Source of the DNA: Pseudanabaena sp. FACHB-1998
GTDB taxonomy: Bacteria > Cyanobacteriota > Cyanobacteriia > Pseudanabaenales > Pseudanabaenaceae
Direction of reading: 5' to 3'
DNA length: 64,000 nucleotides
Assembly: GCF_014696355.1 (NCBI RefSeq)
Contig: NZ_JACJQA010000043.1
Location: 1-64,000 of the forward strand
In this document: positions 1 to 64,000 of the stretch, piece by piece
Position numbering within the stretch: position 1 is the first letter of the stretch
Layout: each line of letters begins with the position of its first letter
Made by a program: the position numbers and the translations under genes
The notes under the pieces: model-generated
What the model saw: the letters and a program-made list of their open reading frames with translations, nothing else
The model's database searches: none
Told to the model about the DNA's origin: nothing

Positions 1-58
1 CTCTTTTGAGTTCCTTACTCTTGGGGTTACTCTCTATAAATTCAGTTAATTCTTCCAA
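1..58 (-). CDS. IS630-family transposase, N-terminal fragment (runs off left edge)
   Basis: On the minus strand a frame opens at a TTG (56-58) and stays open to the window edge, giving a peptide that begins MEELTEFIESNPKSKELKR. This pattern resembles the extreme N-terminus of IS630-type transposases, just before their helix-turn-helix. The frame is closed upstream by a TAG. The nearby sequence at 98-115 looks like the element's terminus, and a similar terminus recurs in a small element near 20.3 kb. Only about 19 residues are visible, so the family call rests on a short match plus the terminus. A continuous transposase to the left would confirm it. Confidence 0.45.
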   Translation of the reverse strand, partial: MEELTEFIESNPKSKELKR

Positions 59-97
59 GTCTTTGCTTTGATTTCTTCTTCTCTATTTTTCCACAAA

Positions 98-115
98 TCA
101 TTTAGGATTGCTATA
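98..115 (-). mobile_element. Putative terminal inverted repeat of the IS630-like element
   Basis: Read on the minus strand the segment begins TATAGCAATCCTAAATGATT. Nearly the same 18-20 bases form the right end of the miniature element at 20284-20375. IS630/Tc1-type elements insert at TA, and a TA lies exactly at this boundary. The assignment is by similarity between the two sites in this window. Confidence 0.45.
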
Positions 116-135
116 TTACTAGATAAATAAAATTC

Positions 136-606
136 TTACAACTGAATAGACTCCCACTCAAACGCTTCCGTAAAGCGCGATAAATGCCTAACATTAGTCG
201 TAGCCACCACCACATAACGACTAGGAAACTCTTCCTTCAACAACTCCCAATGAGCGCAAATAATCGCATCAGCATCAATACTTATAGCATTTGCCATCGC
301 TTGCCCCTGTAAACGCGACTTTGCCCAAATATCCGAAGCCGTAATCAAAACCTGTGGCGTAACTGGCAAAAATTCAACAAACTCATGCAACTCATCTAAA
401 GCTGCTAATGGTTGCGATCGCTTCTCAAAACGCATCGATTCAAGTACCAGATTTCGCCTTACTTCATAATCGCAAATATCTGAACTAACAATATATACAC
501 CCTTAGCCAACAAGCCGTACAACCAATTTTCACAGGCAAGAACTTGATCGCGCTTATTAGGATTAGACAGTAATCCAATTACCCCTGAATCTAAAAAGAC
601 GATCAT
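136..606 (-). CDS. PIN-domain ribonuclease toxin (VapC-like)
   Basis: This 156-residue protein has the PIN layout. An Asp sits at position 6 in the first strand (MIVFLD), an acidic DYEVRR segment follows near residue 45, a DADAII segment lies near 112, and a C-terminal TTNVRHLSRF strand-helix resembles the last PIN motif. PIN proteins of this size are usually Mg-dependent endoribonuclease toxins acting on tRNA, rRNA or mRNA. The start codon overlaps the stop of the upstream small gene as ATGA, the usual translational coupling of antitoxin followed by toxin. The specific RNA target cannot be told. Its position at the tail of the rpmE-prfA cluster is unusual for a mobile module. Confidence 0.75.
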   Translation of the reverse strand: MIVFLDSGVIGLLSNPNKRDQVLACENWLYGLLAKGVYIVSSDICDYEVRRNLVLESMRFEKRSQPLAALDELHEFVEFLPVTPQVLITASDIWAKSRLQGQAMANAISIDADAIICAHWELLKEEFPSRYVVVATTNVRHLSRFTEAFEWESIQL

Positions 607-839
607 AGGTAAAGCTTTGCATCATCAGGGCGATCGCTATTAATGCTTACCTTAAAACGTTCAAAAGCAAGCTCCGCGTCTTGAATATCTACTTCAGACA
701 TTTGAGCCAGCCTTTGTCTTCTTTTCTCCAAAAACTTCATAGCCAGACTTACCTGAGTAGGCTTTTCCCAATCAGGATAACTCTTTAACCTATTCCGAAA
801 TGTTTCAGGCGAAACCCGCAAAATTTTATCGGCAAGCAT
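603..839 (-). CDS. Putative antitoxin partner of the PIN toxin
   Basis: This is a 78-residue protein if translation begins at the ATG at 837-839, which has GGAGG spaced seven bases upstream. A longer frame to 899 lacks comparable support. The N-terminal half (MLADKILRVSPETF) could be a short DNA-binding helix pair. The C-terminal half is charged and helical, ending at DDAKLYL. Its stop overlaps the toxin start by four bases (ATGA). The sequence does not match a classical VapB, AbrB or RHH pattern that I recognise, so the antitoxin role is inferred from size, order and coupling. Confidence 0.6.
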   Translation of the reverse strand: MLADKILRVSPETFRNRLKSYPDWEKPTQVSLAMKFLEKRRQRLAQMSEVDIQDAELAFERFKVSINSDRPDDAKLYL

Positions 840-918
840 TTCAAATCCTCCAAAGATTATCAAGCTATCAACCATCGATATCAGTTTAACCGATCCCACG
901 AAATGCTCACTTCCAAGC

Positions 919-1140
919 TTAGACTAAAATCTGCTCATGCGTGTCTGCATCTTCCCAATAAAGACAGCTACCATCATTATCAATAGTAAAGTTACTACGT
1001 TCCCTAGTAGCCACTCCCTTTAATGTTGGCAAGGAATCAAAAGGAACCTCTAACTTTTCCATAGAACAGCTAAGAACTAATAAGCGATCGCCTATCACTC
1101 TTGCCTCAGCAATTAGTTGGTCTTTCGCTTCCGTAGTCAC
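919..1140 (-). CDS. DUF2442-like small protein
   Basis: This is a 73-residue protein starting at GTG. It has the DUF2442 pattern: a beta strand region (RLLVLSCSMEKLEVPF), a conserved LPTLKGVATRERSNF segment and a terminal LYWEDADTHEQILV resembling the family's 'G-x-x-x-x-W-x-x-x-D' end. DUF2442 proteins are often encoded beside toxin-antitoxin modules, and this one sits between prfA (18 bp upstream) and the PIN pair, with about 80 bp to the antitoxin start. A part in the TA module is possible but not shown. Confidence 0.6.
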   Translation of the reverse strand: MTTEAKDQLIAEARVIGDRLLVLSCSMEKLEVPFDSLPTLKGVATRERSNFTIDNDGSCLYWEDADTHEQILV

Positions 1141-1157
1141 ATCATTACTTACCGTTT

Positions 1158-2264
1158 TTAAGAAACTAGATCATCACCTGTCGCGATCGCTAATTCTTGC
1201 AAACGCTCTTGCTGATCCTTCGAGATACAGCTTTGAATTACTTCTTCCAGATCGCCTTCTAAAATTGGAGGCAAAGTAAAGTTTTGCCCCAGACGATGCT
1301 CGGTTAAGCGGCTGTCTTTGTAATTGTAAGTGCGAATTTTTTCAGAGCGAGAACCTGTGCCGACCTGCGATCGCCGCATTGAGGTAATTTCGGCTTGCTG
1401 TTCACGCAATTTTATTTCATAGAGCTTAGCGCGTAAAATCTGCATCGCTCGCTCTTTATTTTGTAACTGCGATCGCTCCTCAGTACAAAAAATTCTAATT
1501 CCCGTTGGTTTGTGGAATAGGTCGGCGGCTGTTTCCACCTTGTTTACGTTTTGACCACCAGCACCACCCGATCTTGCGGTGGACATTTCAATATCTTTTG
1601 GATCGATATGTACCTCAACCGCATCTACTTCAGGCATCACTGCTACCGTAGCCGTTGAAGTATGCACCCGCCCTTGCGACTCAGTAGCAGGTACACGTTG
1701 CACCCGATGCACACCTGACTCGAACTTAAGCTTGCTATAAACGCGATCGCCCTGTACCTCAATGATGGCTTCTTTAAAGCCACCCATTTCCGCGAGGGTT
1801 TCACTGACCATCTTGACTCGCCAGCCTTGACGCTCTGCGTAGCGTGTGTATAGACGCACCAAGTCACCCGCCCAGATGCCAGCCTCATCGCCACCCGTCC
1901 CCGCACGAATTTCCAACATGATGTTTTTGTCATCATTAGGATCTTGGGGCAAGAGGAGAATCTGTAATTTCTGCTCTAAATATTCCAATTTAGCTGCTAA
2001 ATCTGCAACTTCTAGCCCTGCCATCTCCTTAAACTCAGGATCATGGGACTCCTTGAAGATTTCTTGCGCTTCCTTATAGTCCTGATCTGCTTTACGAAAA
2101 GCCTCATAGGTCAAAACCGTTTCTTCGAGAGAAGCACGCACCTTAGCAATGCGCTGAAACTCGCCGTGATCGGTCGCCACGTCAGGATCACCCATCCGAC
2201 GAGTCAGTTCATTGAAGGTTTGTTCAACCGATTGAAGTTTCTTAATTAGATAAGCAGCAGGCAT
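1158..2264 (-). CDS. prfA: Peptide chain release factor 1
   Basis: This is the class-I release factor that reads UAA and UAG in the ribosomal A site and triggers peptidyl-tRNA hydrolysis. The 368-residue length is normal for RF1. The codon-recognition loop carries a PAT tripeptide ([10 protein letters not shown]), the PxT form typical of RF1; RF2 has SPF. The catalytic GGQ lies at about residue 237 within [11 protein letters not shown]. The gene begins three bases after the rpmE stop, so the two are almost certainly cotranscribed. Confidence 0.97.
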
Positions 2265-2267
2265 TTT

Positions 2268-2495
2268 TTATGCGTCTTTAGCGTTTTCATCAAACATGCC
2301 GTATTTACGCAAGAAGCGCTCTACACGACCTTCAGTGTCAATAATCTTTTGTGTACCTGTATAGAAGGGGTGATTGCCCGACCATACGTCAACATTAATT
2401 TCAGGATGAGTAGAACCAATGGTTGCTACTACTTCGCCGTTGCAAATTACTTTTGCTTCGGGATACCACTTGGGGTGAATTCCAGCTTTAGGCAT
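2268..2495 (-). CDS. rpmE: 50S ribosomal protein L31
   Basis: This is the 75-residue bacterial L31, starting at MPKAGIHPKWYPEAKV. An upstream in-frame start at 2516 would add seven unconserved residues. It has the WSGNHPFYTGTQKIIDTEGRVERF core of L31. Only one of the family's zinc-binding cysteines is present (VICNGE), so it is the zinc-independent C-minus form. The gene heads the rpmE-prfA pair. Other ribosomal genes that flank rpmE in many cyanobacteria (rplM, rpsI) are absent here, so the cluster has been broken. Confidence 0.95.
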   Translation of the reverse strand: MPKAGIHPKWYPEAKVICNGEVVATIGSTHPEINVDVWSGNHPFYTGTQKIIDTEGRVERFLRKYGMFDENAKDA

Positions 2496-2782
2496 AGTCT
2501 TAGCTATAAAAATCAAAAATTAAGCTTTTCTAGACTAACACAGAAGCTAACAATTAGAAATATCTAAATTTTAAAATGCTGTTTTGCAATATTTTTTGTA
2601 CTTATGGCAAAGCCCTTACATCGCTTTGCAGCTAAACCTGAACGTCGAGAAATTTTTTAAAAGCTTTGCAAGATAAGGCTTTTAAAAAATTTCTCGGCGT
2701 TCGTTTGATGGGAAATTGCTTGAAATAGGCGGGAAAGTGAGAGACTTAACAGTGATGAATTGCAAACAATTGAGCTACAAGT
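2496..2782. other. Divergent intergenic region, rpmE / ABC transporter
   Basis: About 290 bp contain the promoters of the two divergent units. The middle is occupied by a long palindrome at 2641-2701, described separately. I could not fix promoter boxes with confidence. Confidence 0.4.
2641..2701. repeat. Long palindrome in a divergent promoter region
   Basis: The arms at 2641-2664 and 2678-2701 are complementary over about 22 bp with one bulge and one mismatch. The outer part reads CGAGAAATTTTTTAAAAGC and its complement, and the loop is 13 bases. It lies between divergently transcribed genes, where no terminator is expected. Confidence 0.8.
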
Positions 2783-4528
2783 TTGAAACAACGATCTTCA
2801 AAGCGGTCTTCCTATTGGCAAATGCGAGATTACGTTTATCCGCAACGTTTTCTGATTGCTAAAGCATTTTTATGCACTTTAGTTTTTATTGGCACGATGC
2901 CTTTGCTTGCAGAATTATTGGGGCGCGTCGCACAGGCTCTAGGCAAAGGTGATGTCAACGCCATTTTGCAGATTGCTGCTTTCACTGTAGTCATGTTTGT
3001 ATTTCGAGGCTTGGGTCAGTATGGGCAGGACTCCATGATGGCGCAAGCGGCGCTAAACGCAGCAAGGGATCTGCGCGTTGATGTGTATAGCCATTTGCAA
3101 ACCCTTGATTTGGACTATTTTGCCGAATCGCGCACTGGGGACTTGTCCTATCGCCTCACCGAAGATATTGATCGCATTGGCGAAGTTATCGGCAAATTTT
3201 TTCATCAATTTGTGCCGTCAGTATTGCAATTGATTTTTGTATTGGCGTACATGATCTATTTGAATTGGATTTTGACGCTGACCACTCTGGCGGTTGCGCC
3301 TTTGATTGCTTTGTTAATTGCATGGTTTGGCGATCGCATGTTGAGCCTCAGCCGCCGCAGTCAAGACCAAGTTTCTAATCTCGCCGCCCTCTTATCCGAA
3401 ACCTTTAGCGGCATTCGCCTTGTTCGTGCTTTTGCCACCGAATCCTATGAAATCGAGAGATTTAAAGAGGAATCAGAACAAAATAGCCGCCGTAAATATG
3501 CTGCCGATCGCGTCCGAGCGATTCAATACCCCGTAGTTGGCTTTTTGGAAGCCGCAGGAATCTGCTTTTTGTTTTTATTAGGAGGTTGGCTAATCTCTAA
3601 CAACTGGCTCAAGCCAGAGCAGTTTGTTGCTTTTGGGGCAGGGGTAGCGCTACTAATTGACCCGATCGCGAATACCACCAATAGCTACAACGAACTCAAG
3701 CAAGCGGAAGCTTCTGTTGATCGTATTTTCGAGATGTTTGAAATTCAGCCTGTCGTCACTGAAAAGCCTAACGCGATCGCCCTTCCTGAAGTCACAGGCA
3801 AAGTCGAATATATTAACGTTGGCTTCCATTATCAAAGCGATCGCTCAGTTCTTACGGACATCAATCTGATAGCTAATAAAGGCGAAGCGATCGCTTTAGT
3901 TGGTGCATCAGGGGCTGGGAAATCCACATTAATGAATTTGCTAATGCGCTTTCATGATGTCAACTCTGGACAAATTCTTATTGATGGCTATGACATTCGC
4001 GATGTCCAAATTAAAAGCCTTCGTAATCAATTAGCTCTCGTTCCCCAAGAAAATATTCTCTTCTCAGGAACCATTGCCTCTAACATCGCATTTGGTCAGA
4101 AAGATTATGATGCCCAAGCAGTGGAGAATGCGGCAAAAATTGCCAATGCCCATGACTTCATTATGGAACTTCCGCAAGGTTACGATACTTGGGTAGGAGA
4201 AAGAGGAGTAAATCTCTCAGGCGGTCAGCGTCAGAGAATTTCCATCGCTAGAGCCGTTCTCCATAATCCTAAAATCTTGATCCTTGATGAAGCGACTTCT
4301 GCTCTCGATACTGAGTCAGAAAGCCTTGTCCAAGAAGCCTTACAGCGCTTAATGGAAGGACGCACAGTATTCATCATCGCGCACCGCTTAGCGACGATTA
4401 GAAATAGCGATCGCATTATCGTGTTAGAACAAGGTCAAATCGTCGAATCGGGAACCCATGATGAATTGCTGCAAAAATCAGGACGTTATGCTCAGCTACA
4501 TTCTCGCCAATTTGATACTATAGGCTAA
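2783..4528 (+). CDS. ABC exporter, MsbA/LmrA-type half-transporter
   Basis: This is a fused membrane plus ATPase half-transporter of 581 residues that should work as a homodimer in the inner membrane. Residues about 20-310 form a six-helix ABC type-1 exporter domain. The nucleotide-binding domain follows: Walker A GASGAGKST near 373, signature LSGGQRQR near 477, Walker B ILILDEATSALD near 500 and H-loop IAHRLAT near 532. All catalytic residues are intact. The frame starts at TTG (2783), with an in-frame ATG 13 codons later as an alternative. The substrate (lipid, peptide or drug) cannot be read from sequence. The next gene follows after 32 bp. Confidence 0.9.
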   Translation: MKQRSSKRSSYWQMRDYVYPQRFLIAKAFLCTLVFIGTMPLLAELLGRVAQALGKGDVNAILQIAAFTVVMFVFRGLGQYGQDSMMAQAALNAARDLRVDVYSHLQTLDLDYFAESRTGDLSYRLTEDIDRIGEVIGKFFHQFVPSVLQLIFVLAYMIYLNWILTLTTLAVAPLIALLIAWFGDRMLSLSRRSQDQVSNLAALLSETFSGIRLVRAFATESYEIERFKEESEQNSRRKYAADRVRAIQYPVVGFLEAAGICFLFLLGGWLISNNWLKPEQFVAFGAGVALLIDPIANTTNSYNELKQAEASVDRIFEMFEIQPVVTEKPNAIALPEVTGKVEYINVGFHYQSDRSVLTDINLIANKGEAIALVGASGAGKSTLMNLLMRFHDVNSGQILIDGYDIRDVQIKSLRNQLALVPQENILFSGTIASNIAFGQKDYDAQAVENAAKIANAHDFIMELPQGYDTWVGERGVNLSGGQRQRISIARAVLHNPKILILDEATSALDTESESLVQEALQRLMEGRTVFIIAHRLATIRNSDRIIVLEQGQIVESGTHDELLQKSGRYAQLHSRQFDTIG

Positions 4529-4560
4529 AGGCTCCTAATGTTGTGTAACGGTAATTTGCC

Positions 4561-5472
4561 ATGATCTTCATTAACCCTAAAATAGATTTTGCTTTCAAAA
4601 AAATCTTCGGCTCCGAAGATAGCAAAGATATTTTGATCAGCTTTCTCAATGCCCTAATTTATGAAGAGCAGCCCGTCATTCAAGATTTAGAAATCCTAAA
4701 TCCTTACCTAGCACCAAAAATTCGCGGCGTTAAGGATACCTATCTCGATATCAAAGCCAGAATTAAAGAAACTGATGGTAGCGATCGCACTGTGATCATT
4801 GAGATGCAAGTCTTAAACGTAGAAGGCTTTGAAAAGCGGATTTTGTACAATGCTGCCAAGTCCTATTCCACGCAACTTACCTCAGCCCAAAGCTACAATC
4901 TTCTTAATCCAGTCATAGCTCTGACAATTACCGATTTTGTGATGTTCTCCGAACTTGGTAACGTCATCTCAAGATTTATTCTTAAAGAAAAAGACTATCT
5001 CATCGACTACCCCATTTATGACATTGAACTAATCTTTGTAGAATTGCCAAAGTTTAAAAAGCAGTTGCCAGAGCTAAAAAATATTGTCGATAAGTGGCTT
5101 TATTTTCTTAATCAAGCGCGATCTCTGTCTGAAGTTCCTGAAGTCATAGGGGCAGTTCCCGAAATCAAAAAAGCTTTTTATATCGCTAATCAGGCAAATC
5201 TCACCCTTGATGAATTAGAAGATCAAGAAAAAAGTGAGATCTTTATTCAAGATCAGCGTGGTGCGATCACTAAAGCTATCAAGGACGGTCTTCAACAAGG
5301 CATTCAGCAAGGTATCCAACAAGGTATTCAACAAGGTATTCAACAAGGTATTCAGCAAAGTACGCTTGAAATGGCTAGAAAAATGTTGAATCTTGTAGAC
5401 GATCGCACGATTTGTCAAATTACTGGTTTATCGATCGCGGAGTTAGAAGCTTTAAAAGCCTCAAACCTTTAG
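4561..5472 (+). CDS. Rpn/PD-(D/E)XK nuclease-family transposase-like protein
   Basis: This is a 303-residue member of the recombination-promoting nuclease / 'putative transposase' family. The N-terminus (PKIDFAFKKIFGSEDSK) is the family hallmark. A PD-(D/E)XK-type core follows, with the Asp in TYLDIKAR and the E-x-Q in VIIEMQV. The C-terminal region carries a run of QQGI repeats encoded by a tandem 12-bp unit, then a short helix (ARKMLNLVDDRTICQITGLSIAELEALK) typical of these proteins. Related proteins are DNA endonucleases that stimulate RecA-independent recombination. They are abundant and copy-variable in cyanobacteria. Confidence 0.82.
   Translation: MIFINPKIDFAFKKIFGSEDSKDILISFLNALIYEEQPVIQDLEILNPYLAPKIRGVKDTYLDIKARIKETDGSDRTVIIEMQVLNVEGFEKRILYNAAKSYSTQLTSAQSYNLLNPVIALTITDFVMFSELGNVISRFILKEKDYLIDYPIYDIELIFVELPKFKKQLPELKNIVDKWLYFLNQARSLSEVPEVIGAVPEIKKAFYIANQANLTLDELEDQEKSEIFIQDQRGAITKAIKDGLQQGIQQGIQQGIQQGIQQGIQQSTLEMARKMLNLVDDRTICQITGLSIAELEALKASNL
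5293..5358 (+). repeat. In-gene tandem 12-bp repeat (QQGI)n
   Basis: About 5.5 copies of CAACAAGGTATT, with C/T and A/G variants, encode QQGI units in the Rpn-like protein. The unit is a multiple of three, so copy changes keep the frame. Confidence 0.9.
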
Positions 5473-5541
5473 CGTAGTATGATTAAAACCTTGTGATTTC
5501 ACAAATTTATAGTTAACAAAAATTTTAAGTAACTTTTTAGA

Positions 5542-6762
5542 ATGTCTCAAAGCCAACCCAATTTAGCGACCCTTTTAGAAAGAGGCGTTGTCGAAATATT
5601 TCCTAATAGCGAATCTGACAACTTGCGCGATCGCATCCAAAAGAGCGATCGCCCCCTTCGTATTAAACTAGGTATTGATCCCACCCGTCCTGATCTGCAC
5701 CTCGGACATACAGTAGCCCTGCGAAAATTACGTCAATTTCAAGATGCAGGACATAAAGCAGTCTTAATCATTGGTGACTTCACTGCTCAAATCGGTGATC
5801 CCACAGGTCGCTCAGAGGCGCGTCCCCGTCTCACACCTGAAGAAGTTGCTTACAATGCTGAAACCTATCTCGATCAGGCTAAGAAGATTCTGGACTTTTC
5901 TAGCGATCGCTTCGAGTTGCGTCGTAATGGCGAATGGTTAAATAAACTTGATTTGCAGCAAATTATCAACTTACAGGCAAGTATGACTGTCGGTCAGATG
6001 TTCGCCAAAGAAGGCTTTAGCGATCGCTACGACAAAGGCAATCCTATTTACCTACATGAATTTCTCTATCCACTTTTGCAAGGTTATGACTCCGTAGCGA
6101 TCGACTCCGATGTGGAGCTAGGCGGTACTGATCAAAAGTTTAATATTCTGGTCGGGCGCGACCTGCAACTTAAAGACTCCAATCGTCAAGGTAAGCCAGC
6201 ACAGTTTGGACTACTGCTGCCCTTACTGGTCGGGTTAGATGGCGTTCAAAAAATGTCTAAATCCCTTGGCAACTATGTTGGGCTTACCGACGAGCCATTG
6301 AGTATGTATTCTAAACTCGAAAAAGTTCCCGATGCTCTAGTTGACAAATATTTCGAGCTACTTACGGATATTGATCTTGCCACTCTCCCCGAAAATGCTC
6401 GCGAAAAGCAAAAACAACTAGCTTTAGCGATCGTTGGTCAATACCATAGTCCTGAAGCAGCACTACAAGCTCAACAGGATGCTGAAAAAATTGTGCTGGC
6501 AGGTAATACTACCGATCTTGGTGATATTCCTGAATTTGACCTCGCTCAAATTAATTTTCCTGCGCCTTTGCATTATCTAGTTAAGGCTTCGGGACTCTGC
6601 AAAAGTAACAGTGAAGCCCAAAGCCAAATCAAAAATGGTGCGGTGAAGCTTGATGGGGAAAAATTAGGCGATCGCACCTTTGCCAATGTTGAAGAATTAT
6701 CAGGTAAGGTCTTACAAGTCGGCAAGAAAAAATTTCTACGATTGACAATCCTTTTGCAGTAA
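5542..6762 (+). CDS. tyrS: Tyrosyl-tRNA synthetase
   Basis: This class-I aminoacyl-tRNA synthetase charges tRNA-Tyr in the cytosol. The 406-residue protein has the HIGH-type motif HLGHT at residue 53 and an intact KMSKS at about 237, then a C-terminal S4 RNA-binding domain ([30 protein letters not shown]). It is of the TyrZ/longer-linker type usual in cyanobacteria. The gene is 69 bp after the Rpn-like gene and ends just before a strong bidirectional hairpin at 6778-6814. Confidence 0.97.
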
Positions 6763-6777
6763 ATAATACAAGCTAAA

Positions 6778-6814
6778 AAATAGGTGTGAGAAACTTGGTT
6801 TCTCACACCTATTT
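6778..6814. terminator. Bidirectional hairpin terminator, tyrS / secreted-protein gene
   Basis: A perfect 17-bp stem (arm AAATAGGTGTGAGAAAC) has a TTG loop and T/A-rich flanks on both sides. It lies between convergent genes and suits both strands. Confidence 0.85.
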
Positions 6815-6844
6815 TAAAAAATACTAGAAATATTGATTCCTATA

Positions 6845-7534
6845 TTACTTGTCGTCTTCCTTCCGCTCTCTATCCTTAAGTTGTGCTCTTAATGCTGCTA
6901 GAGTTTCTCTGATAGATTTAGCTGTATCATCTTGCAATAAAGCATTGATGATTGCACGAGCTTTAACTGCATCAGGTCCTGTACCTTGAGAAGTGATGAC
7001 AAGACCATCAATTAATTGATTCCAAGCAGTAATGGCTTGGAAAAATTTAGTCCCATCAACCGCCGCAACTCCAATGGTTTCGGATGGTGTAGCGTTGTTC
7101 CCAAAAGGAATCAATAAAGTTAGAGCTGTAACCAATTGTCTTGCTGGTCTGCCATCACTTAAGTCCAGACCCAAACTTGTTAGTTTAGCGATTAAGCTTG
7201 ATTGAGATTTCTGGATTTCAGGGCTGTTAAAGCTGACTTTGCCTTTATCTCCAGTTAACAAGAACACAAAGTCTTGGATAGCTGGATTGCTTTGAGCTAA
7301 GGGATTTAAAATTGGTAAGCTGTTGGCATTAAGTTCACCAAGAATGAGCCTTTGTCCTTCAATGGTAATAAACACCTTGAGCCTTGACATATTGTCAAAC
7401 ACACGAATGTTGTCAGAGTTACCAAAGGTTCCTCCCAGATTAGAACCACCCAGATTTGCTTGACCCGCAAAAGCTGGCAAACTACCTGTAAAGCACAGAG
7501 CCGAAGCAAGAATTGGGAAGATTATTTTTTTCAT
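6845..7534 (-). CDS. Secreted alpha-helical protein, cassette 1
   Basis: This 229-residue protein has a clear signal peptide (MKKIIFPILASALCFTGSLP, cleavage after AFA). The mature part is mostly predicted helical and ends in a charged KDRERKEDDK tail. I do not recognise a named family. The last 120 residues resemble those of the protein at 14043-14915: both have an 'LV-AL--L' segment, then 'VD--K---A--A-N--ID', then an 'I---L--LRAQL / LRQLRAS' end. The similarity is modest and judged by eye. It follows the barrel-like gene 7624-8676 by 89 bp in the same direction, and the same gene order recurs in the second cassette. Confidence 0.6.
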   Translation of the reverse strand: MKKIIFPILASALCFTGSLPAFAGQANLGGSNLGGTFGNSDNIRVFDNMSRLKVFITIEGQRLILGELNANSLPILNPLAQSNPAIQDFVFLLTGDKGKVSFNSPEIQKSQSSLIAKLTSLGLDLSDGRPARQLVTALTLLIPFGNNATPSETIGVAAVDGTKFFQAITAWNQLIDGLVITSQGTGPDAVKARAIINALLQDDTAKSIRETLAALRAQLKDRERKEDDK

Positions 7535-7623
7535 AAAGTTGTCTGAGTTGTGTGACAGTTTGATTTACCGAAATCTAGCATCTATAGCTTTGGTTAGATG
7601 CTAGATTGTCATGAAAATATCAG

Positions 7624-8676
7624 TTACTTGCGACCTGAATAGTTGAAGCCGTAGCTGATTCCAAATATAACCTGAGTCCCAGCGTCACTATTATTGGTGA
7701 CATCAGAGTAAGTCAAGGTCAAGTTAAGAGGAACTGTAGGATCGGGTAAGAAACCTAAACCAAAGTTCAAACCTTGACCAGACCACGCGGTACTAACGCC
7801 CCACTGAGGATCGAATTGATAGCCAAGGTTAGCAAAAATTCCAACACCATCTCTACTGGTAGATTTGCGATACACACCACCACCAACACCAACAGTTGCA
7901 ATTAGAGGTTTAGGGCTATCCAAGTTATCAGGATCGGTCAACTGGGAGATAGTAGCAGCGCCATATACTGAGGATCTAACCCCACCCGCATCACGACCAT
8001 AGTTAGCAAAGTTTGTCCAACCAACTGCAACCCCTACCTGTCTGTAGAAATCTTCATACACCAGACGGTGAACCTTCAAGTCAAAGGAGCCGTTAGAGCC
8101 AAAATTACGAATACTAGTCATGTTGAAGACACCTTCAACCGCAAAGTATTGGCTAGCATTACCTAAACCAGTACCTACCGAGATGCTGCCATCAACGGTG
8201 TCTCTTTGCTTACCAGCAGTAGAACCAAATACACCAATAAAGGCATCACCTGTTTCTAGACCGAAACCAACAGGAGTACCCGCATTTAACGAGGGTGTGT
8301 AGATGCGCTTAATGAAGACGTTTTGAGTCTGAGTGTTGATCGGGCGAATCAATAATTGATTGCGAAGAATGTCAGGAGAGGTTGATGTTGAAGTACCCGA
8401 CTGAGCGATAACTGGATCTGCTGACTTGGCAATATCTACAAGATTTTCATCGGTCTTGGTAGATATATTGATTGACGAACTGGTCTTAAAAGATAAGGGA
8501 ATATCGGAAATGCTGGGCTGAGATTTCTGTAAATCTTTAGCAGAGATACTAGTCTTATTTTCAGCAACAGTAGACTGAGCTGCTACCTCACTAACTTGCC
8601 CAATTCCACCAAGACCAACGATACCACTAGCAAGTGCTAGTAATAAAGTCTTTATACTAGAGACTTTCTTTAACAT
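7624..8676 (-). CDS. Putative outer-membrane beta-barrel protein, cassette 1
   Basis: This 350-residue protein has an N-terminal signal peptide, a Ser/Thr-rich linker of about 100 residues, and a C-terminal half of alternating short glycine-rich strands ending in GISYGFNY, like a small beta-barrel closing strand. It is clearly paralogous to 12864-13898. Shared segments include VDGSIS-G-G-GNA, SIRNFGSNG-FD-K-HR-VY, GVGGG-/GAGGG-, W-G-SAWSG-G-N-G-, and the terminal F-G-SYGFN. The family is unknown to me, so barrel topology and outer-membrane location are inferred. It heads a two-gene unit with 6845-7534. Confidence 0.6.
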   Translation of the reverse strand: MLKKVSSIKTLLLALASGIVGLGGIGQVSEVAAQSTVAENKTSISAKDLQKSQPSISDIPLSFKTSSSINISTKTDENLVDIAKSADPVIAQSGTSTSTSPDILRNQLLIRPINTQTQNVFIKRIYTPSLNAGTPVGFGLETGDAFIGVFGSTAGKQRDTVDGSISVGTGLGNASQYFAVEGVFNMTSIRNFGSNGSFDLKVHRLVYEDFYRQVGVAVGWTNFANYGRDAGGVRSSVYGAATISQLTDPDNLDSPKPLIATVGVGGGVYRKSTSRDGVGIFANLGYQFDPQWGVSTAWSGQGLNFGLGFLPDPTVPLNLTLTYSDVTNNSDAGTQVIFGISYGFNYSGRK

Positions 8677-9258
8677 TTATTGTAATCCTCACCCACAAGC
8701 TAACTTTGCTGAAATTGTGTACTTTTGACTTTGAATTAAGACTTCAGAATTGCGATTGTTTCTTAGTGAAACAATATACCCTATTTTTACTGTAGCACGT
8801 ACACCTTTAAGCTTAAAGTCTTATTAACTGCTTTATATTGTCTATAGTGACTTAATTGGTAATTTTAACTGCTATTTAACTTGGAATAGAAGGGTTTGAG
8901 CATGTAAACTTCATTCAAACCTTTAAACTTGCGGATTCTGAGACTATTTAAATCCTTATAAAGCAATAACAATAAGTCTCAAAATAAAAAACTCGAATTA
9001 ACTTATAGGGGCTAAAAGTAAGCAAACAAGTTGACAATCTTAAAATATTACAATCGTTTAATCATAACTATTTCTAATCATATTTCAATCCTACTTTAGA
9101 AAATAGTTGGGAATAATTGAAATCCTTACTCAGTAATCTTTAAAAGGTATTGATAATTAATTTAATAGCCCCAAATTTATATCGTCAAACTAGTTAAGCG
9201 AATAGTTTTACAGTCTATTGGTACTTAATCATAGATTATTAGGCACGGGAGGTAGATA
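8677..9258. other. AT-rich intergenic region, no gene found
   Basis: This 582-bp stretch separates the divergent barrel gene and tilS. It is AT-rich, has no credible ORF or RNA gene, and holds only a weak inverted repeat (TGAGACT / AGTCTCA around 8939-8978). The tilS ribosome-binding site GGGAGGT is at its right end (9247-9253). The length suggests promoters for both units. Confidence 0.5.
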
Positions 9259-10266
9259 TTGAGCTTTGGTAAACCCTTTACTAAGAAATTACGGGCTGAG
9301 TTAAATGCAGTTTTACGATCACCTCATAATTTATTGCCTGCTAACACAAGTCTTTTAGTTGCAGTTTCAGGAGGACAAGATTCTTTATGTTTAGCCAGTT
9401 TGTTGCGGATGCAACAGGTTAAATTTAACTGGCGTTTGACAATTGCTCATTGTGATCATCAGTGGCGAGATGATTCGATTGCTAATGCTGAGCATGTCCG
9501 CCAAATTGCGAGTAATTGGGATCTTAATTTTTGTTTAAGAAAAGCGGAAATTGCCCCCAAAAGTGAGGCGATGGCGAGGGAATGGCGCTATGCCATGCTA
9601 GGAGAAATGGCAGATATTTATAATTGTGAATACGTGGTGACTGGACACACTCGTAGCGATCGCGTGGAAACTTTGTTGTATAACTTAATGCGCGGCAGTG
9701 GGGCAGATGGTTTAGCCTCTTTGAATTGGCAGCGATCGCTAACGGACAAAATTAAATTAGTACGTCCTTTACTCAATGTCAGCCGTCGGGATACTGCCGA
9801 ATTTTGTCGCGAGAATCAGATCTCGATTTGGGAGGATAGCACTAATCAAAATCTGGACTATCGGCGTAATCGCCTACGGTTGGAGACGATTCCCTATTTG
9901 CAAGCCAATTTTAATCCGCAGTTAGAAGTGGCGATCGCCCAAACCTCGGAACTTTTACATGGGGATGTGATGTATTTAGAGTCACAGGCGCGTAAATTTT
10001 TTGAGGATGAGATATCGGTGTTTTGGAGCGATCGCTCTCCGCGATTGCATCGACAGCTTTTGCTAGAGCAACCCTTGGCTTTGCAAAGAAGAATTGTGCG
10101 GCAATTTCTAGGTTGCTATTTAATGCATCAGGTTAATTTTGAGGATATAGAGAGATTTTTAGCATTATTCACCGCCCAAAACCGATCGCAAAGCGCACCT
10201 TTTAAGGGCAATATTACGGCTTATGTGGAGCATCCTTGGATTATTCTTAACATCCCCGAAGCTTGA
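9259..10266 (+). CDS. tilS: tRNA(Ile)-lysidine synthetase
   Basis: TilS ligates lysine to C34 of the CAU-anticodon tRNA-Ile, changing it from Met to Ile identity. It is essential where AUA is read by this tRNA. The PP-loop ATP-binding motif SGGQDS is at residues 37-42, followed by HCDHQWR and a GHTRSDRVETLLYNLMRGSG segment typical of the family. The 335-residue length matches cyanobacterial TilS, which lacks the long C-terminal extension of E. coli. I chose the TTG at 9259 because GGGAGGT lies six bases upstream. Confidence 0.93.
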   Translation: MSFGKPFTKKLRAELNAVLRSPHNLLPANTSLLVAVSGGQDSLCLASLLRMQQVKFNWRLTIAHCDHQWRDDSIANAEHVRQIASNWDLNFCLRKAEIAPKSEAMAREWRYAMLGEMADIYNCEYVVTGHTRSDRVETLLYNLMRGSGADGLASLNWQRSLTDKIKLVRPLLNVSRRDTAEFCRENQISIWEDSTNQNLDYRRNRLRLETIPYLQANFNPQLEVAIAQTSELLHGDVMYLESQARKFFEDEISVFWSDRSPRLHRQLLLEQPLALQRRIVRQFLGCYLMHQVNFEDIERFLALFTAQNRSQSAPFKGNITAYVEHPWIILNIPEA

Positions 10267-10293
10267 GACCAAGACTTCCAATGCTTTGCGCCC

Positions 10294-10362
10294 AAACCAA
10301 AGAACCAAATTTTTGATGGCGAGGCGAAGCCTCTCTATCAAAAATTTGGGATTCTTTGGTTT
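10294..10362. terminator. Bidirectional long palindrome, tilS / CPBP protease
   Basis: Arms of about 33 bases are complementary apart from a few mismatches and a two-base bulge. The core is GAGGC-GAA-GCCTC. It lies between convergent genes. Confidence 0.8.
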
Positions 10363-10367
10363 GGGGA

Positions 10368-11996
10368 TTATTTGCCGCCCAGAGCGATCAAGGCGAAAAA
10401 GCTGCCACTGTTCCAGAGGCAATGTAAAAGCATTGAGGATAAGAGATTACCCGATCGCCAATAGACAAAACCCATCACCATGCCTAAAACCGTAAGTGGG
10501 ATAATATCCGCAATATTTAAGTGAGCGAGAGCAAAGAGAAATCCACTTAAAGAGATCGCGCCCCACACAGGTAAAGACTTGGTGAGCGAAGGTAGCAAAA
10601 ATCCTCGAAACAAATATTCTTCAAAAAAGGGTGCAGCGATCGCCAAAGTTGTCCAGAGGATAAATTTTGGTAAATTATTTTGACTATCCACGAGGATCGG
10701 TAATAAGGGATTGCCCCCCCCTTGACCATGCAAAAATTTTTGGCTAATTACGGAAACTAATAGAACTAGAGGAACCGCCGCAAAATATCCTAAAATGCCC
10801 CATCCTAACCATGTGGGTGGAAAGAGTTGAAAGCTAAACCAGCGATCGGGCAAGGGTTGATAAGCGGATAGGCTGGCTTGCAAGATCGGCAGCATTGGTA
10901 AAACCGACAACACATAGGGAATTAGAACTAAGAGAGATTGTAAAGTGAAGTCTTCAGTGGCGCGGGACTGTAAGCCCAATAGTTCAAAAAGTAGGGGTAA
11001 AACTAACTGGGTAACTAGACAAAAAGCCGAAAACCAGAGAACCATCACTTCCCAAGTTTTATCAATTCCCCAAGGTACTTGCCATTGAGTGAGAGGAGCA
11101 GTTTGATCTAATTTATTTGCTGATTCATTTTTAGAGGGATTATAAAAAGGAGAAGCTTTGCGAAAGAAAATCCATTGAATTAGTAGTCCTAGCCAAACCA
11201 AAATGCCCATACCGCCCCCAGCAAGAGGAATAGAGTTAACAATCAGGAGACGATTAAGGGCTGCATTGACTTCTATTTGAAACTGCTGTTCTATTTCTGG
11301 GATTTTTTCATTTCTTTGTTGAGATTCGTAGAGTTTTGATAGAGCTAACTTACGATACCAACCATCAAGGGTACGGCGAAGTTGAGGTTCGGCATTGGGA
11401 AAGAGGAGGACTGGTTCTGACCATAGCCCTTTGAGAATTTTTGCCGTTAGCCCATGAGTAGACATCGTCTCTCCCTCTAGATCGCTAACACTATTCCATG
11501 TGGCGATCGCCCCTTGCAGATCGCCAGTTTGCACTTGCAGCAAACCCATGCGAACGCTAATTTCACTGATGCTACCCTGTTTCTTTTTCCTTTGTTTGGT
11601 GATAAGGAGAGAATCTTCGGTGTCGTTATCTGAGGATTGAGATAGGCGATCGAGGCGAGTTAATACTGACTTATTGGCTTTGAGGACTTCTTGATAACTA
11701 CCGAGAGCTTGAGTATAGATATTTTGCGGCTTGGCATCGCCAATGAGATTACGGAGGAGATCATCCGTCGCGTTATTGGGAGCTTGATCCTGTACTTGCG
11801 ATGCTTGCAGGATCAAGTCCGTTTGCAATAAATCTAATTTGGTTTGTTCTTGAGGATTGTTCCAACTGGCTTGCAAAGTCAGCACAATAAATAAAATAGA
11901 CAATAAGCTGAGAATGCTTAGTAACAATGATTTAGCATTCAAAGATTTATCACTCAACGGCTTAGAATCCATTCTTTTATAGGTAGATGGCGGCAT
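10368..11996 (-). CDS. CPBP-family intramembrane glutamic endopeptidase
   Basis: This 542-residue membrane protein's C-terminal third is a CPBP (CAAX protease/Abi) domain. It has the EEYLFRG motif near residue 459, the FLFALAHLN motif and a final HCLWNS segment, giving the EExxxR, FxxxH and HxxxN catalytic set. The N-terminal half has one transmembrane helix followed by a soluble region of about 200 residues, another helix near 260, then more membrane segments. Cyanobacterial members are mostly uncharacterised. Roles in membrane-protein processing or bacteriocin immunity are known for relatives. Substrate unknown. Confidence 0.85.
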   Translation of the reverse strand: MPPSTYKRMDSKPLSDKSLNAKSLLLSILSLLSILFIVLTLQASWNNPQEQTKLDLLQTDLILQASQVQDQAPNNATDDLLRNLIGDAKPQNIYTQALGSYQEVLKANKSVLTRLDRLSQSSDNDTEDSLLITKQRKKKQGSISEISVRMGLLQVQTGDLQGAIATWNSVSDLEGETMSTHGLTAKILKGLWSEPVLLFPNAEPQLRRTLDGWYRKLALSKLYESQQRNEKIPEIEQQFQIEVNAALNRLLIVNSIPLAGGGMGILVWLGLLIQWIFFRKASPFYNPSKNESANKLDQTAPLTQWQVPWGIDKTWEVMVLWFSAFCLVTQLVLPLLFELLGLQSRATEDFTLQSLLVLIPYVLSVLPMLPILQASLSAYQPLPDRWFSFQLFPPTWLGWGILGYFAAVPLVLLVSVISQKFLHGQGGGNPLLPILVDSQNNLPKFILWTTLAIAAPFFEEYLFRGFLLPSLTKSLPVWGAISLSGFLFALAHLNIADIIPLTVLGMVMGFVYWRSGNLLSSMLLHCLWNSGSFFALIALGGK

Positions 11997-12018
11997 GGCT
12001 TAGGCATCGCTCATCCTA

Positions 12019-12339
12019 TCATTTCGATCCTGTAAATCGCAAACCCGCAATTCCTAAGACGATTAGACCAATAAAAATAAATCGCGGTAAGTCTTTGGGT
12101 TCTCCCAGCCAGAGGGAACCAACGATCGCTGTGCCAACTACGCCAATACCTGTCCAAACGGCATAGCCTGTGCCGACGGGCAAGGTCTTGAGGGCTTGAG
12201 CAAGCAGAATAAAACTGGCGGTAAGGGTGGAAAGGGTGATGAGGCTTGGAATGGGTTTAGTGAAGCCATCGGTATATTTGAGGTTGCTTGCCCAGATGAC
12301 TTCCAATAGTCCTGCAATAATTAAATAAATCCAATCCAT
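12019..12339 (-). CDS. Small multidrug resistance protein, SugE/Gdx type
   Basis: This is a 106-residue, four-helix SMR transporter that begins MDWIYLIIAGLLEVIWA, with the conserved membrane-embedded Glu in the first helix. The GTGYAVWTGIGVVGTAIVG segment is the family signature. The KYTDGFTK loop and overall pattern are closer to the SugE/Gdx (guanidinium exporter) branch than to EmrE, but substrate should be tested. The longer frame to 12465 reads through a palindrome and is not the real start. No guanidine riboswitch motif was recognised upstream. Confidence 0.85.
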   Translation of the reverse strand: MDWIYLIIAGLLEVIWASNLKYTDGFTKPIPSLITLSTLTASFILLAQALKTLPVGTGYAVWTGIGVVGTAIVGSLWLGEPKDLPRFIFIGLIVLGIAGLRFTGSK

Positions 12340-12375
12340 TATTTCACTCAATTTTTCATCAACTATAGCCAAAAT

Positions 12376-12414
12376 CCCATGAGGTTGAGCGGCAAAGCCG
12401 CTCAACCTCATGGG
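12376..12414 (-). repeat. Perfect palindrome in the 5' leader of the SugE-type gene
   Basis: An 18-bp perfect stem (CCCATGAGGTTGAGCGGC) has an AAA/TTT loop. It lies 37 bp upstream of the start codon on the gene's own strand, so it would form a leader hairpin if transcription starts farther upstream. Confidence 0.85.
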
Positions 12415-12490
12415 GAAAAGAAGAAGCAAAGGCTTTAGTTCTTTAGGTGGACGGCTTAGCGCCAAGGCAAAAATTGGCTAGCCAAAAGGG

Positions 12491-12569
12491 GGGACAACAC
12501 TTTCGTGAATTAAAAACTAAACCCAATAAGGATTTTAAAAGCACTAAATGGCGTAGCTATTTAGTGCTT
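12491..12569 (+). repeat. Two-hairpin dispersed repeat, copy A (left arm truncated)
   Basis: It contains the conserved GACAACACTTTCGTGAATT half of hairpin 1 and an AAACCC-AATAAGGATTTT spacer. Hairpin 2 follows (AAGCACTAAATGGC, loop GTA, complementary right arm). The left arm of hairpin 1 is missing. Other copies are at 13903, 29310 and 53030. Confidence 0.75.
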
Positions 12570-12686
12570 GGGTATTGGTGGTGAAATTTGGTAATGCAAT
12601 ACAAAATGCTCTTTCTAGGTTTTCCCACTCGTGCTTCGATCTAGATATTCGATATATATCTGTGGTCACTTGCATTAGAACAAATC

Positions 12687-12739
12687 AAAACCTAAGAAGC
12701 TAGTTGCGGCGCGAAGCGCCGCAACTAGCCTTCTAGTTT
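12687..12739. repeat. GCGGCGC-GAA-GCGCCGC palindrome
   Basis: The stem is about 24 bp with small internal mismatches and a GAA loop. The perfect inner part is TAGTTGCGGCGC and its complement. It belongs to the three-base-loop palindromes seen throughout the window. Confidence 0.8.
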
Positions 12740-12863
12740 TGTGTCCTAACAAGAATGGCAACAGCTATAGTTATACAAAAGTGCAAAAGAGTCGTCATAA
12801 TTTTGCACTTTGCCGTTATTTTTTAAGAACAAACAATAAAACCATTTGAGGTGAGGAGTGGCG

Positions 12864-13898
12864 ATGCAGGATTGGTTTCAGGTTTCCTTGCGATTGTCGA
12901 TCGCTTGTTTGGTGGTAGTTGGTGGTGCGATCGCTGTCGATGCTGCGCCTCAAAGTAAAACTCCAAGTAAAACTCAAATTAAAAATAGCCCAACTAAAGT
13001 CTCCAATAAAAGCCCTGATAAAACTCAAAGTAAACAGGCGATCGGCAAAAATGCGCCTGTGTCGAAAAAAAGTGAAGACAGCGCAGTTAATCAGGCGAAA
13101 TATTTACGTTTAGACTCTCAAGTTAACTCTCCAAAGTCGATTTTCCTAGCGCAAGAGACATCAGACAGCAATCTCCGCCAAAATCTCAAGATCGATCCCC
13201 TGCCGACGGTTACGCCCCCTGCGGTAAATGCACCGAGCTTGGGTTTTGGCATTCCTAGTGCCTTTGGAGCAAGCTGGGGCGATGCCTTTGTTTCGGCGGC
13301 GATCGCTACGGCGGGTAAGTCTCGCGATGGTCAAGTGGATGGCAGCATCAGTACAGGGTTTGGTGTGGGAGATGCCCGAAACGCTGTCGGTCTAGAGGTT
13401 GTCTACAATATGGGTAGCATCCGAAACTTTGGCTCAAATGGGACTTTTGATGCGAAGTTACACCGTGTAGTTTATAGCGAGGGCGCAACCCAGATAGCAG
13501 TGGCGGCGGGTTGGGATGCCTTTGCTCAGTATGGCAATGAAGGGGTAAGACCTTCATCCGCCTATGGGGCGGTGAGCAGCTATACGCTATTGCAGCCCAA
13601 TGACTCATTTAATAAGATGCCCATTTCTTTTACGCTAGGAGCGGGTGGCGGTAATTTTAGGAGGGGCAATGCGAGTACGGGTGTATTCGGAGGCGTTGGT
13701 TTACAGGTGCATCCACAGATAGGCTTAGGGGCAGCTTGGAGTGGTGTGGGTTTAAATTTAGGTTTTTCCTACGTTCCTGTTACTTCAATTCCTCTCACCA
13801 TCTCCATTTCAGGATTAGATCTTACTGATAATTCGATTGGTGGCAGGGTTTTACTTTTTGGTGTTAGCTATGGGTTTAATTTCTTGCCGACAAAATAG
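12864..13898 (+). CDS. Putative outer-membrane beta-barrel protein, cassette 2
   Basis: This 344-residue paralogue of 7624-8676 was assigned the ATG at 12864, which has GAGGAG five bases upstream; a GTG at 12858 overlaps that site. A signal peptide (MQDWFQVSLRLSIACLVVVG, ending near VDAA) is followed by a basic Lys/Ser/Gln-rich linker of about 90 residues, then the glycine-rich strand region shared with the paralogue (VDGSISTGFGVG, SIRNFGSNGTFDAK, AAWSGVGLNLGF). It ends LLFGVSYGFNFLPTK. Family unknown; the barrel is an inference. It is followed after 144 bp, including repeat copy C, by 14043-14915, keeping the gene order of cassette 1. Confidence 0.6.
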   Translation: MQDWFQVSLRLSIACLVVVGGAIAVDAAPQSKTPSKTQIKNSPTKVSNKSPDKTQSKQAIGKNAPVSKKSEDSAVNQAKYLRLDSQVNSPKSIFLAQETSDSNLRQNLKIDPLPTVTPPAVNAPSLGFGIPSAFGASWGDAFVSAAIATAGKSRDGQVDGSISTGFGVGDARNAVGLEVVYNMGSIRNFGSNGTFDAKLHRVVYSEGATQIAVAAGWDAFAQYGNEGVRPSSAYGAVSSYTLLQPNDSFNKMPISFTLGAGGGNFRRGNASTGVFGGVGLQVHPQIGLGAAWSGVGLNLGFSYVPVTSIPLTISISGLDLTDNSIGGRVLLFGVSYGFNFLPTK

Positions 13899-13902
13899 TG
13901 CC

Positions 13903-13994
13903 AAAACTAAAAATGGCTACGCCATTCTTAGTTTTAAAAACCTTAAAGGGTTTGCATTTTAATTCATAAAAGTGTTGTCCCACTTTCGTGAATT
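13903..13994 (-). repeat. Two-hairpin dispersed repeat, copy C
   Basis: In reverse orientation to copy A: hairpin 2 (AAAACTAA-AATGGC arm, TAC loop) at 13903-13935, an AAGGGTTTGCA spacer, and hairpin 1 (AATTCATAAAAGTGT, TGTC, complementary arm) at 13960-13994. It lies between two codirectional genes. Confidence 0.8.
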
Positions 13995-14042
13995 GGTAGA
14001 AGACGAATCTCCATTGCCCAATTCATTACTTCCTACAAAATT

Positions 14043-14915
14043 ATGTCTAAAATCAAACCCTTTCTAATCGCGCTCAGTTTACTTCCCCTTTCCTTGGGTG
14101 CTTTTCAAATCGCCGCCCTTGCCCAGACGACACAAATTTTGTCGCCTAGTAAGGGGCTAGCAGGTTCGGCTAGTGGCAACAATGGGCTGAGTATTCTTTA
14201 TAAGAATAATTATCTTGAGAAAACGGTCATCCTCACCGAAGCCCAGCAACTTGCTTTAAATGACGCGGCTCAGGCGCTGGTAGGTATTTTGAAGAGTGGT
14301 AGTGATACTGCCAAGCTGGTAACCATTCTCGGCTTGCAGACTAGTAATTTAAATTTAGATGCTGCTTTAGCGTTATTTGAAAATAAGAAAATAATCTATA
14401 AGGATCTGGTTGCTTCTGAGAACATCACCATCAAAGCTGGGGATAAAACTCTTATATTAAGGCGATCTAAATATCAAGATCCTCTCGCGGCGGCGGCGGC
14501 GGCGGCCGCAATTTTGGAGGCGGGGGGAACGATTGAGCAAGCCGAACTAGCCGCATCTCTCGCAGGTACTGGAGCCGATCCCCAAGCCTGTATGAGGCTA
14601 GTAGCAGCGTTGAGTGGATTATTCGCTAATCTTGACATAGCCAGCCTTCCCTCCACTAAGCTAACGGCTTTGTTTGATAACCCATTACTAACTGCAACAG
14701 GAATTAAAACTAAATCCATCGATGACAAAAATTTCCTTATCGCTCAAACCCGTGCGGCTGTCCAAGTCGATGCCAATAAGCTGAATAAAGCCCTTTTGGC
14801 TTATAACGAAGTCATCGACAAGAGCAACCCTAAAGCCGTCGCCAATCTTGCTAAAAACGAAGACTTCAAACTGATCGGTCAAAATCTTCGCCAGCTAAGA
14901 GCCTCCATTCGCTAG
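14043..14915 (+). CDS. Secreted alanine-rich helical protein, cassette 2
   Basis: This 290-residue protein has a signal peptide (MSKIKPFLIALSLLPLSLGA, ending near ALA). It is alanine- and leucine-rich and mostly helical, with no family that I recognise. The C-terminal half resembles the cassette-1 protein at 6845-7534 (see there). A run of eight alanines near residues 149-156 is encoded by GCG repeats. The only notable cysteine lies in DPQACMRLV. It follows the barrel-like gene, and the TPR-CHAT gene begins 13 bp after its stop, so the three are probably one operon. Confidence 0.6.
   Translation: MSKIKPFLIALSLLPLSLGAFQIAALAQTTQILSPSKGLAGSASGNNGLSILYKNNYLEKTVILTEAQQLALNDAAQALVGILKSGSDTAKLVTILGLQTSNLNLDAALALFENKKIIYKDLVASENITIKAGDKTLILRRSKYQDPLAAAAAAAAILEAGGTIEQAELAASLAGTGADPQACMRLVAALSGLFANLDIASLPSTKLTALFDNPLLTATGIKTKSIDDKNFLIAQTRAAVQVDANKLNKALLAYNEVIDKSNPKAVANLAKNEDFKLIGQNLRQLRASIR
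14487..14510 (+). repeat. GCG trinucleotide run coding for polyalanine
   Basis: Six GCG codons followed by GCC and GCA encode eight consecutive alanines in the secreted cassette-2 protein. The run is prone to in-frame slippage. Confidence 0.9.
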
Positions 14916-14928
14916 AACCCAAGCTCCT

Positions 14929-17601
14929 ATGCTGTCAAGATTAAAATTACTCCTAATTACGGCGATCGCCGCCCCTACAATCGCCATCCTCACAATCTCC
15001 GCCATCGCGATCGCTCCGATCGCGATGGCAATACCTGCGATCGCACAGACAACCTCACGCCCTGAAGCAGATCGTTTACTAGAGCTAGGTAAACAACAAT
15101 ATCGTAGCGACCAGTTTGAGGCGGCGATTGAGTCTTGGCAAAAAGCTCTGGCGATCTATCGAGTCATCAAAGATAAAGAGGGTGAAGGCAAAGCCCTCGG
15201 TAACATCGGTAGTGCCAACGACGCACTGGGCAAATATGACCAAGCGATCGCCTACCATCAACTTGCCTTAGCAATTGACCGAGAACTTAAAGACCGTAAG
15301 GGAGAGGGGATATCTGTCGGCAATCTTGGTAATGCCTATAATGCACTTGGTAACTACAATAAGGCGCTCGAATATTACCAACAGGAACTAGCGATCGCTA
15401 AGGAGATCAGCGATCGCCAAGCAGAGGGAGCCGTATTAGGTAAATTAGCGATCACCTATGAAACCCTTGGTAAATACGAACGCGCGATTGAACTTTTTGG
15501 GCAGGAACTAGCGATCGCAAGGGAAATCAATGATCGCCAAGCCGTATTCATGGCTTTAGGAAATCTGGGGCTTGCCTATAAAGCCCTCGGCAACTATGGC
15601 AAAGCCCTTGAATCTCATCAAGAGTCCCTAGCGATCGCCAGATTGCTCAAAAATCGCCAAAGTGAAGGCATCGCCTTGGGAAATCTAGGCAATACCTATA
15701 AGTCTCTTGGCAACTATGGCAAGGCAATCAAGTTTCACCAAGAGTCTTTAGATCTTTTACGACAAACCAAGGATCGGCTGGGTGAGGGAGCCGCCTTAGG
15801 CAATCTGGGCAATGTTTTCTTTGCGGTGGGGAACTACAACAAGGCGATCGAATATCAGCAAAACGCTTTAAAAATCCTACGGGAAATTAAAGATCGACTC
15901 GGAGAGGGTGTCGCACTAGATAATCTTGGTAATGCCTATCGGGAATTGGGAGACTTTGACAAGGCGATCGCTTATCAGCAACAGTCTTTAGAAATCAAAC
16001 GGGCGATCGGCGATCGCTTTGGCGAACGGGTCGTAATTGGCAATTTAGGCTTTGCCTATACCTCTCTGAGCGATTATGCCAAGGCTTTTGCCTATCAACA
16101 GCAGTCCCTAGCGATCGCCAAGAAACTCAAGGATCGTGATGGTGAAGGTATTTCCTTCGACAATCTGGGTTATTTATTTGCCAAACAGAACCAACTCGAA
16201 CTTGCCATTCTCTATTACAAGCAAGCGGTCAATGTTAGAGAATCCATCCGCAAAGATATTAAAAATCTCAATAAAACCGAGCAGCAATCCTATACCAACA
16301 CCATTGCTGGTAGTTATCGCCGCCTTGCCGACTTGCTAGTCAAACAGGGGCGCGTCATGGAAGCTCTGCAAATTCTCGATCTGCTCAAAATCCAAGAATT
16401 AGAAGACTATCTCAAAAATATCCAAGGGAACGATCGCACTTCGCAAGGGGTGCGGATATTAGAACCAGAGCGAGTAGTTAGCGATCGCCTATTAACCCTT
16501 AGCTTTGAGAAAACTGCGGAACTTAATCGCAGTCTAGCAAGCCAAATTCGGCAATTACCCAATTCTGAAATAAACAGGGTTCCTGAATACCTGCAAAAGC
16601 TGCCTCAAGGTCATGTGCTGCTCTATCCGATGATCCTTAGCGATCGCCTTGAGATTGTTCTCTTTTCTCCTAATTCCTTGCCGATCCATCGCGCCGTGGC
16701 GATCGCCCAAGCCGACTTGAGCGAGCTAATTCAAGATTTTAAGTCTGACTTGCAAGATTTCACCTCTGAGGATGCCAGAGATTCAGGCTATCGTCTTTAC
16801 AAGCTGTTGATCGAGCCAATTGAAGGCGACTTAGTGGCAACCAAAGCAAAGACAATTCTCTATGCCCCCGATCGCCAACTGCGTTATATTCCCCTTGCCG
16901 CGCTTTACGATGGCAAAAATTGGCTGATCGAGCGATATCGAGTGAGTAATCTGATCGCCTATAGTCTTAGCGATTTTAGTCCGAAGCCTAAAATTGCCCA
17001 TAGTATTCTCGCGGGAGCCTTTGGCGGCAAAAATGGCGAGTTGAAGTTTGGACAATATGGCATCCCGGCCACGATTAATGAGATTCGGGCGATCGTGCGA
17101 TCGCAGCTAAACTCTACTGCTCTAGAAGAAAATACCTTCAGTCGCCAAGGCATAGAATCGCGACTGAAACAGCACAATATTCTCCATCTTGCTACCCATG
17201 CCGAATTCAATACAGGTAGCCCCAATAATTCGCGCATCTTCTTTGGCAATGGCGATATTCTCAATTTAGGGGAAATATCAGCTCTGCCTTTACAAAATAT
17301 TGACTTAATTGTCTTGAGTGCCTGTCAGACAGGGGTGGGCAAGCTGGGTAATGGTGTCGAAATTTTAGGTTTTGGCTATCAAGTCCAAAAAGCAGGCGCA
17401 AAAACAGCGATCGCTTCGTTGTGGTCAGTGGACGATCGCGGCACGCAGGCTCTTATGGAGGCTTTTTATCGCGAACTCCAAAAAGGGAATTTGACTATTT
17501 CCGAAACTTTGCAAAGCGCCCAACTAAAAGCGATCGGCTCTACTAAGTTTAATCACCCCGCCTACTGGTCAGCCTTTTTCATTATTGGCAATGGTCTATA
17601 A
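14929..17601 (+). CDS. Secreted TPR-CHAT protein (caspase-like protease)
   Basis: This is an 890-residue protein. A hydrophobic N-terminal segment (about residues 5-38, ending AIAQT) looks like a signal peptide. About ten 40-residue TPR units with the AxGNLGxxYxxLGxYxKAIxxxxxxL pattern span residues 45-440. The C-terminal CHAT domain, a caspase-related fold, covers roughly 600-890 with the catalytic pair His757 (LATHAEF) and Cys799 (LSACQTG), both intact. Family members are self-activating or partner-activated proteases. The signal peptide implies action outside the cytoplasm. Start at the ATG 13 bp after the upstream stop. Substrate unknown; the upstream secreted protein and barrel are obvious candidates to test. 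Confidence 0.88.
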   Translation: MLSRLKLLLITAIAAPTIAILTISAIAIAPIAMAIPAIAQTTSRPEADRLLELGKQQYRSDQFEAAIESWQKALAIYRVIKDKEGEGKALGNIGSANDALGKYDQAIAYHQLALAIDRELKDRKGEGISVGNLGNAYNALGNYNKALEYYQQELAIAKEISDRQAEGAVLGKLAITYETLGKYERAIELFGQELAIAREINDRQAVFMALGNLGLAYKALGNYGKALESHQESLAIARLLKNRQSEGIALGNLGNTYKSLGNYGKAIKFHQESLDLLRQTKDRLGEGAALGNLGNVFFAVGNYNKAIEYQQNALKILREIKDRLGEGVALDNLGNAYRELGDFDKAIAYQQQSLEIKRAIGDRFGERVVIGNLGFAYTSLSDYAKAFAYQQQSLAIAKKLKDRDGEGISFDNLGYLFAKQNQLELAILYYKQAVNVRESIRKDIKNLNKTEQQSYTNTIAGSYRRLADLLVKQGRVMEALQILDLLKIQELEDYLKNIQGNDRTSQGVRILEPERVVSDRLLTLSFEKTAELNRSLASQIRQLPNSEINRVPEYLQKLPQGHVLLYPMILSDRLEIVLFSPNSLPIHRAVAIAQADLSELIQDFKSDLQDFTSEDARDSGYRLYKLLIEPIEGDLVATKAKTILYAPDRQLRYIPLAALYDGKNWLIERYRVSNLIAYSLSDFSPKPKIAHSILAGAFGGKNGELKFGQYGIPATINEIRAIVRSQLNSTALEENTFSRQGIESRLKQHNILHLATHAEFNTGSPNNSRIFFGNGDILNLGEISALPLQNIDLIVLSACQTGVGKLGNGVEILGFGYQVQKAGAKTAIASLWSVDDRGTQALMEAFYRELQKGNLTISETLQSAQLKAIGSTKFNHPAYWSAFFIIGNGL

Positions 17602-17603
17602 CA

Positions 17604-17636
17604 ACAGAGAGGCGGCGCGAAGCGCCGCCTCTCTGT
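17604..17636 (+). terminator. Perfect hairpin after the TPR-CHAT gene
   Basis: A 15-bp perfect stem (ACAGAGAGGCGGCGC) with a GAA loop begins two bases after the stop. A second hairpin with a GGC-TAC-GCC core follows at 17651-17683. Confidence 0.8.
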
Positions 17637-17650
17637 ACATTGCTGCCGTT

Positions 17651-17683
17651 AAATAAAGAAAGGGCTACGCCATTTCTTTATTT
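17651..17683. terminator. Hairpin between convergent TPR-CHAT and copper ATPase genes
   Basis: Arms AAATAAAGAAA and TTTCTTTATTT enclose GGCTACGCC, with one mismatch. It is T-rich on both flanks and suits the minus-strand gene ending at 17709. Confidence 0.7.
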
Positions 17684-17708
17684 GGTATAAAACGCGCAAA
17701 ACGTTGAA

Positions 17709-20075
17709 TTATTTTCGTAATGAGAGCGAACTTAGGACTACGCTTACAGAACTTAGAGCCATCGCTAAACCAGCGATCGTCGGATTGAGGGTAATCCCAA
17801 AATTAGGATAGAGAATCCCTGCGGCGATGGGAATCGCAAGGGTGTTATAGGCGAAAGCCCAGAATAAATTTTGGCGAATTTTGCTAAAAGTAGCGCGGCT
17901 AAGCTCGATCGCAGGGACGACATCGCTAATATCATGGCGCATCAAAACGATATCTGCCGTTTCCATTGCCACATCGGTTCCTGAACTGAGGGCAATGCCA
18001 ACCGTCGCACTGGCTAGGGCGGGAGCATCATTCACGCCATCGCCCACCATCGCTACACGCTGACCACTTGCCAATAAGTTTTGGATTGCCGCCGCTTTGC
18101 CGTCGGGCTTGACTTCGGCGATCGCCCGTTCTGGGGGAATGCCTAGCTGTGAGGCGATCGCGATCGCCGTTTCTTGTCGATCGCCTGTGAGCATCCAGAC
18201 CTGTAAACCCATCGCTTCGATTTGACGTACTACATTTGCCGCTTCAGGCTTGAGGCGATCGCGGATGGCAATCAGTCCTAATAGCCGACCATCCACAGCC
18301 ACAAAAATAGGAGTCTTGCCTAATTCCGCCAATTGCTGCGATCGCGTTTGCATCTCTTCAGTAATTACCACAAGGCGATCGCCCAACCATTCACCATTGC
18401 CCACGAGAATTTTTTCGCCCTTGCTGAGTGTGGCTTCTACGCCGCAACCCATCACAATTTGCGAAGAAGCGGTAGGCAGGAGTGCCAAATTTAAATCTTC
18501 GGCTTTAGCGATTGTAGCTGCGCCGAGAATGTGATTTGCGCCCACCTCCGCACTCGCAGCAATTTGCAAAACCCGACGAGCCGAATCAGGAATTTCGCGA
18601 TCGCCTAAACTTTTGAAAGTAGTTTGCTCGACCATCGTGCGCCCGAACACCAATAAATCATTGGTGATTACATCGGTTACCTCTGGCTTGCCTGTCGTTA
18701 AAGTCCCCGTTTTATCAAAAACAATCGCCGAAAGTTGATCGATCTTTTCCAGACTTGCGCCGCCCTTAATCAAAATTCCCCGCTCTGCGCCCAAGCCCGT
18801 CCCCACCATAATGGCTGTCGGCGTAGCTAATCCCAGCGCACAGGGGCAAGCCACCACCAGCACGGCGATCGCTAAGCGTAAGCTAAAGATCAATTCTGTA
18901 TGGAGTAGTCCATACCAAACGATAAAGGTTAAAGCGGCGATCGCCATGACCGCATAGGCAAAATATCCCGCCACGCGATCGGCTAAAAATTGAATTGGGG
19001 CTTTGCTCGCCTGTGCCGACTCCACGAGGGAAACAATTCTTGCCAAGGTCGTATCCGAACCAGTTTGAATCACCTTGATCGTCATTGCTCCCGTCAAATT
19101 GAGAGTAGCTCCCGTCACTTGCGCCCCCACCTGTCTATGCACAGGCATTGATTCGCCTGTGAGCATCGACTCATCAATGCTGGAGCTACCGCTAATAATT
19201 TCGCCATCCACAGGAATTTTTTCTCCCGGAAAGACCACGATGCGATCGCCCACCTGCAAATCTTCTACCGCCATCGGTACTTGGATCTCGCCATCCGCAC
19301 CATTGACTAATAATCTGGCGCTAGGAGGCTGTAACTCCATCAAGGCGCGAATTGCTTGCGAGGCTTTGCCCTTGGCTCTTTCTAACAAAGCTTGTCCTAA
19401 CAGCACAAACCCCAACAGCATCACAGGTTCTTCAAAAAAGCATTGCCAATTTAATTGGGGTACAAATAGGGCGATCGTACTTGCTAAATAAGCCGAAATT
19501 GTCCCTAAACCCACAAGGGAGTTCATGTTAGGGGCGCGATACCAGAGAGATTTCAAGCCATCCCACCAGATCGGGCGACCAATCCATCCCAAGGCGATCG
19601 TCGAGACTACCCAATGGGCGTACATATTGCCAATCAAGGGCAAATCAGCGATACCAATTAAGCCCACATGCCCCACGATTGCTAAACCAACTAAAAAGGC
19701 AGGAATCGCTAATTCGGGCGTAATTCCTAACCAAAGTTTGGGAGATTTGGCAAAAGCTGCGCCTGTTAACGCATCCCCAGATTTGGGTGAATGTTTGGCG
19801 CGATCGCCTTTCTCAATCAGTGTGGCTCGAAAGTTCGCCTTGGCGATCGCCTCAATTAACTGTGGTGCTAACTCCTGCGGCGAATGGTCATTGCCATAGA
19901 TCACCGTTGCCTTTTCGGTTAATAGATTGACACTAGCGGCAAGTACGCCCTTGCAGCCAAGCAGGCGCTTTTCGACCACAGCCACACAGCCAGCACATTT
20001 CATGCCAGCGATCGCTAGAGTCAAGGAGCTAGATTCCACTTTCGGGGTTGCTACTACTGATTGAGTTACTGTCAC
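17709..20075 (-). CDS. Copper-translocating P1B-type ATPase
   Basis: This heavy-metal P-type ATPase moves Cu(I) across a membrane using ATP. It has an N-terminal HMA domain with GMKCAGC, the membrane CPC motif ([12 protein letters not shown]), the phosphorylation site DKTGTLT and the hinge GDGVNDAP. The length is about 788 residues from the GTG at 20075. Longer frames begin at TTG 20138 or GTG 20102, so the exact start is uncertain. Cyanobacteria carry two such pumps, CtaA (plasma membrane) and PacS (thylakoid, supplying plastocyanin and cytochrome oxidase). Sequence alone does not let me choose. Confidence 0.92.
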
Positions 20076-20138
20076 AAACTTGTTTCCCAAATTTATTTCC
20101 ACATTTATGGCTACACAGCCACTGTACTTTTTTAGCAA

Positions 20139-20653
20139 AAAAACAGCTAGTACTAAAAGCTGATAGCCACAAAGCAGTACATAGGGTTAGCATATACGCA
20201 AATCTAGTTTGATAGATTGGGTAATTATTCGGATACAAAGTCTAAATGCATTGGCTTTAGTCTAATTTTCTTGCTCTGGGTGATAGCAATCTCAAATGAA
20301 TCAGTCGCAAGACAAGATGCTTAAGGACTTTGCTCCCTAGGACGTAGATTCTCTAAATGATTTAGGATTGCTATAGGTGACTGTTAAACTTTAAAGATAT
20401 TTCGGTTAAGTTAAGGAAAATAGTGTTATCTACTATTCATCCTAGCCCCTAAATCTAGGTAATTTATGCAAAATATCTTCAGACCCTAAATCTTAGCAAG
20501 GCTTTACCGACTGACTAGTATTTACGATGAGTATTCGCACTAATTAACAAAAAGATAAAAACTTAGAGATTTTTATCAATACTCTTGTCAAAAATTTACT
20601 AGATTTTTAGACTTGCCCCAATGGTTCAAAATTCTCTGACACTGAGTTAGCTA
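20139..20653. other. Divergent intergenic region with a miniature element
   Basis: About 515 bp separate the copper ATPase and the metallo-beta-lactamase-fold gene. The only structure found is the miniature inverted-repeat element at 20284-20375. The rest is AT-rich and presumably holds two promoters. Confidence 0.5.
20284..20375. mobile_element. Miniature inverted-repeat element (IS630/Tc1-like ends)
   Basis: A 92-bp element is bounded by TAGCAATCTCAAATGAATCA on the left and the imperfect reverse complement of TATAGCAATCCTAAATCATT on the right. TA lies at the insertion boundary and GGTGA occurs on both sides. The right end matches the IS630-like terminus at 98-115. There is no coding capacity, so any movement would need a transposase supplied elsewhere. 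Confidence 0.6.
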
Positions 20654-21541
20654 ATGTCCATTTCTGACAGCGAGTTTTCTATTCATTTTTGGGGTGTACG
20701 TGGAAGTATAGCCACCCCAGGTCCTAGCACAGTGCGCTATGGAGGCAATACTCCTTGTGTAGAAATACGCTGCCACGGTGAGCGTATTATTTTTGATGGG
20801 GGAACGGGTATCCGAGTCTTAGGACAGCATTTACTCAAGCAGATGCCTGTAGAAGCGAGTATCTTTTTTACCCATAGTCACTGGGATCACGTTCAGGGAT
20901 TTCCTTTTTTTACGCCAGCTTTTGTTAAGGGCAATAAGTTTAAGATTTACGGCAAAGTTGCGCCCACGGGACAAACGATGCAGGAACGTCTCGAAGAACA
21001 AATGCATCATCCCAACTTTCCTGTACCACTGCGAGTGATGGGTTCTTGTATGGATTTCTTTGATGTCAAAGTGCCGAGTGTAATGGATTTGGGGCATGGG
21101 GTTACAGTGGAGGCGGGAGAACTCAATCACCCTGGGGAAGCCACGGGCTATCGAGTAAGTTGTGGCGATCGCTCGGCTGTATATGCCACGGATACGGAGC
21201 ATTTTGAAAATCGCCTCGATGATAATTTAGTTTATTTGGCGCGTAATGCTGATGTGTTGATTTTAGATGCGACTTACTCCGATGAGGAATATTGGTCAAG
21301 TACAACGCCAAAACTGGGTTGGGGACATTCCACTTGGCAAGAGGCGATTAAGGTGGCGGAGGCTGCCAATGTCAAAACCCTTGTAATTTTCCACCATGAT
21401 CCTTTGCATAGTGATGATCAATTAGATGAGGTTGGTCGATTAGCTAAGGAAAAGTTTGCGGGTACGGTGATGGCGAAGGAAGGTATGTGTATTTCTATTC
21501 CGATTCGCGCCGATGCTAAGCCTTTAGTCCAAGTAATCTAG
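20654..21541 (+). CDS. Metallo-beta-lactamase-fold hydrolase (RNase Z/phosphodiesterase-like)
   Basis: This 295-residue cytosolic metallohydrolase has the two-metal motif HSHWDH near residue 75. The other ligands follow: His in LNHPGEATGY, Asp in YATDTEHF and His in IFHHDPLH. The N-terminus (HFWGVRGSIATPG) with RYGGNTPCVEI marks a subgroup common in cyanobacteria, related to class-II cyclic-nucleotide phosphodiesterases and RNase Z. The substrate is not known. It is convergent with the large kinase gene, with a hairpin between their stops. Confidence 0.85.
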   Translation: MSISDSEFSIHFWGVRGSIATPGPSTVRYGGNTPCVEIRCHGERIIFDGGTGIRVLGQHLLKQMPVEASIFFTHSHWDHVQGFPFFTPAFVKGNKFKIYGKVAPTGQTMQERLEEQMHHPNFPVPLRVMGSCMDFFDVKVPSVMDLGHGVTVEAGELNHPGEATGYRVSCGDRSAVYATDTEHFENRLDDNLVYLARNADVLILDATYSDEEYWSSTTPKLGWGHSTWQEAIKVAEAANVKTLVIFHHDPLHSDDQLDEVGRLAKEKFAGTVMAKEGMCISIPIRADAKPLVQVI

Positions 21542-21543
21542 AA

Positions 21544-21570
21544 CTTAGAAATGGCTGTGCCATTTCTAAG
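21544..21570. terminator. Bidirectional hairpin overlapping the kinase stop codon
   Basis: A 12-bp stem (CTTAGAAATGGC) has a three-base TGT loop. Its right arm contains the stop codon of the minus-strand kinase gene ending at 21566. Confidence 0.8.
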
Positions 21571-24500
21571 GTTGGTTTAACAAACTTTGAATCATTCGGG
21601 ATAGATTTTTGAGCTTGATGGGCTTCGGTAAATAATCATTTACTCCTGCTTCTAGGCATTTTTCGCGATCGCCTGTCATCGCTAAAGCCGTGAGCGCAAT
21701 AATGGGCGTGTTTGCCAAAGCAGGTTCGTGGCGAATTTGCCGAGTTGCCTCTAATCCATCTAAGACAGGCATTTGCACATCCATCAAGATTAAGTCAGGG
21801 TGATGTTCTTTTGCCATAGCGATCGCTTCTTCTCCGTTATGAGCCAAGATCATCCGATAGCCCTTCGCCTCAAAATAACAAGTAATCGTACTAATATTTG
21901 CCTCATTATCTTCAGCTAATAGAATTAAAGGTAATTGCTGTGGAGATGGCGAGAAAGTAACGTTATCACTATCATGGGAATCTGCAATCTGTGGTTCAGG
22001 TGTGGATGAATTAACCGGCTTGAGAAGACCGTCATAGGGAAGTCGCACCATAAAACAACTGCCCACACCCACCTCACTCGTTAGCCCGATTTTGCCCCCA
22101 TGCATTTCGGTAAGTCTTTTCACTAAGGCAAGCCCTAGCCCAGTCCCCACATATTGACGATTCAAAGCGCTATCGATTTGGATAAAGGGTTGAAAGAGTT
22201 TATTAATATTCTCTGGAGAAATACCAATCCCTGTATCAATTACGGCTATCTGCACATAGCTAGAGGGGAGATGCTCGGAACTAGGAGTAACCGTTACTTC
22301 GAGGATAATCCTCCCTCCTTCGGGGGTAAATTTGACGGCATTATTTAGCAAATTAATCAGAACTTGGCGCATTTTTCGCTCATCGATGAGCAGATCTGGT
22401 AAGGCGTTAGGAATGTTATCAACTAATTGAATAGATTTCTTGTCTGCTTGCTGCTTAACAAAGGAAATGCTGGATTTACATAGCATTTGTAGCGATGTCA
22501 TCTCTAAATCTAAGGTCATTTGACCTGATTCAATTTTGGCTACGTCTAGGATGTCATTAATTAACGACAGTAAATGCATCCCACTGCGCTCAATGGTTTG
22601 CAAAGCCTTGATTTGTCGATCGCTGGTTACTCCAAATACGCCTTCCTGCAATCCTTCGGTCATGCCTAAAATCGCATTAAGAGGTGTTCGCAATTCATGG
22701 CTCATGTTGGCAAGAAACTCATCCTTGAGTCTGGTGGCCCGGATCAGTTCTTCATTGGAAATCGCCAGCTTTTGATTAGTTTCCGTAAGTTGTGCTTCTG
22801 CTTGTTGGCGGATAGAAAGTTCTTGTTGTAACTGCTCATAGAGAATCGATTGTTGGATCGCGATCGCCAATTGAGTAGCAATTTGCTTGAGCAAATCAAT
22901 CTCCCCACTTTGCCATTGACGCGGGCGATCGCATTGATGGGCAATCAATAGTCCCCAAAGCTTTTGATTAAAAACGATGGGAACCACTAATTTAGCTCGA
23001 ACTTGAATTGATTGTAAAAATTCGATCAAGCACGGTAAAACATACTGCTCAGGATCTAGACTATCGTTCAAACTATAGATGCGACCTTGAACATAGCGAT
23101 CATAATTTATCTCAGGAAATACTTCCTCTGGAAATGCTATATCTAAAACTCGCGTCCACCCTGCGGAAACTGCTTCCGCAATGGCAGATCCTGTGCCACC
23201 CGCAAATACTCGATAGACCAGCACGCGATCGGTCTGTAAGCATTGATGGATTTCTTCGACCGTGGCATTAAGAATTTCGGAGAGGTTGAGAGAAGCGCGG
23301 ATGCGCTGCGTGATCGAAGTAAGTAAACTTTCTTGGTTGACTTTTTGCTGCAATCTCAACTCATTGAGCTTGCGATCGGTAATATCTTGGATCAAAGAAA
23401 GTAAATAGGCTTTACCCTCCTCATTGGAGAGCATCGATCTCGCAATTGAGACCTTGCGAATTTGTCCATCTTTACGCTTAATTTCCCACTCTTCCACGGT
23501 AGGGCGATCGCCAGTCTTGGTTTGCAACTCCAGAGCATGGATGTTAGGCTCAAATTGGGGCGAGGAGATGATTGTGGGATAAAGAGATTGATCCCATCCA
23601 AAGCGATTAATTTCAAATAAGCTATAGCCTGTAATCAACTGCATTTGTTGATTCCAAACCGTAAACCGCAGAAATGGAAATTCCTCAATTTCATGACAAA
23701 CACATAGCCCCTCCGTCATGTTTTCCACAATTTGATGACGGAAAGTATTTTCCTTGTGTAGTGCTGCTTGAGCCAACTTGCGAGCGGTCATATCAAAGCG
23801 AATTGTGAGGTATTGAAATGGAGTTCCCTGTGAGTCTAAAAATGGGACGATTGCGGTCTCGACCCAATAAAGAGAACCATTTTTGCGGCGATTACAAATT
23901 TCTCCACGCCAAATTTCTCCACTGGAGATGGTTCGCCATAGTTTTTTAAAAAAGCTAGAGGGATGGTAGCCAGACTTTACTATGCGATGGGTTTGCCCGA
24001 GGAGTTCCTCTTTGCTGTAGCCCGAAATCTCAATAAAGCGCTCGTTCGCGTAGGTGATCGTGCCTTTTTTATCGGTAATCGCCACGATCGCAGTTTGATC
24101 TAGAGCGAGCTTAATGGAAGATACTTCCTGTAATAACTGTTGACGCTGTAGCTCTACTTGCTTGCGATCGCTAATATCCATGGCAATACCGACCACATGA
24201 GTGACTAGTCCTTCGCTATTCGCTAAGGCTTTACCCCTCAACAAGATATAGCCCATAGACCCGTCAACCCGCCGAATCTGTACATCGATCTCTTTGGATT
24301 CGCGAAACTGAATTGCTTCATTGATGAGATTAAGAAATTTGGGGCGATCTTCTTCTACCAAAAAATTTAGCGATTCCTCATAGCTTGGTTCAGGCAGATC
24401 AGATTCCAAGCCTAAAATTCTAAATAATTCTGACGACCAAGCAATTTGATGAGTATGAATATTCAATTCCCAACTACCTAGATGGGCAATCTGTTGGGCT

Positions 24501-25384
24501 TCTCTTAAGCTAGCTTCGCTTTTCTTTAACTCAAGGGTACGCTGCTTTACTCTTTCTTCGAGAGTTTCATTGAGTTGCGTCAACATTTCGACGCTTTGCT
24601 TGCGCCCCGAAATGTCTAAATTTGTGCCAAGCATTCGCAAGGGCTTCCCGTCCTCATCCCATTTCACTACCTTGCCCTTACTAAGCACCCATACCCATCC
24701 CCCCAATTTATGACGTAACCGAAATTCACATTCATAGCTATTCGTTTCTCGCTGAAAATGCTGCTCTAAAGTAATTTTCACCCTTGAAAAGTCTTCAGGA
24801 TGGATTTGGTGATGGAAAGTCTCAACGCTTAAAGGCTGTAGTTCCTCAAGGCTATAGCCTAATATCGCCGCCCAGCGATCGTTAATTTCTACTTCCCCCG
24901 CCTGCACTAGCCAATCCCATAAACCGATGCCCGATCCTTCGATCGCCAGCCTTAACCGTTCTTTGACATAATCTAGTTCTAAAATATTCCTTTTTCTTTC
25001 CGCCCGAATTTGGACTTCCCGAAGTTCCCGCCGCACCACCTCAGGCAACCGTATCAAATGCCCCTTCATCAAGTAGTCACTAGCGCCTTGTCGCATTAGT
25101 TCAACGGCGGAGATTTCACCAATCGTTCCTGAAACAACAATAAAAGGTAAATCAAATGGACTATTTTTAAGGATGGTTAGGGCTTCAGGCGCACTGAAAT
25201 TTGGCAAATGATAAGCAGAAATTACTAAATCCCACGATCGCTTAGTTAGTGCTGTTTGTAAGTCTTCGGCGCTTTCTACCCTTTCCCAGTCAACCTGAAA
25301 TCCGCTCCGACGTAATTCCAGAACAAGCAAAATTGCATCATCTTCTAAGTCTTCCACAATTAAGACATTCAGATTGTTAGTCAT
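21566..25384 (-). CDS. Multi-PAS/GAF hybrid histidine kinase with degenerate N-terminal receiver
   Basis: This is a 1272-residue signalling kinase. The N-terminal receiver (about 4-120) has Ala57 where the phosphoacceptor Asp should be (VISAYHLP), so it cannot take a normal phosphate. Four PAS domains follow (about 145-265, 290-405, 420-535, 545-665), then a GAF domain (about 685-850) of the phytochrome/cyanobacteriochrome-like type with Cys785 at the canonical bilin position. HisKA has His896 (NMSHELRTPLNA), then HATPase_c (DTGIGIS, GTGLGLALV) and a C-terminal receiver with intact Asp (LILMDVQMP). No transmembrane helix is seen, so it should be cytosolic. Output partner unknown. Confidence 0.9.
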   Translation of the reverse strand: MTNNLNVLIVEDLEDDAILLVLELRRSGFQVDWERVESAEDLQTALTKRSWDLVISAYHLPNFSAPEALTILKNSPFDLPFIVVSGTIGEISAVELMRQGASDYLMKGHLIRLPEVVRRELREVQIRAERKRNILELDYVKERLRLAIEGSGIGLWDWLVQAGEVEINDRWAAILGYSLEELQPLSVETFHHQIHPEDFSRVKITLEQHFQRETNSYECEFRLRHKLGGWVWVLSKGKVVKWDEDGKPLRMLGTNLDISGRKQSVEMLTQLNETLEERVKQRTLELKKSEASLREAQQIAHLGSWELNIHTHQIAWSSELFRILGLESDLPEPSYEESLNFLVEEDRPKFLNLINEAIQFRESKEIDVQIRRVDGSMGYILLRGKALANSEGLVTHVVGIAMDISDRKQVELQRQQLLQEVSSIKLALDQTAIVAITDKKGTITYANERFIEISGYSKEELLGQTHRIVKSGYHPSSFFKKLWRTISSGEIWRGEICNRRKNGSLYWVETAIVPFLDSQGTPFQYLTIRFDMTARKLAQAALHKENTFRHQIVENMTEGLCVCHEIEEFPFLRFTVWNQQMQLITGYSLFEINRFGWDQSLYPTIISSPQFEPNIHALELQTKTGDRPTVEEWEIKRKDGQIRKVSIARSMLSNEEGKAYLLSLIQDITDRKLNELRLQQKVNQESLLTSITQRIRASLNLSEILNATVEEIHQCLQTDRVLVYRVFAGGTGSAIAEAVSAGWTRVLDIAFPEEVFPEINYDRYVQGRIYSLNDSLDPEQYVLPCLIEFLQSIQVRAKLVVPIVFNQKLWGLLIAHQCDRPRQWQSGEIDLLKQIATQLAIAIQQSILYEQLQQELSIRQQAEAQLTETNQKLAISNEELIRATRLKDEFLANMSHELRTPLNAILGMTEGLQEGVFGVTSDRQIKALQTIERSGMHLLSLINDILDVAKIESGQMTLDLEMTSLQMLCKSSISFVKQQADKKSIQLVDNIPNALPDLLIDERKMRQVLINLLNNAVKFTPEGGRIILEVTVTPSSEHLPSSYVQIAVIDTGIGISPENINKLFQPFIQIDSALNRQYVGTGLGLALVKRLTEMHGGKIGLTSEVGVGSCFMVRLPYDGLLKPVNSSTPEPQIADSHDSDNVTFSPSPQQLPLILLAEDNEANISTITCYFEAKGYRMILAHNGEEAIAMAKEHHPDLILMDVQMPVLDGLEATRQIRHEPALANTPIIALTALAMTGDREKCLEAGVNDYLPKPIKLKNLSRMIQSLLNQP

Positions 25385-25700
25385 CGGCTAAGAATTCTTC
25401 GGTTAGTTGTTCCACTATGAACTACAAATATTTCATTAACAATATTACAGCCTATTGAGGTTTTCATTTGGTTGTATAGCAATGTGAGCTTTGCTATATA
25501 GCGTACGGGTAAAAATTGATTATTTTCGTCTGCAACGCTCTATTGGCGATCGCGATATCTCTAAAAAATCTTGATTTTGCCTCTTCTTTAAGCACACGAA
25601 AAATACAAGAAAATGTGTATCGGTCTTTAGTTTAGGTTATATGCCGCTATTTAAGTATTAATATGCAGTAATTTAATTAAGTGTGTTTATTTAAAGAGAT
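25385..25700. other. Divergent intergenic region, kinase / glgB
   Basis: A 316-bp AT-rich region without genes. A short palindrome TATAGCAA...TTGCTATA at 25475-25498 resembles two IS630-like tips placed head to head. No promoter could be fixed. Confidence 0.4.
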
Positions 25701-27959
25701 ATGACCCCAACCCTCCCCACCGAGCAAATCGATCGCATTGTGTGGAATCAACACCACGACCCCTTTACAGTCCTTGGTCCCCATGAAATTGAGCAAGATG
25801 GTAAGTCGGTATGGGTGGTTAGAGCGTATCTACCCGACGCAGAGGCAGTATCCGTAGTTACGCCCGACCAACACAAAGAATATCCGATGCATTCGGTGCA
25901 TCATCCTCACTTTTTTGAATGTATAATTAGTGACGCGCCCCACCTATTTAGTTATCAGCTTAGAGTCAAGTCTGGTGAAAGCGATCGCCTAATCCACGAT
26001 CCCTACTATTTTAAATCGCCACTACTCACCGAATTTGATGCTTATTTATTCGGTGAAGGTACGCATTATCAAATTTACGAAAAAATGGGCGCTCATCCTA
26101 CCACCATTGATGGTGTGAGTGGCGTTTATTTCGCTGTCTGGGCTCCTAATGCCCGTAACGTCTCTGTCATTGGCGACTTCAATAGCTGGGACGGACGCAA
26201 GCACCAAATGCGTAGAGGTAATACAGGCATTTGGGACTTGTTTATTCCTGAGCTAGTGGTTGGCACAGTCTACAAATACGAAATTAAAAGTCCCGCAGGA
26301 CATATTTACGAAAAATCCGATCCCTATGGCTTCTTCCAAGAAGTACGTCCGAAGACCGCCTCGATCGTTACCGATCTCAGCACCTATGAATGGAGCGATC
26401 AGAAATGGCTCGAAACTCGCCGCACTGAAGATCCGCTGAAAAAGCCCATTTCTGTCTATGAGATGCATCTAGGTTCATGGATGCACGCCTCCAGTGCCAA
26501 TCCTCCCGCCAGTGGCTATCCTGCGGTATCGGCAGCCGATCTCAAGCCGGGCGCAAGATTTCTCACCTATCGTGAACTTGCGGAAGACCTCATTCCCTAC
26601 GTCAAAGAGATGGGCTATACCCACATCGAAATGATGCCGATCGCTGAGCATCCCTTTGACGGCTCATGGGGCTATCAGGTCACAGGCTACTATGCCGCGA
26701 CTTCCCGCTATGGCACGCCCCAAGATTTGATGTATTTCATTGACAAGTGTCACCAAAATGACATTGGCATCCTTGTGGACTGGGTTCCTGCTCACTTCCC
26801 TAAGGATGGACATGGCTTATCCTTCTTTGATGGCACATTCCTCTATGAGCCTGAAGATGTTCGCATCGGTGAGCATAAGGAATGGGGAACTAAAATCTTT
26901 AACTACAAGCGTAGTGAAGTTAAAAACTTCCTGATTGCCAATGTTCTATTTTGGTTTGAGAAGTATCACATTGATGGAATCCGTGTCGATGCCGTTGCCT
27001 CTATGATTTACCGCGATTACAATCGTAAATCTGGCGAATGGCTTGCTAATGAATATGGTGGTCGCGAAAGTTTAGAAGCGATCGAGTTATTTCGTCACTT
27101 ACACAGTATTCTCTTTACCTATTACCCCGGAGCCTTATCGATCGCCGAAGAATCAACTTCTTGGCCGATGGTCACATGGCCCGCTTACTCAGGTGGCTTA
27201 GGCTTTAACCTGAAGTGGAACATGGGCTGGATGCACGATATGCTTGATTATTTCAAGCTTGATCCATACTTCCGTGGACATAACAATAATTATCTTACCT
27301 TTAGCATTTGGTATGCCTTCAGCGAAAACTTTATGCTGGCGCTTTCCCATGACGAAGTGGTGCATGGTAAGAGTCCAATGATTGGCAAGATGCCGGGAGA
27401 TGAATGGCAGAAGTTTGCTAATCTGCGCTGTCTCTACGGCTATATGTTTACTCACCCCGGTAAGAAGACCATGTTTATGGGCATGGAAATTGGACAATGG
27501 GCAGAATGGAACGTTTGGGGTGATTTGGAATGGCATTTGCTGCAATATCCCAACCACAAGACACTTCAAAAATATGTCGGCGATCTCAACAAACTTTTGC
27601 GATCGCTTCCTGAACTTTACACTCAAGACTTCTCCCCTGAAGGCTTTGAGTGGATTGAATGTAATGACACCCAAAACTCAGTAATCTCGTTTCTCCGTAA
27701 GGGATTAAATGGTGATTTTGTATTGGTGGTCTGCAACTTTACTCCAGTTCCACATCATAATTATCGAGTTGGCGTTCCCAAAAAAGGTTTCTACAAAGAA
27801 GTTCTCAATAGTGATTCCCAAATTTATGGTGGTGGCGGACTTGGCAATATGGGCGGCAAATATGCCGATGAGTATGGTACGCATGGCAAGCCTTATTCTC
27901 TAGATGTCACCGCACCTCCTCTAGGTGTAGTGGTATTGAAATACACTGGCGAAGTTTAA
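25701..27959 (+). CDS. glgB: 1,4-alpha-glucan branching enzyme
   Basis: It introduces alpha-1,6 branches into glycogen. This 752-residue GH13 enzyme has an N-terminal extra domain, a CBM48 domain (VYFAVWAPNARNVSVIGDFN) and the catalytic barrel. The nucleophile Asp lies in GIRVDAVASM (near 428), the acid/base Glu in AEEST (near 482) and the transition-state Asp in LSHDEVVHG (near 551). All conserved motifs are intact. It is monocistronic here, ending at a strong GCGGCGC hairpin. Confidence 0.96.
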   Translation: MTPTLPTEQIDRIVWNQHHDPFTVLGPHEIEQDGKSVWVVRAYLPDAEAVSVVTPDQHKEYPMHSVHHPHFFECIISDAPHLFSYQLRVKSGESDRLIHDPYYFKSPLLTEFDAYLFGEGTHYQIYEKMGAHPTTIDGVSGVYFAVWAPNARNVSVIGDFNSWDGRKHQMRRGNTGIWDLFIPELVVGTVYKYEIKSPAGHIYEKSDPYGFFQEVRPKTASIVTDLSTYEWSDQKWLETRRTEDPLKKPISVYEMHLGSWMHASSANPPASGYPAVSAADLKPGARFLTYRELAEDLIPYVKEMGYTHIEMMPIAEHPFDGSWGYQVTGYYAATSRYGTPQDLMYFIDKCHQNDIGILVDWVPAHFPKDGHGLSFFDGTFLYEPEDVRIGEHKEWGTKIFNYKRSEVKNFLIANVLFWFEKYHIDGIRVDAVASMIYRDYNRKSGEWLANEYGGRESLEAIELFRHLHSILFTYYPGALSIAEESTSWPMVTWPAYSGGLGFNLKWNMGWMHDMLDYFKLDPYFRGHNNNYLTFSIWYAFSENFMLALSHDEVVHGKSPMIGKMPGDEWQKFANLRCLYGYMFTHPGKKTMFMGMEIGQWAEWNVWGDLEWHLLQYPNHKTLQKYVGDLNKLLRSLPELYTQDFSPEGFEWIECNDTQNSVISFLRKGLNGDFVLVVCNFTPVPHHNYRVGVPKKGFYKEVLNSDSQIYGGGGLGNMGGKYADEYGTHGKPYSLDVTAPPLGVVVLKYTGEV

Positions 27960-27962
27960 AAA

Positions 27963-28000
27963 AAGCAAAAAAAGCGGCGCGAAGCGCCGCTTTTTTGCTT
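27963..28000 (+). terminator. glgB terminator hairpin
   Basis: AAGCAAAAAA-AGCGGCGC, GAA loop, GCGCCGCTTTTTTGCTT. This strong GC stem followed by a T run is a classic intrinsic terminator. Confidence 0.9.
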
Positions 28001-28051
28001 GGTTACATCAAGAAGGACAATAGAGGCTTTTTAGGCTTTGGGTAGTACAGA

Positions 28052-28090
28052 TAAATAAAAAAGCTGGCTTCGCCAGCTTTTTTATTTATT
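28052..28090 (-). terminator. msrB terminator hairpin
   Basis: A/T-rich arms close on AAAAGCTGGC-TTC-GCCAGCTTTT. It lies downstream of msrB, which ends at 28129 on the minus strand, and has T runs on both sides. Confidence 0.85.
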
Positions 28091-28128
28091 TGGGTTTTAA
28101 GAAAGCGCAAAGCGCTGTAGCTATAAAA

Positions 28129-28506
28129 TTAGCTGGAAATAAACTTCATGGAAACACCATTCATACAGTAGCGTTTGCCTGTTGGCTTCGGCCCATCATC
28201 GAAGACATGACCTAAATGTCCCCCACATCGACTGCAATGAACTTCAACGCGCTTCATAAAAAAGGAAATATCAACGGTAGTGGCGATTGCCCCTTCGATA
28301 GGTTGAAAAAAGCTCGGCCAGCCCGTACCACTATTGAATTTTGTATCTGATATAAACAGTGGCAAATCGCAACCTGCACAGTTGTAAGTACCCTTGCTAT
28401 ATTCCTTATCTAAGGGACTTGTAAAAGCTCGCTCAGTGCCATGCTTGCGTAAAACGCGAAACTGCTCGGGTGTGAGGACTTGTTTCCATTCATCTTCAGT
28501 TTTCAT
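28129..28506 (-). CDS. msrB: Peptide-methionine (R)-S-oxide reductase
   Basis: It reduces the R-epimer of methionine sulfoxide in proteins, using thioredoxin. The 125-residue length is typical of MsrB. Two CxxC zinc-binding pairs are present ([10 protein letters not shown] and [13 protein letters not shown]). The NSGTGWPSF segment and the catalytic Cys in RYCMNGVSM are intact. It is divergent from sodB with 96 bp between, so two oxidative-stress genes share a promoter region. Confidence 0.96.
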
Positions 28507-28602
28507 AAAAAGTAACAGTTACTACTATCTACCATTTCGATTATAATTGTAACAATACTTAAAGCTGAGAAATCACTTCAAACTTTAACAGGTTAAACAA
28601 CA

Positions 28603-29205
28603 ATGGCATTTGAACTCCCACCTTTACCCTACGCCCCAGATGCTCTTGCAGCTTCGGGTATGTCTGCTGAGACCCTATCATTTCACTATGGCAAACACCA
28701 TAAAGCCTATGTTGATAACCTCAACAACCTAATTAAAGATACCGATCTTGCTGATAAGTCTTTAGAAGAAATCATCAAGACTAGCTACAAAGAAGGTAAA
28801 GCAGGAATCTTTAATAATGCTGCTCAGGTATGGAATCATACCTTCTACTGGAATGGTATTAAGCCTGCTGGTGGTGGCGAGCCTACTGGTGCTTTGTTAG
28901 AAGCAATCAATGCCAGCTTTGGTAGCTTAGATAACTTTAAGACCGAATTTAAAAATGCTGGTGCTACTCAATTTGGTAGCGGCTGGGCATGGTTGGTTGC
29001 TGAAGGCGGTGCTTTGAAGATTACCAAAACTCCTAACGCTGAAAACCCTCTGATTCACGAAGGTCAAGTTCCTTTGTTGACCATGGATGTTTGGGAACAT
29101 GCTTACTATTTGGACTTCCAAAATAGTCGTCCTAACTTCATGGCTAACTTTGTGGAAAAGCTAATCAACTGGGATTTCGTCGCTGACAACTTCGCGGCTG
29201 CCTAA
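28603..29205 (+). CDS. sodB: Superoxide dismutase [Fe]
   Basis: This cytosolic iron superoxide dismutase has 200 residues. Metal ligands are His28 (FHYGKHH), His in QVWNHTFYW, and Asp and His in [16 protein letters not shown]. The FYWNGIKP and GSGWAWLV segments fit the Fe rather than the Mn type. There is no signal peptide. It is followed by two tandem hairpins. Confidence 0.95.
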
Positions 29206-29209
29206 GTGT

Positions 29210-29281
29210 AAAAAGTGCATAGCACTTTTTGACTTTTTTGACTAAAAAAGAGAAGCCTCGCTTTCCGAGGCTTCTCTTTTT
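29210..29281 (+). terminator. Tandem terminators after sodB
   Basis: Hairpin AAAAAGTGC-ATA-GCACTTTTT at 29210-29230 is followed by a second one around 29244-29281 (AAAAGAGAAGCCTCG and complement), each with T-rich tails. Confidence 0.8.
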
Positions 29282-29309
29282 ATTTGGTCTAAAATTAAGC
29301 AATAATATC

Positions 29310-29410
29310 AATTCACGAAAGTGTGACAACACTTTTGGGAATTAAAGACCAAACTCAGTAAGGATTTTCAAATGAAGAAATGGTGTAGCCATTTCTTCAT
29401 TTGAAAATCC
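29310..29410 (+). repeat. Two-hairpin dispersed repeat, copy B
   Basis: Hairpin 1 (AATTCACGAAAGTGT, GACA, imperfect right arm) is followed by the spacer AAACTCAGTAAGG. Hairpin 2 (29362-29410) has a perfect 22-bp stem around GGTGTAGCC. Confidence 0.85.
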
Positions 29411-29418
29411 TTTCCCAA

Positions 29419-29465
29419 CCAAGAAATAGCAGTGCGTGGCTTTGCCACGCACTGCTATTTCTTGG
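29419..29465. terminator. Perfect palindrome containing the larC stop codon
   Basis: A perfect 22-bp stem has a TTT loop and a GTGCGTGGC inner arm. The minus-strand larC C-terminal frame ends (TAG at 29455-29457) inside the right arm. Confidence 0.85.
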
Positions 29466-29950
29466 CTTTAGCATCTCCCGCGAGTTTGACCGCTTCCTGC
29501 ACTTGCCTTAATGGAACCTGATGCGATCGCGCTAACTTCGCACAGTCCTCATACTCAGGCTGAATTGTCGCAAAACCATCACGCCATGCAATTTTAATTC
29601 TCGCTTTTCCATATTTTGTTTCCACCTCATGGATTTCGCGATCGAGAATTTTGCGCTCCTGAAAGCGATATCGAATACCGAGAGTACTCGTCTCCCGAAA
29701 GAGAATCTCCTCGCAAATAGCAAGGCGATCACCTAGACAAATTACCGTAATTAATATACCAGTGCGCGATTTTTTCATGCCGATCGCTTGGGTATAGACA
29801 TCTAAAGCCCCATGCCGCAATAGCTCCTCCATCGTGAAGGCGATCGCCTGTGCGGTCATATCATCTACTTGGGTTTCGAGAATTGCGATCGTTTCTGTAG
29901 TGTGAAGAGATTCTCTCTTAGAGAAATGAATGTCTTCCAGATTTAGGCTT
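29455..29950 (-). CDS. larC: LarC C-terminal segment, reached by -1 frameshift
   Basis: An open frame in the -1 phase relative to larC1 runs without a stop from the A-run at 29949-29957 to 29455. From its first internal ATG (29859) it encodes 134 residues that match the C-terminal half of LarC: ETQVDDM, GALDVYTQAIGMKKSRTG, ETSTLGIR, REIHEVETKYGKARIK and PEYEDCAKLA. The conserved family segment ETxxDDM lies upstream of that ATG, so independent initiation would lose part of the domain. A frameshifted fusion is therefore the likely product. In Lactobacillus plantarum larC is likewise split and expressed by frameshifting. Confidence 0.8.
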
Positions 29951-30824
29951 TTTTTTTCTTACTCTTACCAATCCAGAGCCGCAGAGCATTAGGAATTTCT
30001 AAATCTTGAGAACCAGCCCCTAAACCGATTTTCTTGATTTTCATTAAGGGAACTTCGCCAAACTTCTCACTGAGAGTTACCGCGATCGCCGCACCAGTGG
30101 GCGTAACTAACTCTTTGCGAATTCCGTTATCGCAGATCGTGACGTTATGCATCTCCCATAATTTCAGTGTCGCAGGTGCAGGGACAGGCATTTTCCCATG
30201 ATCGCAATCCACATACCCCCCCCCCACAGGTAAAGCGGAACAATAAATTTTTTTGACTTCTAGCCATGCAAAGCCTGCACAGGTGCAGACAATATCGACG
30301 ATCGCATCAATTGCACCTACTTCATGAAAATGTACTGCTTCAGGAGCGATACCATGTACTGCTCCTTCCGCGATCGCTAGTTGACGAAAGATGGCTAAAC
30401 TCCTAGCTTCTATTTGTGGGGCTAATTTAGCCTCCCGAATGAGCTTCTCAATTTCTGGCAAATGGCGATGGGGAGCATGGGGATTTTGTTCATGGGAATC
30501 GTGATTATGTTCATGACTATGGGATTCATGGGCATGTTCTCCATGACTATGCTCGTGATGATGGCTATGAACTTCATGGGAATGCTTAGCGGCTACGGTT
30601 GGCGGTTCATCACCCGTATGATTTAACAATTCCACATGGAGTTTTGTTGCTTCAAGGCTGCCCCGAATTACTAGCTCTGTCCATAACTTAACTTCGGACT
30701 CTAGCCCTAATTTACGAACAATATCTTGCAAATATTCTAAAGGTACGCCCGCACTCACCAGCGCACCTAAACACATATCGCCAGCAATACCCGTTGGACA
30801 ATCTAAATAAGCAATATTTGCCAT
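29943..30824 (-). CDS. larC: LarC N-terminal segment (nickel-pincer cofactor cyclometallase)
   Basis: LarC inserts nickel into the pyridinium-bisthiocarboxylate precursor to make the nickel-pincer cofactor. This frame starts at ATG 30824 (MANIAYLDCPTGIAGDMCLGA) and runs 293 residues to a TAA at 29943. The HFHEVGAIDAIVDIVC and ALPVGGGYVDCDHGKMPVPAPAT segments are characteristic. A long His-rich loop (HSHHHEHSHGEHAHESHSHE) near residue 90 probably binds nickel. The frame ends in KSKKKKA just after nine consecutive A bases, a site where -1 slippage joins it to the C-terminal frame. No larB, larE or lactate racemase gene is in the window. Confidence 0.88.
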   Translation of the reverse strand: MANIAYLDCPTGIAGDMCLGALVSAGVPLEYLQDIVRKLGLESEVKLWTELVIRGSLEATKLHVELLNHTGDEPPTVAAKHSHEVHSHHHEHSHGEHAHESHSHEHNHDSHEQNPHAPHRHLPEIEKLIREAKLAPQIEARSLAIFRQLAIAEGAVHGIAPEAVHFHEVGAIDAIVDIVCTCAGFAWLEVKKIYCSALPVGGGYVDCDHGKMPVPAPATLKLWEMHNVTICDNGIRKELVTPTGAAIAVTLSEKFGEVPLMKIKKIGLGAGSQDLEIPNALRLWIGKSKKKKA

Positions 30825-30865
30825 ACTGTTCTTTCCCAAGTCTCTAAAATAGCAACCATAAAATT

Positions 30866-30920
30866 AAGAATAGATTTTTTGTGACAAGGCTTCGCCTCGT
30901 CACAAAAAATCTATTTCTTT
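30866..30920 (-). terminator. Long hairpin downstream of the pentapeptide gene
   Basis: Arms TAGATTTTTTGTGAC and GTCACAAAAAATCTA close on AGGC-TTC-GCCT. It lies 11 bp after the pentapeptide gene on the minus strand and upstream of larC. Confidence 0.8.
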
Positions 30921-30930
30921 TAGCATCCTA

Positions 30931-32028
30931 CTATTTTTGGGTTAGCCCAATTACCCCTTGGAGATTTGCCTCATCAAAAATTGTGCTTTCAATAGTTGCT
31001 CCCGTTAGATTCGCTCCCGCCAGATTGGCTTTCTGGAAATTAGTCCCGATGAGAACCGCACCACTAAGATTTGCACCTCCTAAATAAGCATTCTGAAGTT
31101 GAGCTACAGAAAAATTGGCACTTTTGAGATTAGCCATACTCATATCTACATCCTGCAAATCGGCATGACGAAATTTCGTTTCAAAACAGTTAGCTTGAAC
31201 TAAAACTGCTTTATAGAGAGAGGCTCGGCTCAGATCGGCATTGCTTAAATTGGCTTTAGTCAGGTTTGCCATACTTAAAAAAGTATCGCCTAAGAAGGTA
31301 TCGCATAGTTCTGCGCCGACCAACTGCGCTCCACTTAAAATTGCGCCACCCAAATTGGCTTTATTAAGAGTGGCTCTATTCAAAATCGCTTCGCTGAAAT
31401 TTGCCATCAAACATCCCGCCATGCTGATGTCCGCAAAGTCGAGTAAAGCTCCATACAAATTTGCCCGAGTTAACAAGGCTCCCCTCAATTTGGCTCGGCT
31501 CAGTTTGGCTAAGCTCAAATTAGCATTGCTTAAATTAGCACCACTCAGATCTGTATTTTGGAGACTCGCACCACTGAGATTTGCACCACTAAAATTAATA
31601 TTTTTGAAACTTGCCCCACTCAAATTTGTGCCACTCATATTTGTGCCACTCAGATTTGCATTACCCAGATTAATTCCGATTAGTTCTAGCGATCGCAGAT
31701 CGGTGTTAGTTAAATTGATATCTTGAATATTGGTTTGACGAAAGCTAACTTGCCCTAGAATCGCCCCACTCAAATTTGCGCCCTTCAGATTAGCATTGAC
31801 AAAAATTGCTTCACTCAGGGTTGCTCCTGACAGGTTGGCATAGCTTAAATCAGTTTTACTAAAATTGCATTTACTAAGATTGACTTGACTTAGATCAGCT
31901 CCACTAAGTTTTAATGACGACAAATCGACTTTTTGTAAGTCAATTGCTGCTGGTTGCGTCTTTTCGCGCCAAGCATTCCAGCACTCAGTGCCGTCTTTGA
32001 TATTTTTAACAATTCTTAGATCAGCCAA
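30931..32028 (-). CDS. Pentapeptide-repeat protein
   Basis: The 365-residue protein is nearly all A(D/N)LxX pentapeptide repeats from residue 30 to the end, which fold as a right-handed four-sided beta-helix. It has no signal peptide or membrane helix. A short N-terminal segment (RIVKNIKDGTECWNAWREKTQ) precedes the repeats. The start appears to be TTG at 32028. Members of this family range from gyrase-protecting proteins to carotenoid or thylakoid accessory proteins, and function cannot be assigned. Confidence 0.85.
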   Translation of the reverse strand: MADLRIVKNIKDGTECWNAWREKTQPAAIDLQKVDLSSLKLSGADLSQVNLSKCNFSKTDLSYANLSGATLSEAIFVNANLKGANLSGAILGQVSFRQTNIQDINLTNTDLRSLELIGINLGNANLSGTNMSGTNLSGASFKNINFSGANLSGASLQNTDLSGANLSNANLSLAKLSRAKLRGALLTRANLYGALLDFADISMAGCLMANFSEAILNRATLNKANLGGAILSGAQLVGAELCDTFLGDTFLSMANLTKANLSNADLSRASLYKAVLVQANCFETKFRHADLQDVDMSMANLKSANFSVAQLQNAYLGGANLSGAVLIGTNFQKANLAGANLTGATIESTIFDEANLQGVIGLTQK

Positions 32029-32173
32029 GGGAGTTACTACTTTAATGAATTAAGTTTTGATAACGATTCTAATCTAAGCTGTTTTTTTTAATAAATCTAG
32101 ATACGTTAAATGGCTTAGGACTTACGCATTGGATTAGATTTGCCTAAGTTCTATGGCTTATTCCTTTGCTAGG

Positions 32174-32220
32174 CAAGAATTAGGGATGCGAGGGCAGGGC
32201 AACCGCATCCCTAATTCTTG
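32174..32220 (-). terminator. queG terminator palindrome
   Basis: A perfect 17-bp stem (CAAGAATTAGGGATGCG) has a 13-base loop. The queG stop (32211-32213) and its last codons lie in the right arm. Confidence 0.8.
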
Positions 32221-33194
32221 GGGGGTGGATTTTGCTCAAGAATTTGTTTGGCATTGCGTTGCCAGCGATCGCGTTTAATTCTGCGTAAAGCGGAGCCTGT
32301 AAAATTGCGATCCCATTCCTCTTCGGTCATGGTGGCTAAATCTGCTAAAAGTGGATCGATATTATGGGGAAAGGGATGAAAGTCTAGTTCTGAAGTTTCC
32401 TGAGCAAAACGCTGATTCCAAGGACAGACATCTTGGCAAATGTCACAGCCAGCAACCCAATTCTGGAGATTGGCAGCGATCGCTTCAGGAATTTGGGCGG
32501 CTTTATTCTCGATGGTATGGAAGGCGATACAGCGATTTGCATCAACTACAAAGGGTTGAGCGATCGCTCCCGTAGGACAAGCATCGATACAACGAGTACA
32601 AGTACCGCAATGGTCAGTATGGGGGCGATCGGGTTCTAGGTCGAGATTAGTCAGTACCTCGCCCAAAAATAGCCAAGAGCCATATTCACGGGTAATCACA
32701 TTGCTATGCTTACCAATCCAACCGATCCCCGCTCGCTGAGCAAAAGCTTTTTCGGCGATCGGCCCCGTATCCACATAGTAACGAGCTTGGATTTTGATAC
32801 CATCGACTTCGCCTAGGGATTCTAACCAAGTAGCTAAAGCTTTGAGCTTTTTAGATAAAACCTTGTGATAGTCACGTCCCCAACCGTAACGGGAGATTTT
32901 GCCCACTGGTTGCTCGTTTTGTTGATCCTTTGGTTGATTAACTGCGTGTTGATGAGGGGTGTAGTAATTTAAAGCGACACAGATCAAAGACTTAACGCCC
33001 GACATTACCTGCGTAATGTCTTGACGTTTAGGATTGCTCATCCATTCCATATCGGCTTGATAGCCTAGCTCAAGCCAATCGCGTAGACGTTCTGCTTCAA
33101 TACCCGACTCCGCTTTCGCGATCCCTACTTTGCTAAAGCCTAAATCCAAAGCTTTTTGGGCGATCGCTTGTTTGAGTTCTGCTTTAACCACCAC
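32211..33194 (-). CDS. queG: Epoxyqueuosine reductase
   Basis: QueG carries out the last step of queuosine synthesis in tRNA, reducing epoxyqueuosine with cobalamin and two [4Fe-4S] clusters. The cluster motifs are CGTCTRCIDACPTGAI and CDICQDVCPWNQRF. The YVDTGPIAEKAFAQRAGIGWIGKH segment is family-specific. The 327-residue length is normal. The GTG start at 33194 overlaps the end of the upstream DnaJ-TPR gene by 11 bp, implying translational coupling. Confidence 0.95.
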   Translation of the reverse strand: MVVKAELKQAIAQKALDLGFSKVGIAKAESGIEAERLRDWLELGYQADMEWMSNPKRQDITQVMSGVKSLICVALNYYTPHQHAVNQPKDQQNEQPVGKISRYGWGRDYHKVLSKKLKALATWLESLGEVDGIKIQARYYVDTGPIAEKAFAQRAGIGWIGKHSNVITREYGSWLFLGEVLTNLDLEPDRPHTDHCGTCTRCIDACPTGAIAQPFVVDANRCIAFHTIENKAAQIPEAIAANLQNWVAGCDICQDVCPWNQRFAQETSELDFHPFPHNIDPLLADLATMTEEEWDRNFTGSALRRIKRDRWQRNAKQILEQNPPPKN

Positions 33195-34305
33195 CTAACC
33201 AACCAAAAAATCCATTCTTTTTATCACTCTTCGGCTTTGCTTGATTTTTGTCTGCATTAACAGAGGTAGTACCACCAACTTGAGTAATATATTTCAGGGC
33301 TAAAGGCTCTTCTGGATTGAGCTTTAGCGCTTGCTGAAAGCTGACTTTTGCCATGCCAGCTAACTTTTGATTCATATAGACAAATCCTAAGAGAGCATGA
33401 CATTTACTATGGTTGCAATCAATCTGAATTGCATTACGCAACTCTTTTAAGGCAAAAGCCCAAAGCTGCTGATTAATATATTCTTCGGCCTGTTGAATAT
33501 ATTGGTTAATTGACCCAACCGCGCCATTAGTGCTGGATTGACCATTACTAGTAGTACCAGAGCTACTGGTCGAATTATTAACATTACGCGGCGGAACCTT
33601 TGACTCACTTCGCATCTGATAAGTATTACTAGAACTAGATTTGGTTCTATCACTGCCTAAATTACTTGTATTACTACCACTACTCATCGAATTAGGAACC
33701 GAGCCGCCAGTAATAGCGGAATTGCTAGCGGTTGAATTCTTATTAATCATCCCTTGACCCTGCGCTGGTGAAGCATAAGGTGCAACCGAACTGCTCATAG
33801 AAGCACTGGGACTATGGTTATATCCTTCCTGTAATAGTATGTAAACTAAGTTAAGTTCGCTTAATACGCCAATATTGTCTAGGGATAGCTCAAGTTGTTG
33901 ATATTGGATTTTTGCTATTTCTTGAACCGTATGTTCGTAGTTTAAGTCTTTAGGAGCAGTTAAATATCGATTAGCAATTTCAGACTGGGGGATAAATTTT
34001 TGGTTGCGCTTCATCAAGCGCTTGCCCAGTAGTTTTAAGATTGCTGAATATTCTGTTCTTTCTCGCTCTTGTGACAAAACATCATAGGCCGGATTTACCA
34101 GCTTTGATAAATACTGGGTTGCTATCTGTTTTTCGTTTGGTGTGCGTCCGTGAATATCAGGATGTAATGACTTTGCTATAAGTAGATATCTTTTTCGCAC
34201 ATGAGAAGCTTCGGCTGTTAGTGGTAAGCCTAGTACGGCATAGTAATCATTAAAGTCGTATTGACCGATGCCACGATCTATACGAAATGTTCTTGGATTT
34301 TCCAC
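33184..34305 (-). CDS. J-domain/TPR protein
   Basis: This 373-residue protein has an N-terminal J-domain (DYYAVLGLPLTAEASHVRKRY with the HPD motif in SLHPDIHG), so it should stimulate a DnaK-type chaperone. A middle region of about 110 residues is low-complexity and rich in Ser, Asn and Thr (residues about 165-275), and TPR-like helices follow (FALKELRNAIQIDCNHSKCHALLGFVYMNQKLAGMAK). No zinc-finger or client-binding DnaJ domain is present, so it is a class-C J protein. Start GTG with GAGG seven bases upstream. Overlaps queG. Confidence 0.85.
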   Translation of the reverse strand: MENPRTFRIDRGIGQYDFNDYYAVLGLPLTAEASHVRKRYLLIAKSLHPDIHGRTPNEKQIATQYLSKLVNPAYDVLSQERERTEYSAILKLLGKRLMKRNQKFIPQSEIANRYLTAPKDLNYEHTVQEIAKIQYQQLELSLDNIGVLSELNLVYILLQEGYNHSPSASMSSSVAPYASPAQGQGMINKNSTASNSAITGGSVPNSMSSGSNTSNLGSDRTKSSSSNTYQMRSESKVPPRNVNNSTSSSGTTSNGQSSTNGAVGSINQYIQQAEEYINQQLWAFALKELRNAIQIDCNHSKCHALLGFVYMNQKLAGMAKVSFQQALKLNPEEPLALKYITQVGGTTSVNADKNQAKPKSDKKNGFFGWLGGG

Positions 34306-34459
34306 TATCTGACCTCGGCGTTTCGTTACCCAAACAAAATTTTTTAGATTTTAAACGAGATAAGTAATAATAACTTACCCATCAATGATTAGGTTGTAAT
34401 CGCAATAATTACATATTTTCCATAGTTATTCCCAAATTATATTTAGATATGGTTTATTT

Positions 34460-35842
34460 ATGGCTATAAACGAAAACAGAATATCTTATACCCCTAAAAA
34501 CTGGTTATTAATAACTGGGGCTTTATTAATACTAATCGGTTCTTTGGGATTAAGGCTATGGGATCTTGATCGCTTTGCTTACCCAGTATTTGATGAAGTC
34601 CATTTCCCAAAATTTGCCGAAAATTACCTAAATGGCAATCCACCTAATGATGGACATCCACCTTTAGGAAAATATTTAATTGCTTTAGGAATTTTATTGT
34701 TTGGTCACAATGAAATTGGTTACCGCATTGCTAGCGCGACATTTGGGTCGCTGATCCCTTTATTGGTGATTGGGCTAGTTTATCAATTGACTCGGCGATC
34801 GGGAGTGGCGGTTTTAGCAGGGTTATTGACCTTTGCGGATGGCTTGCTTTTAGTGGAGTCGCGCTATGGGCTGATGAATGTTTTTTTGGTTGCCTTTGGC
34901 TTAATTTCGCAGATTTTTTTATTAGCGGGATTAGAGCGTCAAGGTAAAGGTCGGTTACTCTTATTGAGCTTTTCAGGAATCATGCTCGGTGCTTGTGCGG
35001 GCGTGAAGTGGAATGGGCTGGGCTTTTGGTTAATGACTTTCAGTTTAATGGCGATCGCTTTAATTGCGAAGTTCTTATTTCCGCCCCTCTTCTTCAGGCT
35101 AGGAATTTTAAAGAGGTTTGCTGATTTACCTTGGTATCAATATTTAGTTTGCTTTATTGTCCTTCCCATAGTTGGCTATGTTGGACAATGGACTCCTCAC
35201 GTCATCATGGTGCTTAAGGTGTTTGCGCCCAATGCTCAGGGGTGGGAATGGCTCAAGGCTTTTGTGTACCATTTCCTCATTAGTAATCAGAATATTTATT
35301 TATGGAATACTTCGCCTAGCTCCGTCGGCTCTCCCGATCATCCGATCCATCCTTACTGCTCTAGCCCTGCTTCATGGTTTTTGTCGATGCGTCCTGTGGG
35401 TTACTATTTCCATGTCAATGGAGATATTTGGCAAGATGTCCATGCATTAGGTAATCCGATTTTGTGGTGGTTATCATCTTTGGCGATGGTGGCGATCGCT
35501 ATTTGGGCGATCGCTAAGGTGCGCGGCGAGTTAATTTATGTAGCGGTGGGATATGCGGCTAACTATTTTCCTTGGTTGATAGTTAAGCGTTGCTTATTTA
35601 TTTATCACTATATGAGTCCTTTGGTGTTTAGCTTCGTGGCGTTAGCCATGATCATGGCGGCTCTTTATCAACAAAAGCAAGTTTGGGCGAGGACAATTCC
35701 TGTGATGGCGATCGCCGCGATCCTATCATCTCAAATATTTTTTATGCCAATTTGGTTGGGCTTACCTTTATCTCCTACTGCTTTCTACGAAAGAATGTGG
35801 TTTCAGCCCAAAAGTGCTATTAAAGGATTTGATTGGATTTAA
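34460..35842 (+). CDS. PMT-family mannosyltransferase-like membrane protein
   Basis: This 460-residue integral membrane glycosyltransferase of the protein O-mannosyltransferase (GT39/GT-C) type has about ten transmembrane helices. The N-terminal loop has the diagnostic FDEVHFPKFAENYLNGN acidic pair and the GHPPLGKYLIALG motif. PMT enzymes use polyprenyl-phosphate-mannose as donor. A GT2 enzyme able to make such a donor is encoded in the convergent neighbour operon (38767-39570). Target protein or glycan unknown. Confidence 0.85.
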   Translation: MAINENRISYTPKNWLLITGALLILIGSLGLRLWDLDRFAYPVFDEVHFPKFAENYLNGNPPNDGHPPLGKYLIALGILLFGHNEIGYRIASATFGSLIPLLVIGLVYQLTRRSGVAVLAGLLTFADGLLLVESRYGLMNVFLVAFGLISQIFLLAGLERQGKGRLLLLSFSGIMLGACAGVKWNGLGFWLMTFSLMAIALIAKFLFPPLFFRLGILKRFADLPWYQYLVCFIVLPIVGYVGQWTPHVIMVLKVFAPNAQGWEWLKAFVYHFLISNQNIYLWNTSPSSVGSPDHPIHPYCSSPASWFLSMRPVGYYFHVNGDIWQDVHALGNPILWWLSSLAMVAIAIWAIAKVRGELIYVAVGYAANYFPWLIVKRCLFIYHYMSPLVFSFVALAMIMAALYQQKQVWARTIPVMAIAAILSSQIFFMPIWLGLPLSPTAFYERMWFQPKSAIKGFDWI

Positions 35843-35879
35843 GTGCTGTGACACTTACAGCGCTTTGCGCTGACTTAAA

Positions 35880-35930
35880 ACCAAAAAAAGTTGAAAGCAT
35901 GGCTCCGCCGTGCTTTCAACTTTTTTTGGT
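35880..35930. terminator. Bidirectional hairpin between convergent glycosylation genes
   Basis: A 24-bp stem (ACCAAAAAAAGTTGAAAGCA...) has a TCC loop and one T-G mismatch near the loop. A run of A/T on both sides suits both strands. Confidence 0.85.
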
Positions 35931-35968
35931 ATCCCTTAGGTTGTAGCAGAGTCCCAATCTTCCAGACT

Positions 35969-38038
35969 TTAATCCAGCTTGGTGCGGCGGAGCCGCACCA
36001 AGCTGGATATAGCCAGAATTATCCCAGCGTAGCTAATTAATTTGCCCCATCGTTCTGCGGCAGTGCCACTATATTTCACTAGAATCGAATGCTGACCTGC
36101 TGGCACTGCTATTTGCGCTTGCTGCTTAGACGAGCGCTCTACTTTGGCGGGTTTTCCATCAATCCAGCTATGCCATGCAGAATAATAAAACATTCGCAAG
36201 ATTAAATATTGAGATTGTCGATCTGAATTTTGATTGTTGACTGCAATTTCGCGCAATCCATATTGCCAGCGTTTAATTTGAATGTCGGTTGATTTATCTG
36301 TGGAGATATTTTCTTGATCAGAGGATTGCCAAGCCGCTAAGGGACGATCTTCCTCTAGAGAATAATTGGCAAATGGAATCACCCTGACAGGCAGATATTC
36401 CTGAGCGTCAGCTATGATTAATTCTTTGGGAAAGCTCCAGTTTTGCCATGTATGTGTCGATTTTTCCGATGATTGAGAAATTTGGTGCGGTTTTTGGATT
36501 TGTTGAGCATTTTTTGAGAAATTCTCAATTCTGGAAGCATCAAATCCTGTGCCGCGAAACATAATTTGATTGGTGTAAATGTAGCTCGCTGCGGTGGTGG
36601 AGAGGAGTGCGAAAAGGAGGAAACTTTTAAGGATGGATTGCCAAGCTTGGAGTTGAATTGAGTTCCCTAATTGCCATGTTTGGCGGATGATGTAGCCCCA
36701 TACTAGGGGAAGGATTGGAACCGTTAAGCCGTACCATCGCCAAGAGAATTGAATTTTTTGGAGGATGGGCAGCACTTGATATATCCATGACAGAATATCG
36801 GTGGTCATCAAGATGGCGATCGCTACGGCAATTAACCAAAATAAAACCGATCGCTCTTGGCTAGACGGAGCCAGAATTTCTTTTTCTGATGGGGTTAGTT
36901 CGGGGGGAGTCGTATGCTCATGCCGAGCCGATCGCCAGAGAGCGATCGCACCGAGAGTGATGATGGCGATCTCAATCCAGAAATAGGGAATCATCCCTGA
37001 CATACTCTCAAACCAATGGGTTGACAGCTTAGGATGGAAGCGGAGTAAGCCGTCAAGGAGCAACCGATTTTGTGGGAAATATTCCGCCGAAAGATGAACT
37101 AGCTGAATTTGAACAAGTTTCTGATCGAGAATTACGGGTAATAGAAAAAAGCTAATTCCTACAAATCCTAAACTTGCACTGAGATAGCAACGCCCAACTT
37201 CGAGCAGATAGTTTTTGGTTGATTGGAAGGGGACTAGACATAGGGGCATGATTAACCATGTCAAGAACATGATTAACAAAGTCGGTAAATGACTTAGCCC
37301 TAGCAAACCCCATGAGCAGGCGAGGCTAATTGCATGATGGCGTTGCATCTGTGGGAGATGCCTTTGATTAATCAGTTTCTGGGTAAAAAATAAGATCCAA
37401 GGAATGATAGCGATCGCCCATACTTCTCCCAGCGATCCCCGTTGATAGATATCAAGGAGAAAGTAGGGCGAGGCGATCGCTAATCCTGAAGTTAGCAGAG
37501 AGATTCCCAAAGGAAAAAATAAATTTGCGTAGCAATAGACTCCATAGCCAAGGGTGAGGGCTGCTAATACCATGCTCCCGATCAGGCTACTCGATAGCTC
37601 CATGCCGCTCAAGCTAAAGGGCAAAGTGGCGATCGCCAACATCGGCGGATAAAACACAAAGGTGGGACTGCCAAAACCTAAATAGGAAAATTCTAACCAT
37701 CGGGGATAAATTTGTCCCGCCAAAAACTGTTGTTGATATTGAAAGATCCAACTCGTATTAAATACAAAGGAATGATTAGAGGGATAGCCACCCACTAGCA
37801 TCGGTCGCATGGCGCTGAGGCTCGCGATCGCAGTAATAACTAGAGCAAATATCTGTTTGAAAAAAGCATTAATTAATAATTTCTGAATTGCGGAATGAGT
37901 TTGAACAACTAGAAAACGCGCGATCGTGGCTAACAGTGAACGTATAGAATCAATTACGATGATGGGCAAAAGCACAATCGAGGCGACACTGAGGAGGAAA
38001 AATTTAAGTCCGCGAACAAACAAATTATCTCTAGTCAT
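35969..38038 (-). CDS. Polytopic membrane protein, 6-pyruvoyl-tetrahydropterin-synthase-related family
   Basis: This 689-residue protein has about 12 transmembrane helices and a periplasmic C-terminal region with beta-sandwich-like features before a last helix. The FNTSWIFQYQQQFLAGQIYPRWLEFSYLG and YPPMLAI segments match the 'PTPS-related' membrane family (PF10131-like), which is built like GT-C glycosyltransferases. It overlaps the methyltransferase gene by 8 bp and lies last in a three-gene operon. The final residues (VRLRRTKLD) are encoded inside a perfect palindrome. Likely role: sugar transfer from a lipid carrier, unproven. Confidence 0.75.
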   Translation of the reverse strand: MTRDNLFVRGLKFFLLSVASIVLLPIIVIDSIRSLLATIARFLVVQTHSAIQKLLINAFFKQIFALVITAIASLSAMRPMLVGGYPSNHSFVFNTSWIFQYQQQFLAGQIYPRWLEFSYLGFGSPTFVFYPPMLAIATLPFSLSGMELSSSLIGSMVLAALTLGYGVYCYANLFFPLGISLLTSGLAIASPYFLLDIYQRGSLGEVWAIAIIPWILFFTQKLINQRHLPQMQRHHAISLACSWGLLGLSHLPTLLIMFLTWLIMPLCLVPFQSTKNYLLEVGRCYLSASLGFVGISFFLLPVILDQKLVQIQLVHLSAEYFPQNRLLLDGLLRFHPKLSTHWFESMSGMIPYFWIEIAIITLGAIALWRSARHEHTTPPELTPSEKEILAPSSQERSVLFWLIAVAIAILMTTDILSWIYQVLPILQKIQFSWRWYGLTVPILPLVWGYIIRQTWQLGNSIQLQAWQSILKSFLLFALLSTTAASYIYTNQIMFRGTGFDASRIENFSKNAQQIQKPHQISQSSEKSTHTWQNWSFPKELIIADAQEYLPVRVIPFANYSLEEDRPLAAWQSSDQENISTDKSTDIQIKRWQYGLREIAVNNQNSDRQSQYLILRMFYYSAWHSWIDGKPAKVERSSKQQAQIAVPAGQHSILVKYSGTAAERWGKLISYAGIILAISSLVRLRRTKLD
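35972..36008. repeat. Perfect palindrome encoding the last residues of the membrane protein
   Basis: A 17-bp perfect stem (ATCCAGCTTGGTGCGGC) has a GGA loop. It lies inside the coding sequence of the upstream gene, directly before the stop. Confidence 0.9.
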
Positions 38039-38774
38039 GGATTTCGAGTTTACGAGCTAGGCAGAGAATTGATACTCCAAAAGGGAAAGAAATTGAGGGA
38101 ATTAAATTTTTTTCCCAACTAAAAATTTGATAGAGGCTCTGGTTTACTAAGGCTGAAGGGAGGCTGACATCGGATGCATGGTGGCGGCGGGATAGCTTAC
38201 CCATGCTGCGAGCTAGGAAAATCAAAGGAAACAGAAATGTATTGAAATAGGAGATAAAACTAATTTCATAGCCGGCCTGCTGAAGAAGTTTGCCAATTTG
38301 GGACTTCGTATAGCGCCGTTTATGATTATGGATTTCGTCATGGGCGCTCCAGAGAAATTGATAGGCAGGGACGGTAATCAGGATTTGTCCCTGCGATTTA
38401 AGATATTGCCTAGCTCGTTTCAGGGTTTCCAAATCATGATCAAGATGCTCAATAATATCGAGAAACATGATCAGGTCAAAGTAATTTGCTGGCAAAGTAT
38501 TGCGATCAATTTCCCCCTGCTCGACTTTTTTTAATCCCTTATCATGACAAAACTGAAGGGCGATCGCGGAAATATCTAACCCCCACGATTCATACTGAGA
38601 TGCGTATTGAGATTGCAAAAGTTCTAAGACAAATCCAGTTCCACAGCCCACGTCAAGGATTGCGCCTTGCGGTAGCGATCGCGCAATTAAATTAGTCAAA
38701 ATCTCGCGTCTAGCCCGAAACCACCAATGCTGATGCTCAACATGCTGCATCTCTCGATAAAGTTGATTATCCAT
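38031..38774 (-). CDS. Class-I SAM-dependent methyltransferase
   Basis: This 247-residue protein has the SAM-binding motif ILDVGCGTGFVLELL near residue 40, an acidic motif (WGLDIS) and the LIMFLDIIEHLDHD segment of UbiE/Coq5-like small-molecule methyltransferases. A C-terminal hydrophobic region may touch the membrane. It overlaps the GT2 gene by 8 bp upstream and the membrane-protein gene by 8 bp downstream, so all three are coupled. A sugar or lipid-linked substrate is likely from context. Confidence 0.85.
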   Translation of the reverse strand: MDNQLYREMQHVEHQHWWFRARREILTNLIARSLPQGAILDVGCGTGFVLELLQSQYASQYESWGLDISAIALQFCHDKGLKKVEQGEIDRNTLPANYFDLIMFLDIIEHLDHDLETLKRARQYLKSQGQILITVPAYQFLWSAHDEIHNHKRRYTKSQIGKLLQQAGYEISFISYFNTFLFPLIFLARSMGKLSRRHHASDVSLPSALVNQSLYQIFSWEKNLIPSISFPFGVSILCLARKLEIHD

Positions 38775-39570
38775 GTAAGATTTTCTCTTCAGATGGTGCG
38801 GATAGTAGACATCGCCGTACTCGTGGTCGGACTCGTTGCTTCATTTGCAAGAGAGAACCAAACATTTCCCATGAGTCCCGAATTGGCGAAACACTAGAAT
38901 AGATAGAATTACTCCAAGTTATGGGAATTTCTTGGATCGAGATTCCTAATTCTTGGGCAATCAGTAATATTTCCACATCAAACCCAAATCTAGGGGTTTG
39001 TAAAAGGCTAAAAATACGTTTGGCATCATCATAACGAAATGCTTTAAAGCCGCATTGCGTATCGTGAATATTATTAATTACCAATAGCTTGACTAAGAGA
39101 TTAAAAAATTTTCCCATCAATTCGCGATAGATCGGTTGATGGTTGACGATGCGAGATTGATGTAAGCCTCGCGATCCGATCGCCATGGATTTCTCCCTTT
39201 GAATTGCATAGATCAATTTTGGAAGTTCCATCAGGGATGTGGACAGGTCGGCATCCATAAATACAAGATATTTTCCCTTAGCGGACTCGATGCCCACTTT
39301 AACGGCATAGCCTTTGCCATGATTTGCCGATAGTTCAATTAGCTGCAAATTAAAGCTCGGAAAGGCGGCTATATACTGGCGTACGATTTCTCCCGTTTGA
39401 TCGGTGCTGCCATCATTGACGATGATAATTTCAAAGGATGTTGATAGCTCACCCCTCAAATGATTAGTGATTTCTGCACAAATAGATGGCATTTTCACTC
39501 TCATCTCTTCCATCGAAGATCGGATAGAGCGAGCTTCATTATAGGCAGGTAAAATGATCGAAAGCATCAT
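38767..39570 (-). CDS. Family 2 glycosyltransferase, dolichyl-phosphate-sugar synthase-like
   Basis: This 267-residue GT-A enzyme resembles ALG5/DPM1. It has the N-terminal IILPAYNEARSI, the nucleotide-binding VNDGSTDQTGE, the metal-binding DADLST and the DTQCGFKAFR motif typical of polyprenyl-phosphate glucose/mannose synthases. There is no C-terminal membrane domain. It should make a lipid-phosphate sugar on the cytosolic face for the GT-C proteins nearby. It is first of three overlapping genes. Confidence 0.87.
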   Translation of the reverse strand: MMLSIILPAYNEARSIRSSMEEMRVKMPSICAEITNHLRGELSTSFEIIIVNDGSTDQTGEIVRQYIAAFPSFNLQLIELSANHGKGYAVKVGIESAKGKYLVFMDADLSTSLMELPKLIYAIQREKSMAIGSRGLHQSRIVNHQPIYRELMGKFFNLLVKLLVINNIHDTQCGFKAFRYDDAKRIFSLLQTPRFGFDVEILLIAQELGISIQEIPITWSNSIYSSVSPIRDSWEMFGSLLQMKQRVRPRVRRCLLSAPSEEKILHG

Positions 39571-39593
39571 AATTTTGAGAATTAATGGGGAAC

Positions 39594-40364
39594 TTAGATC
39601 GCTAATAAAACCTGTTTGGCGGTTTGAATTTGATCGTTGCTAAAGCCTGCTTCGTTGAGAAAGCTTAAAAATTCAGGACTACGATAGCGCCCATCAATTC
39701 CCACGGCTTCGCGAAATACTTTCTTCGCGCCAGTTCGATCACCTGATGTCCATTGGGCGATCGCTAGAGCCACAAAGGGATGCGGGTTACTTGGTTCTAG
39801 TTCCATTGCTTTTTGGGCATAGGCGATCGCTAAGTCGTATTGTTGCAGTCTTTGATAGGCGAGGCTGAGATTGTAATGGGCGATTTCATTATCATTTTTG
39901 AGCAATGCTGCCCAGCTATGCAAGAGAACGGACTGGGACAGATCGCCCCGCACTAAATAGACGATGCCGATCGCATTGAAGGCTTGTAAAGATGTGGGTG
40001 ATCGATAAATGGCTTCCCAGAGAGAAGCGGCGGCTTGATCGGGTTTCCTAGCGAGATGCTGAGTCCAGCCGAGAATAATGCGACCATCGACATTTTGGGG
40101 ATCAAGGTTAACTGCTTTTTGCAAACTGGCGATCGCTTCGTCAAAGCGTTCTTGTTGCCGATAGCTCAAGCCCTGTTGACGGTATTCATCAGCCGCGCGT
40201 TTATCAATGCGTGATGTTTCGGTTTGCGAAGTTTTAATCTTAGAATTTACGGCGATCGCTTGTCCCATCACCTTGTCAACAAAAAGATTGCTGGCGGCAA
40301 GCATCACCACCAAACTCAAAATTTGGAAATTAGACCGAAAATTATATGTGAGGACTCTGTTCAT
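39594..40364 (-). CDS. TPR-repeat protein, membrane-anchored or secreted
   Basis: This protein has about 256 residues from ATG 40364. The longer frame to 40412 begins inside a palindrome. An N-terminal hydrophobic stretch (FQILSLVVMLAASNLFV) is a signal peptide or anchor. Five or so TPR units follow (RQQGLSYRQQERFDEAIASLQKAVNLDP; AHYNLSLAYQRLQQYDLAIAYAQKAMELEP). Such proteins scaffold envelope or photosystem-assembly complexes; no specific function can be assigned. It lies 23 bp upstream of the GT2 operon on the same strand. Confidence 0.8.
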   Translation of the reverse strand: MNRVLTYNFRSNFQILSLVVMLAASNLFVDKVMGQAIAVNSKIKTSQTETSRIDKRAADEYRQQGLSYRQQERFDEAIASLQKAVNLDPQNVDGRIILGWTQHLARKPDQAAASLWEAIYRSPTSLQAFNAIGIVYLVRGDLSQSVLLHSWAALLKNDNEIAHYNLSLAYQRLQQYDLAIAYAQKAMELEPSNPHPFVALAIAQWTSGDRTGAKKVFREAVGIDGRYRSPEFLSFLNEAGFSNDQIQTAKQVLLAI

Positions 40365-40393
40365 ACAGCAGTGCAGTATAGCAGCTTTAACTG

Positions 40394-40430
40394 AATCAAA
40401 AAGGCGGCGCATCGCGCCGCCTTTTTGATT
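40394..40430 (-). terminator. Perfect hairpin after gene 40437-41498
   Basis: A 17-bp stem (AATCAAAAAGGCGGCGC) has an ATC loop and T-rich tails. It is seven bp downstream of the minus-strand gene. Confidence 0.88.
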
Positions 40431-40436
40431 TGTTTT

Positions 40437-41498
40437 TTATTTGCTTGCGGTATATTGGCGGTAGGCTCTAGAAACTAGGCGATCGTTGATAAATGTGATA
40501 TTTAAGTTTAGTTCAGGACTTGCCCAACTCACGATCACCGCTTTGTCTTTAACTACCTTGGGATCACCAAATCTGAGATCAAAGCCCAATGGCTTACCAT
40601 CACCCCCCAAAATATTCACCACCTCGTCATAGCGCATTCCTTTGCTCAAACAAACATAATTTTTGAGGGATACCGCAGGATTGCCGCAACGATAACGCGC
40701 CTCGGTCATGTTGGTATCAATGTGTTGCTTAGGTAGCAGAGCCAAATTAAAGTTTGGCGCAGAGAGGGACTCCACCAAACACCAAGCCGCAAAGAGCATC
40801 ACTCCTAAAATCAACAAATCTTCGATCACCGCACGGGCTAAATTCCGTTGATGGCGACGTTTGATTTGCTGCATCTTCTCCTTAGTCCAATTTTCCCAAG
40901 GGAAAGTATCGACCCATTGAATGGTGTCGTTGAACTTAGCGATCGCCGTATTTTTGACAGCTTCTAATGCGCCTCTAGGATCGCGAATGGCAATTCTGCT
41001 GCCAGTGCGAGCCGCCTCTAAGGTCTGAGGATCAACGAGCCAGCCCCGCACACGTTGGACTAAGTTCGCAACTTGCGATTTGCCTTTAGTAAGGGCATTA
41101 TTTTTAGCTGGACTAGCGATCGCCCGTTTGTTATCTTTGCGGACTAGGGCATTACTAGGCAATGGCGCAGGAGCCGTAATAAGTTGAATATCGCGTCCCT
41201 GAGCTAATATAGGAGCAGATTCGCCAATTAAATAAAATTCCCATTCAATGCGTCGCACTCCCACCAGTTGCAAACGATTGAAATATCGATCAATATTTTG
41301 GGTGAATTCGTTAAGGCGATCGCGATTTGTATCGGCAGAAAATAAGGTAAAAGCAATGGAAAGAACTTGCTGCTCAAACTTATATTCTGTTTGCTCAGCC
41401 GCCACGAGATCCATATAATCGGAAGCAAGGCTAGTCAGCACATGTTGGAGTTTCTGCCAAGCTTGTTTATCTTCAAGATTTAATCGCACTGCTTTCAT
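40437..41498 (-). CDS. Unknown protein with one membrane helix and a SmpA/OmlA-like tail
   Basis: This is a 353-residue protein without a family I can name. Residues 1-90 are helical and mention no motif. Residues about 150-220 are basic (KNTAIAKFNDTIQWVDTFPWENW). One transmembrane helix lies near 235-255 (DLLILGVMLFAAWCLVESL). After it comes a domain with GMRYDEVVNILGGDGKPLG and VSWASPELNLNITFINDRLV, resembling the 'GMs-eEVv-iLG-G' pattern of SmpA/OmlA-like modules. Cyanobacterium-restricted proteins of this shape exist. Function unknown. Confidence 0.7.
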   Translation of the reverse strand: MKAVRLNLEDKQAWQKLQHVLTSLASDYMDLVAAEQTEYKFEQQVLSIAFTLFSADTNRDRLNEFTQNIDRYFNRLQLVGVRRIEWEFYLIGESAPILAQGRDIQLITAPAPLPSNALVRKDNKRAIASPAKNNALTKGKSQVANLVQRVRGWLVDPQTLEAARTGSRIAIRDPRGALEAVKNTAIAKFNDTIQWVDTFPWENWTKEKMQQIKRRHQRNLARAVIEDLLILGVMLFAAWCLVESLSAPNFNLALLPKQHIDTNMTEARYRCGNPAVSLKNYVCLSKGMRYDEVVNILGGDGKPLGFDLRFGDPKVVKDKAVIVSWASPELNLNITFINDRLVSRAYRQYTASK

Positions 41499-41616
41499 GA
41501 ATTTATCCTCACCTTAGACCCCTATTAGGTCTTCGTCTCTTGGCAACTGTTGAGTTTGATAGTTGCTCTGTTTTCTAACAAGGCGATGTTACCCAATAGT
41601 GTCCACTTTTTTACAT

Positions 41617-41665
41617 AACCCAAACAAAAAAAGCGGCGCATCGCGCCGCTTTTTTTGTTTGGGTT
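41617..41665. terminator. Perfect 23-bp hairpin with ATC loop
   Basis: The arm AACCCAAACAAAAAAAGCGGCGC is fully complementary to the right arm, and the tail is T-rich. It is a strong terminator for the minus-strand ald transcript, about 140 bp downstream of its stop. Confidence 0.85.
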
Positions 41666-41687
41666 TGATAGCTATAGACTATCGCCG

Positions 41688-41734
41688 CTTTCTTAAAAAT
41701 TTTTTCTTGTATTTTTAAGAAAGCGCAAAGTGCT
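41688..41734. repeat. Inverted repeat with a recurring TTTTAAGAAAGCGCAAAG tail
   Basis: Arms GCTTTCTTAAAAAT and ATTTTTAAGAAAGC are complementary. The right part (41713-41734) differs by one base from 28095-28116. Confidence 0.65.
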
Positions 41735-41802
41735 ATATCGTCAGCTTTGTGGGCATACAAACTCCAAAATCGATTGCTGCCACTCGATTTTGGGATTGGC
41801 AA

Positions 41803-42885
41803 TTAAAGATCGGGAAAAGCTTCGGCGATCGCAGGATAGACAATTTGCCCATTTTGAATATTTACGCCTTTGGCTAAAGCCCGATCGCGGGCGATCGCAT
41901 CTAACCCCAAATCAGCTAAGGCACAGGTATAGGGCAAAGTGGCATTAACCAAAGCTTGAGTAGCCGTCCAAGGAACGGCTCCCGGCATATTCGGGACACC
42001 ATAATGCAATACGCCTTCCGCCTCGTAAATAGGCTCGGTGTGGGAAGTGGGGCGCACCGTTTCAATGCAGCCGCCTTGGTCTACCGCCACATCGACAATG
42101 ACTGAATGCGATCGCATTCTTGCCACCAAATCGCGAGACACCAAAGTCGGAGCGCGTCTGCCCGTAATTAACACAGCCCCGATGACCAAATCTGCGGATA
42201 GTACCGACTCAGTAATATTGAAGGCATTGCTATAGAGGAGTTGTACACGAGAGCCAAAGAGGGATTCTAACTCGCCTAGTCGTTGCAGACTGACATCTAA
42301 AATAGTCACCCTTGCTCCCAAGCCGATCGCCATTCTCGCCGCTTCTGTCCCCACTACGCCGCCACCAAGCACGACCACATGCCCCGATCGCACCCCCGGG
42401 ATACCACCGAGTAAAACCCCACTGCCCCCCTGTTGTTTGGTCAGATAATGCGCTCCAAACTGAACCGATAGGCGACCTGCAATAATGCTCATCGGTACGA
42501 GCAAAGGTAATTGACCATTATCTAACTGCACCGTTTCATAGGCGATGCAGGTTGCGCCAGATTTCAGTAAAGCCTCGGTTAATTGGCGATCGGCGGCAAG
42601 ATGCAGATAGGTAAACAAAATTAAATCTGGATGCAGTAAGTCATATTCGCTAGGTAAGGGTTCCTTGACCTTAACCACCATTTGCTGGGCATAGACTTCC
42701 TGTGGTGTGGCGACGATCTTCGCCCCCGCTTGCAGATATTCGGCATCACTAAAACCAGAGCCAACCCCAGCATTAGTTTCGATAAAAACTTGGTGCGATC
42801 GCGCAGTTAGGGTAGCCACTCCCGCAGGAGTGAGTCCAACTCGAAATTCTCGATCCTTAATTTCTTTGGGTACACCAATTCTCAT
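41803..42885 (-). CDS. ald: Alanine dehydrogenase
   Basis: It interconverts L-alanine and pyruvate plus ammonia with NAD. The 360-residue form begins at ATG 42885 (MRIGVPKEIKDREFRVGLTP), with AGGAGAG upstream. The longer frame to 42924 lies inside the neighbouring gene. Conserved features include Arg15 and Lys in VVKVKEPL for pyruvate, His in FTYLHLAAD, and the NAD fold GGGVVGTEAARMA. The start overlaps the stop of the upstream hybrid kinase gene as ATGA. Confidence 0.95.
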   Translation of the reverse strand: MRIGVPKEIKDREFRVGLTPAGVATLTARSHQVFIETNAGVGSGFSDAEYLQAGAKIVATPQEVYAQQMVVKVKEPLPSEYDLLHPDLILFTYLHLAADRQLTEALLKSGATCIAYETVQLDNGQLPLLVPMSIIAGRLSVQFGAHYLTKQQGGSGVLLGGIPGVRSGHVVVLGGGVVGTEAARMAIGLGARVTILDVSLQRLGELESLFGSRVQLLYSNAFNITESVLSADLVIGAVLITGRRAPTLVSRDLVARMRSHSVIVDVAVDQGGCIETVRPTSHTEPIYEAEGVLHYGVPNMPGAVPWTATQALVNATLPYTCALADLGLDAIARDRALAKGVNIQNGQIVYPAIAEAFPDL

Positions 42886-45185
42886 TCTTGTCTCTCCTGT
42901 GGATGATGTCGTTGCGATCGCCATAGTGCAGCTATTAATAGATCTACCTTAACGGGTTTGCTAAGGTAATCATTCATGCCACTGGCTAAACAGGCAAGGC
43001 GATCGCTCTCCATCGCATTAGCCGTCATCGCAATAATATAAGGACGCTTCGGCACATCGATCTCAGAGACAATATGGCGAGTCGTCTCCAACCCATCCAT
43101 CATAGGCATATGCACATCCATTAAAACTACATCATAAAATTGCCTATGTAGCGCCTCCAAAACCTTTAAGCCATTTTCGGCAATATCGACCGTATACCCC
43201 AGTCGGCTCAACATTTTACAAGCTACCTTTTGATTAACGATATTATCTTCAGCTAATAGAATATTTAAGGGCAGTTTTCTTGCTAAATCTTCATCAAAAA
43301 TAGACTTTTCCCTTGATTTAGAACTTTGGTAGGTATGGAAAGAAGGAAAAGACTGAAGATCGGGCACTTCTAGCAGCAGAGACAATCGAAAGGTAGTACC
43401 GACCCCCTTTTTGCTGGTGACGGTAATTTTGCTATCCATCATCTTGGCAATCTTTTGGCTGATAGCTAATCCTAATCCTGTACCTTGAACCTGAAATTTG
43501 CTTTCTCCCACTTGCTCAAAGGGCAGAAAAATTGCTTCTAATTGTTCAGTTTCAAGCCCTATGCCCGAATCTTCTACTTCAAAATTAAGGGTGATCGAAG
43601 AATTAGATAAAACTACATCGGCGATCGCCGACTGATAGCAAGAAACCCGAAAAATAACATAGCCTTTATTCGTAAACTTAACGGCATTACTCAATAAATT
43701 AAGCAAGATTTGTCTTAAACGTTTGCCATCGACACGAATTAAAGGCGGTAAATCAGAGGAGAAATGGTAAAGAAAATCAATATTTTTCTGATTAGCTTGC
43801 ACTTGAATTATTTTTACTAAATTATTGAGAAATAAAACTAAAGAAATTTCCTGAATATAAAGCTCCATTTTGCCAGCTTCTATTTTAGAAATATCTAAAA
43901 TATCTTCAATTAAATTTAGTAAATGATTACCCGAATCATAGATAGTTTGGATATCTTTTTTTTCTTGGATATCCATGTTTTTAGAATCCTGTAAAAGCTG
44001 CACTAGCCCTAAAATTGCATTTAGAGGGGTTCGCAATTCATGACTCATATTAGAGAGGAATTCAGTTTTAGTGCGACTGGCGGCTTCAGCAATCTTTTTT
44101 GATTCAGTCAATTCGACATTTTGCTGCTCTAGCATTAAGGTAGTTCTATCCAGACTAGATCTACTATTTTCAAGCTGAATTGATTTGTCAATTAGTCGCG
44201 ATCGCGAATGTAATAGATTCGCGATCGCCTGTTGTTTTTCCGATAAAACTGCTCCTAAACTCAATGTTGTAACGACTATAACGATAATAAATATCTGTAA
44301 TAAAATCAAAGAATAACTAGCATCAAAGCTTGTAAATGCACCTAAGCCTTTAACTGTTCCCGAAACAGCAATAGTAGTCATTACAACTATTAAGGTAGTT
44401 GCCCATAGTTGTCCGAATCTAATTATTGCCCAAAACAAACAAGGTATTAATATATATTCTAAATTTAAGCTTTGATAAAAAGAAGAAATACTAATCCAAA
44501 CGACAATTAATAGTAAAGCAATCGCTTCTGGAAATTTCTGAAGAATCACTATTTGGATTTTTTGTCGTTCTGTTTTTGATAAGAACTTTTGATTGTCAAT
44601 TCTCTGCTTATAAAACTCATACAAACTCAGCAGCATGGGCGTAAAAATACAGATTCCTGCGACATTAGAAATCCACCAAGTCACCCATACGGACGGGAAC
44701 TTAGCCCAAAATAAATTTCCCCCTAAACACAAACATAAAACTCCTACCGTGGCATTAATCGTCGGCGCTAAAAATCCTGTTAATGCCAAAAAACGATAAA
44801 CGTGCGCTAATTTTAATAGGGGATTTCGCCCTTTAATTGACTTTCTTAAAAGATAGCTCCCCAGCCAAGCCCCCATGCTTGTCCCGATCGCAATTCCTAA
44901 AACTTGTAGACAGGAGGCGATCGCCGTATATAAATTGTCAGAATTAAAAAAAGCCCAGATATTTGCTAAAAATGAGCCAATTAATACTCCTGGTAAGATT
45001 TGGATGCCGAAAATGAGAATCGCCGCCGAAGCAAAGCCGTCGGGCGGCCAAACGGGAGTAACTGATTGCGGCGTAGAGGCAATATGCCGTGATAGCTCTG
45101 CTGTGCCATAGTAAATTAAGGCAAGTATGGCAATCGCTACGATACGTGGGAATGATTTTAGTCGTTGCTGCGAGAGAACAAACAT
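42882..45185 (-). CDS. MASE1-sensor hybrid histidine kinase
   Basis: This is a 767-residue membrane kinase. Residues 1-305 form a MASE1-type domain with about eight helices (SVTPVWPPDGFASAAIL is its signature). A coiled-coil of about 70 residues leads to HisKA with the phosphorylated His in NMSHELRTPLNA (near 393), HATPase_c (DSGIGLE, GTGLGLAIS) and a C-terminal receiver with Asp in VVLMDVHMPMMDG. All catalytic residues are intact. The signal is unknown. The stop overlaps the ald start, so kinase and alanine dehydrogenase are translationally coupled, an unusual pairing. Confidence 0.92.
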   Translation of the reverse strand: MFVLSQQRLKSFPRIVAIAILALIYYGTAELSRHIASTPQSVTPVWPPDGFASAAILIFGIQILPGVLIGSFLANIWAFFNSDNLYTAIASCLQVLGIAIGTSMGAWLGSYLLRKSIKGRNPLLKLAHVYRFLALTGFLAPTINATVGVLCLCLGGNLFWAKFPSVWVTWWISNVAGICIFTPMLLSLYEFYKQRIDNQKFLSKTERQKIQIVILQKFPEAIALLLIVVWISISSFYQSLNLEYILIPCLFWAIIRFGQLWATTLIVVMTTIAVSGTVKGLGAFTSFDASYSLILLQIFIIVIVVTTLSLGAVLSEKQQAIANLLHSRSRLIDKSIQLENSRSSLDRTTLMLEQQNVELTESKKIAEAASRTKTEFLSNMSHELRTPLNAILGLVQLLQDSKNMDIQEKKDIQTIYDSGNHLLNLIEDILDISKIEAGKMELYIQEISLVLFLNNLVKIIQVQANQKNIDFLYHFSSDLPPLIRVDGKRLRQILLNLLSNAVKFTNKGYVIFRVSCYQSAIADVVLSNSSITLNFEVEDSGIGLETEQLEAIFLPFEQVGESKFQVQGTGLGLAISQKIAKMMDSKITVTSKKGVGTTFRLSLLLEVPDLQSFPSFHTYQSSKSREKSIFDEDLARKLPLNILLAEDNIVNQKVACKMLSRLGYTVDIAENGLKVLEALHRQFYDVVLMDVHMPMMDGLETTRHIVSEIDVPKRPYIIAMTANAMESDRLACLASGMNDYLSKPVKVDLLIAALWRSQRHHPQERQE

Positions 45186-45408
45186 CTTTCCCCCATACTT
45201 CTTCTTAATAATGTAGAAATCGCAAGTTAATTAGAAAGTTAGATAATTTGCAAACCTATATTCTTAAGATTTTGACAGACAATCGAACTATACCATCACA
45301 TTAAAACCTATATTTTTGGAAGGTTAATTTGATTTTTAGATGTTTATAAATTCCTAACATCCCCCTTAACCATAGGTAAAGGATACTAGCCCCTAAAAAC
45401 CTAAAAAT

Positions 45409-46050
45409 TTAGATCTCTTTGAAAGTATCTTTTAAAACTGTACGGGCTGCTAGTTGACTTCTGGTAGAAGATAAAATTTCTGCTTCGCGGCGCAACCGAG
45501 CGGCTGTATCGCAAGTTTCGAGTAGTGATTGCTGCTCCAAACTTGCACCTTGAAAGTTACTGGCAACCCAGTAGGACAATTCAACGGGACTACGAGGAAT
45601 TTTAGGTAGCTCAATTTCTTGATCGGTGAGCTTTTGAGATAAACGAATTACGTCATTTAGCAATTCACGGACTTCGGTGGCAAGTAAATAGGGGGCATCA
45701 TTGCTTGGTTCGTCTTGAATCCATTCTACTAAGCCCACACGGTAAGGAGTTTCGCGCACATACTCCAATACGCGAAAACGCTGCTGCCCCATAGTCAAAA
45801 TTTTGAAGCGATCGTCTGGTAAACGGTGATATTGCAAGATTTGAGCGACACATCCGACGTTAGCAGGTTTACCTGTTTCTGAGTCCCACATGAGTACGCC
45901 AAACATGCGATCGCTTTCCAGCACTGTATTGATCATCATGCGATAGCGATATTCAAAAATATGTAGAGGTAGTGATTGTCCGGGGAACAGGACTAACTCT
46001 GGTAGAGGGAAGAGAGGTAATTCTCGAACGGAAACCGATGATGAAGTCAT
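45409..46050 (-). CDS. LON substrate-binding-domain protein
   Basis: This 213-residue protein is made of the Lon N-terminal (LAN/PUA-like) domain alone, without AAA or protease domains. It begins ELPLFPLPELVLFPG, with LPLHIFEYRYRMM, FGVLMWD and GCVAQI typical of the family. The ATG at 46050 is preferred over the GTG at 46068 because neither has a clear ribosome site and the extra six residues are not conserved. Stand-alone LON-domain proteins are common in cyanobacteria; function unknown. Confidence 0.88.
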   Translation of the reverse strand: MTSSSVSVRELPLFPLPELVLFPGQSLPLHIFEYRYRMMINTVLESDRMFGVLMWDSETGKPANVGCVAQILQYHRLPDDRFKILTMGQQRFRVLEYVRETPYRVGLVEWIQDEPSNDAPYLLATEVRELLNDVIRLSQKLTDQEIELPKIPRSPVELSYWVASNFQGASLEQQSLLETCDTAARLRREAEILSSTRSQLAARTVLKDTFKEI

Positions 46051-46208
46051 TGTGGCTAAACTTGACACTAGTTAAGACGTTCTTCTTAGTTTAGCTTGAG
46101 TTTTATGGCTGTTGTTAGTATTTGCGATCGTAAAGGCATAAAGTTAGTAAGCAATAGTACCGTAGGAATAAAGGTGCGGAAGATTAGGGGGATATTTAAT
46201 AGCAAATC

Positions 46209-46263
46209 AAAACCGAAAACAAAAGAGGCGGCGCGAAGCGCCGCCTCTTTTGTTTTCGGTTTT
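46209..46263. terminator. Perfect 26-bp hairpin after ndhD
   Basis: The arm AAAACCGAAAACAAAAGAGG plus CGGCGC pairs completely with the right arm around a GAA loop. It is among the longest perfect stems in the window. Confidence 0.9.
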
Positions 46264-46267
46264 GAGG

Positions 46268-47791
46268 TTAACCAATATTGGAGACTTGGCTAACTGAGGT
46301 GAGGTTAGGCGCGATCGCCTTGGCAGAACTCTCGATCAAGTTGGTGGCAACGTTAGGCAATAGCCCAAAGAAGACAATGATCAAGGCAAGGGCGATCGCA
46401 GGAAATTTCTCTTGCCACTGCGCGAAGGGAATCGAAGTAATCGGCTGATCGCTGCCATCCTTACGAACTGAGAATCGTCCAAAAAATACGCGATCGAGCA
46501 TGATCAAAAAGTAGACGGCAGTTAAACCAGTCCCAATCATACAAAGCAGAGTTTGCACAGGGAAAACCGCAAATCCACTACGGAAAATTATAAACTCCGC
46601 GATAAATCCCACCATCCCCGGCGTACCCGCACTTGCCATCGCCGCCAAAATCATCAGCGAACCTGTCACGGGTAGACCCCGCTCAGGATTAAGCAAACCA
46701 TTGAGGGAGTTAAGATTGCGGGTTCCTGTTTTCTTGTAAACGATACCCACCAAAATAAATAACAACGCCGAAATTAAGCCATGACTGACCATTTGGAAGG
46801 TTGCACCCAAAAGGGATAGAGGCGTGGCGGTGGCTAGGGCTAGTAAAATATAACCCATGTGACCAACGGAGCTGTAGGCAACCATTTTTTTCATGTCCGT
46901 TTGGTTAATCGCCGTCAGACAGCCATAAATGACACTGACCACCGCCCAACCTGCGAGAAATGGGGCGATCGCTTGCCAAGCGTCGGGCAGTAACCCTAAA
47001 CCAAAGCGCAATAGTCCATAGGTTCCTAATTTCAGGAGAACCCCTGCGAGTAGGGTGGAAACGGGTGTAGAAGCTTCGACGTGGGCATCGGGTAGCCACG
47101 TATGCAATGGCACAATCGGAATTTTGATACCAAAACCGATAATTAGCAAAATTAGCAAAATCCCTTTTGTGCTTTGGGAAATATTTTCCAGATGTAAGTC
47201 TTGATAGTTAAAGGTGAGAGCAAAAGTACTGCCATCGCCACTGCCTAGAGCCGCCATCCCAAAGAAAGCCGCTAAAATCAATACCCCTGAAATCGCGGTA
47301 TAAATTAAGAACTTGGTAGCTGCATAGCCCCGTCTCTCGCCGCCCCATATAGAGATCAAAAGATATAGAGGAATCAGTTCGACTTCAAAGAAAAGGAAAA
47401 ACAGGAGGAGATTTTCAGCTAAGAAGGCTCCATTCACGCCCCCCCCAATGATCAGCATCAGAGGAAAATACAGTCTTGGACGTTGAATGTCGGTACTGAT
47501 ATAAATGGCAATACTCAGCAGTAATCCGTTAAGTAGTACGAGCGGGAAGGCTAAGCCATCTATGCCAAGGCGATAACTCAAGCCAATCTGATCTAACCAA
47601 GGGAGGGATTCTCTCAATTGCATTGAGGAAGCACCCATATCAAATTTGGTGAGCAAAAATAATGACCAGCCGAAGGTGGCGATCGCGATCGCTAAGGAGA
47701 TTTTGCGTAACTGTTTGGAGTCGAGAACTCCTCCCAATAAAACCACCAAAAGCGCCCCAGCGATGGGAATCCAGATTAAGGTACTTAGCAT
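46268..47791 (-). CDS. ndhD: NAD(P)H dehydrogenase-1 subunit D (NdhD, CO2-uptake type)
   Basis: This is a proton-pumping membrane subunit of NDH-1 with 507 residues and about 14 helices. The family signatures KIPIVPLHTWLPDAHVEASTPVS and VAYSSVGHMGYI are present, with the key Lys and Glu in the transmembrane segments. Pairing with an ndhF of the F3/F4 type upstream places it with NDH-1MS/MS' complexes, which couple electron flow to CO2 hydration. I cannot separate D3 from D4 by eye. No cupA or cupB gene is next to it. Confidence 0.88.
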   Translation of the reverse strand: MLSTLIWIPIAGALLVVLLGGVLDSKQLRKISLAIAIATFGWSLFLLTKFDMGASSMQLRESLPWLDQIGLSYRLGIDGLAFPLVLLNGLLLSIAIYISTDIQRPRLYFPLMLIIGGGVNGAFLAENLLLFFLFFEVELIPLYLLISIWGGERRGYAATKFLIYTAISGVLILAAFFGMAALGSGDGSTFALTFNYQDLHLENISQSTKGILLILLIIGFGIKIPIVPLHTWLPDAHVEASTPVSTLLAGVLLKLGTYGLLRFGLGLLPDAWQAIAPFLAGWAVVSVIYGCLTAINQTDMKKMVAYSSVGHMGYILLALATATPLSLLGATFQMVSHGLISALLFILVGIVYKKTGTRNLNSLNGLLNPERGLPVTGSLMILAAMASAGTPGMVGFIAEFIIFRSGFAVFPVQTLLCMIGTGLTAVYFLIMLDRVFFGRFSVRKDGSDQPITSIPFAQWQEKFPAIALALIIVFFGLLPNVATNLIESSAKAIAPNLTSVSQVSNIG

Positions 47792-47992
47792 AAGGAAAAA
47801 AGAAAAAAGAATTTATGATGAATTTAAAATCTGAATTTTTATTTAATTCAATTTAAGCAGAGCGCAGATCTGCCCTCATTTCCCATTCGCTTCTCCCGCA
47901 GGAGAAGGGGAGCAAAACCCTATTTTTTCCTTATTCCCCTCTCCTACGGGAGAGGGGCTAGGGGTGAGGGCTTGACGCGCACATAACACCAT
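47792..47992. other. Gap inside the ndhF-ndhD operon with a dispersed repeat
   Basis: This 201-bp gap holds an inverted-repeat segment of the CCCTCACCCCTAGCCCC type (47881-47972). Confidence 0.6.
47881..47972 (-). repeat. CCCCTCTCC(CGNA)GGAGAGGGG-type dispersed repeat
   Basis: Two adjacent hairpins, CTTCTCC-CGCA-GGAGAAG and CCCCTCTCC-TACG-GGAGAGGGG, lie beside CTAGGGGTGAGGG. On the minus strand this reads CCCTCACCCCTAGCCCC, a dispersed motif I have met in many cyanobacterial genomes. Confidence 0.65.
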
Positions 47993-49864
47993 TTATTTAA
48001 GTCCGTAAAAGGCGGCAAACCCAATCACAATTAATCCAATCATGATCGTCAAGACATATTGCTGTAAGCGACCTGTGACTGTATATTTCAAGCTCTCACC
48101 GCTCAAAATCGAGGCTAAGCCAAAGAAGTTAACCGTGCCATCAACAAGATAGCGATCGATCCAAGCAAGGAGCCGAGAACCGCCACCCACAATAAGAACT
48201 ACCGTATATTTATAAATTGCTTGCACATAAAGGTCATAGGCTAACAAGTCCTGTAAGGCTTTCCATGAGCTACGCAAAAGTTTTGGTGGCATGGGTACGG
48301 AGCTTCCCGTCTCATAGGGCTTGATGTAGATATATGCACCTATACCAAAACCGACTAAGCCTGAAGCTGCAAGTACGACACTGCCCCAAATATCTACTGT
48401 ATTTAAGTCAATATCTACAAAATTCCAAGATGGCAAGAGGATTGGAACCAGTAACGTAATGATCGTAAGGGAAACTAGGGGAATGGCTACTTGCCACGAA
48501 ACTTCAGGAGCGCGACGGGTTTTCGGCTGGATTGGTCCAAGGAAGACGAGGGCAAAAATCCGCATCAAGCCAAAGGCAGTAATGCAATTAACGGCTAGGG
48601 CGATCGCAATTAGCCAAGGTTCGCTATTCCAGAAGGTTTCTTCCCAACGCAACAGCGTCCAAAATCCGCCAAAGGGCAACATCGCCACCAGACTTAAGGA
48701 GCCGACAATAAATCCCATTAGGGTTGCAGGCATTCGGGTTTTGATGCCGCCCATTTCTGTAAGATCTTGAGTCACGGTGGTCATCATCACTGCTCCCGAA
48801 CTGAGGAATAGCAAAGACTTGCTAATGCCATGGCTAAAGAGTAAGCCTAGGGCTAGTTCAGGCTCTTGCATACCGACAGCAATGAAGACCAGACCGAGAT
48901 AGGCACTGGTAGAGTGGGACAGGGCGCGTTTCATATCGACTTGGGCGATCGCCACTAACGTAGTCCCGATCGCCGTAATTGCGCCGATGATCACAGAAAC
49001 CTGAGCTGCCACGGGAAATAGGGATAAAACGGGCTGAAACTTGATCAATACGTAGGCTCCCGCACCCACCACTACCGAATTTCGCAAAATCGAAGCGGGG
49101 TTGGGACCCTCCATCGCTTCATCGAGCCAGAGGTGCAACGGAAATTGAGCGCATTTGCCCAAAGGACCAGCAATTAGTGCTAGTCCTAATAATGTTCCGA
49201 ATTGTTGATGCTCAGCAAAATAGGCGATCGTTTGCGGATTCGCCGCCCATTCCTTTAAATCTGTAAAATTTAGGCTATCGGTTAAATTTGATAGCGTCAC
49301 TACAGCCATTAGCAAAAATAAATCACCGACGCGCTTTGTCCAGAAAGCATCCCGAGCCGCCGTTACCACCAGAGGCTGAGCATACCAAAATCCCACTAGT
49401 AAATAGGTGGACAGGGTGAGCATTTCGAGGAGGGCATAGCTAAAAAATAGGGAGTCGCTAAAGGCGATGCCTGTAATTGCGGCTTCAAAAAAGCCAATTA
49501 ATGCACAAAATCTGGCGATCGCCCAATCAGTTTCCAGTGAGCCGAGTCCATAGACTTGCGAAATTAAGCTCATCGTGGCGATCATCACCGAAGCCCCCAC
49601 GCTGATTTCCGAAATATCAAACGAGAAGGCAATATTTAAATCGAAGGATTGAAACCAAGTAAATTCAACTTGTTTCGCAGGTTCACCCCAAATCGAGGTT
49701 AAAAGCACACAACTATGTACTAGCGCCAGTGCCGTCATCAACATATTGAGATAAGCCGCAGGACGTGGGCCAGTCCGTCGCACTAACCTGAGTGACCAAG
49801 GTAGGGTGATGCCTGCGCCCAGCAAACCATAGCAAGGAAGTAGCCAAGCTGTTTCTAGGATCAT
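47993..49864 (-). CDS. ndhF: NAD(P)H dehydrogenase-1 subunit F (NdhF3/NdhF4 type)
   Basis: This is a NuoL/MrpA-type antiporter-like subunit of 623 residues. The N-terminus (RRTGPRPAAYLNMLMTALALVHS) and the segment FFEAAITGIAFSDSLFFSYALLEMLTLSTYLLVGFWYAQPL with TKRVGDLFLLM match the NdhF3/F4 branch of CO2-uptake complexes, not the respiratory NdhF1. The conserved Glu-Lys pairs are present (HLWLDEAMEGPNPASILRNSVVVGAG). The C-terminal lateral helix region is shortened, as in this branch. It is upstream of ndhD in one transcription unit. Confidence 0.88.
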   Translation of the reverse strand: MILETAWLLPCYGLLGAGITLPWSLRLVRRTGPRPAAYLNMLMTALALVHSCVLLTSIWGEPAKQVEFTWFQSFDLNIAFSFDISEISVGASVMIATMSLISQVYGLGSLETDWAIARFCALIGFFEAAITGIAFSDSLFFSYALLEMLTLSTYLLVGFWYAQPLVVTAARDAFWTKRVGDLFLLMAVVTLSNLTDSLNFTDLKEWAANPQTIAYFAEHQQFGTLLGLALIAGPLGKCAQFPLHLWLDEAMEGPNPASILRNSVVVGAGAYVLIKFQPVLSLFPVAAQVSVIIGAITAIGTTLVAIAQVDMKRALSHSTSAYLGLVFIAVGMQEPELALGLLFSHGISKSLLFLSSGAVMMTTVTQDLTEMGGIKTRMPATLMGFIVGSLSLVAMLPFGGFWTLLRWEETFWNSEPWLIAIALAVNCITAFGLMRIFALVFLGPIQPKTRRAPEVSWQVAIPLVSLTIITLLVPILLPSWNFVDIDLNTVDIWGSVVLAASGLVGFGIGAYIYIKPYETGSSVPMPPKLLRSSWKALQDLLAYDLYVQAIYKYTVVLIVGGGSRLLAWIDRYLVDGTVNFFGLASILSGESLKYTVTGRLQQYVLTIMIGLIVIGFAAFYGLK

Positions 49865-50033
49865 TGATTCTACTATAGAGTTTTTACTATGTTTATATTA
49901 AGATCTATCAAATATTTTAAAAGTTTACATCAAAACGCTTCGTGTCTAGAAGGCTATCTAATCCAGAGATTGGCGGTACAAAGTACTACCATTATCATGA
50001 ATATTGGTAAGCGGCGAAACTGCGTACCAATAT

Positions 50034-50393
50034 TCATGAAGTATGCATTTGACAATACTTTTGCAAAGTGACAAAGCGATCGCTTATCTGTTGATGGCGC
50101 TTCTGCCAAGTGGCGAGACTACGCGAAGTTTGCAACATACTTAAGTCCACCCCTAGCATTTTTAGCTGCTTATCAATTTCTACTTGCAAAGATAGGTGAG
50201 GGGGCGTGACCTCTAAACTGGTATTTACAATTTGCTGCTGAAAAAAAGCTTGGATTTCCTTAAGCGATCGCTGCCAATCTTGAGCGATCGCAGGTGCGGG
50301 TTCTGGTTGAGAAGCGATCGCTGTTTGCAGAGATTCTAGGCGATCTTGTAAATCAAGAATGAGATTTAAATAGGATTCTGACAATTCAACCAC
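50034..50393 (-). CDS. Small coiled-coil protein, PatD-like
   Basis: This 119-residue helical protein begins at GTG. The AFFQQQIVN segment, then LSLQVEIDKQLKMLGVDLSMLQTSR and TWQKRHQQISDRFVTLQKYC, resemble the cyanobacterial PatD family, which regulates heterocyst frequency and interacts with FtsZ in heterocyst formers. In a strain without heterocysts it would have another role, perhaps in division. The match is by memory of the pattern and needs a profile search. Confidence 0.45.
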   Translation of the reverse strand: MVELSESYLNLILDLQDRLESLQTAIASQPEPAPAIAQDWQRSLKEIQAFFQQQIVNTSLEVTPPHLSLQVEIDKQLKMLGVDLSMLQTSRSLATWQKRHQQISDRFVTLQKYCQMHTS

Positions 50394-50409
50394 CTTGTAA
50401 TATTGAATT

Positions 50410-50460
50410 AAGGAAAAATTTTAAAAGCATTGCTTCGCAATGCTTTTAAAATTTTTCCTT
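50410..50460. terminator. Perfect 24-bp hairpin overlapping the hemagglutinin-type gene end
   Basis: An A/T-rich 24-bp arm closes on GCATTGC-TTC-GCAATGC. The stop of the minus-strand gene ending at 50446 and its last codons lie in the right arm. Confidence 0.9.
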
Positions 50461-52965
50461 GTTGGGCTGCTCTGTACATCCTAGAGAGCGCGCATCTGCA
50501 TAGGTAACTACAGGCAAAATCTCTCCATTAGTTCCTTTCTTTAGTCCTCTAATTTCCACAATCGGATCGCCTAGCTGCCAAGGGTGATTATCCTGATCGA
50601 GAGCTTGATCGGAAATAGAGGCGGGATTCGATGACACTGGAGAGGGCGATTTAGTCATGCTAGGAATTGGCTGGATTTTAGTGGCAGGATATTCCGCAAC
50701 TAAGAGATTGTAAGGATTTTCGGGCAAACCACCTGAGCCAGTTACTACAAAACTACCTTGGGCAGCATTGCGTCTAGCTAAACAACTATTGGAAACGATC
50801 GCATCCACTTTGACAAAATTTTCTACCGATGACACAAAGGCATTTTTAGGAGTCAAGTCGAGATTAGAGATAGCAACATTACCGCTAATTCCCAATTGAG
50901 AACTTGCAGTGATAAGGCTATCGGGAGAAAAGAATAAGCCTTGGGTCTTAATAAAAATATTGCCTCCATTTCCTCCGAACGAACTAGCATTAATTTCGCT
51001 ACGGTTTAGACCCACGACAATACCCGCATTTAGATTAATGTTGCCGCTATTTTCAGTTCCTTCGGAGGCTGACAAAATAAGACTATTGTTTAGAGAAAGT
51101 AAATCACGGATTTGCAAGTTAATATTTCCTCCTGCACCCACCAAACTCAAAGCCGCAAGAGAACCTTGGCGATTCAAAGAAAGATTATTAGCGGTAATAC
51201 TTAACCCCCCTGCATCTCCGAAACCAAAACTAGCCACACTGACACCTGCGCGATCCTGAATCTTAATCTCTTTGGCAGTAATATTCACATTACCGCCATC
51301 ACCTGTAGAACTTTCCCTAGTAACCGCCAAAATAGCGCTTGGGACCTGCTGACTCGGATCGATTCCCGACAAATAAAGGCGATCGGCTAAGATCGTCACT
51401 GCGCCACCTTTTCCTCCTCCTCTTGTCTCCGTAGTCAGGACAGCACCATTTAGTAGAGACAGAAAGGGAGTATTAACAGTAATGTTTCCAGCGATCGCTT
51501 TATTTACAGTAGTTGTAATAATGCCAGTAGTGATTGCAATATCTTGAGCAGAAAAAATGGGACTACTTCCAAAGATCTCAACTGATTTCGTAGCCTCAAT
51601 TGTTACATTGCCTCCCTCTTGTCCAGAGCCTAAAATGGTGGAAGAAATTGCACTATTATTTCGCAAGATCAAGTGACCTGTTTGAATACCAATACTTCCA
51701 GAAGAGCCTGTAGCCGTAGCTGCCGTTCCACTAAAAATTGCTCCAGAGTTCAGGGTGATTGATTCGGGAGCATTGATCGTAATATTTCCTGCTCTACCGT
51801 CAAATAAGATCGAAGAAACGATAAAAGAGCTATTTTGAGCAATTAACTGTGAAGTTTTTAGACTAATATCTCCGCCATTACCATTACCTACGCTAAAGCT
51901 AAATAATCCATTAATAGTTTTTAAGTCAGGGTTAAAGGAAGTTAATCCTTTAACGGATTTTTCATAGTTATTAGAACCAACTAGCTCGATGAGGCTATTC
52001 GCCTGCACAGAAATTTTGCCATTGAATAGAGGACTGAGGGAGGTCGTCAACACTAATCCTTTATCTCGTATAAGTACGCGATCGCCAATCAGCTTAATTT
52101 GTCCCTCCTGTGCGCCAATATTACTCACCGATGCTTGATCTGAGACTTGAATATTGCCAAACTTCTTTACATTTTCATAAGAGAGCGTAAATCTATTTCC
52201 ATAGGGACTTAAGGCAACTTCGCCATTACGTACCCCACCCAGTTCTACCTCTCCACCTAATATAAATAGAGAACCATTATTTTCAACATTGACCGCATTT
52301 CCCACTAAGGCGATCGTGGAACTTGGTAGCAAAATCAATCCTGACGGCGGACGGATGACTGGCAAAATTTCTGGAGGTAAGGGCAAGGGGAAAATCGGAT
52401 CAGCCTGCGATCGCACGGTGATTGCGCCCTTAGCGTTGCTATTATTTGTGCCGAAACCTAAGCCAATAGGAATACTTGAGGTCAATAGAGCCGAGGGTTC
52501 GGGATTATTGGTACTAAAGGTTGTACCGTCGGCAAAGCGGAGGCGATCGCCTGTGGTGACGTATAGAGAACCTGATAGAGATAAACTCGAATTCTCGCCA
52601 AAGAGAACTCCATTGGGATTTAATAAAAATAAATTGGCATTTCCTAAGACTCCTAATCTACCCAATATATTTGACGGATTGTTTCCTGTAACTCGCGCAA
52701 AAATATTAGTTACAGTTGCAGGATTGTTAAAATAAAGTCCGCGATTATTCGCAATATTTAATTCTGAGAAGCTATGAAATAAATTAGAGCCTCTCAAAGT
52801 TCCAGTTTCTACAAGATCGCTTAAAACCCCTTGAATGAGAATATTCGGTATTATTTGTGTGCCTGTCGTAGCGTCTGGAATAATCTGTCCATAGGCTTCT
52901 TTAGTCTGGACAAGACTTGCGAAAACAATTACAAATAAAAGCTTTAAACGATCTGGAGCAGCCAT
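50446..52965 (-). CDS. Filamentous-hemagglutinin N-terminal-domain protein (TpsA-like exoprotein)
   Basis: This 839-residue secreted protein has a signal peptide ending near EAYG, then a TPS domain (about 28-170) with NIFARVTGNNPSNILGRLGVLGNANLFLLNPNGVLFG, the motif recognised by TpsB/FhaC outer-membrane translocators. The rest is parallel beta-helix sequence rich in Gly, Ser and Asn, and a C-terminal segment has SNSCLARRN and a Pro/Ser-rich tail. No TpsB gene is beside it. The C-terminal region after the palindrome (EQPNKEKF) is short. Surface adhesion is the usual role. Confidence 0.88.
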   Translation of the reverse strand: MAAPDRLKLLFVIVFASLVQTKEAYGQIIPDATTGTQIIPNILIQGVLSDLVETGTLRGSNLFHSFSELNIANNRGLYFNNPATVTNIFARVTGNNPSNILGRLGVLGNANLFLLNPNGVLFGENSSLSLSGSLYVTTGDRLRFADGTTFSTNNPEPSALLTSSIPIGLGFGTNNSNAKGAITVRSQADPIFPLPLPPEILPVIRPPSGLILLPSSTIALVGNAVNVENNGSLFILGGEVELGGVRNGEVALSPYGNRFTLSYENVKKFGNIQVSDQASVSNIGAQEGQIKLIGDRVLIRDKGLVLTTSLSPLFNGKISVQANSLIELVGSNNYEKSVKGLTSFNPDLKTINGLFSFSVGNGNGGDISLKTSQLIAQNSSFIVSSILFDGRAGNITINAPESITLNSGAIFSGTAATATGSSGSIGIQTGHLILRNNSAISSTILGSGQEGGNVTIEATKSVEIFGSSPIFSAQDIAITTGIITTTVNKAIAGNITVNTPFLSLLNGAVLTTETRGGGKGGAVTILADRLYLSGIDPSQQVPSAILAVTRESSTGDGGNVNITAKEIKIQDRAGVSVASFGFGDAGGLSITANNLSLNRQGSLAALSLVGAGGNINLQIRDLLSLNNSLILSASEGTENSGNINLNAGIVVGLNRSEINASSFGGNGGNIFIKTQGLFFSPDSLITASSQLGISGNVAISNLDLTPKNAFVSSVENFVKVDAIVSNSCLARRNAAQGSFVVTGSGGLPENPYNLLVAEYPATKIQPIPSMTKSPSPVSSNPASISDQALDQDNHPWQLGDPIVEIRGLKKGTNGEILPVVTYADARSLGCTEQPNKEKF

Positions 52966-53029
52966 ATTTTATAAACTTATCGCTGTTTCTAAGGTAATCA
53001 TTAGTTGAGATAGCAATCCTATTTTATTT

Positions 53030-53140
53030 GTAAGGTTTTTTAAATTAAGAAATGACTACGTCATTTCTTAATTTAAAAAACCTTACAGGGTTTCATTACA
53101 AATTTACAAAGGTGTTGTCACACTTTTGTAAATTTGTAAT
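53030..53140 (-). repeat. Two-hairpin dispersed repeat, copy D (most complete)
   Basis: Hairpin 2 (53030-53086) has a perfect 27-bp stem with a TAC loop. Hairpin 1 (53096-53140) has a 21-bp stem with one mismatch and a TGTC loop. An AGGGTTTC spacer joins them. A TAGCAATCCTA motif resembling the IS630-like tip lies at 53011-53021. Confidence 0.85.
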
Positions 53141-53147
53141 GAAGTAA

Positions 53148-53188
53148 ACCAAAAAAGAAGCGGGACATTGCCCCGCTTCTTTTTTGGT
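53148..53188 (-). terminator. mraY terminator hairpin
   Basis: ACCAAAAAAGAAGCGGG and its complement surround a short ACATTG loop and precede a T run. It lies three bp after the mraY stop on the minus strand. Confidence 0.88.
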
Positions 53189-53190
53189 GT

Positions 53191-54291
53191 TTAAAGTTTA
53201 CTGATTAAAATTGCGATGCCTACCAGAAAGCCCCCAGTTATATAAAAGGCTTTAACTACGTGCAACTCATGCCAGCCGCTTAGCTCTAAATGATGGTGAA
53301 AAGGAGCCATTCTAAAAAGTCTCCTACCCATCCCCGTTTCATCCTTAGTTGCCTTGTAGTAGGAAACCTGTGCAATTACTGAAATGGACTCCCAAATGAA
53401 AATTGCCCCCACAATCAGAAAAGCCCAAAGCAAATTACCAAGAATTGCTGTTGAGGCAAGTGCACCACCTAAAGCAAGCGATCCCGTATCCCCCATGAAT
53501 ACCTTTGCAGGATAGCGATTGTGCCAGAGAAATCCTAAATAGCTACCACTGAGACACATACAGAAAATAGCCAGTTCTTTGTTGGCAGGGAATAGTAATA
53601 AACCCATCCCAAACAAAGCGATCGCCCCCGTACCCCCTGCTAAGCCATCTAGACCATCGGTGAGGTTGGTCGCGTTGCTACTGCCCAGAAACACAAATAG
53701 GGCAAGAGGGAAAAATAAAAGTCCGAGAGGAATAGCAAACTTTAGTGGCAAATTGATTGTGGCGATCGCCTGCCAGTTTTGAGTGAAGGCTAACCACGCA
53801 CAAAAGCAAGCCGAAAACCCAGCTTGCAAGATTAATTTAGCCCGAGGTGATAGACCTTTATTAGAGTGGCGGCGTAAAATTTTCCAATCATCCAGCCAAC
53901 CGATAAAGGCAAAAGATAGGGTTAGTAAGCTACAGGCTATTACTTTGTCATTAAAACCCGACCAGACCAAAGCGAGCAGAATCCCGACGGGTATAATGAA
54001 TATCCCCCCCATCGTGGGTGTGCCTTGTTTTTTGAGGTGAGCTTGGGGACCATCTTCGCGGATGATTTGTCCAGCCTTGAGGTTGCGTAAAACTGGTACT
54101 GCAAAAGTGCCAAGCATGGCAACACCAGCACCACCGAAGGTAAAGGGAAGCAAAAGACTTGAACTTATATTAGGATTCAGTAAAAGATCAACACCAACGA
54201 TTAAACTTATTAAACCAATTGCTAACCCAAGTGCTAGGCTACTCCCTGACGGGAATTTTGCTCTCCTAACTCTTACACCAGTATCAACCAT
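53191..54291 (-). CDS. mraY: Phospho-N-acetylmuramoyl-pentapeptide-transferase
   Basis: MraY transfers phospho-MurNAc-pentapeptide from UDP to undecaprenyl phosphate, forming lipid I. The 366-residue form begins at ATG 54291, six bases after GAGGAG; the GTG at 54297 overlaps that site. About ten helices with the catalytic loops KKQGTPTMGG, DDWKILRRHSNKGLS, NATNLTDGLDGLAGG and FMGDTGSLALGG. It is a single gene here, outside any mur cluster. Confidence 0.95.
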   Translation of the reverse strand: MVDTGVRVRRAKFPSGSSLALGLAIGLISLIVGVDLLLNPNISSSLLLPFTFGGAGVAMLGTFAVPVLRNLKAGQIIREDGPQAHLKKQGTPTMGGIFIIPVGILLALVWSGFNDKVIACSLLTLSFAFIGWLDDWKILRRHSNKGLSPRAKLILQAGFSACFCAWLAFTQNWQAIATINLPLKFAIPLGLLFFPLALFVFLGSSNATNLTDGLDGLAGGTGAIALFGMGLLLFPANKELAIFCMCLSGSYLGFLWHNRYPAKVFMGDTGSLALGGALASTAILGNLLWAFLIVGAIFIWESISVIAQVSYYKATKDETGMGRRLFRMAPFHHHLELSGWHELHVVKAFYITGGFLVGIAILISKL

Positions 54292-54547
54292 TGCCACTCC
54301 TCACACCCAAATAACCACAATAAACTGTCATATTCCTTTCAGATCGCAAGCTGTTATGCAGCTTTGGTATTAGGTAATTAAAAATTACCTAAATCTACGC
54401 ACTTAAATACCAAATAATGGTTGCATTTGTCTACTGCGAAATCATTGAGTTTTGCTAAATCCTACACCCTGACACCAAGCACTCAATAAAATATTGGCAT
54501 TAAACAGCTTTTGAATTTGCCCTTTAATTTGATTTTATAAATTCCCG

Positions 54548-55921
54548 ATGACGAGTAAGAATTCTCGACAGATTGCTTTAGAAGCTCTCCGCTTGATCCA
54601 AAGACGAAACGCTTATGCTGACGTTGCACTTGACTGTACACTTTCACGGGCGAGACAAGATAACATTACCCTTCCAGAAAGCGATCGCCGTCTGATTACT
54701 GAGTTAGTTTATGGATGCACACGCCGCCAAAAGACCTTGTTAGCGGTTTTGCAAAACTTCTCACAAAAACCAACCACAAAATTACCACCAGATCTATTAA
54801 TAATTCTACAGATAGGTGTGTACCAGCTATGTTTTCTCGATCGCATTAAACCGTCAGCGATCGTTCATACCACCGTCGAGTTAGTCAAAGAAAATAATTT
54901 AAAAGGTCTCTCTGGCTTTACTAATGGCATTCTCCGATCCATACTCCGAGCCAAAGAGAAGGAAGATATTCTGGCAAATATTAGTGATCCCGCCAGCTTT
55001 TATAGCTACCCTGAATGGCTAATTGAGCTATGGCAAAAAGAATTTGGTCAAGAGGCGATCGCCAAACTTGGTAATTGGTTTAATCAAACGCCCCACCTTG
55101 ATTTGCGCGTTAACCTGCTCCATGCGTCAAGGGAGCAAGTACTCGCCGCCTTTGCCGAAGCCTCAATTGAAGCCGCCCCCATTCCCTATTTACCCGACGG
55201 GATTCGGGTAGCTCAAGGGTCGGGCGATGTCAGTAAATTGCCTAAATTTAAAGAGGGCTGGTGGTCAGTTCAAGATGCTAGCGCTCAGTTAGTGACTTAT
55301 CTACTAGATCCGCAACCCCATGAAATTATTATTGATGCCTGTGCTGCCCCCGGAGGTAAGACTACGCATATTAGCGATCGCCTAAAAAACACGGGTAAAG
55401 TTTATGCCCTTGATCGCTTAGCTAACCGACTCAAAAAAGTTGATCAAAATACGGCACGTCTGGGGATCACGAATGTGCAAACCGTTGAGATCGATGCCCG
55501 CGAATTTGATGGGGAAAAAGTGTTAGAGGCAAAATGCGATCGCGTTTTATTAGATGTGCCTTGCTCTGGCTTAGGAACATTACATCGTCACGCCGATGCG
55601 CGGTGGCGACAAACTCCTGATGAACCTTATAAACTTGCGAAAACCCAAGCCGAAATTCTGGAACGTGCTACGCAATGGGTTAAACCCGAGGGTGTAATTG
55701 TTTACAGTACTTGCACGATTCATCCTGCGGAAAATGAAGAAGTAATTACGCAATTTTTAGCAAATTATCCTGATTGGCAAATTGTCCCGCCCGATGCTGA
55801 TAATCCTGCGGCTCACTTTGCAAGCGATCGGGGCTGGATAAAAGTCCTGCCCCATGAGCATGATATGGATGGCTTTTTCATGGTGAAGTTACAAAAACGT
55901 CAAAGAACCAATTTTTTGTAG
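54548..55921 (+). CDS. rsmB: 16S rRNA (cytosine-967-C5)-methyltransferase
   Basis: RsmB methylates C967 of 16S rRNA. Residues 1-140 form the NusB-like RNA-binding domain. The C-terminal Rossmann domain has the SAM motif DACAAPGGKTTHIS (near 262), the Pro-Cys of DVPCSGLGTLHR and the catalytic Cys of YSTCTIHPAENE. The 457-residue length fits. The last codons (RTNFL and stop) lie in the left arm of a palindrome. Confidence 0.94.
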   Translation: MTSKNSRQIALEALRLIQRRNAYADVALDCTLSRARQDNITLPESDRRLITELVYGCTRRQKTLLAVLQNFSQKPTTKLPPDLLIILQIGVYQLCFLDRIKPSAIVHTTVELVKENNLKGLSGFTNGILRSILRAKEKEDILANISDPASFYSYPEWLIELWQKEFGQEAIAKLGNWFNQTPHLDLRVNLLHASREQVLAAFAEASIEAAPIPYLPDGIRVAQGSGDVSKLPKFKEGWWSVQDASAQLVTYLLDPQPHEIIIDACAAPGGKTTHISDRLKNTGKVYALDRLANRLKKVDQNTARLGITNVQTVEIDAREFDGEKVLEAKCDRVLLDVPCSGLGTLHRHADARWRQTPDEPYKLAKTQAEILERATQWVKPEGVIVYSTCTIHPAENEEVITQFLANYPDWQIVPPDADNPAAHFASDRGWIKVLPHEHDMDGFFMVKLQKRQRTNFL

Positions 55922-55956
55922 CGCGGCTTTGCTTCGCTACAAAAAATTGGTTCTTT
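55902..55956 (+). terminator. rsmB terminator palindrome
   Basis: Arms of 22 bases (AAAGAACCAATTTTTTGTAG plus CG) are perfectly complementary around an 11-base loop. The gene's stop codon is in the left arm. Confidence 0.88.
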
Positions 55957-56200
55957 CTTAATTGCGAGTCTTTAATAGCGATCGCCTACAAGGTTATCAA
56001 AAAAATATTCCCTAACACTTTTGCGATGAAGCTTAAATACGCTATAATTACAAACCTATGCCTATAGGTTTTACTAAAAATATTAACGACACAAATAGGC
56101 GTAGGATGTAAACCGCACCAAGCTGTAAATAGCTACTGCTCTTACATTTCTGGGAGGAAATCCAGATAAATTCAAAACAGGAACAAGGAAAAATTTAGTT
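55957..56200 (+). promoter_or_regulatory. rpsA leader and promoter region
   Basis: This AT-rich region contains GCTATAATTAC (around 56039-56049), a good -10 candidate, then an eight-bp hairpin (AAACCTAT-GCCT-ATAGGTTT, 56059-56078). TGGGAGGAAAT lies at 56151-56161 and a closer GGAACAAGGAAAA before the start. A long leader suits autoregulation by S1, which is an inference. Confidence 0.45.
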
Positions 56201-57241
56201 ATGATCAATCGGGCCAAAACTGCTACAGCTACCAATGTCGGCTTCACACATGAAGACTTTGCAAAACTTTTAGATAAATACGATTATCACTTCAGCCCTG
56301 GCGACATCGTTGCAGGCACAGTATTCAGCATCGAGCCAAGAGGCGCACTTATTGACATTGGTGCAAAGACAGCAGCCTATATCCCGATTCAGGAAATGTC
56401 GATCAATCGCGTTGATCAACCTGAAGAAGTTTTACAAAATAATGAAACCCGTGAGTTTTTCATCCTCGCTGACGAAAACGAAGAAGGACAATTAACCCTT
56501 TCGATTCGTCGCATTGAGTACATGAGAGCATGGGAGCGCGTACGTCAGTTGCAAGCAGAAGATGCAACCGTGCGATCGCTTATTTTTGCTACCAACCGTG
56601 GCGGCGCATTGGTCAGAATTGAAGGACTACGCGGATTTATCCCTGGTTCACACATCAGCACTCGGAAGCCTAAGGAAGAACTAGTTGGCGAAGAGTTGCC
56701 ACTCAAGTTCCTAGAAGTGGATGAAGACCGTAACCGTCTCGTCCTGAGTCATCGTCGCGCCTTGGTTGAGCGTAAGATGAACAAGCTCGAAGTTGGCGAA
56801 GTCGTCATCGGCGTGGTACGCGGCATCAAGCCTTACGGTGCATTCATCGATATCGGTGGTGTCAGTGGCTTGCTGCACATCTCTGAAATCTCCCACGAGC
56901 ATATCGAAACTCCTCACAACGTCTTCAACGTCAATGACGAAGTGAAGGTGATGATCATTGATCTTGATGCAGAGCGCGGACGCATTTCCCTCTCCACCAA
57001 GCAACTCGAAGCTGAGCCTGGAGATATGGTCAAAGATCCTCAACTGGTTTACGCTAAGGCTGAAGAGATGGCTGCGAAATATCGCGAACAACTGAATGCA
57101 CCTCCTGCCGTAATGGAAATTCCTGTAGCAGCAGTTGAAGAGGAAGAGTATGAAGTTCCTGATGCAATGGAAGAGCCTGAAATTCCTGAAGAAGTTGTCG
57201 CTGAAGCTGAAGCAGTAGAAGAACCTGTAGCTGAAGCTTAG
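56201..57241 (+). CDS. rpsA: 30S ribosomal protein S1 (three-domain cyanobacterial form)
   Basis: This 346-residue protein has three S1 (OB-fold) domains at about 33-100, 118-185 and 198-268. Characteristic turns are GDIVAGTVFSIEPRGALIDIGAKT, GGALVRIEGLRGFIPGS and GEVVIGVVRGIKPYGAFIDIGGVSG. A strongly acidic C-terminal tail follows. Cyanobacterial S1 has three domains where E. coli has six, so the length is normal. S1 helps load structured mRNAs. Confidence 0.93.
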   Translation: MINRAKTATATNVGFTHEDFAKLLDKYDYHFSPGDIVAGTVFSIEPRGALIDIGAKTAAYIPIQEMSINRVDQPEEVLQNNETREFFILADENEEGQLTLSIRRIEYMRAWERVRQLQAEDATVRSLIFATNRGGALVRIEGLRGFIPGSHISTRKPKEELVGEELPLKFLEVDEDRNRLVLSHRRALVERKMNKLEVGEVVIGVVRGIKPYGAFIDIGGVSGLLHISEISHEHIETPHNVFNVNDEVKVMIIDLDAERGRISLSTKQLEAEPGDMVKDPQLVYAKAEEMAAKYREQLNAPPAVMEIPVAAVEEEEYEVPDAMEEPEIPEEVVAEAEAVEEPVAEA

Positions 57242-57278
57242 TTATCTACATTTCGACAAAAATAATAGTTTCTACAAG

Positions 57279-57312
57279 CAAGGTAAGATTCTCTTACCTT
57301 GTTTTATTTTTT
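57279..57312 (+). terminator. rpsA terminator
   Basis: CAAGGTAAGA-TTC-TCTTACCTTG is followed by TTTTATTTTTT, a typical intrinsic terminator. Confidence 0.88.
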
Positions 57313-57428
57313 AACGTTGACAACTGTAACTTATAAGATTACATTTTTAACCATAGTTAACCATTTCTCAAATCAGAGGTTTTAATGAATACATTGAGCA
57401 GTCGTACTTAGGAATGAAATAGCAAATA

Positions 57429-57701
57429 ATGATAAAAAATTTTAAAGATAAATTGCTTGAGAAATTACTAAATGGTGAAATACAAGCAACAACTAAAGAA
57501 CAAAAAAAACTACAAAAGAGACTTGAACATATCGACTCAGCTTCAAAAATAGAAAACCTTAAGCTACCTGGATATGATTTACATGAACTAAAAGGAAATA
57601 AAAAAGGCGTTTGGGCAATAAAAGCAACTGGAAACTGGCGAATTACATTTAGGTTTAAAGACGGTCATGCTTATGACGTAAATTACGAGGATTATCACTA
57701 A
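57429..57701 (+). CDS. higB: HigB-type ribosome-dependent mRNA interferase toxin
   Basis: This 90-residue RelE/HigB-fold toxin has the LPGYDLHELKGNKKGVWAIKATGNWRITFRFKDGHAYDVNYEDYH segment in which the usual Lys, Arg and Tyr/His active-site positions appear. The toxin gene precedes the antitoxin gene, the order typical for HigBA. RelE-fold toxins cut mRNA in the ribosomal A site. The module sits between rpsA and the Mn-exporter gene. Confidence 0.85.
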   Translation: MIKNFKDKLLEKLLNGEIQATTKEQKKLQKRLEHIDSASKIENLKLPGYDLHELKGNKKGVWAIKATGNWRITFRFKDGHAYDVNYEDYH

Positions 57702-57783
57702 AAATAGAATTAAATAGGGATTATGTAATAACTATTTAATTTCTAGAAGTAGCGTATTTATAACGCAAAGAAGAGGTACTTTT

Positions 57784-58095
57784 ATGAATGACTTATTGGA
57801 AAGTTTAAAGAATAGAAAAACTAGACCTTCTCATCCTGGAGAGATTATCTTAGATATTTTAGAAGATGTAGAAATTTCTCAAACTCAGTTTGCCAAAATG
57901 CTGGGAGTGTCTCGCCGAACAGTTAATCAAATTATTCGGGGGCATCGACCAGTGACTGTGGATATGGCAATTAGGATTGGGAAAGCTTTGGGCAATGGCC
58001 CTGAGTCATGGCTCAATCTTCAGCAAAAGGTAGATCTTTGGGATGCTTTACAGAAGTATGAAGAAGAGTATGAGAAGGTGTTAACGGTTGCTTAA
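57784..58095 (+). CDS. higA: HigA-type HTH antitoxin
   Basis: This 103-residue XRE-family helix-turn-helix protein has the HigA pattern: HPGEIILDILE near the start, then ISQTQFAKMLGVSRRTVNQIIRG as the helix-turn-helix and ALGNGPESWLNLQQKVDLW at the end. It should neutralise HigB and repress the operon. It starts at ATG with GAAGAGG upstream, 82 bp after the toxin stop. Confidence 0.9.
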   Translation: MNDLLESLKNRKTRPSHPGEIILDILEDVEISQTQFAKMLGVSRRTVNQIIRGHRPVTVDMAIRIGKALGNGPESWLNLQQKVDLWDALQKYEEEYEKVLTVA

Positions 58096-58191
58096 ATGAG
58101 ATTAAGTGATTAAGACATTGCTAATCGAGAAAACAAAGACAAGATCGAAACCTTGTTCAAGTTCGATAAATAGAGTAAACTATGATCTACA

Positions 58192-58370
58192 TGAAAGGGA
58201 GTAGCTAATTGCTATTAATACTTAATTTGCATTAATAGTAGTTCCACTTGAGTCAACATACTGTCTTAAAAGACTGGTTCAAGTGACAAGTTTTATTTAG
58301 AGATATCTAAAAGCTTGGCAGCGAGACTTTCACTGAGTTCACACCTGATGTGAGCTTGGTGAGGTCTTGG
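58192..58370 (+). promoter_or_regulatory. yybP-ykoY (Mn2+) riboswitch
   Basis: The leader of the Mn-exporter gene holds the conserved elements of this riboswitch in order: AAAGGGAGTAGC (58194-58205), GAGTCAACATACTGTC (about 58250-58265) and GGCAGCGAGAC near 58317-58327. A terminal stem follows, formed by AGACTT-TCACT and GGTGAGGTCT around an inner TTCACA/TGTGAG hairpin. Established members bind Mn2+ and switch on Mn exporters, and here the gene downstream is one. The match is by eye; a covariance-model search against RF00080 would decide. Confidence 0.82.
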
Positions 58371-58423
58371 TTATCTCTTCAAGCTCAATCAGGGCTTTTC
58401 AAAACCTGAAGGAGTTTGACAGA

Positions 58424-59086
58424 GTGCTAACAGCTTTTACAGCAAGTTTATTATTGATTACAATTTCAGAATTGGGCGATAAGACCTTTTTTATCGCCGT
58501 AATTTTGGCGATGCGTCACTCTCATCGCACCGTGTTTTCGTCAGTATTGGCGGCTCTGGCTTTGATGACAGTACTTTCGGTGTTACTAGGGCAAGCGGTT
58601 GCACTATTACCCAAAGTTTATACGCACTATGGTGCGATCGCCTTGTTTCTCATTTTTGGCATCAAGTTAATTTATGATGCGTCGCAGATGCCGTCAAAAT
58701 CAGAAGAAGCTATAGTTCACGAAGCGGAAGAAGCTGTAGAAAATCAAGATTCACCAAAGGCGATCGCTAAGTTACCAATTTTTGGCAATTTTTTAAGCGC
58801 AATTTTATCGCGCTATTCTTGGTTAGGGGTTTGGACACAGGCTTTTGTGATGACTTTTTTGGCAGAATGGGGCGATCGCACTCAGATTAGTACGATCGCT
58901 TTAGCGGCAGCCTATAATCCAATTTTTGTGACTCTCGGTGCGATTTTAGGTCATGCTATTTGCACAGTGATCGCGGTAATTGGTGGTCGTCTGATTGCTG
59001 GTAAGATTTCGGAACGGGTAATTACGGCGATCGGGGGCTTTCTGTTTATCATTTTCGGGGTCACTGCTTATTTTCAAGGCGTTTGA
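58424..59086 (+). CDS. Mn2+ exporter of the Gdt1/UPF0016 family (Mnx-like)
   Basis: This is a 220-residue, six- to seven-helix membrane protein with the two family motifs, ELGDKTF near residue 15 and EWGDRTQ near 145, which line the cation path. I chose GTG 58424 because GAAGGAG lies nine bases upstream; the longer frame from TTG 58367 begins inside the riboswitch. Cyanobacterial Mnx exports Mn2+ into the thylakoid lumen, protecting the cytosol and supplying photosystem II. The Mn riboswitch upstream fits. Confidence 0.92.
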   Translation: MLTAFTASLLLITISELGDKTFFIAVILAMRHSHRTVFSSVLAALALMTVLSVLLGQAVALLPKVYTHYGAIALFLIFGIKLIYDASQMPSKSEEAIVHEAEEAVENQDSPKAIAKLPIFGNFLSAILSRYSWLGVWTQAFVMTFLAEWGDRTQISTIALAAAYNPIFVTLGAILGHAICTVIAVIGGRLIAGKISERVITAIGGFLFIIFGVTAYFQGV

Positions 59087-59134
59087 AACACAGTGCTTTG
59101 CACTTAAACACTAACTAAAAAATTTGCTAGAAAG

Positions 59135-59187
59135 TAGGTGTAATACAAAAGAAAATGGCTATGCCATTTTCTTTTGTATTACACCTA
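59135..59187. terminator. Bidirectional perfect 25-bp hairpin
   Basis: The arm TAGGTGTAATACAAAAGAAA plus ATGGC pairs fully around a TAT loop. It lies between the convergent Mnx-like and CofE-like genes. Confidence 0.9.
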
Positions 59188-59194
59188 TAAAAAA

Positions 59195-60379
59195 CTAAGC
59201 ACCTGTATTTGGGCGAATTAAAACAATCGGCGTTTGTTCCGCCGCATTACCCGCAGGATTCATGAGCAGAGCCTGATTGAGCAATTCTTCAGAAGCACCA
59301 GAAGTGGCGGCTAAAACCTTCACACGGCGCAGATCATTTACATCTACGATCGCCGCTTCGAGTCCCGTACCCGCCTTGATTTCATCGACAACGGCTTGCG
59401 GATTTTTGGGCCCCAGAACGATGAATTGATCGTAAGGGGGCAAAGTGCCAGTGACATCATCGATTAATCTCGCCTGTTCGCCAGCCAACATATAAAATAC
59501 TCCCGAAATACGGAAGATTGCCTTAGCAAAGGAGCCGATAATAAAGGCAAAGGCAACTCGCCATGCGCCTGACTCATTAATTAAAGATTGCAAACCGCAA
59601 GCCGTGGCAAGGCTGGAAGTACTTTTGAAGTAATAGCAGAGGCGTTTGGCCAGCCATTTGGGCTGAATATCACTGGGATGATAGAAATTACCCTGCATAA
59701 TCGCGATCGGGGTTTCGGCGATCGTCACGATATCTCCCGCTTGAGCGTGGCTCATCACATAGCGCTGTAGCACATCGACGGGCGTATCCCCTGCCGAGAG
59801 AATATGGGTACGGATTGGCAATACATCGGCATCGGGAGTAGGTCGCCACCGTTCCCTTTGATTGGCATCAGGAAATTGCAAGGGAATAATGCAATGCTTG
59901 ACCTTTTCTTCGCGACCTGCGGGCCCGTAGACGGTGTAGTGGATGCGTACCCATGCGCTTTTTAGCTCTTCAAGATTTTTGCCATTGATATCTATGACAA
60001 CTTCAACGCCTGTGCTGTGATGGGGCGTAACAATATAGGATTCCCAATAGTTGTCATTGCGACTAGAGAGGTTGGCATGGCGCGATCGTAACTGGACTTT
60101 GCTGGTAATTCCTTCGAGGCTACCACTCGAAAGCAGCGACAAGACGGGATTGACCTCCACCAAGAAAATATCCAGATTGCGAGTCTTATTCGTAGCGGTG
60201 AGGATTAGCTCTAGAGAATAATGCTCTGGCTCATAATTCAAAAACTGCCAAGCCCCATTGTCAAACTCCAGCACATTGCCTTGACGAGTGCTGTATTGCC
60301 ATTCAAAAAGTAACCAGAGCAGCAAAACTATTCCGCCTAAAACCGCGATCGCGATCGCCAAACCAATCAAAATATTCAT
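59195..60379 (-). CDS. Membrane-anchored CofE-like (F420 gamma-glutamyl ligase-related) protein
   Basis: This 394-residue protein has one N-terminal helix (IGLAIAIAVLGGIVLLLWLL), then a region of about 150 residues without a recognised fold. The last 220 residues have CofE features: GDIVTIAETPIAIMQGNFY and GLEAAIVDVNDLRRVKVLAATS near the end. Cyanobacteria generally lack F420, so the substrate must differ. Annotated homologues are called 'F420-0:gamma-glutamyl ligase' by similarity only. It is downstream of trpA-like neighbours: trpA begins upstream and ends six bases before this gene's start, so they are cotranscribed. Confidence 0.68.
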   Translation of the reverse strand: MNILIGLAIAIAVLGGIVLLLWLLFEWQYSTRQGNVLEFDNGAWQFLNYEPEHYSLELILTATNKTRNLDIFLVEVNPVLSLLSSGSLEGITSKVQLRSRHANLSSRNDNYWESYIVTPHHSTGVEVVIDINGKNLEELKSAWVRIHYTVYGPAGREEKVKHCIIPLQFPDANQRERWRPTPDADVLPIRTHILSAGDTPVDVLQRYVMSHAQAGDIVTIAETPIAIMQGNFYHPSDIQPKWLAKRLCYYFKSTSSLATACGLQSLINESGAWRVAFAFIIGSFAKAIFRISGVFYMLAGEQARLIDDVTGTLPPYDQFIVLGPKNPQAVVDEIKAGTGLEAAIVDVNDLRRVKVLAATSGASEELLNQALLMNPAGNAAEQTPIVLIRPNTGA

Positions 60380-60385
60380 ACGTTA

Positions 60386-61180
60386 TTAATCTCTACGAAT
60401 GGCTTGTTTGAGGGTTTTGCAAAGCTCTGCGATCGCGTGCAAACCACCCTCTGGTTCCGCTAATTTCTTCACCATCGCACTACCGACGATCGCCCCATCG
60501 GCGCTCCAATCAATTACTTGCTTCGCGTGTTCAGGTTGAGAGATGCCAAAACCTACCGCGATCGGCTTATCGGTCGTAATCCTTAACTGCTCGATCATCG
60601 TTTTAACGCCCTTAGCAACTTCTGTGCGTACCCCTGTCACCCCAGTGGCACTGACCACATAAATAAAGCCTTGAGATTTCTCGGCGATCGCACTCACGCG
60701 ATCGGGAGGACTCGTGGGCGCAATCAATAAAATTACTTCAATCCCCGCCTTTTCCGCAGGTTCCAACAATACATGGGATTCCTCAAGGGGCAGATCAGGC
60801 ACAACCAAGCCGCGCACCCCTGCCGCATAGATCCGCTCTAAAAATTGCTCAACCCCAATATTTAAAATTGGGTTGTAGTAAGTAAATAAAATAATTGGCG
60901 ATCGCAGTTCTGGCGCAACCTCACGGACAATATCTAATACCTTGTCCAAGGTCGTGCCATTTTGCAAAGCCCTTGTCGCCGCCGCCTGAATTACGGGGCC
61001 ATCCGCCAAAGGATCGGAATATGGCACACCTAATTCGATTAGATCCGCACCGTTTTGATCTAAGACCCGCAAAGCCTTTGCTGTTGTCTCCAAGCTAGGA
61101 TCGCCAGCCGTAATAAAAGGTATTAGAGCAGCTTGCCCCTTAGCTCGCAGTTCTTCAAATCGAGCGGAAACGGATATCAT
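60386..61180 (-). CDS. trpA: Tryptophan synthase alpha subunit
   Basis: It cleaves indole-3-glycerol phosphate to indole, which passes to TrpB. This 264-residue TIM barrel has the catalytic Glu in [19 protein letters not shown] and the second acidic residue, Asp, in the same motif. The [13 protein letters not shown] phosphate-binding loop and IVGSAMV are intact. No other trp gene is nearby. The CofE-like gene follows six bases later. Confidence 0.96.
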
Positions 61181-61242
61181 GACTTAAAAATTCCACAAAA
61201 AGTAATCCCGTATTATAGTAGCGCCTCACGGGGACTTGTAGG

Positions 61243-61293
61243 CAATCTAAGGAAAGCAAGAGTTGCACTGCAACTCTTGCTTTCCTTAGATTG
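61243..61293. terminator. Perfect 24-bp hairpin with ACT loop
   Basis: CAATCTAAGGAAAGCAAGAG plus TTGC pairs fully with the right arm. The stop codon of the 61286-61498 gene lies in the right arm. Confidence 0.9.
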
Positions 61294-61498
61294 GACTACA
61301 TTTGCCAGCCCGAATTAGCCCAACTCGTTTGGCGATCGCTTCACCTTGAGAGGCAAATGCTCCCCAAGTTTCTAGAGAATTAGGTATTGATTCTTGATCG
61401 GGGCTTTGGACAATTTCGCAAGTACCATTTTCCCGCTTACAGATAAACCATGTAGGCGCACTAAGGCGCTCAGTTAATTTATTGATTTCATCGGACAT
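61286..61498 (-). CDS. Small conserved hypothetical protein
   Basis: This 70-residue protein without known domain begins MSDEINKLTERLSAPTWFIC and ends AKRVGLIRAGKCSPI. It has two Cys in the middle region (ICKRENGTCEIVQ) and one near the C-terminus. It lies upstream of trpA on the same strand with 105 bp between. The C-terminal codons and stop lie in a palindrome, so the end of the protein may have been replaced. Confidence 0.6.
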   Translation of the reverse strand: MSDEINKLTERLSAPTWFICKRENGTCEIVQSPDQESIPNSLETWGAFASQGEAIAKRVGLIRAGKCSPI

Positions 61499-61514
61499 AA
61501 ATACTCCAAAGTAA

Positions 61515-61551
61515 TTTAAAGGAAAGGTTGCGTAGCAACCTTTCCTTTAAA
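61515..61551. repeat. Perfect palindrome in a divergent region
   Basis: A 17-bp stem (TTTAAAGGAAAGGTTGC) has a GTA loop. It lies 17 bp upstream of the small minus-strand gene and 169 bp upstream of the plus-strand regulator gene, where no terminator is needed. Confidence 0.9.
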
Positions 61552-61719
61552 CTTTTTGCACTTTAATATTTAAATCAAGCTTGCAGTTTATCTGTGGTAG
61601 GTTGCGTTACGTCCCTAAACATAGTAAAAGAAGTCTAGAGATTTGCAATAGACTTATGCAAGGTTGCTAAATCTAGAAAAATCTCCATAGTAATAATCAA
61701 CATTAAAAATGGCGTTAAT

Positions 61720-62298
61720 ATGGCGCAAGTTTTTGGAGAATTCACAGAAGATTTTTCTAATAGAAGTGAGTTTTTAGTTCTCGGATTTTCGCCCTCCTCG
61801 TTACCTATCCAAATTCGTTGGAAAACTAACGGACTCTCAGCAGACTTCCTAGGAGATTATGTTCGCAATTTTTTCCCGGGAGATACCACGGCGGACATAA
61901 ATAAACAAACCGAAGTAAGACATGCCGTCGGTTTCATTGCCAATGAGTTATTAGAAAATGCAATGAAATATAGCGATGAAAGCGCCAGTCAACCCGTGAA
62001 CCTAGAAGTACATTTATTTCGCGATCGCCTCATCTTTTTATCTAAAAACAGTGTACGTCCTAAATCTATCGATCAGTTTCAAGCCTACTTACAAGAAATT
62101 ATTTCTGGGGATGTCAGTGAAATGTACATCAACCAAATTGAGAAGAGCGTAGCTGAAGAAGATCATTCTCAGGGTTCAGGACTAGGATTTTTAACTATGA
62201 TGATGGACTATGATGCATCCTTAGGATGGAAGTTTGAAGAAGCTCACAACAATGCGGATGTGACAATGGTAACTACAATGGTACAGTTACCTCTCTAG
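61720..62298 (+). CDS. slr1658-superfamily regulator (SiaB/DUF6272-like, HATPase-related)
   Basis: This 192-residue protein has a GHKL-type ATPase core: the N-box FIANELLENAMKYSDE (about residue 75) and a GSGLGFLTMMMDY G-box near 150. These anti-sigma-like kinases phosphorylate a STAS-type partner in partner-switching pathways. The partner is encoded 39 bp downstream. The slr1658/slr1659 naming follows the Synechocystis pair of this architecture and is made from memory of the family. Confidence 0.8.
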   Translation: MAQVFGEFTEDFSNRSEFLVLGFSPSSLPIQIRWKTNGLSADFLGDYVRNFFPGDTTADINKQTEVRHAVGFIANELLENAMKYSDESASQPVNLEVHLFRDRLIFLSKNSVRPKSIDQFQAYLQEIISGDVSEMYINQIEKSVAEEDHSQGSGLGFLTMMMDYDASLGWKFEEAHNNADVTMVTTMVQLPL

Positions 62299-62337
62299 TA
62301 AAAAATGGATCGAACTATTATCAGGAGCATCTAAACA

Positions 62338-62682
62338 GTGGAAGTTAAAGGAGATGATTATCGGGTCTGGTATGACCAATTAGAGCAATGTATCTATTGC
62401 CAAGGATCTTTACGCTTGGCGGGAAGTGAGGAATATGCTCCCATTGTCCAATTATTAGAGCAAGTGATTGAAGGTTCACCAAAACAAATCACCTTAAACT
62501 TGGGTCAATTAGAATTCCTAAATAGTTCTGGAATTAATGTTTTGTCTAAATTTGTAATTAAAGTCCGTCAAAAAGAAACTATTAGCATTACTGTAAAAGG
62601 AGCAGACAATATTCCTTGGCAGGGAAAGTCTTTAAAAAATCTACAACGCTTAATGCCTTCCCTAAAATTAGAATGGAATTAA
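62338..62682 (+). CDS. slr1659-superfamily regulator (STAS-like anti-sigma-factor antagonist)
   Basis: This 114-residue single-domain protein begins at GTG with CAGGAG ten bases upstream. It has a STAS-like order of strands and helices. The segment LNLGQLEFLNSSGINVLSKFV holds a Ser pair at the position phosphorylated in anti-sigma-factor antagonists. It forms a module with the HATPase-like protein upstream. Downstream target not encoded here. Confidence 0.8.
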   Translation: MEVKGDDYRVWYDQLEQCIYCQGSLRLAGSEEYAPIVQLLEQVIEGSPKQITLNLGQLEFLNSSGINVLSKFVIKVRQKETISITVKGADNIPWQGKSLKNLQRLMPSLKLEWN

Positions 62683-62732
62683 ATCCGAATAACAAAATCT
62701 TAATTTTATTTCTTTGAATTTTTATCGCTTAT

Positions 62733-63221
62733 TTATCCTTTAATTATTAAAAACTGCCGCAAGAACTTATTGCGAATACTTTCTAAAATTTTGTTAATCT
62801 CTGCGGGCGAGATGTGACCACTCTCAACTTCACGTCCAACTACTTCAGAAAGGAAATTCAAAATCTGTTTAGGTAGTATGAGAGTCAAACCATTTTTAAC
62901 ATGCAATTCTAGTTTACGTACCCCTATTACTAAAGGGTAGATCCGATATTGATTTAGTCCATCAATTATTTGCCCCCCATGATCGAAATAGCTTAGTTGC
63001 ACAAAGCGATCGCTAGGTGGTTGATTCATATAACCTTCAAGCTCTAGCTTGATAACATCCGCCAGATCTGTCAATTTATGATCTTTGGCAAAGCTTAAAC
63101 CTTGCTCTAATGCTTTGGTTAGAGGCTGGATGTTACATACTTCCTCTATTTCTAGCCGCATTTCCAAAGAGGCGAGAATATCGTCAATACTCAAGGCAGT
63201 GCAAGATTCGGGAACTGACAT
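62733..63221 (-). CDS. AbiTii-like domain protein
   Basis: This 162-residue protein has an N-terminal segment LTKALEQGLSFAKDHKLTDLADVIKLELEGYMNQPP. It matches the 'L--A---A--L---e--eWv--EL-GY' pattern of AbiTii, an abortive-infection-associated domain. The rest (VRKLELHVKNGLTLILPKQIL) is not recognised. The defence link is by domain name only, and no other defence gene is adjacent. Confidence 0.4.
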   Translation of the reverse strand: MSVPESCTALSIDDILASLEMRLEIEEVCNIQPLTKALEQGLSFAKDHKLTDLADVIKLELEGYMNQPPSDRFVQLSYFDHGGQIIDGLNQYRIYPLVIGVRKLELHVKNGLTLILPKQILNFLSEVVGREVESGHISPAEINKILESIRNKFLRQFLIIKG

Positions 63222-63285
63222 GATAATCTACAGAGCGCAATCGCGACTGTTAAAATGAAGGTTAATTTATTTTTGCATAAAGTCC

Positions 63286-64000
63286 ATGCTCACTTCCGAT
63301 CGCAGTGTTACAGAAGCAATTACACAGGACAATCAGGACATTATTGATGTGGACGTACCCAAGCGGGGTATGCCAGTTACGATCATCACAGGCTTTTTAG
63401 GCAGTGGCAAGACCACTTTGCTAAATCACATTTTGCAAAACCAGCAGGATTTAAAGGTTGCGGTTTTAGTAAATGAGTTTGGCGATATCAATATTGATAG
63501 TCAGTTATTGATATCAGTTGATGAAAATATGATGGAACTAAGCAATGGGTGTATTTGCTGCACCATTAACGATGGCTTGGTCGATGCGGTTTATAGCGTT
63601 TTAGAAAGAGGCGATCGCATTGATTATATGATTGTGGAAACTACAGGGGTTGCCGATCCTTTACCGATCGCTTTAACTTTTTTAGGCACTGAGTTACAGC
63701 ATCTCACCAGATTAGATTCGATTTTGACAGTTGTGGATTCTGAAGCCTTTAACTCTGAGCATTTTCAAAGTGATGCAGCCTTCGCCCAAATCATGTATGG
63801 CGATATTATCATTCTTAATAAGACTGATTTGGTAGCTGATGAAAAGCTCCAAGAGCTAGAAGCTTATATCAATAAGACGAAAACTAAGGCAAGAATTTTG
63901 CGATCGCAGATGGGCATCGTGCCATTGCCGCTAGTTTTGGATGTAAAGATTGACCAATCAGCGATCGCCTCGACGCAACAGGCTAGCCATGAGTCCAACG
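63286..64000 (+). CDS. CobW/COG0523-family metal-chaperone GTPase (truncated by window end)
   Basis: The frame opens at ATG 63286 and is open to the window edge; 238 codons are visible. The P-loop TGFLGSGKTTL, the metal-binding CxCC motif (NGCICCTINDG) and the GTPase strand ETTGVADP identify a G3E GTPase of the CobW/ZNG/YciC group. Such proteins deliver Zn2+ or Co2+ to client enzymes using GTP. The subgroup (CobW, Zur-regulated Zn chaperone, or nitrile-hydratase-type) cannot be settled without the C-terminal part. Confidence 0.92.
   Translation, partial: MLTSDRSVTEAITQDNQDIIDVDVPKRGMPVTIITGFLGSGKTTLLNHILQNQQDLKVAVLVNEFGDINIDSQLLISVDENMMELSNGCICCTINDGLVDAVYSVLERGDRIDYMIVETTGVADPLPIALTFLGTELQHLTRLDSILTVVDSEAFNSEHFQSDAAFAQIMYGDIIILNKTDLVADEKLQELEAYINKTKTKARILRSQMGIVPLPLVLDVKIDQSAIASTQQASHESN

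Follow-up and report, generated by a model that had tools for sequence, protein, structure and literature searches.

The two adjacent reading frames larC1 and larC2 in the window (the whole analysed stretch of 64 kb from Pseudanabaena sp. FACHB-1998) most probably belong to a single gene, larC, whose expression relies on programmed −1 recoding at nine consecutive adenines (A9). A probability of roughly 0.88 was assigned to this reading, irrespective of whether RNA polymerase or the ribosome does the slipping. The split, the run, the conservation of the run and the absence of a start codon for larC2 were read directly from the sequence. Two marks of a programmed −1 recoding gene are seen at the locus: overlapping frames offset by −1 are joined at a slippery site, and both the frames and the site are conserved across species.

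The frame of larC1 (29943..30812, minus strand) encodes the N-terminal part of LarC including its His-rich loop, and matches positions 1–243 of PF01969 (which we take to be the family formerly named DUF111) with 299.8 bits. The frame of larC2 (29455..29949, minus strand), which is shifted by −1 against larC1, encodes the C-terminal part and matches positions 236–374 with 166.3 bits. Both matches are above the curated cut-off and are free of internal stops, and no further PF01969 copy was found in a profile search of the source genome. Among solved structures, larC2 has matches to 6bwo, a LarC2 (E 9.3e-25), and to 12bi, a full-length LarC (E 4e-24). The start of larC1 at ATG 30812 suits the family; the listed open reading frame could open at TTG 30839. 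The end of larC1 reads GGT AAG AGT AAG AAA AAA AAA GCC TAA (GKSKKKKA, then stop). The A9 run, as the candidate recoding site (29949..29957, minus strand), is read as AAA AAA AAA in the larC1 frame, and the zero-frame stop TAA of larC1 (29943..29945, minus strand) is located three bases past the run, after the single codon GCC. From A9 onwards, no stop interrupts the −1 frame until 29455. This frame takes in SLNLEDIHFSKRESLHTTETIAILETQVDDM and reads AGC CTA AAT CTG GAA GAC ATT CAT past the run and later GAA ACC CAA GTA GAT GAT ATG; its nearest upstream stop in the window is found four bases before A9. The initial annotation had described larC as split at this run, with a stop after KSKKKKA and a −1 frame open into the C-terminal half, and had pointed to a slippery A_AAA_AAA arrangement; the former is borne out by the sequence, and the latter is present in the phase 0 A9.

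A start-codon scan of the larC2 frame in the window found no ATG, GTG or TTG ahead of the conserved ETQVDD. The earliest start codon is the ATG inside QVDDM, and its use would remove the conserved TETIAILETQVDD. Because no start codon precedes its conserved segment, larC2 must be read as a fusion. A G10 tract was observed inside larC1 (30216–30225, minus strand; CCT GTG GGG GGG GGG TAT, PVGGGYV), and is a second, possibly hypermutable homopolymer of the gene; the motif occurs in the window alone among the Pseudanabaena larC genes.

Among 25 relatives from the genus Pseudanabaena, larC is present in 24 and is split at the same place in all 24. Together with the window, this gave 25 larC genes, and every junction was read. 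Each of these 25 genes has larC2 in −1 relation and reads the run (A9 in 21, A10 in four) as AAA AAA AAA in the frame of larC1, and the zero-frame stop always follows 2–9 bases past the run. When compared with sister sequences, the four A10 runs look like the outcome of substitutions beside the run, with the split retained. Many of the compared genes carry a −1-frame TAA that overlaps the first two A's of the run, and the shift is therefore confined to the run. Lysine codons outside the junction comprise 379 AAA and 180 AAG (32% AAG) in the Pseudanabaena larC genes, and AAG occurs in all 12 conserved lysine columns, in some genome each; no AAG codon was found within the run in the 25 Pseudanabaena genomes. 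Insertion of a single A, which such a homopolymer would readily acquire and which would fuse larC, was seen in no Pseudanabaena. This absence of fusing insertions suggests selection for keeping the split, bearing in mind that the congeners share descent and that 25 genomes are not 25 independent events. The one relative with no larC match (G014, approximately 99% complete) has larB, and its missing larC reflects either loss or an assembly gap. Pseudanabaena biceps (G024) possesses a second, stand-alone LarC C half (L064, contig 17 near 476.6 kb).

The window contains one A9 when both strands are counted, and this is the larC run. A dinucleotide shuffle gave an expectation of 6.6, which would seem to indicate strong avoidance; this use of A9 rarity as evidence was dropped after a protein-preserving shuffle, by which 0.9 runs of at least nine A's are expected in the sense strands of the genes. 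A single A9 in the window is hence unremarkable by itself. What is remarkable about it, judging from the compared genes, is its position at the domain boundary together with its conservation in other species.

The same A9 split was found in six genomes from other genera of the family, four of them in phase 0, one in phase 2 (G028) and one in phase 1 (G030). Both genomes of a further genus (g7; G031 and G277) have CCA AAA AAG followed by TAG or TAA, which corresponds to A_AAA_AAG, and the three genomes of the neighbouring genus g2 (G026, G033, G298) have a fused larC without the run. Several of the family genomes are metagenome bins. An A8 run with larC2 in +1 relation was observed in G304 (L069) and is either an assembly error or a site requiring another shift. 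A class-wide survey (390 genomes) gave a fused larC for most of the LarC matches listed. It also gave a second clade with A9 and a −1 split, comprising nine genomes of Crocosphaera and two allied genera (GAA AAA AAA ACA), and a lone species of another family (G234) with A9 and a −1 split (GCT AAA AAA AAA GAC TGA), the six congeners of which are fused. Apparent splits were left out if the break lay within the N half (G138, G229, G384), if no A9 was present (G065, L134) or if the gene was cut by a contig end. On the LarC tree, for which the bootstrap is not fully settled, the split label requires five changes, at least four of which are forced by well supported branches, and a constraint of all split genes to one clade was rejected. 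One member of the Crocosphaera clade (G403, L167) has a fused larC and retains the A9. By our own reading, its −1 frame stops at the same TAG as in its split relatives, and slippage would therefore yield the same two products with their roles swapped. Outside the cyanobacteria, the larC1/larC2 junction on a Lactiplantibacillus plantarum plasmid is GAA AAA AAA AAC TAA (A10) and larC2 again lies at −1, a larC copy of Lacticaseibacillus paracasei has A11 in one continuous frame, and larC of Niallia is likewise in two frames. The probable −1 frameshifting at A9 proposed in the initial annotation is strongly supported by the recurrence of split, run and −1 relation in every larC-bearing congener and in other lineages. 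The outcomes it had set against its own proposal, an A8 or A10 run giving one frame, or a short LarC1 as sole product together with a lack of C-terminal homologues in relatives, did not occur among the genomes compared.

That larC1 and larC2 are two separate genes is improbable; larC2 would then have a start of its own or be reached by reinitiation downstream of larC1, and LarC would assemble from two chains. No larC2 start lies ahead of ETQVDD in the window or in 19 further split genes, and a Shine–Dalgarno-like stretch precedes a start in just three genes; the conserved A run would, moreover, be left unexplained. Such an arrangement can draw on a TTG in the linker of some relatives and on a genome of another family (G252, L073; ATGACTAG), in which the ATG of larC2 overlaps the stop of larC1; LarC is apparently made there as two chains through coupling, so two chains may be workable. 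An error of sequencing or assembly in a homopolymer, with a true larC that is continuous, is very improbable: homopolymers are error-prone, but the same split is present in 24 other Pseudanabaena genomes, some of them closed (G002, G023), as well as in other families, and both the linker sequence and the position of the run agree between genomes. Phase variation by replication slippage, or a decaying pseudogene, would be compatible with the ease with which homopolymers mutate, with the split A10 and fused A11 copies in Lactobacillaceae and with the A8 of G304. It is nevertheless given a slightly smaller chance than separate genes, as all 25 Pseudanabaena genes are in the same state with both halves intact and conserved, and the four A10 runs, apparently products of substitution beside the run, have kept the split.

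A weak imperfect stem-loop (GAAGACATTCATTT CTCTAA GAGAGAATCTCTTC; 29903..29936, minus strand) is located in the linker of the window, at the site of a strong hairpin in 11 congeners; the folding z-score of the window linker is −1.5, which is not significant. The strong hairpin, found in 11 of 25 Pseudanabaena, is a perfect or near-perfect stem of 17–25 bp that starts 1–10 bases downstream of the run. In the eight hairpins with a three-base loop, two-sided changes were found in 16 of 20 pairs, and in 3 and 1 with the partner slid. A downstream hairpin as universal stimulator was rejected, as it is strong in only part of Pseudanabaena, and no stimulator common to all sites was found among the compared split genes. 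The 64-kb window contains 20 long perfect palindromes (stem 13–28, mostly with a loop of 3; for example 29360–29412, 29419–29465, 46207–46265 and 53029–53087), and these are a family of dispersed hairpin elements. Because 18 of the 20 are located outside open reading frames, the larC hairpin may itself be a dispersed element sitting past the larC1 stop.

Programmed −1 recoding at the run could be carried out by either of two machines, both of which the initial annotation had rightly allowed for. RNA polymerase may slip on A9 and add one A (or lose two), so that part of the mRNA would encode a continuous LarC, and this is given close to an even chance. Alternatively, with odds somewhat short of even, the ribosome may perform a tandem −1 slip on A_AAA_AAA within A9, aided by the near stop and, in some species, by the downstream hairpin. 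The run has at least nine A's in codon phases 0, 1 and 2, although A_AAA_AAA needs just eight or seven bases in two of the phases (1 and 2), which argues for the polymerase and against the ribosome. The lack of AAG within the Pseudanabaena runs and the lack of a shared stimulator point in the same direction, and in many genomes selection acts against slippage-prone runs from a length of nine, the length that Thermus dnaX employs (PMC1088944). AAG at the third codon, which would give A_AAA_AAG, the stronger ribosomal site in Escherichia coli (PMC5009743), was never found at A9 sites. For the ribosome speak the in-frame X_XXY_YYZ heptamer in the phase 0 A9, the stops closely behind the run and the strong hairpin in 11 Pseudanabaena, but neither the other Pseudanabaena nor the remaining family members nor the Crocosphaera clade have the strong hairpin, and it may be a dispersed genomic palindrome. 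Chloroplasts, which are of cyanobacterial descent, offer a case of oligo-A recoding that required an uninterrupted A run, was ascribed to the ribosome and came without slipped cDNA (PMC8254509); this counts for the ribosome and against the polymerase. In genus g7 (two genomes) the homopolymer has just six A's followed by G, which counts against the polymerase; A_AAA_AAG stands there directly ahead of the stop, and the ribosome is the more likely slipping machine in this genus. At the A9 and A10 sites, insertion of one A by RNA polymerase is slightly favoured by the junctions as compared here.

Under programmed −1 recoding, normal decoding would stop just past the run and give a short LarC1, consisting of the N domain with its His-rich, presumably nickel-binding loop. 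A fraction of events would enter the −1 frame inside the run and give full-length LarC, which is predicted to use CTP in placing nickel into the nickel-pincer nucleotide cofactor. Both products are probably made, and the short one may be useful; there is no general need for it, as larC is fused in most cyanobacteria and, within the family, in genus g2. The initial annotation had asked whether larB and larE are encoded elsewhere: both were found in the source genome above the cut-off (283.6 and 310.1 bits, respectively), on other contigs than larC. A whole-genome search gave no LarA-type match. The presence of larB and larE without larA agrees with the reported synthesis of the nickel-pincer cofactor without LarA in many cyanobacteria, and the LarC of Synechocystis was active in E. 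coli, with CTP-dependent insertion of nickel (PMC11796402).

What began as a guess from a single sequence is thereby extended to recoding of a cofactor enzyme that is conserved across a lineage, and annotations that list two genes or a pseudogene are corrected. Between them, the cyanobacterial sites cover A9 in all three codon phases, A10, A_AAA_AAG and fused relatives, a natural series that could serve to separate slippage by RNA polymerase from ribosomal slippage in this phylum. A further point of interest is the role that a short His-rich LarC1 may have in organisms that, like many cyanobacteria, make the nickel-pincer cofactor without LarA. As far as the searched literature shows, three findings are new: the conservation throughout Pseudanabaenaceae, the second clade of cyanobacteria with the split, and the replacement of A9 by A_AAA_AAG within one family. 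It is conceivable, if rather doubtful, that the LarC domain boundary is a repeated recoding target, at which splits arose several times in cyanobacteria and Lactobacillaceae and were kept by selection because cells need His-rich LarC1 and full LarC in a fixed proportion; within one family, the slipping machine would then have switched between RNA polymerase at A9 and the ribosome at A_AAA_AAG.

LarC of L. plantarum is made by programmed frameshifting from larC1/larC2. The cyanobacterial locus resembles it in family, in the domain boundary, in a poly-A junction with larC2 in the −1 frame and in a stop directly past the run; it differs in phylum, in the linker and in the site itself, which is A10 in phase 1 in L. 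plantarum and A9 in phase 0 here. Whereas the lar genes of lactobacilli form an operon with larA, no larA was found in the genome of the window, and larB and larE are on other contigs. The DUF111 cluster of GeneTack belongs to the same Pfam family and has −1 shifts predicted at conserved sites, and in a 2013 report the frameshifting of DUF111 genes reached as much as 39% in a reporter in E. coli (PMC3711429). The main text of that report names neither the species nor the site tested, and the cluster may already include cyanobacteria. The extension of LarC frameshifting to a cyanobacterium, as put forward in the initial annotation, accordingly holds in that Pseudanabaena is added, with the qualification that the Crocosphaera clade shares the trait and that the family, then called DUF111, had been tested in a reporter in 2013 (PMC3711429). 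A further parallel is dnaX, which has A9 with transcriptional slippage in Thermus thermophilus and A_AAA_AAG with ribosomal slippage in E. coli (PMC3711429, PMC1088944); both types of site occur here within one family. In dnaX it is the unslipped frame that leads to the long product, whereas in larC the long product comes from the slipped frame.
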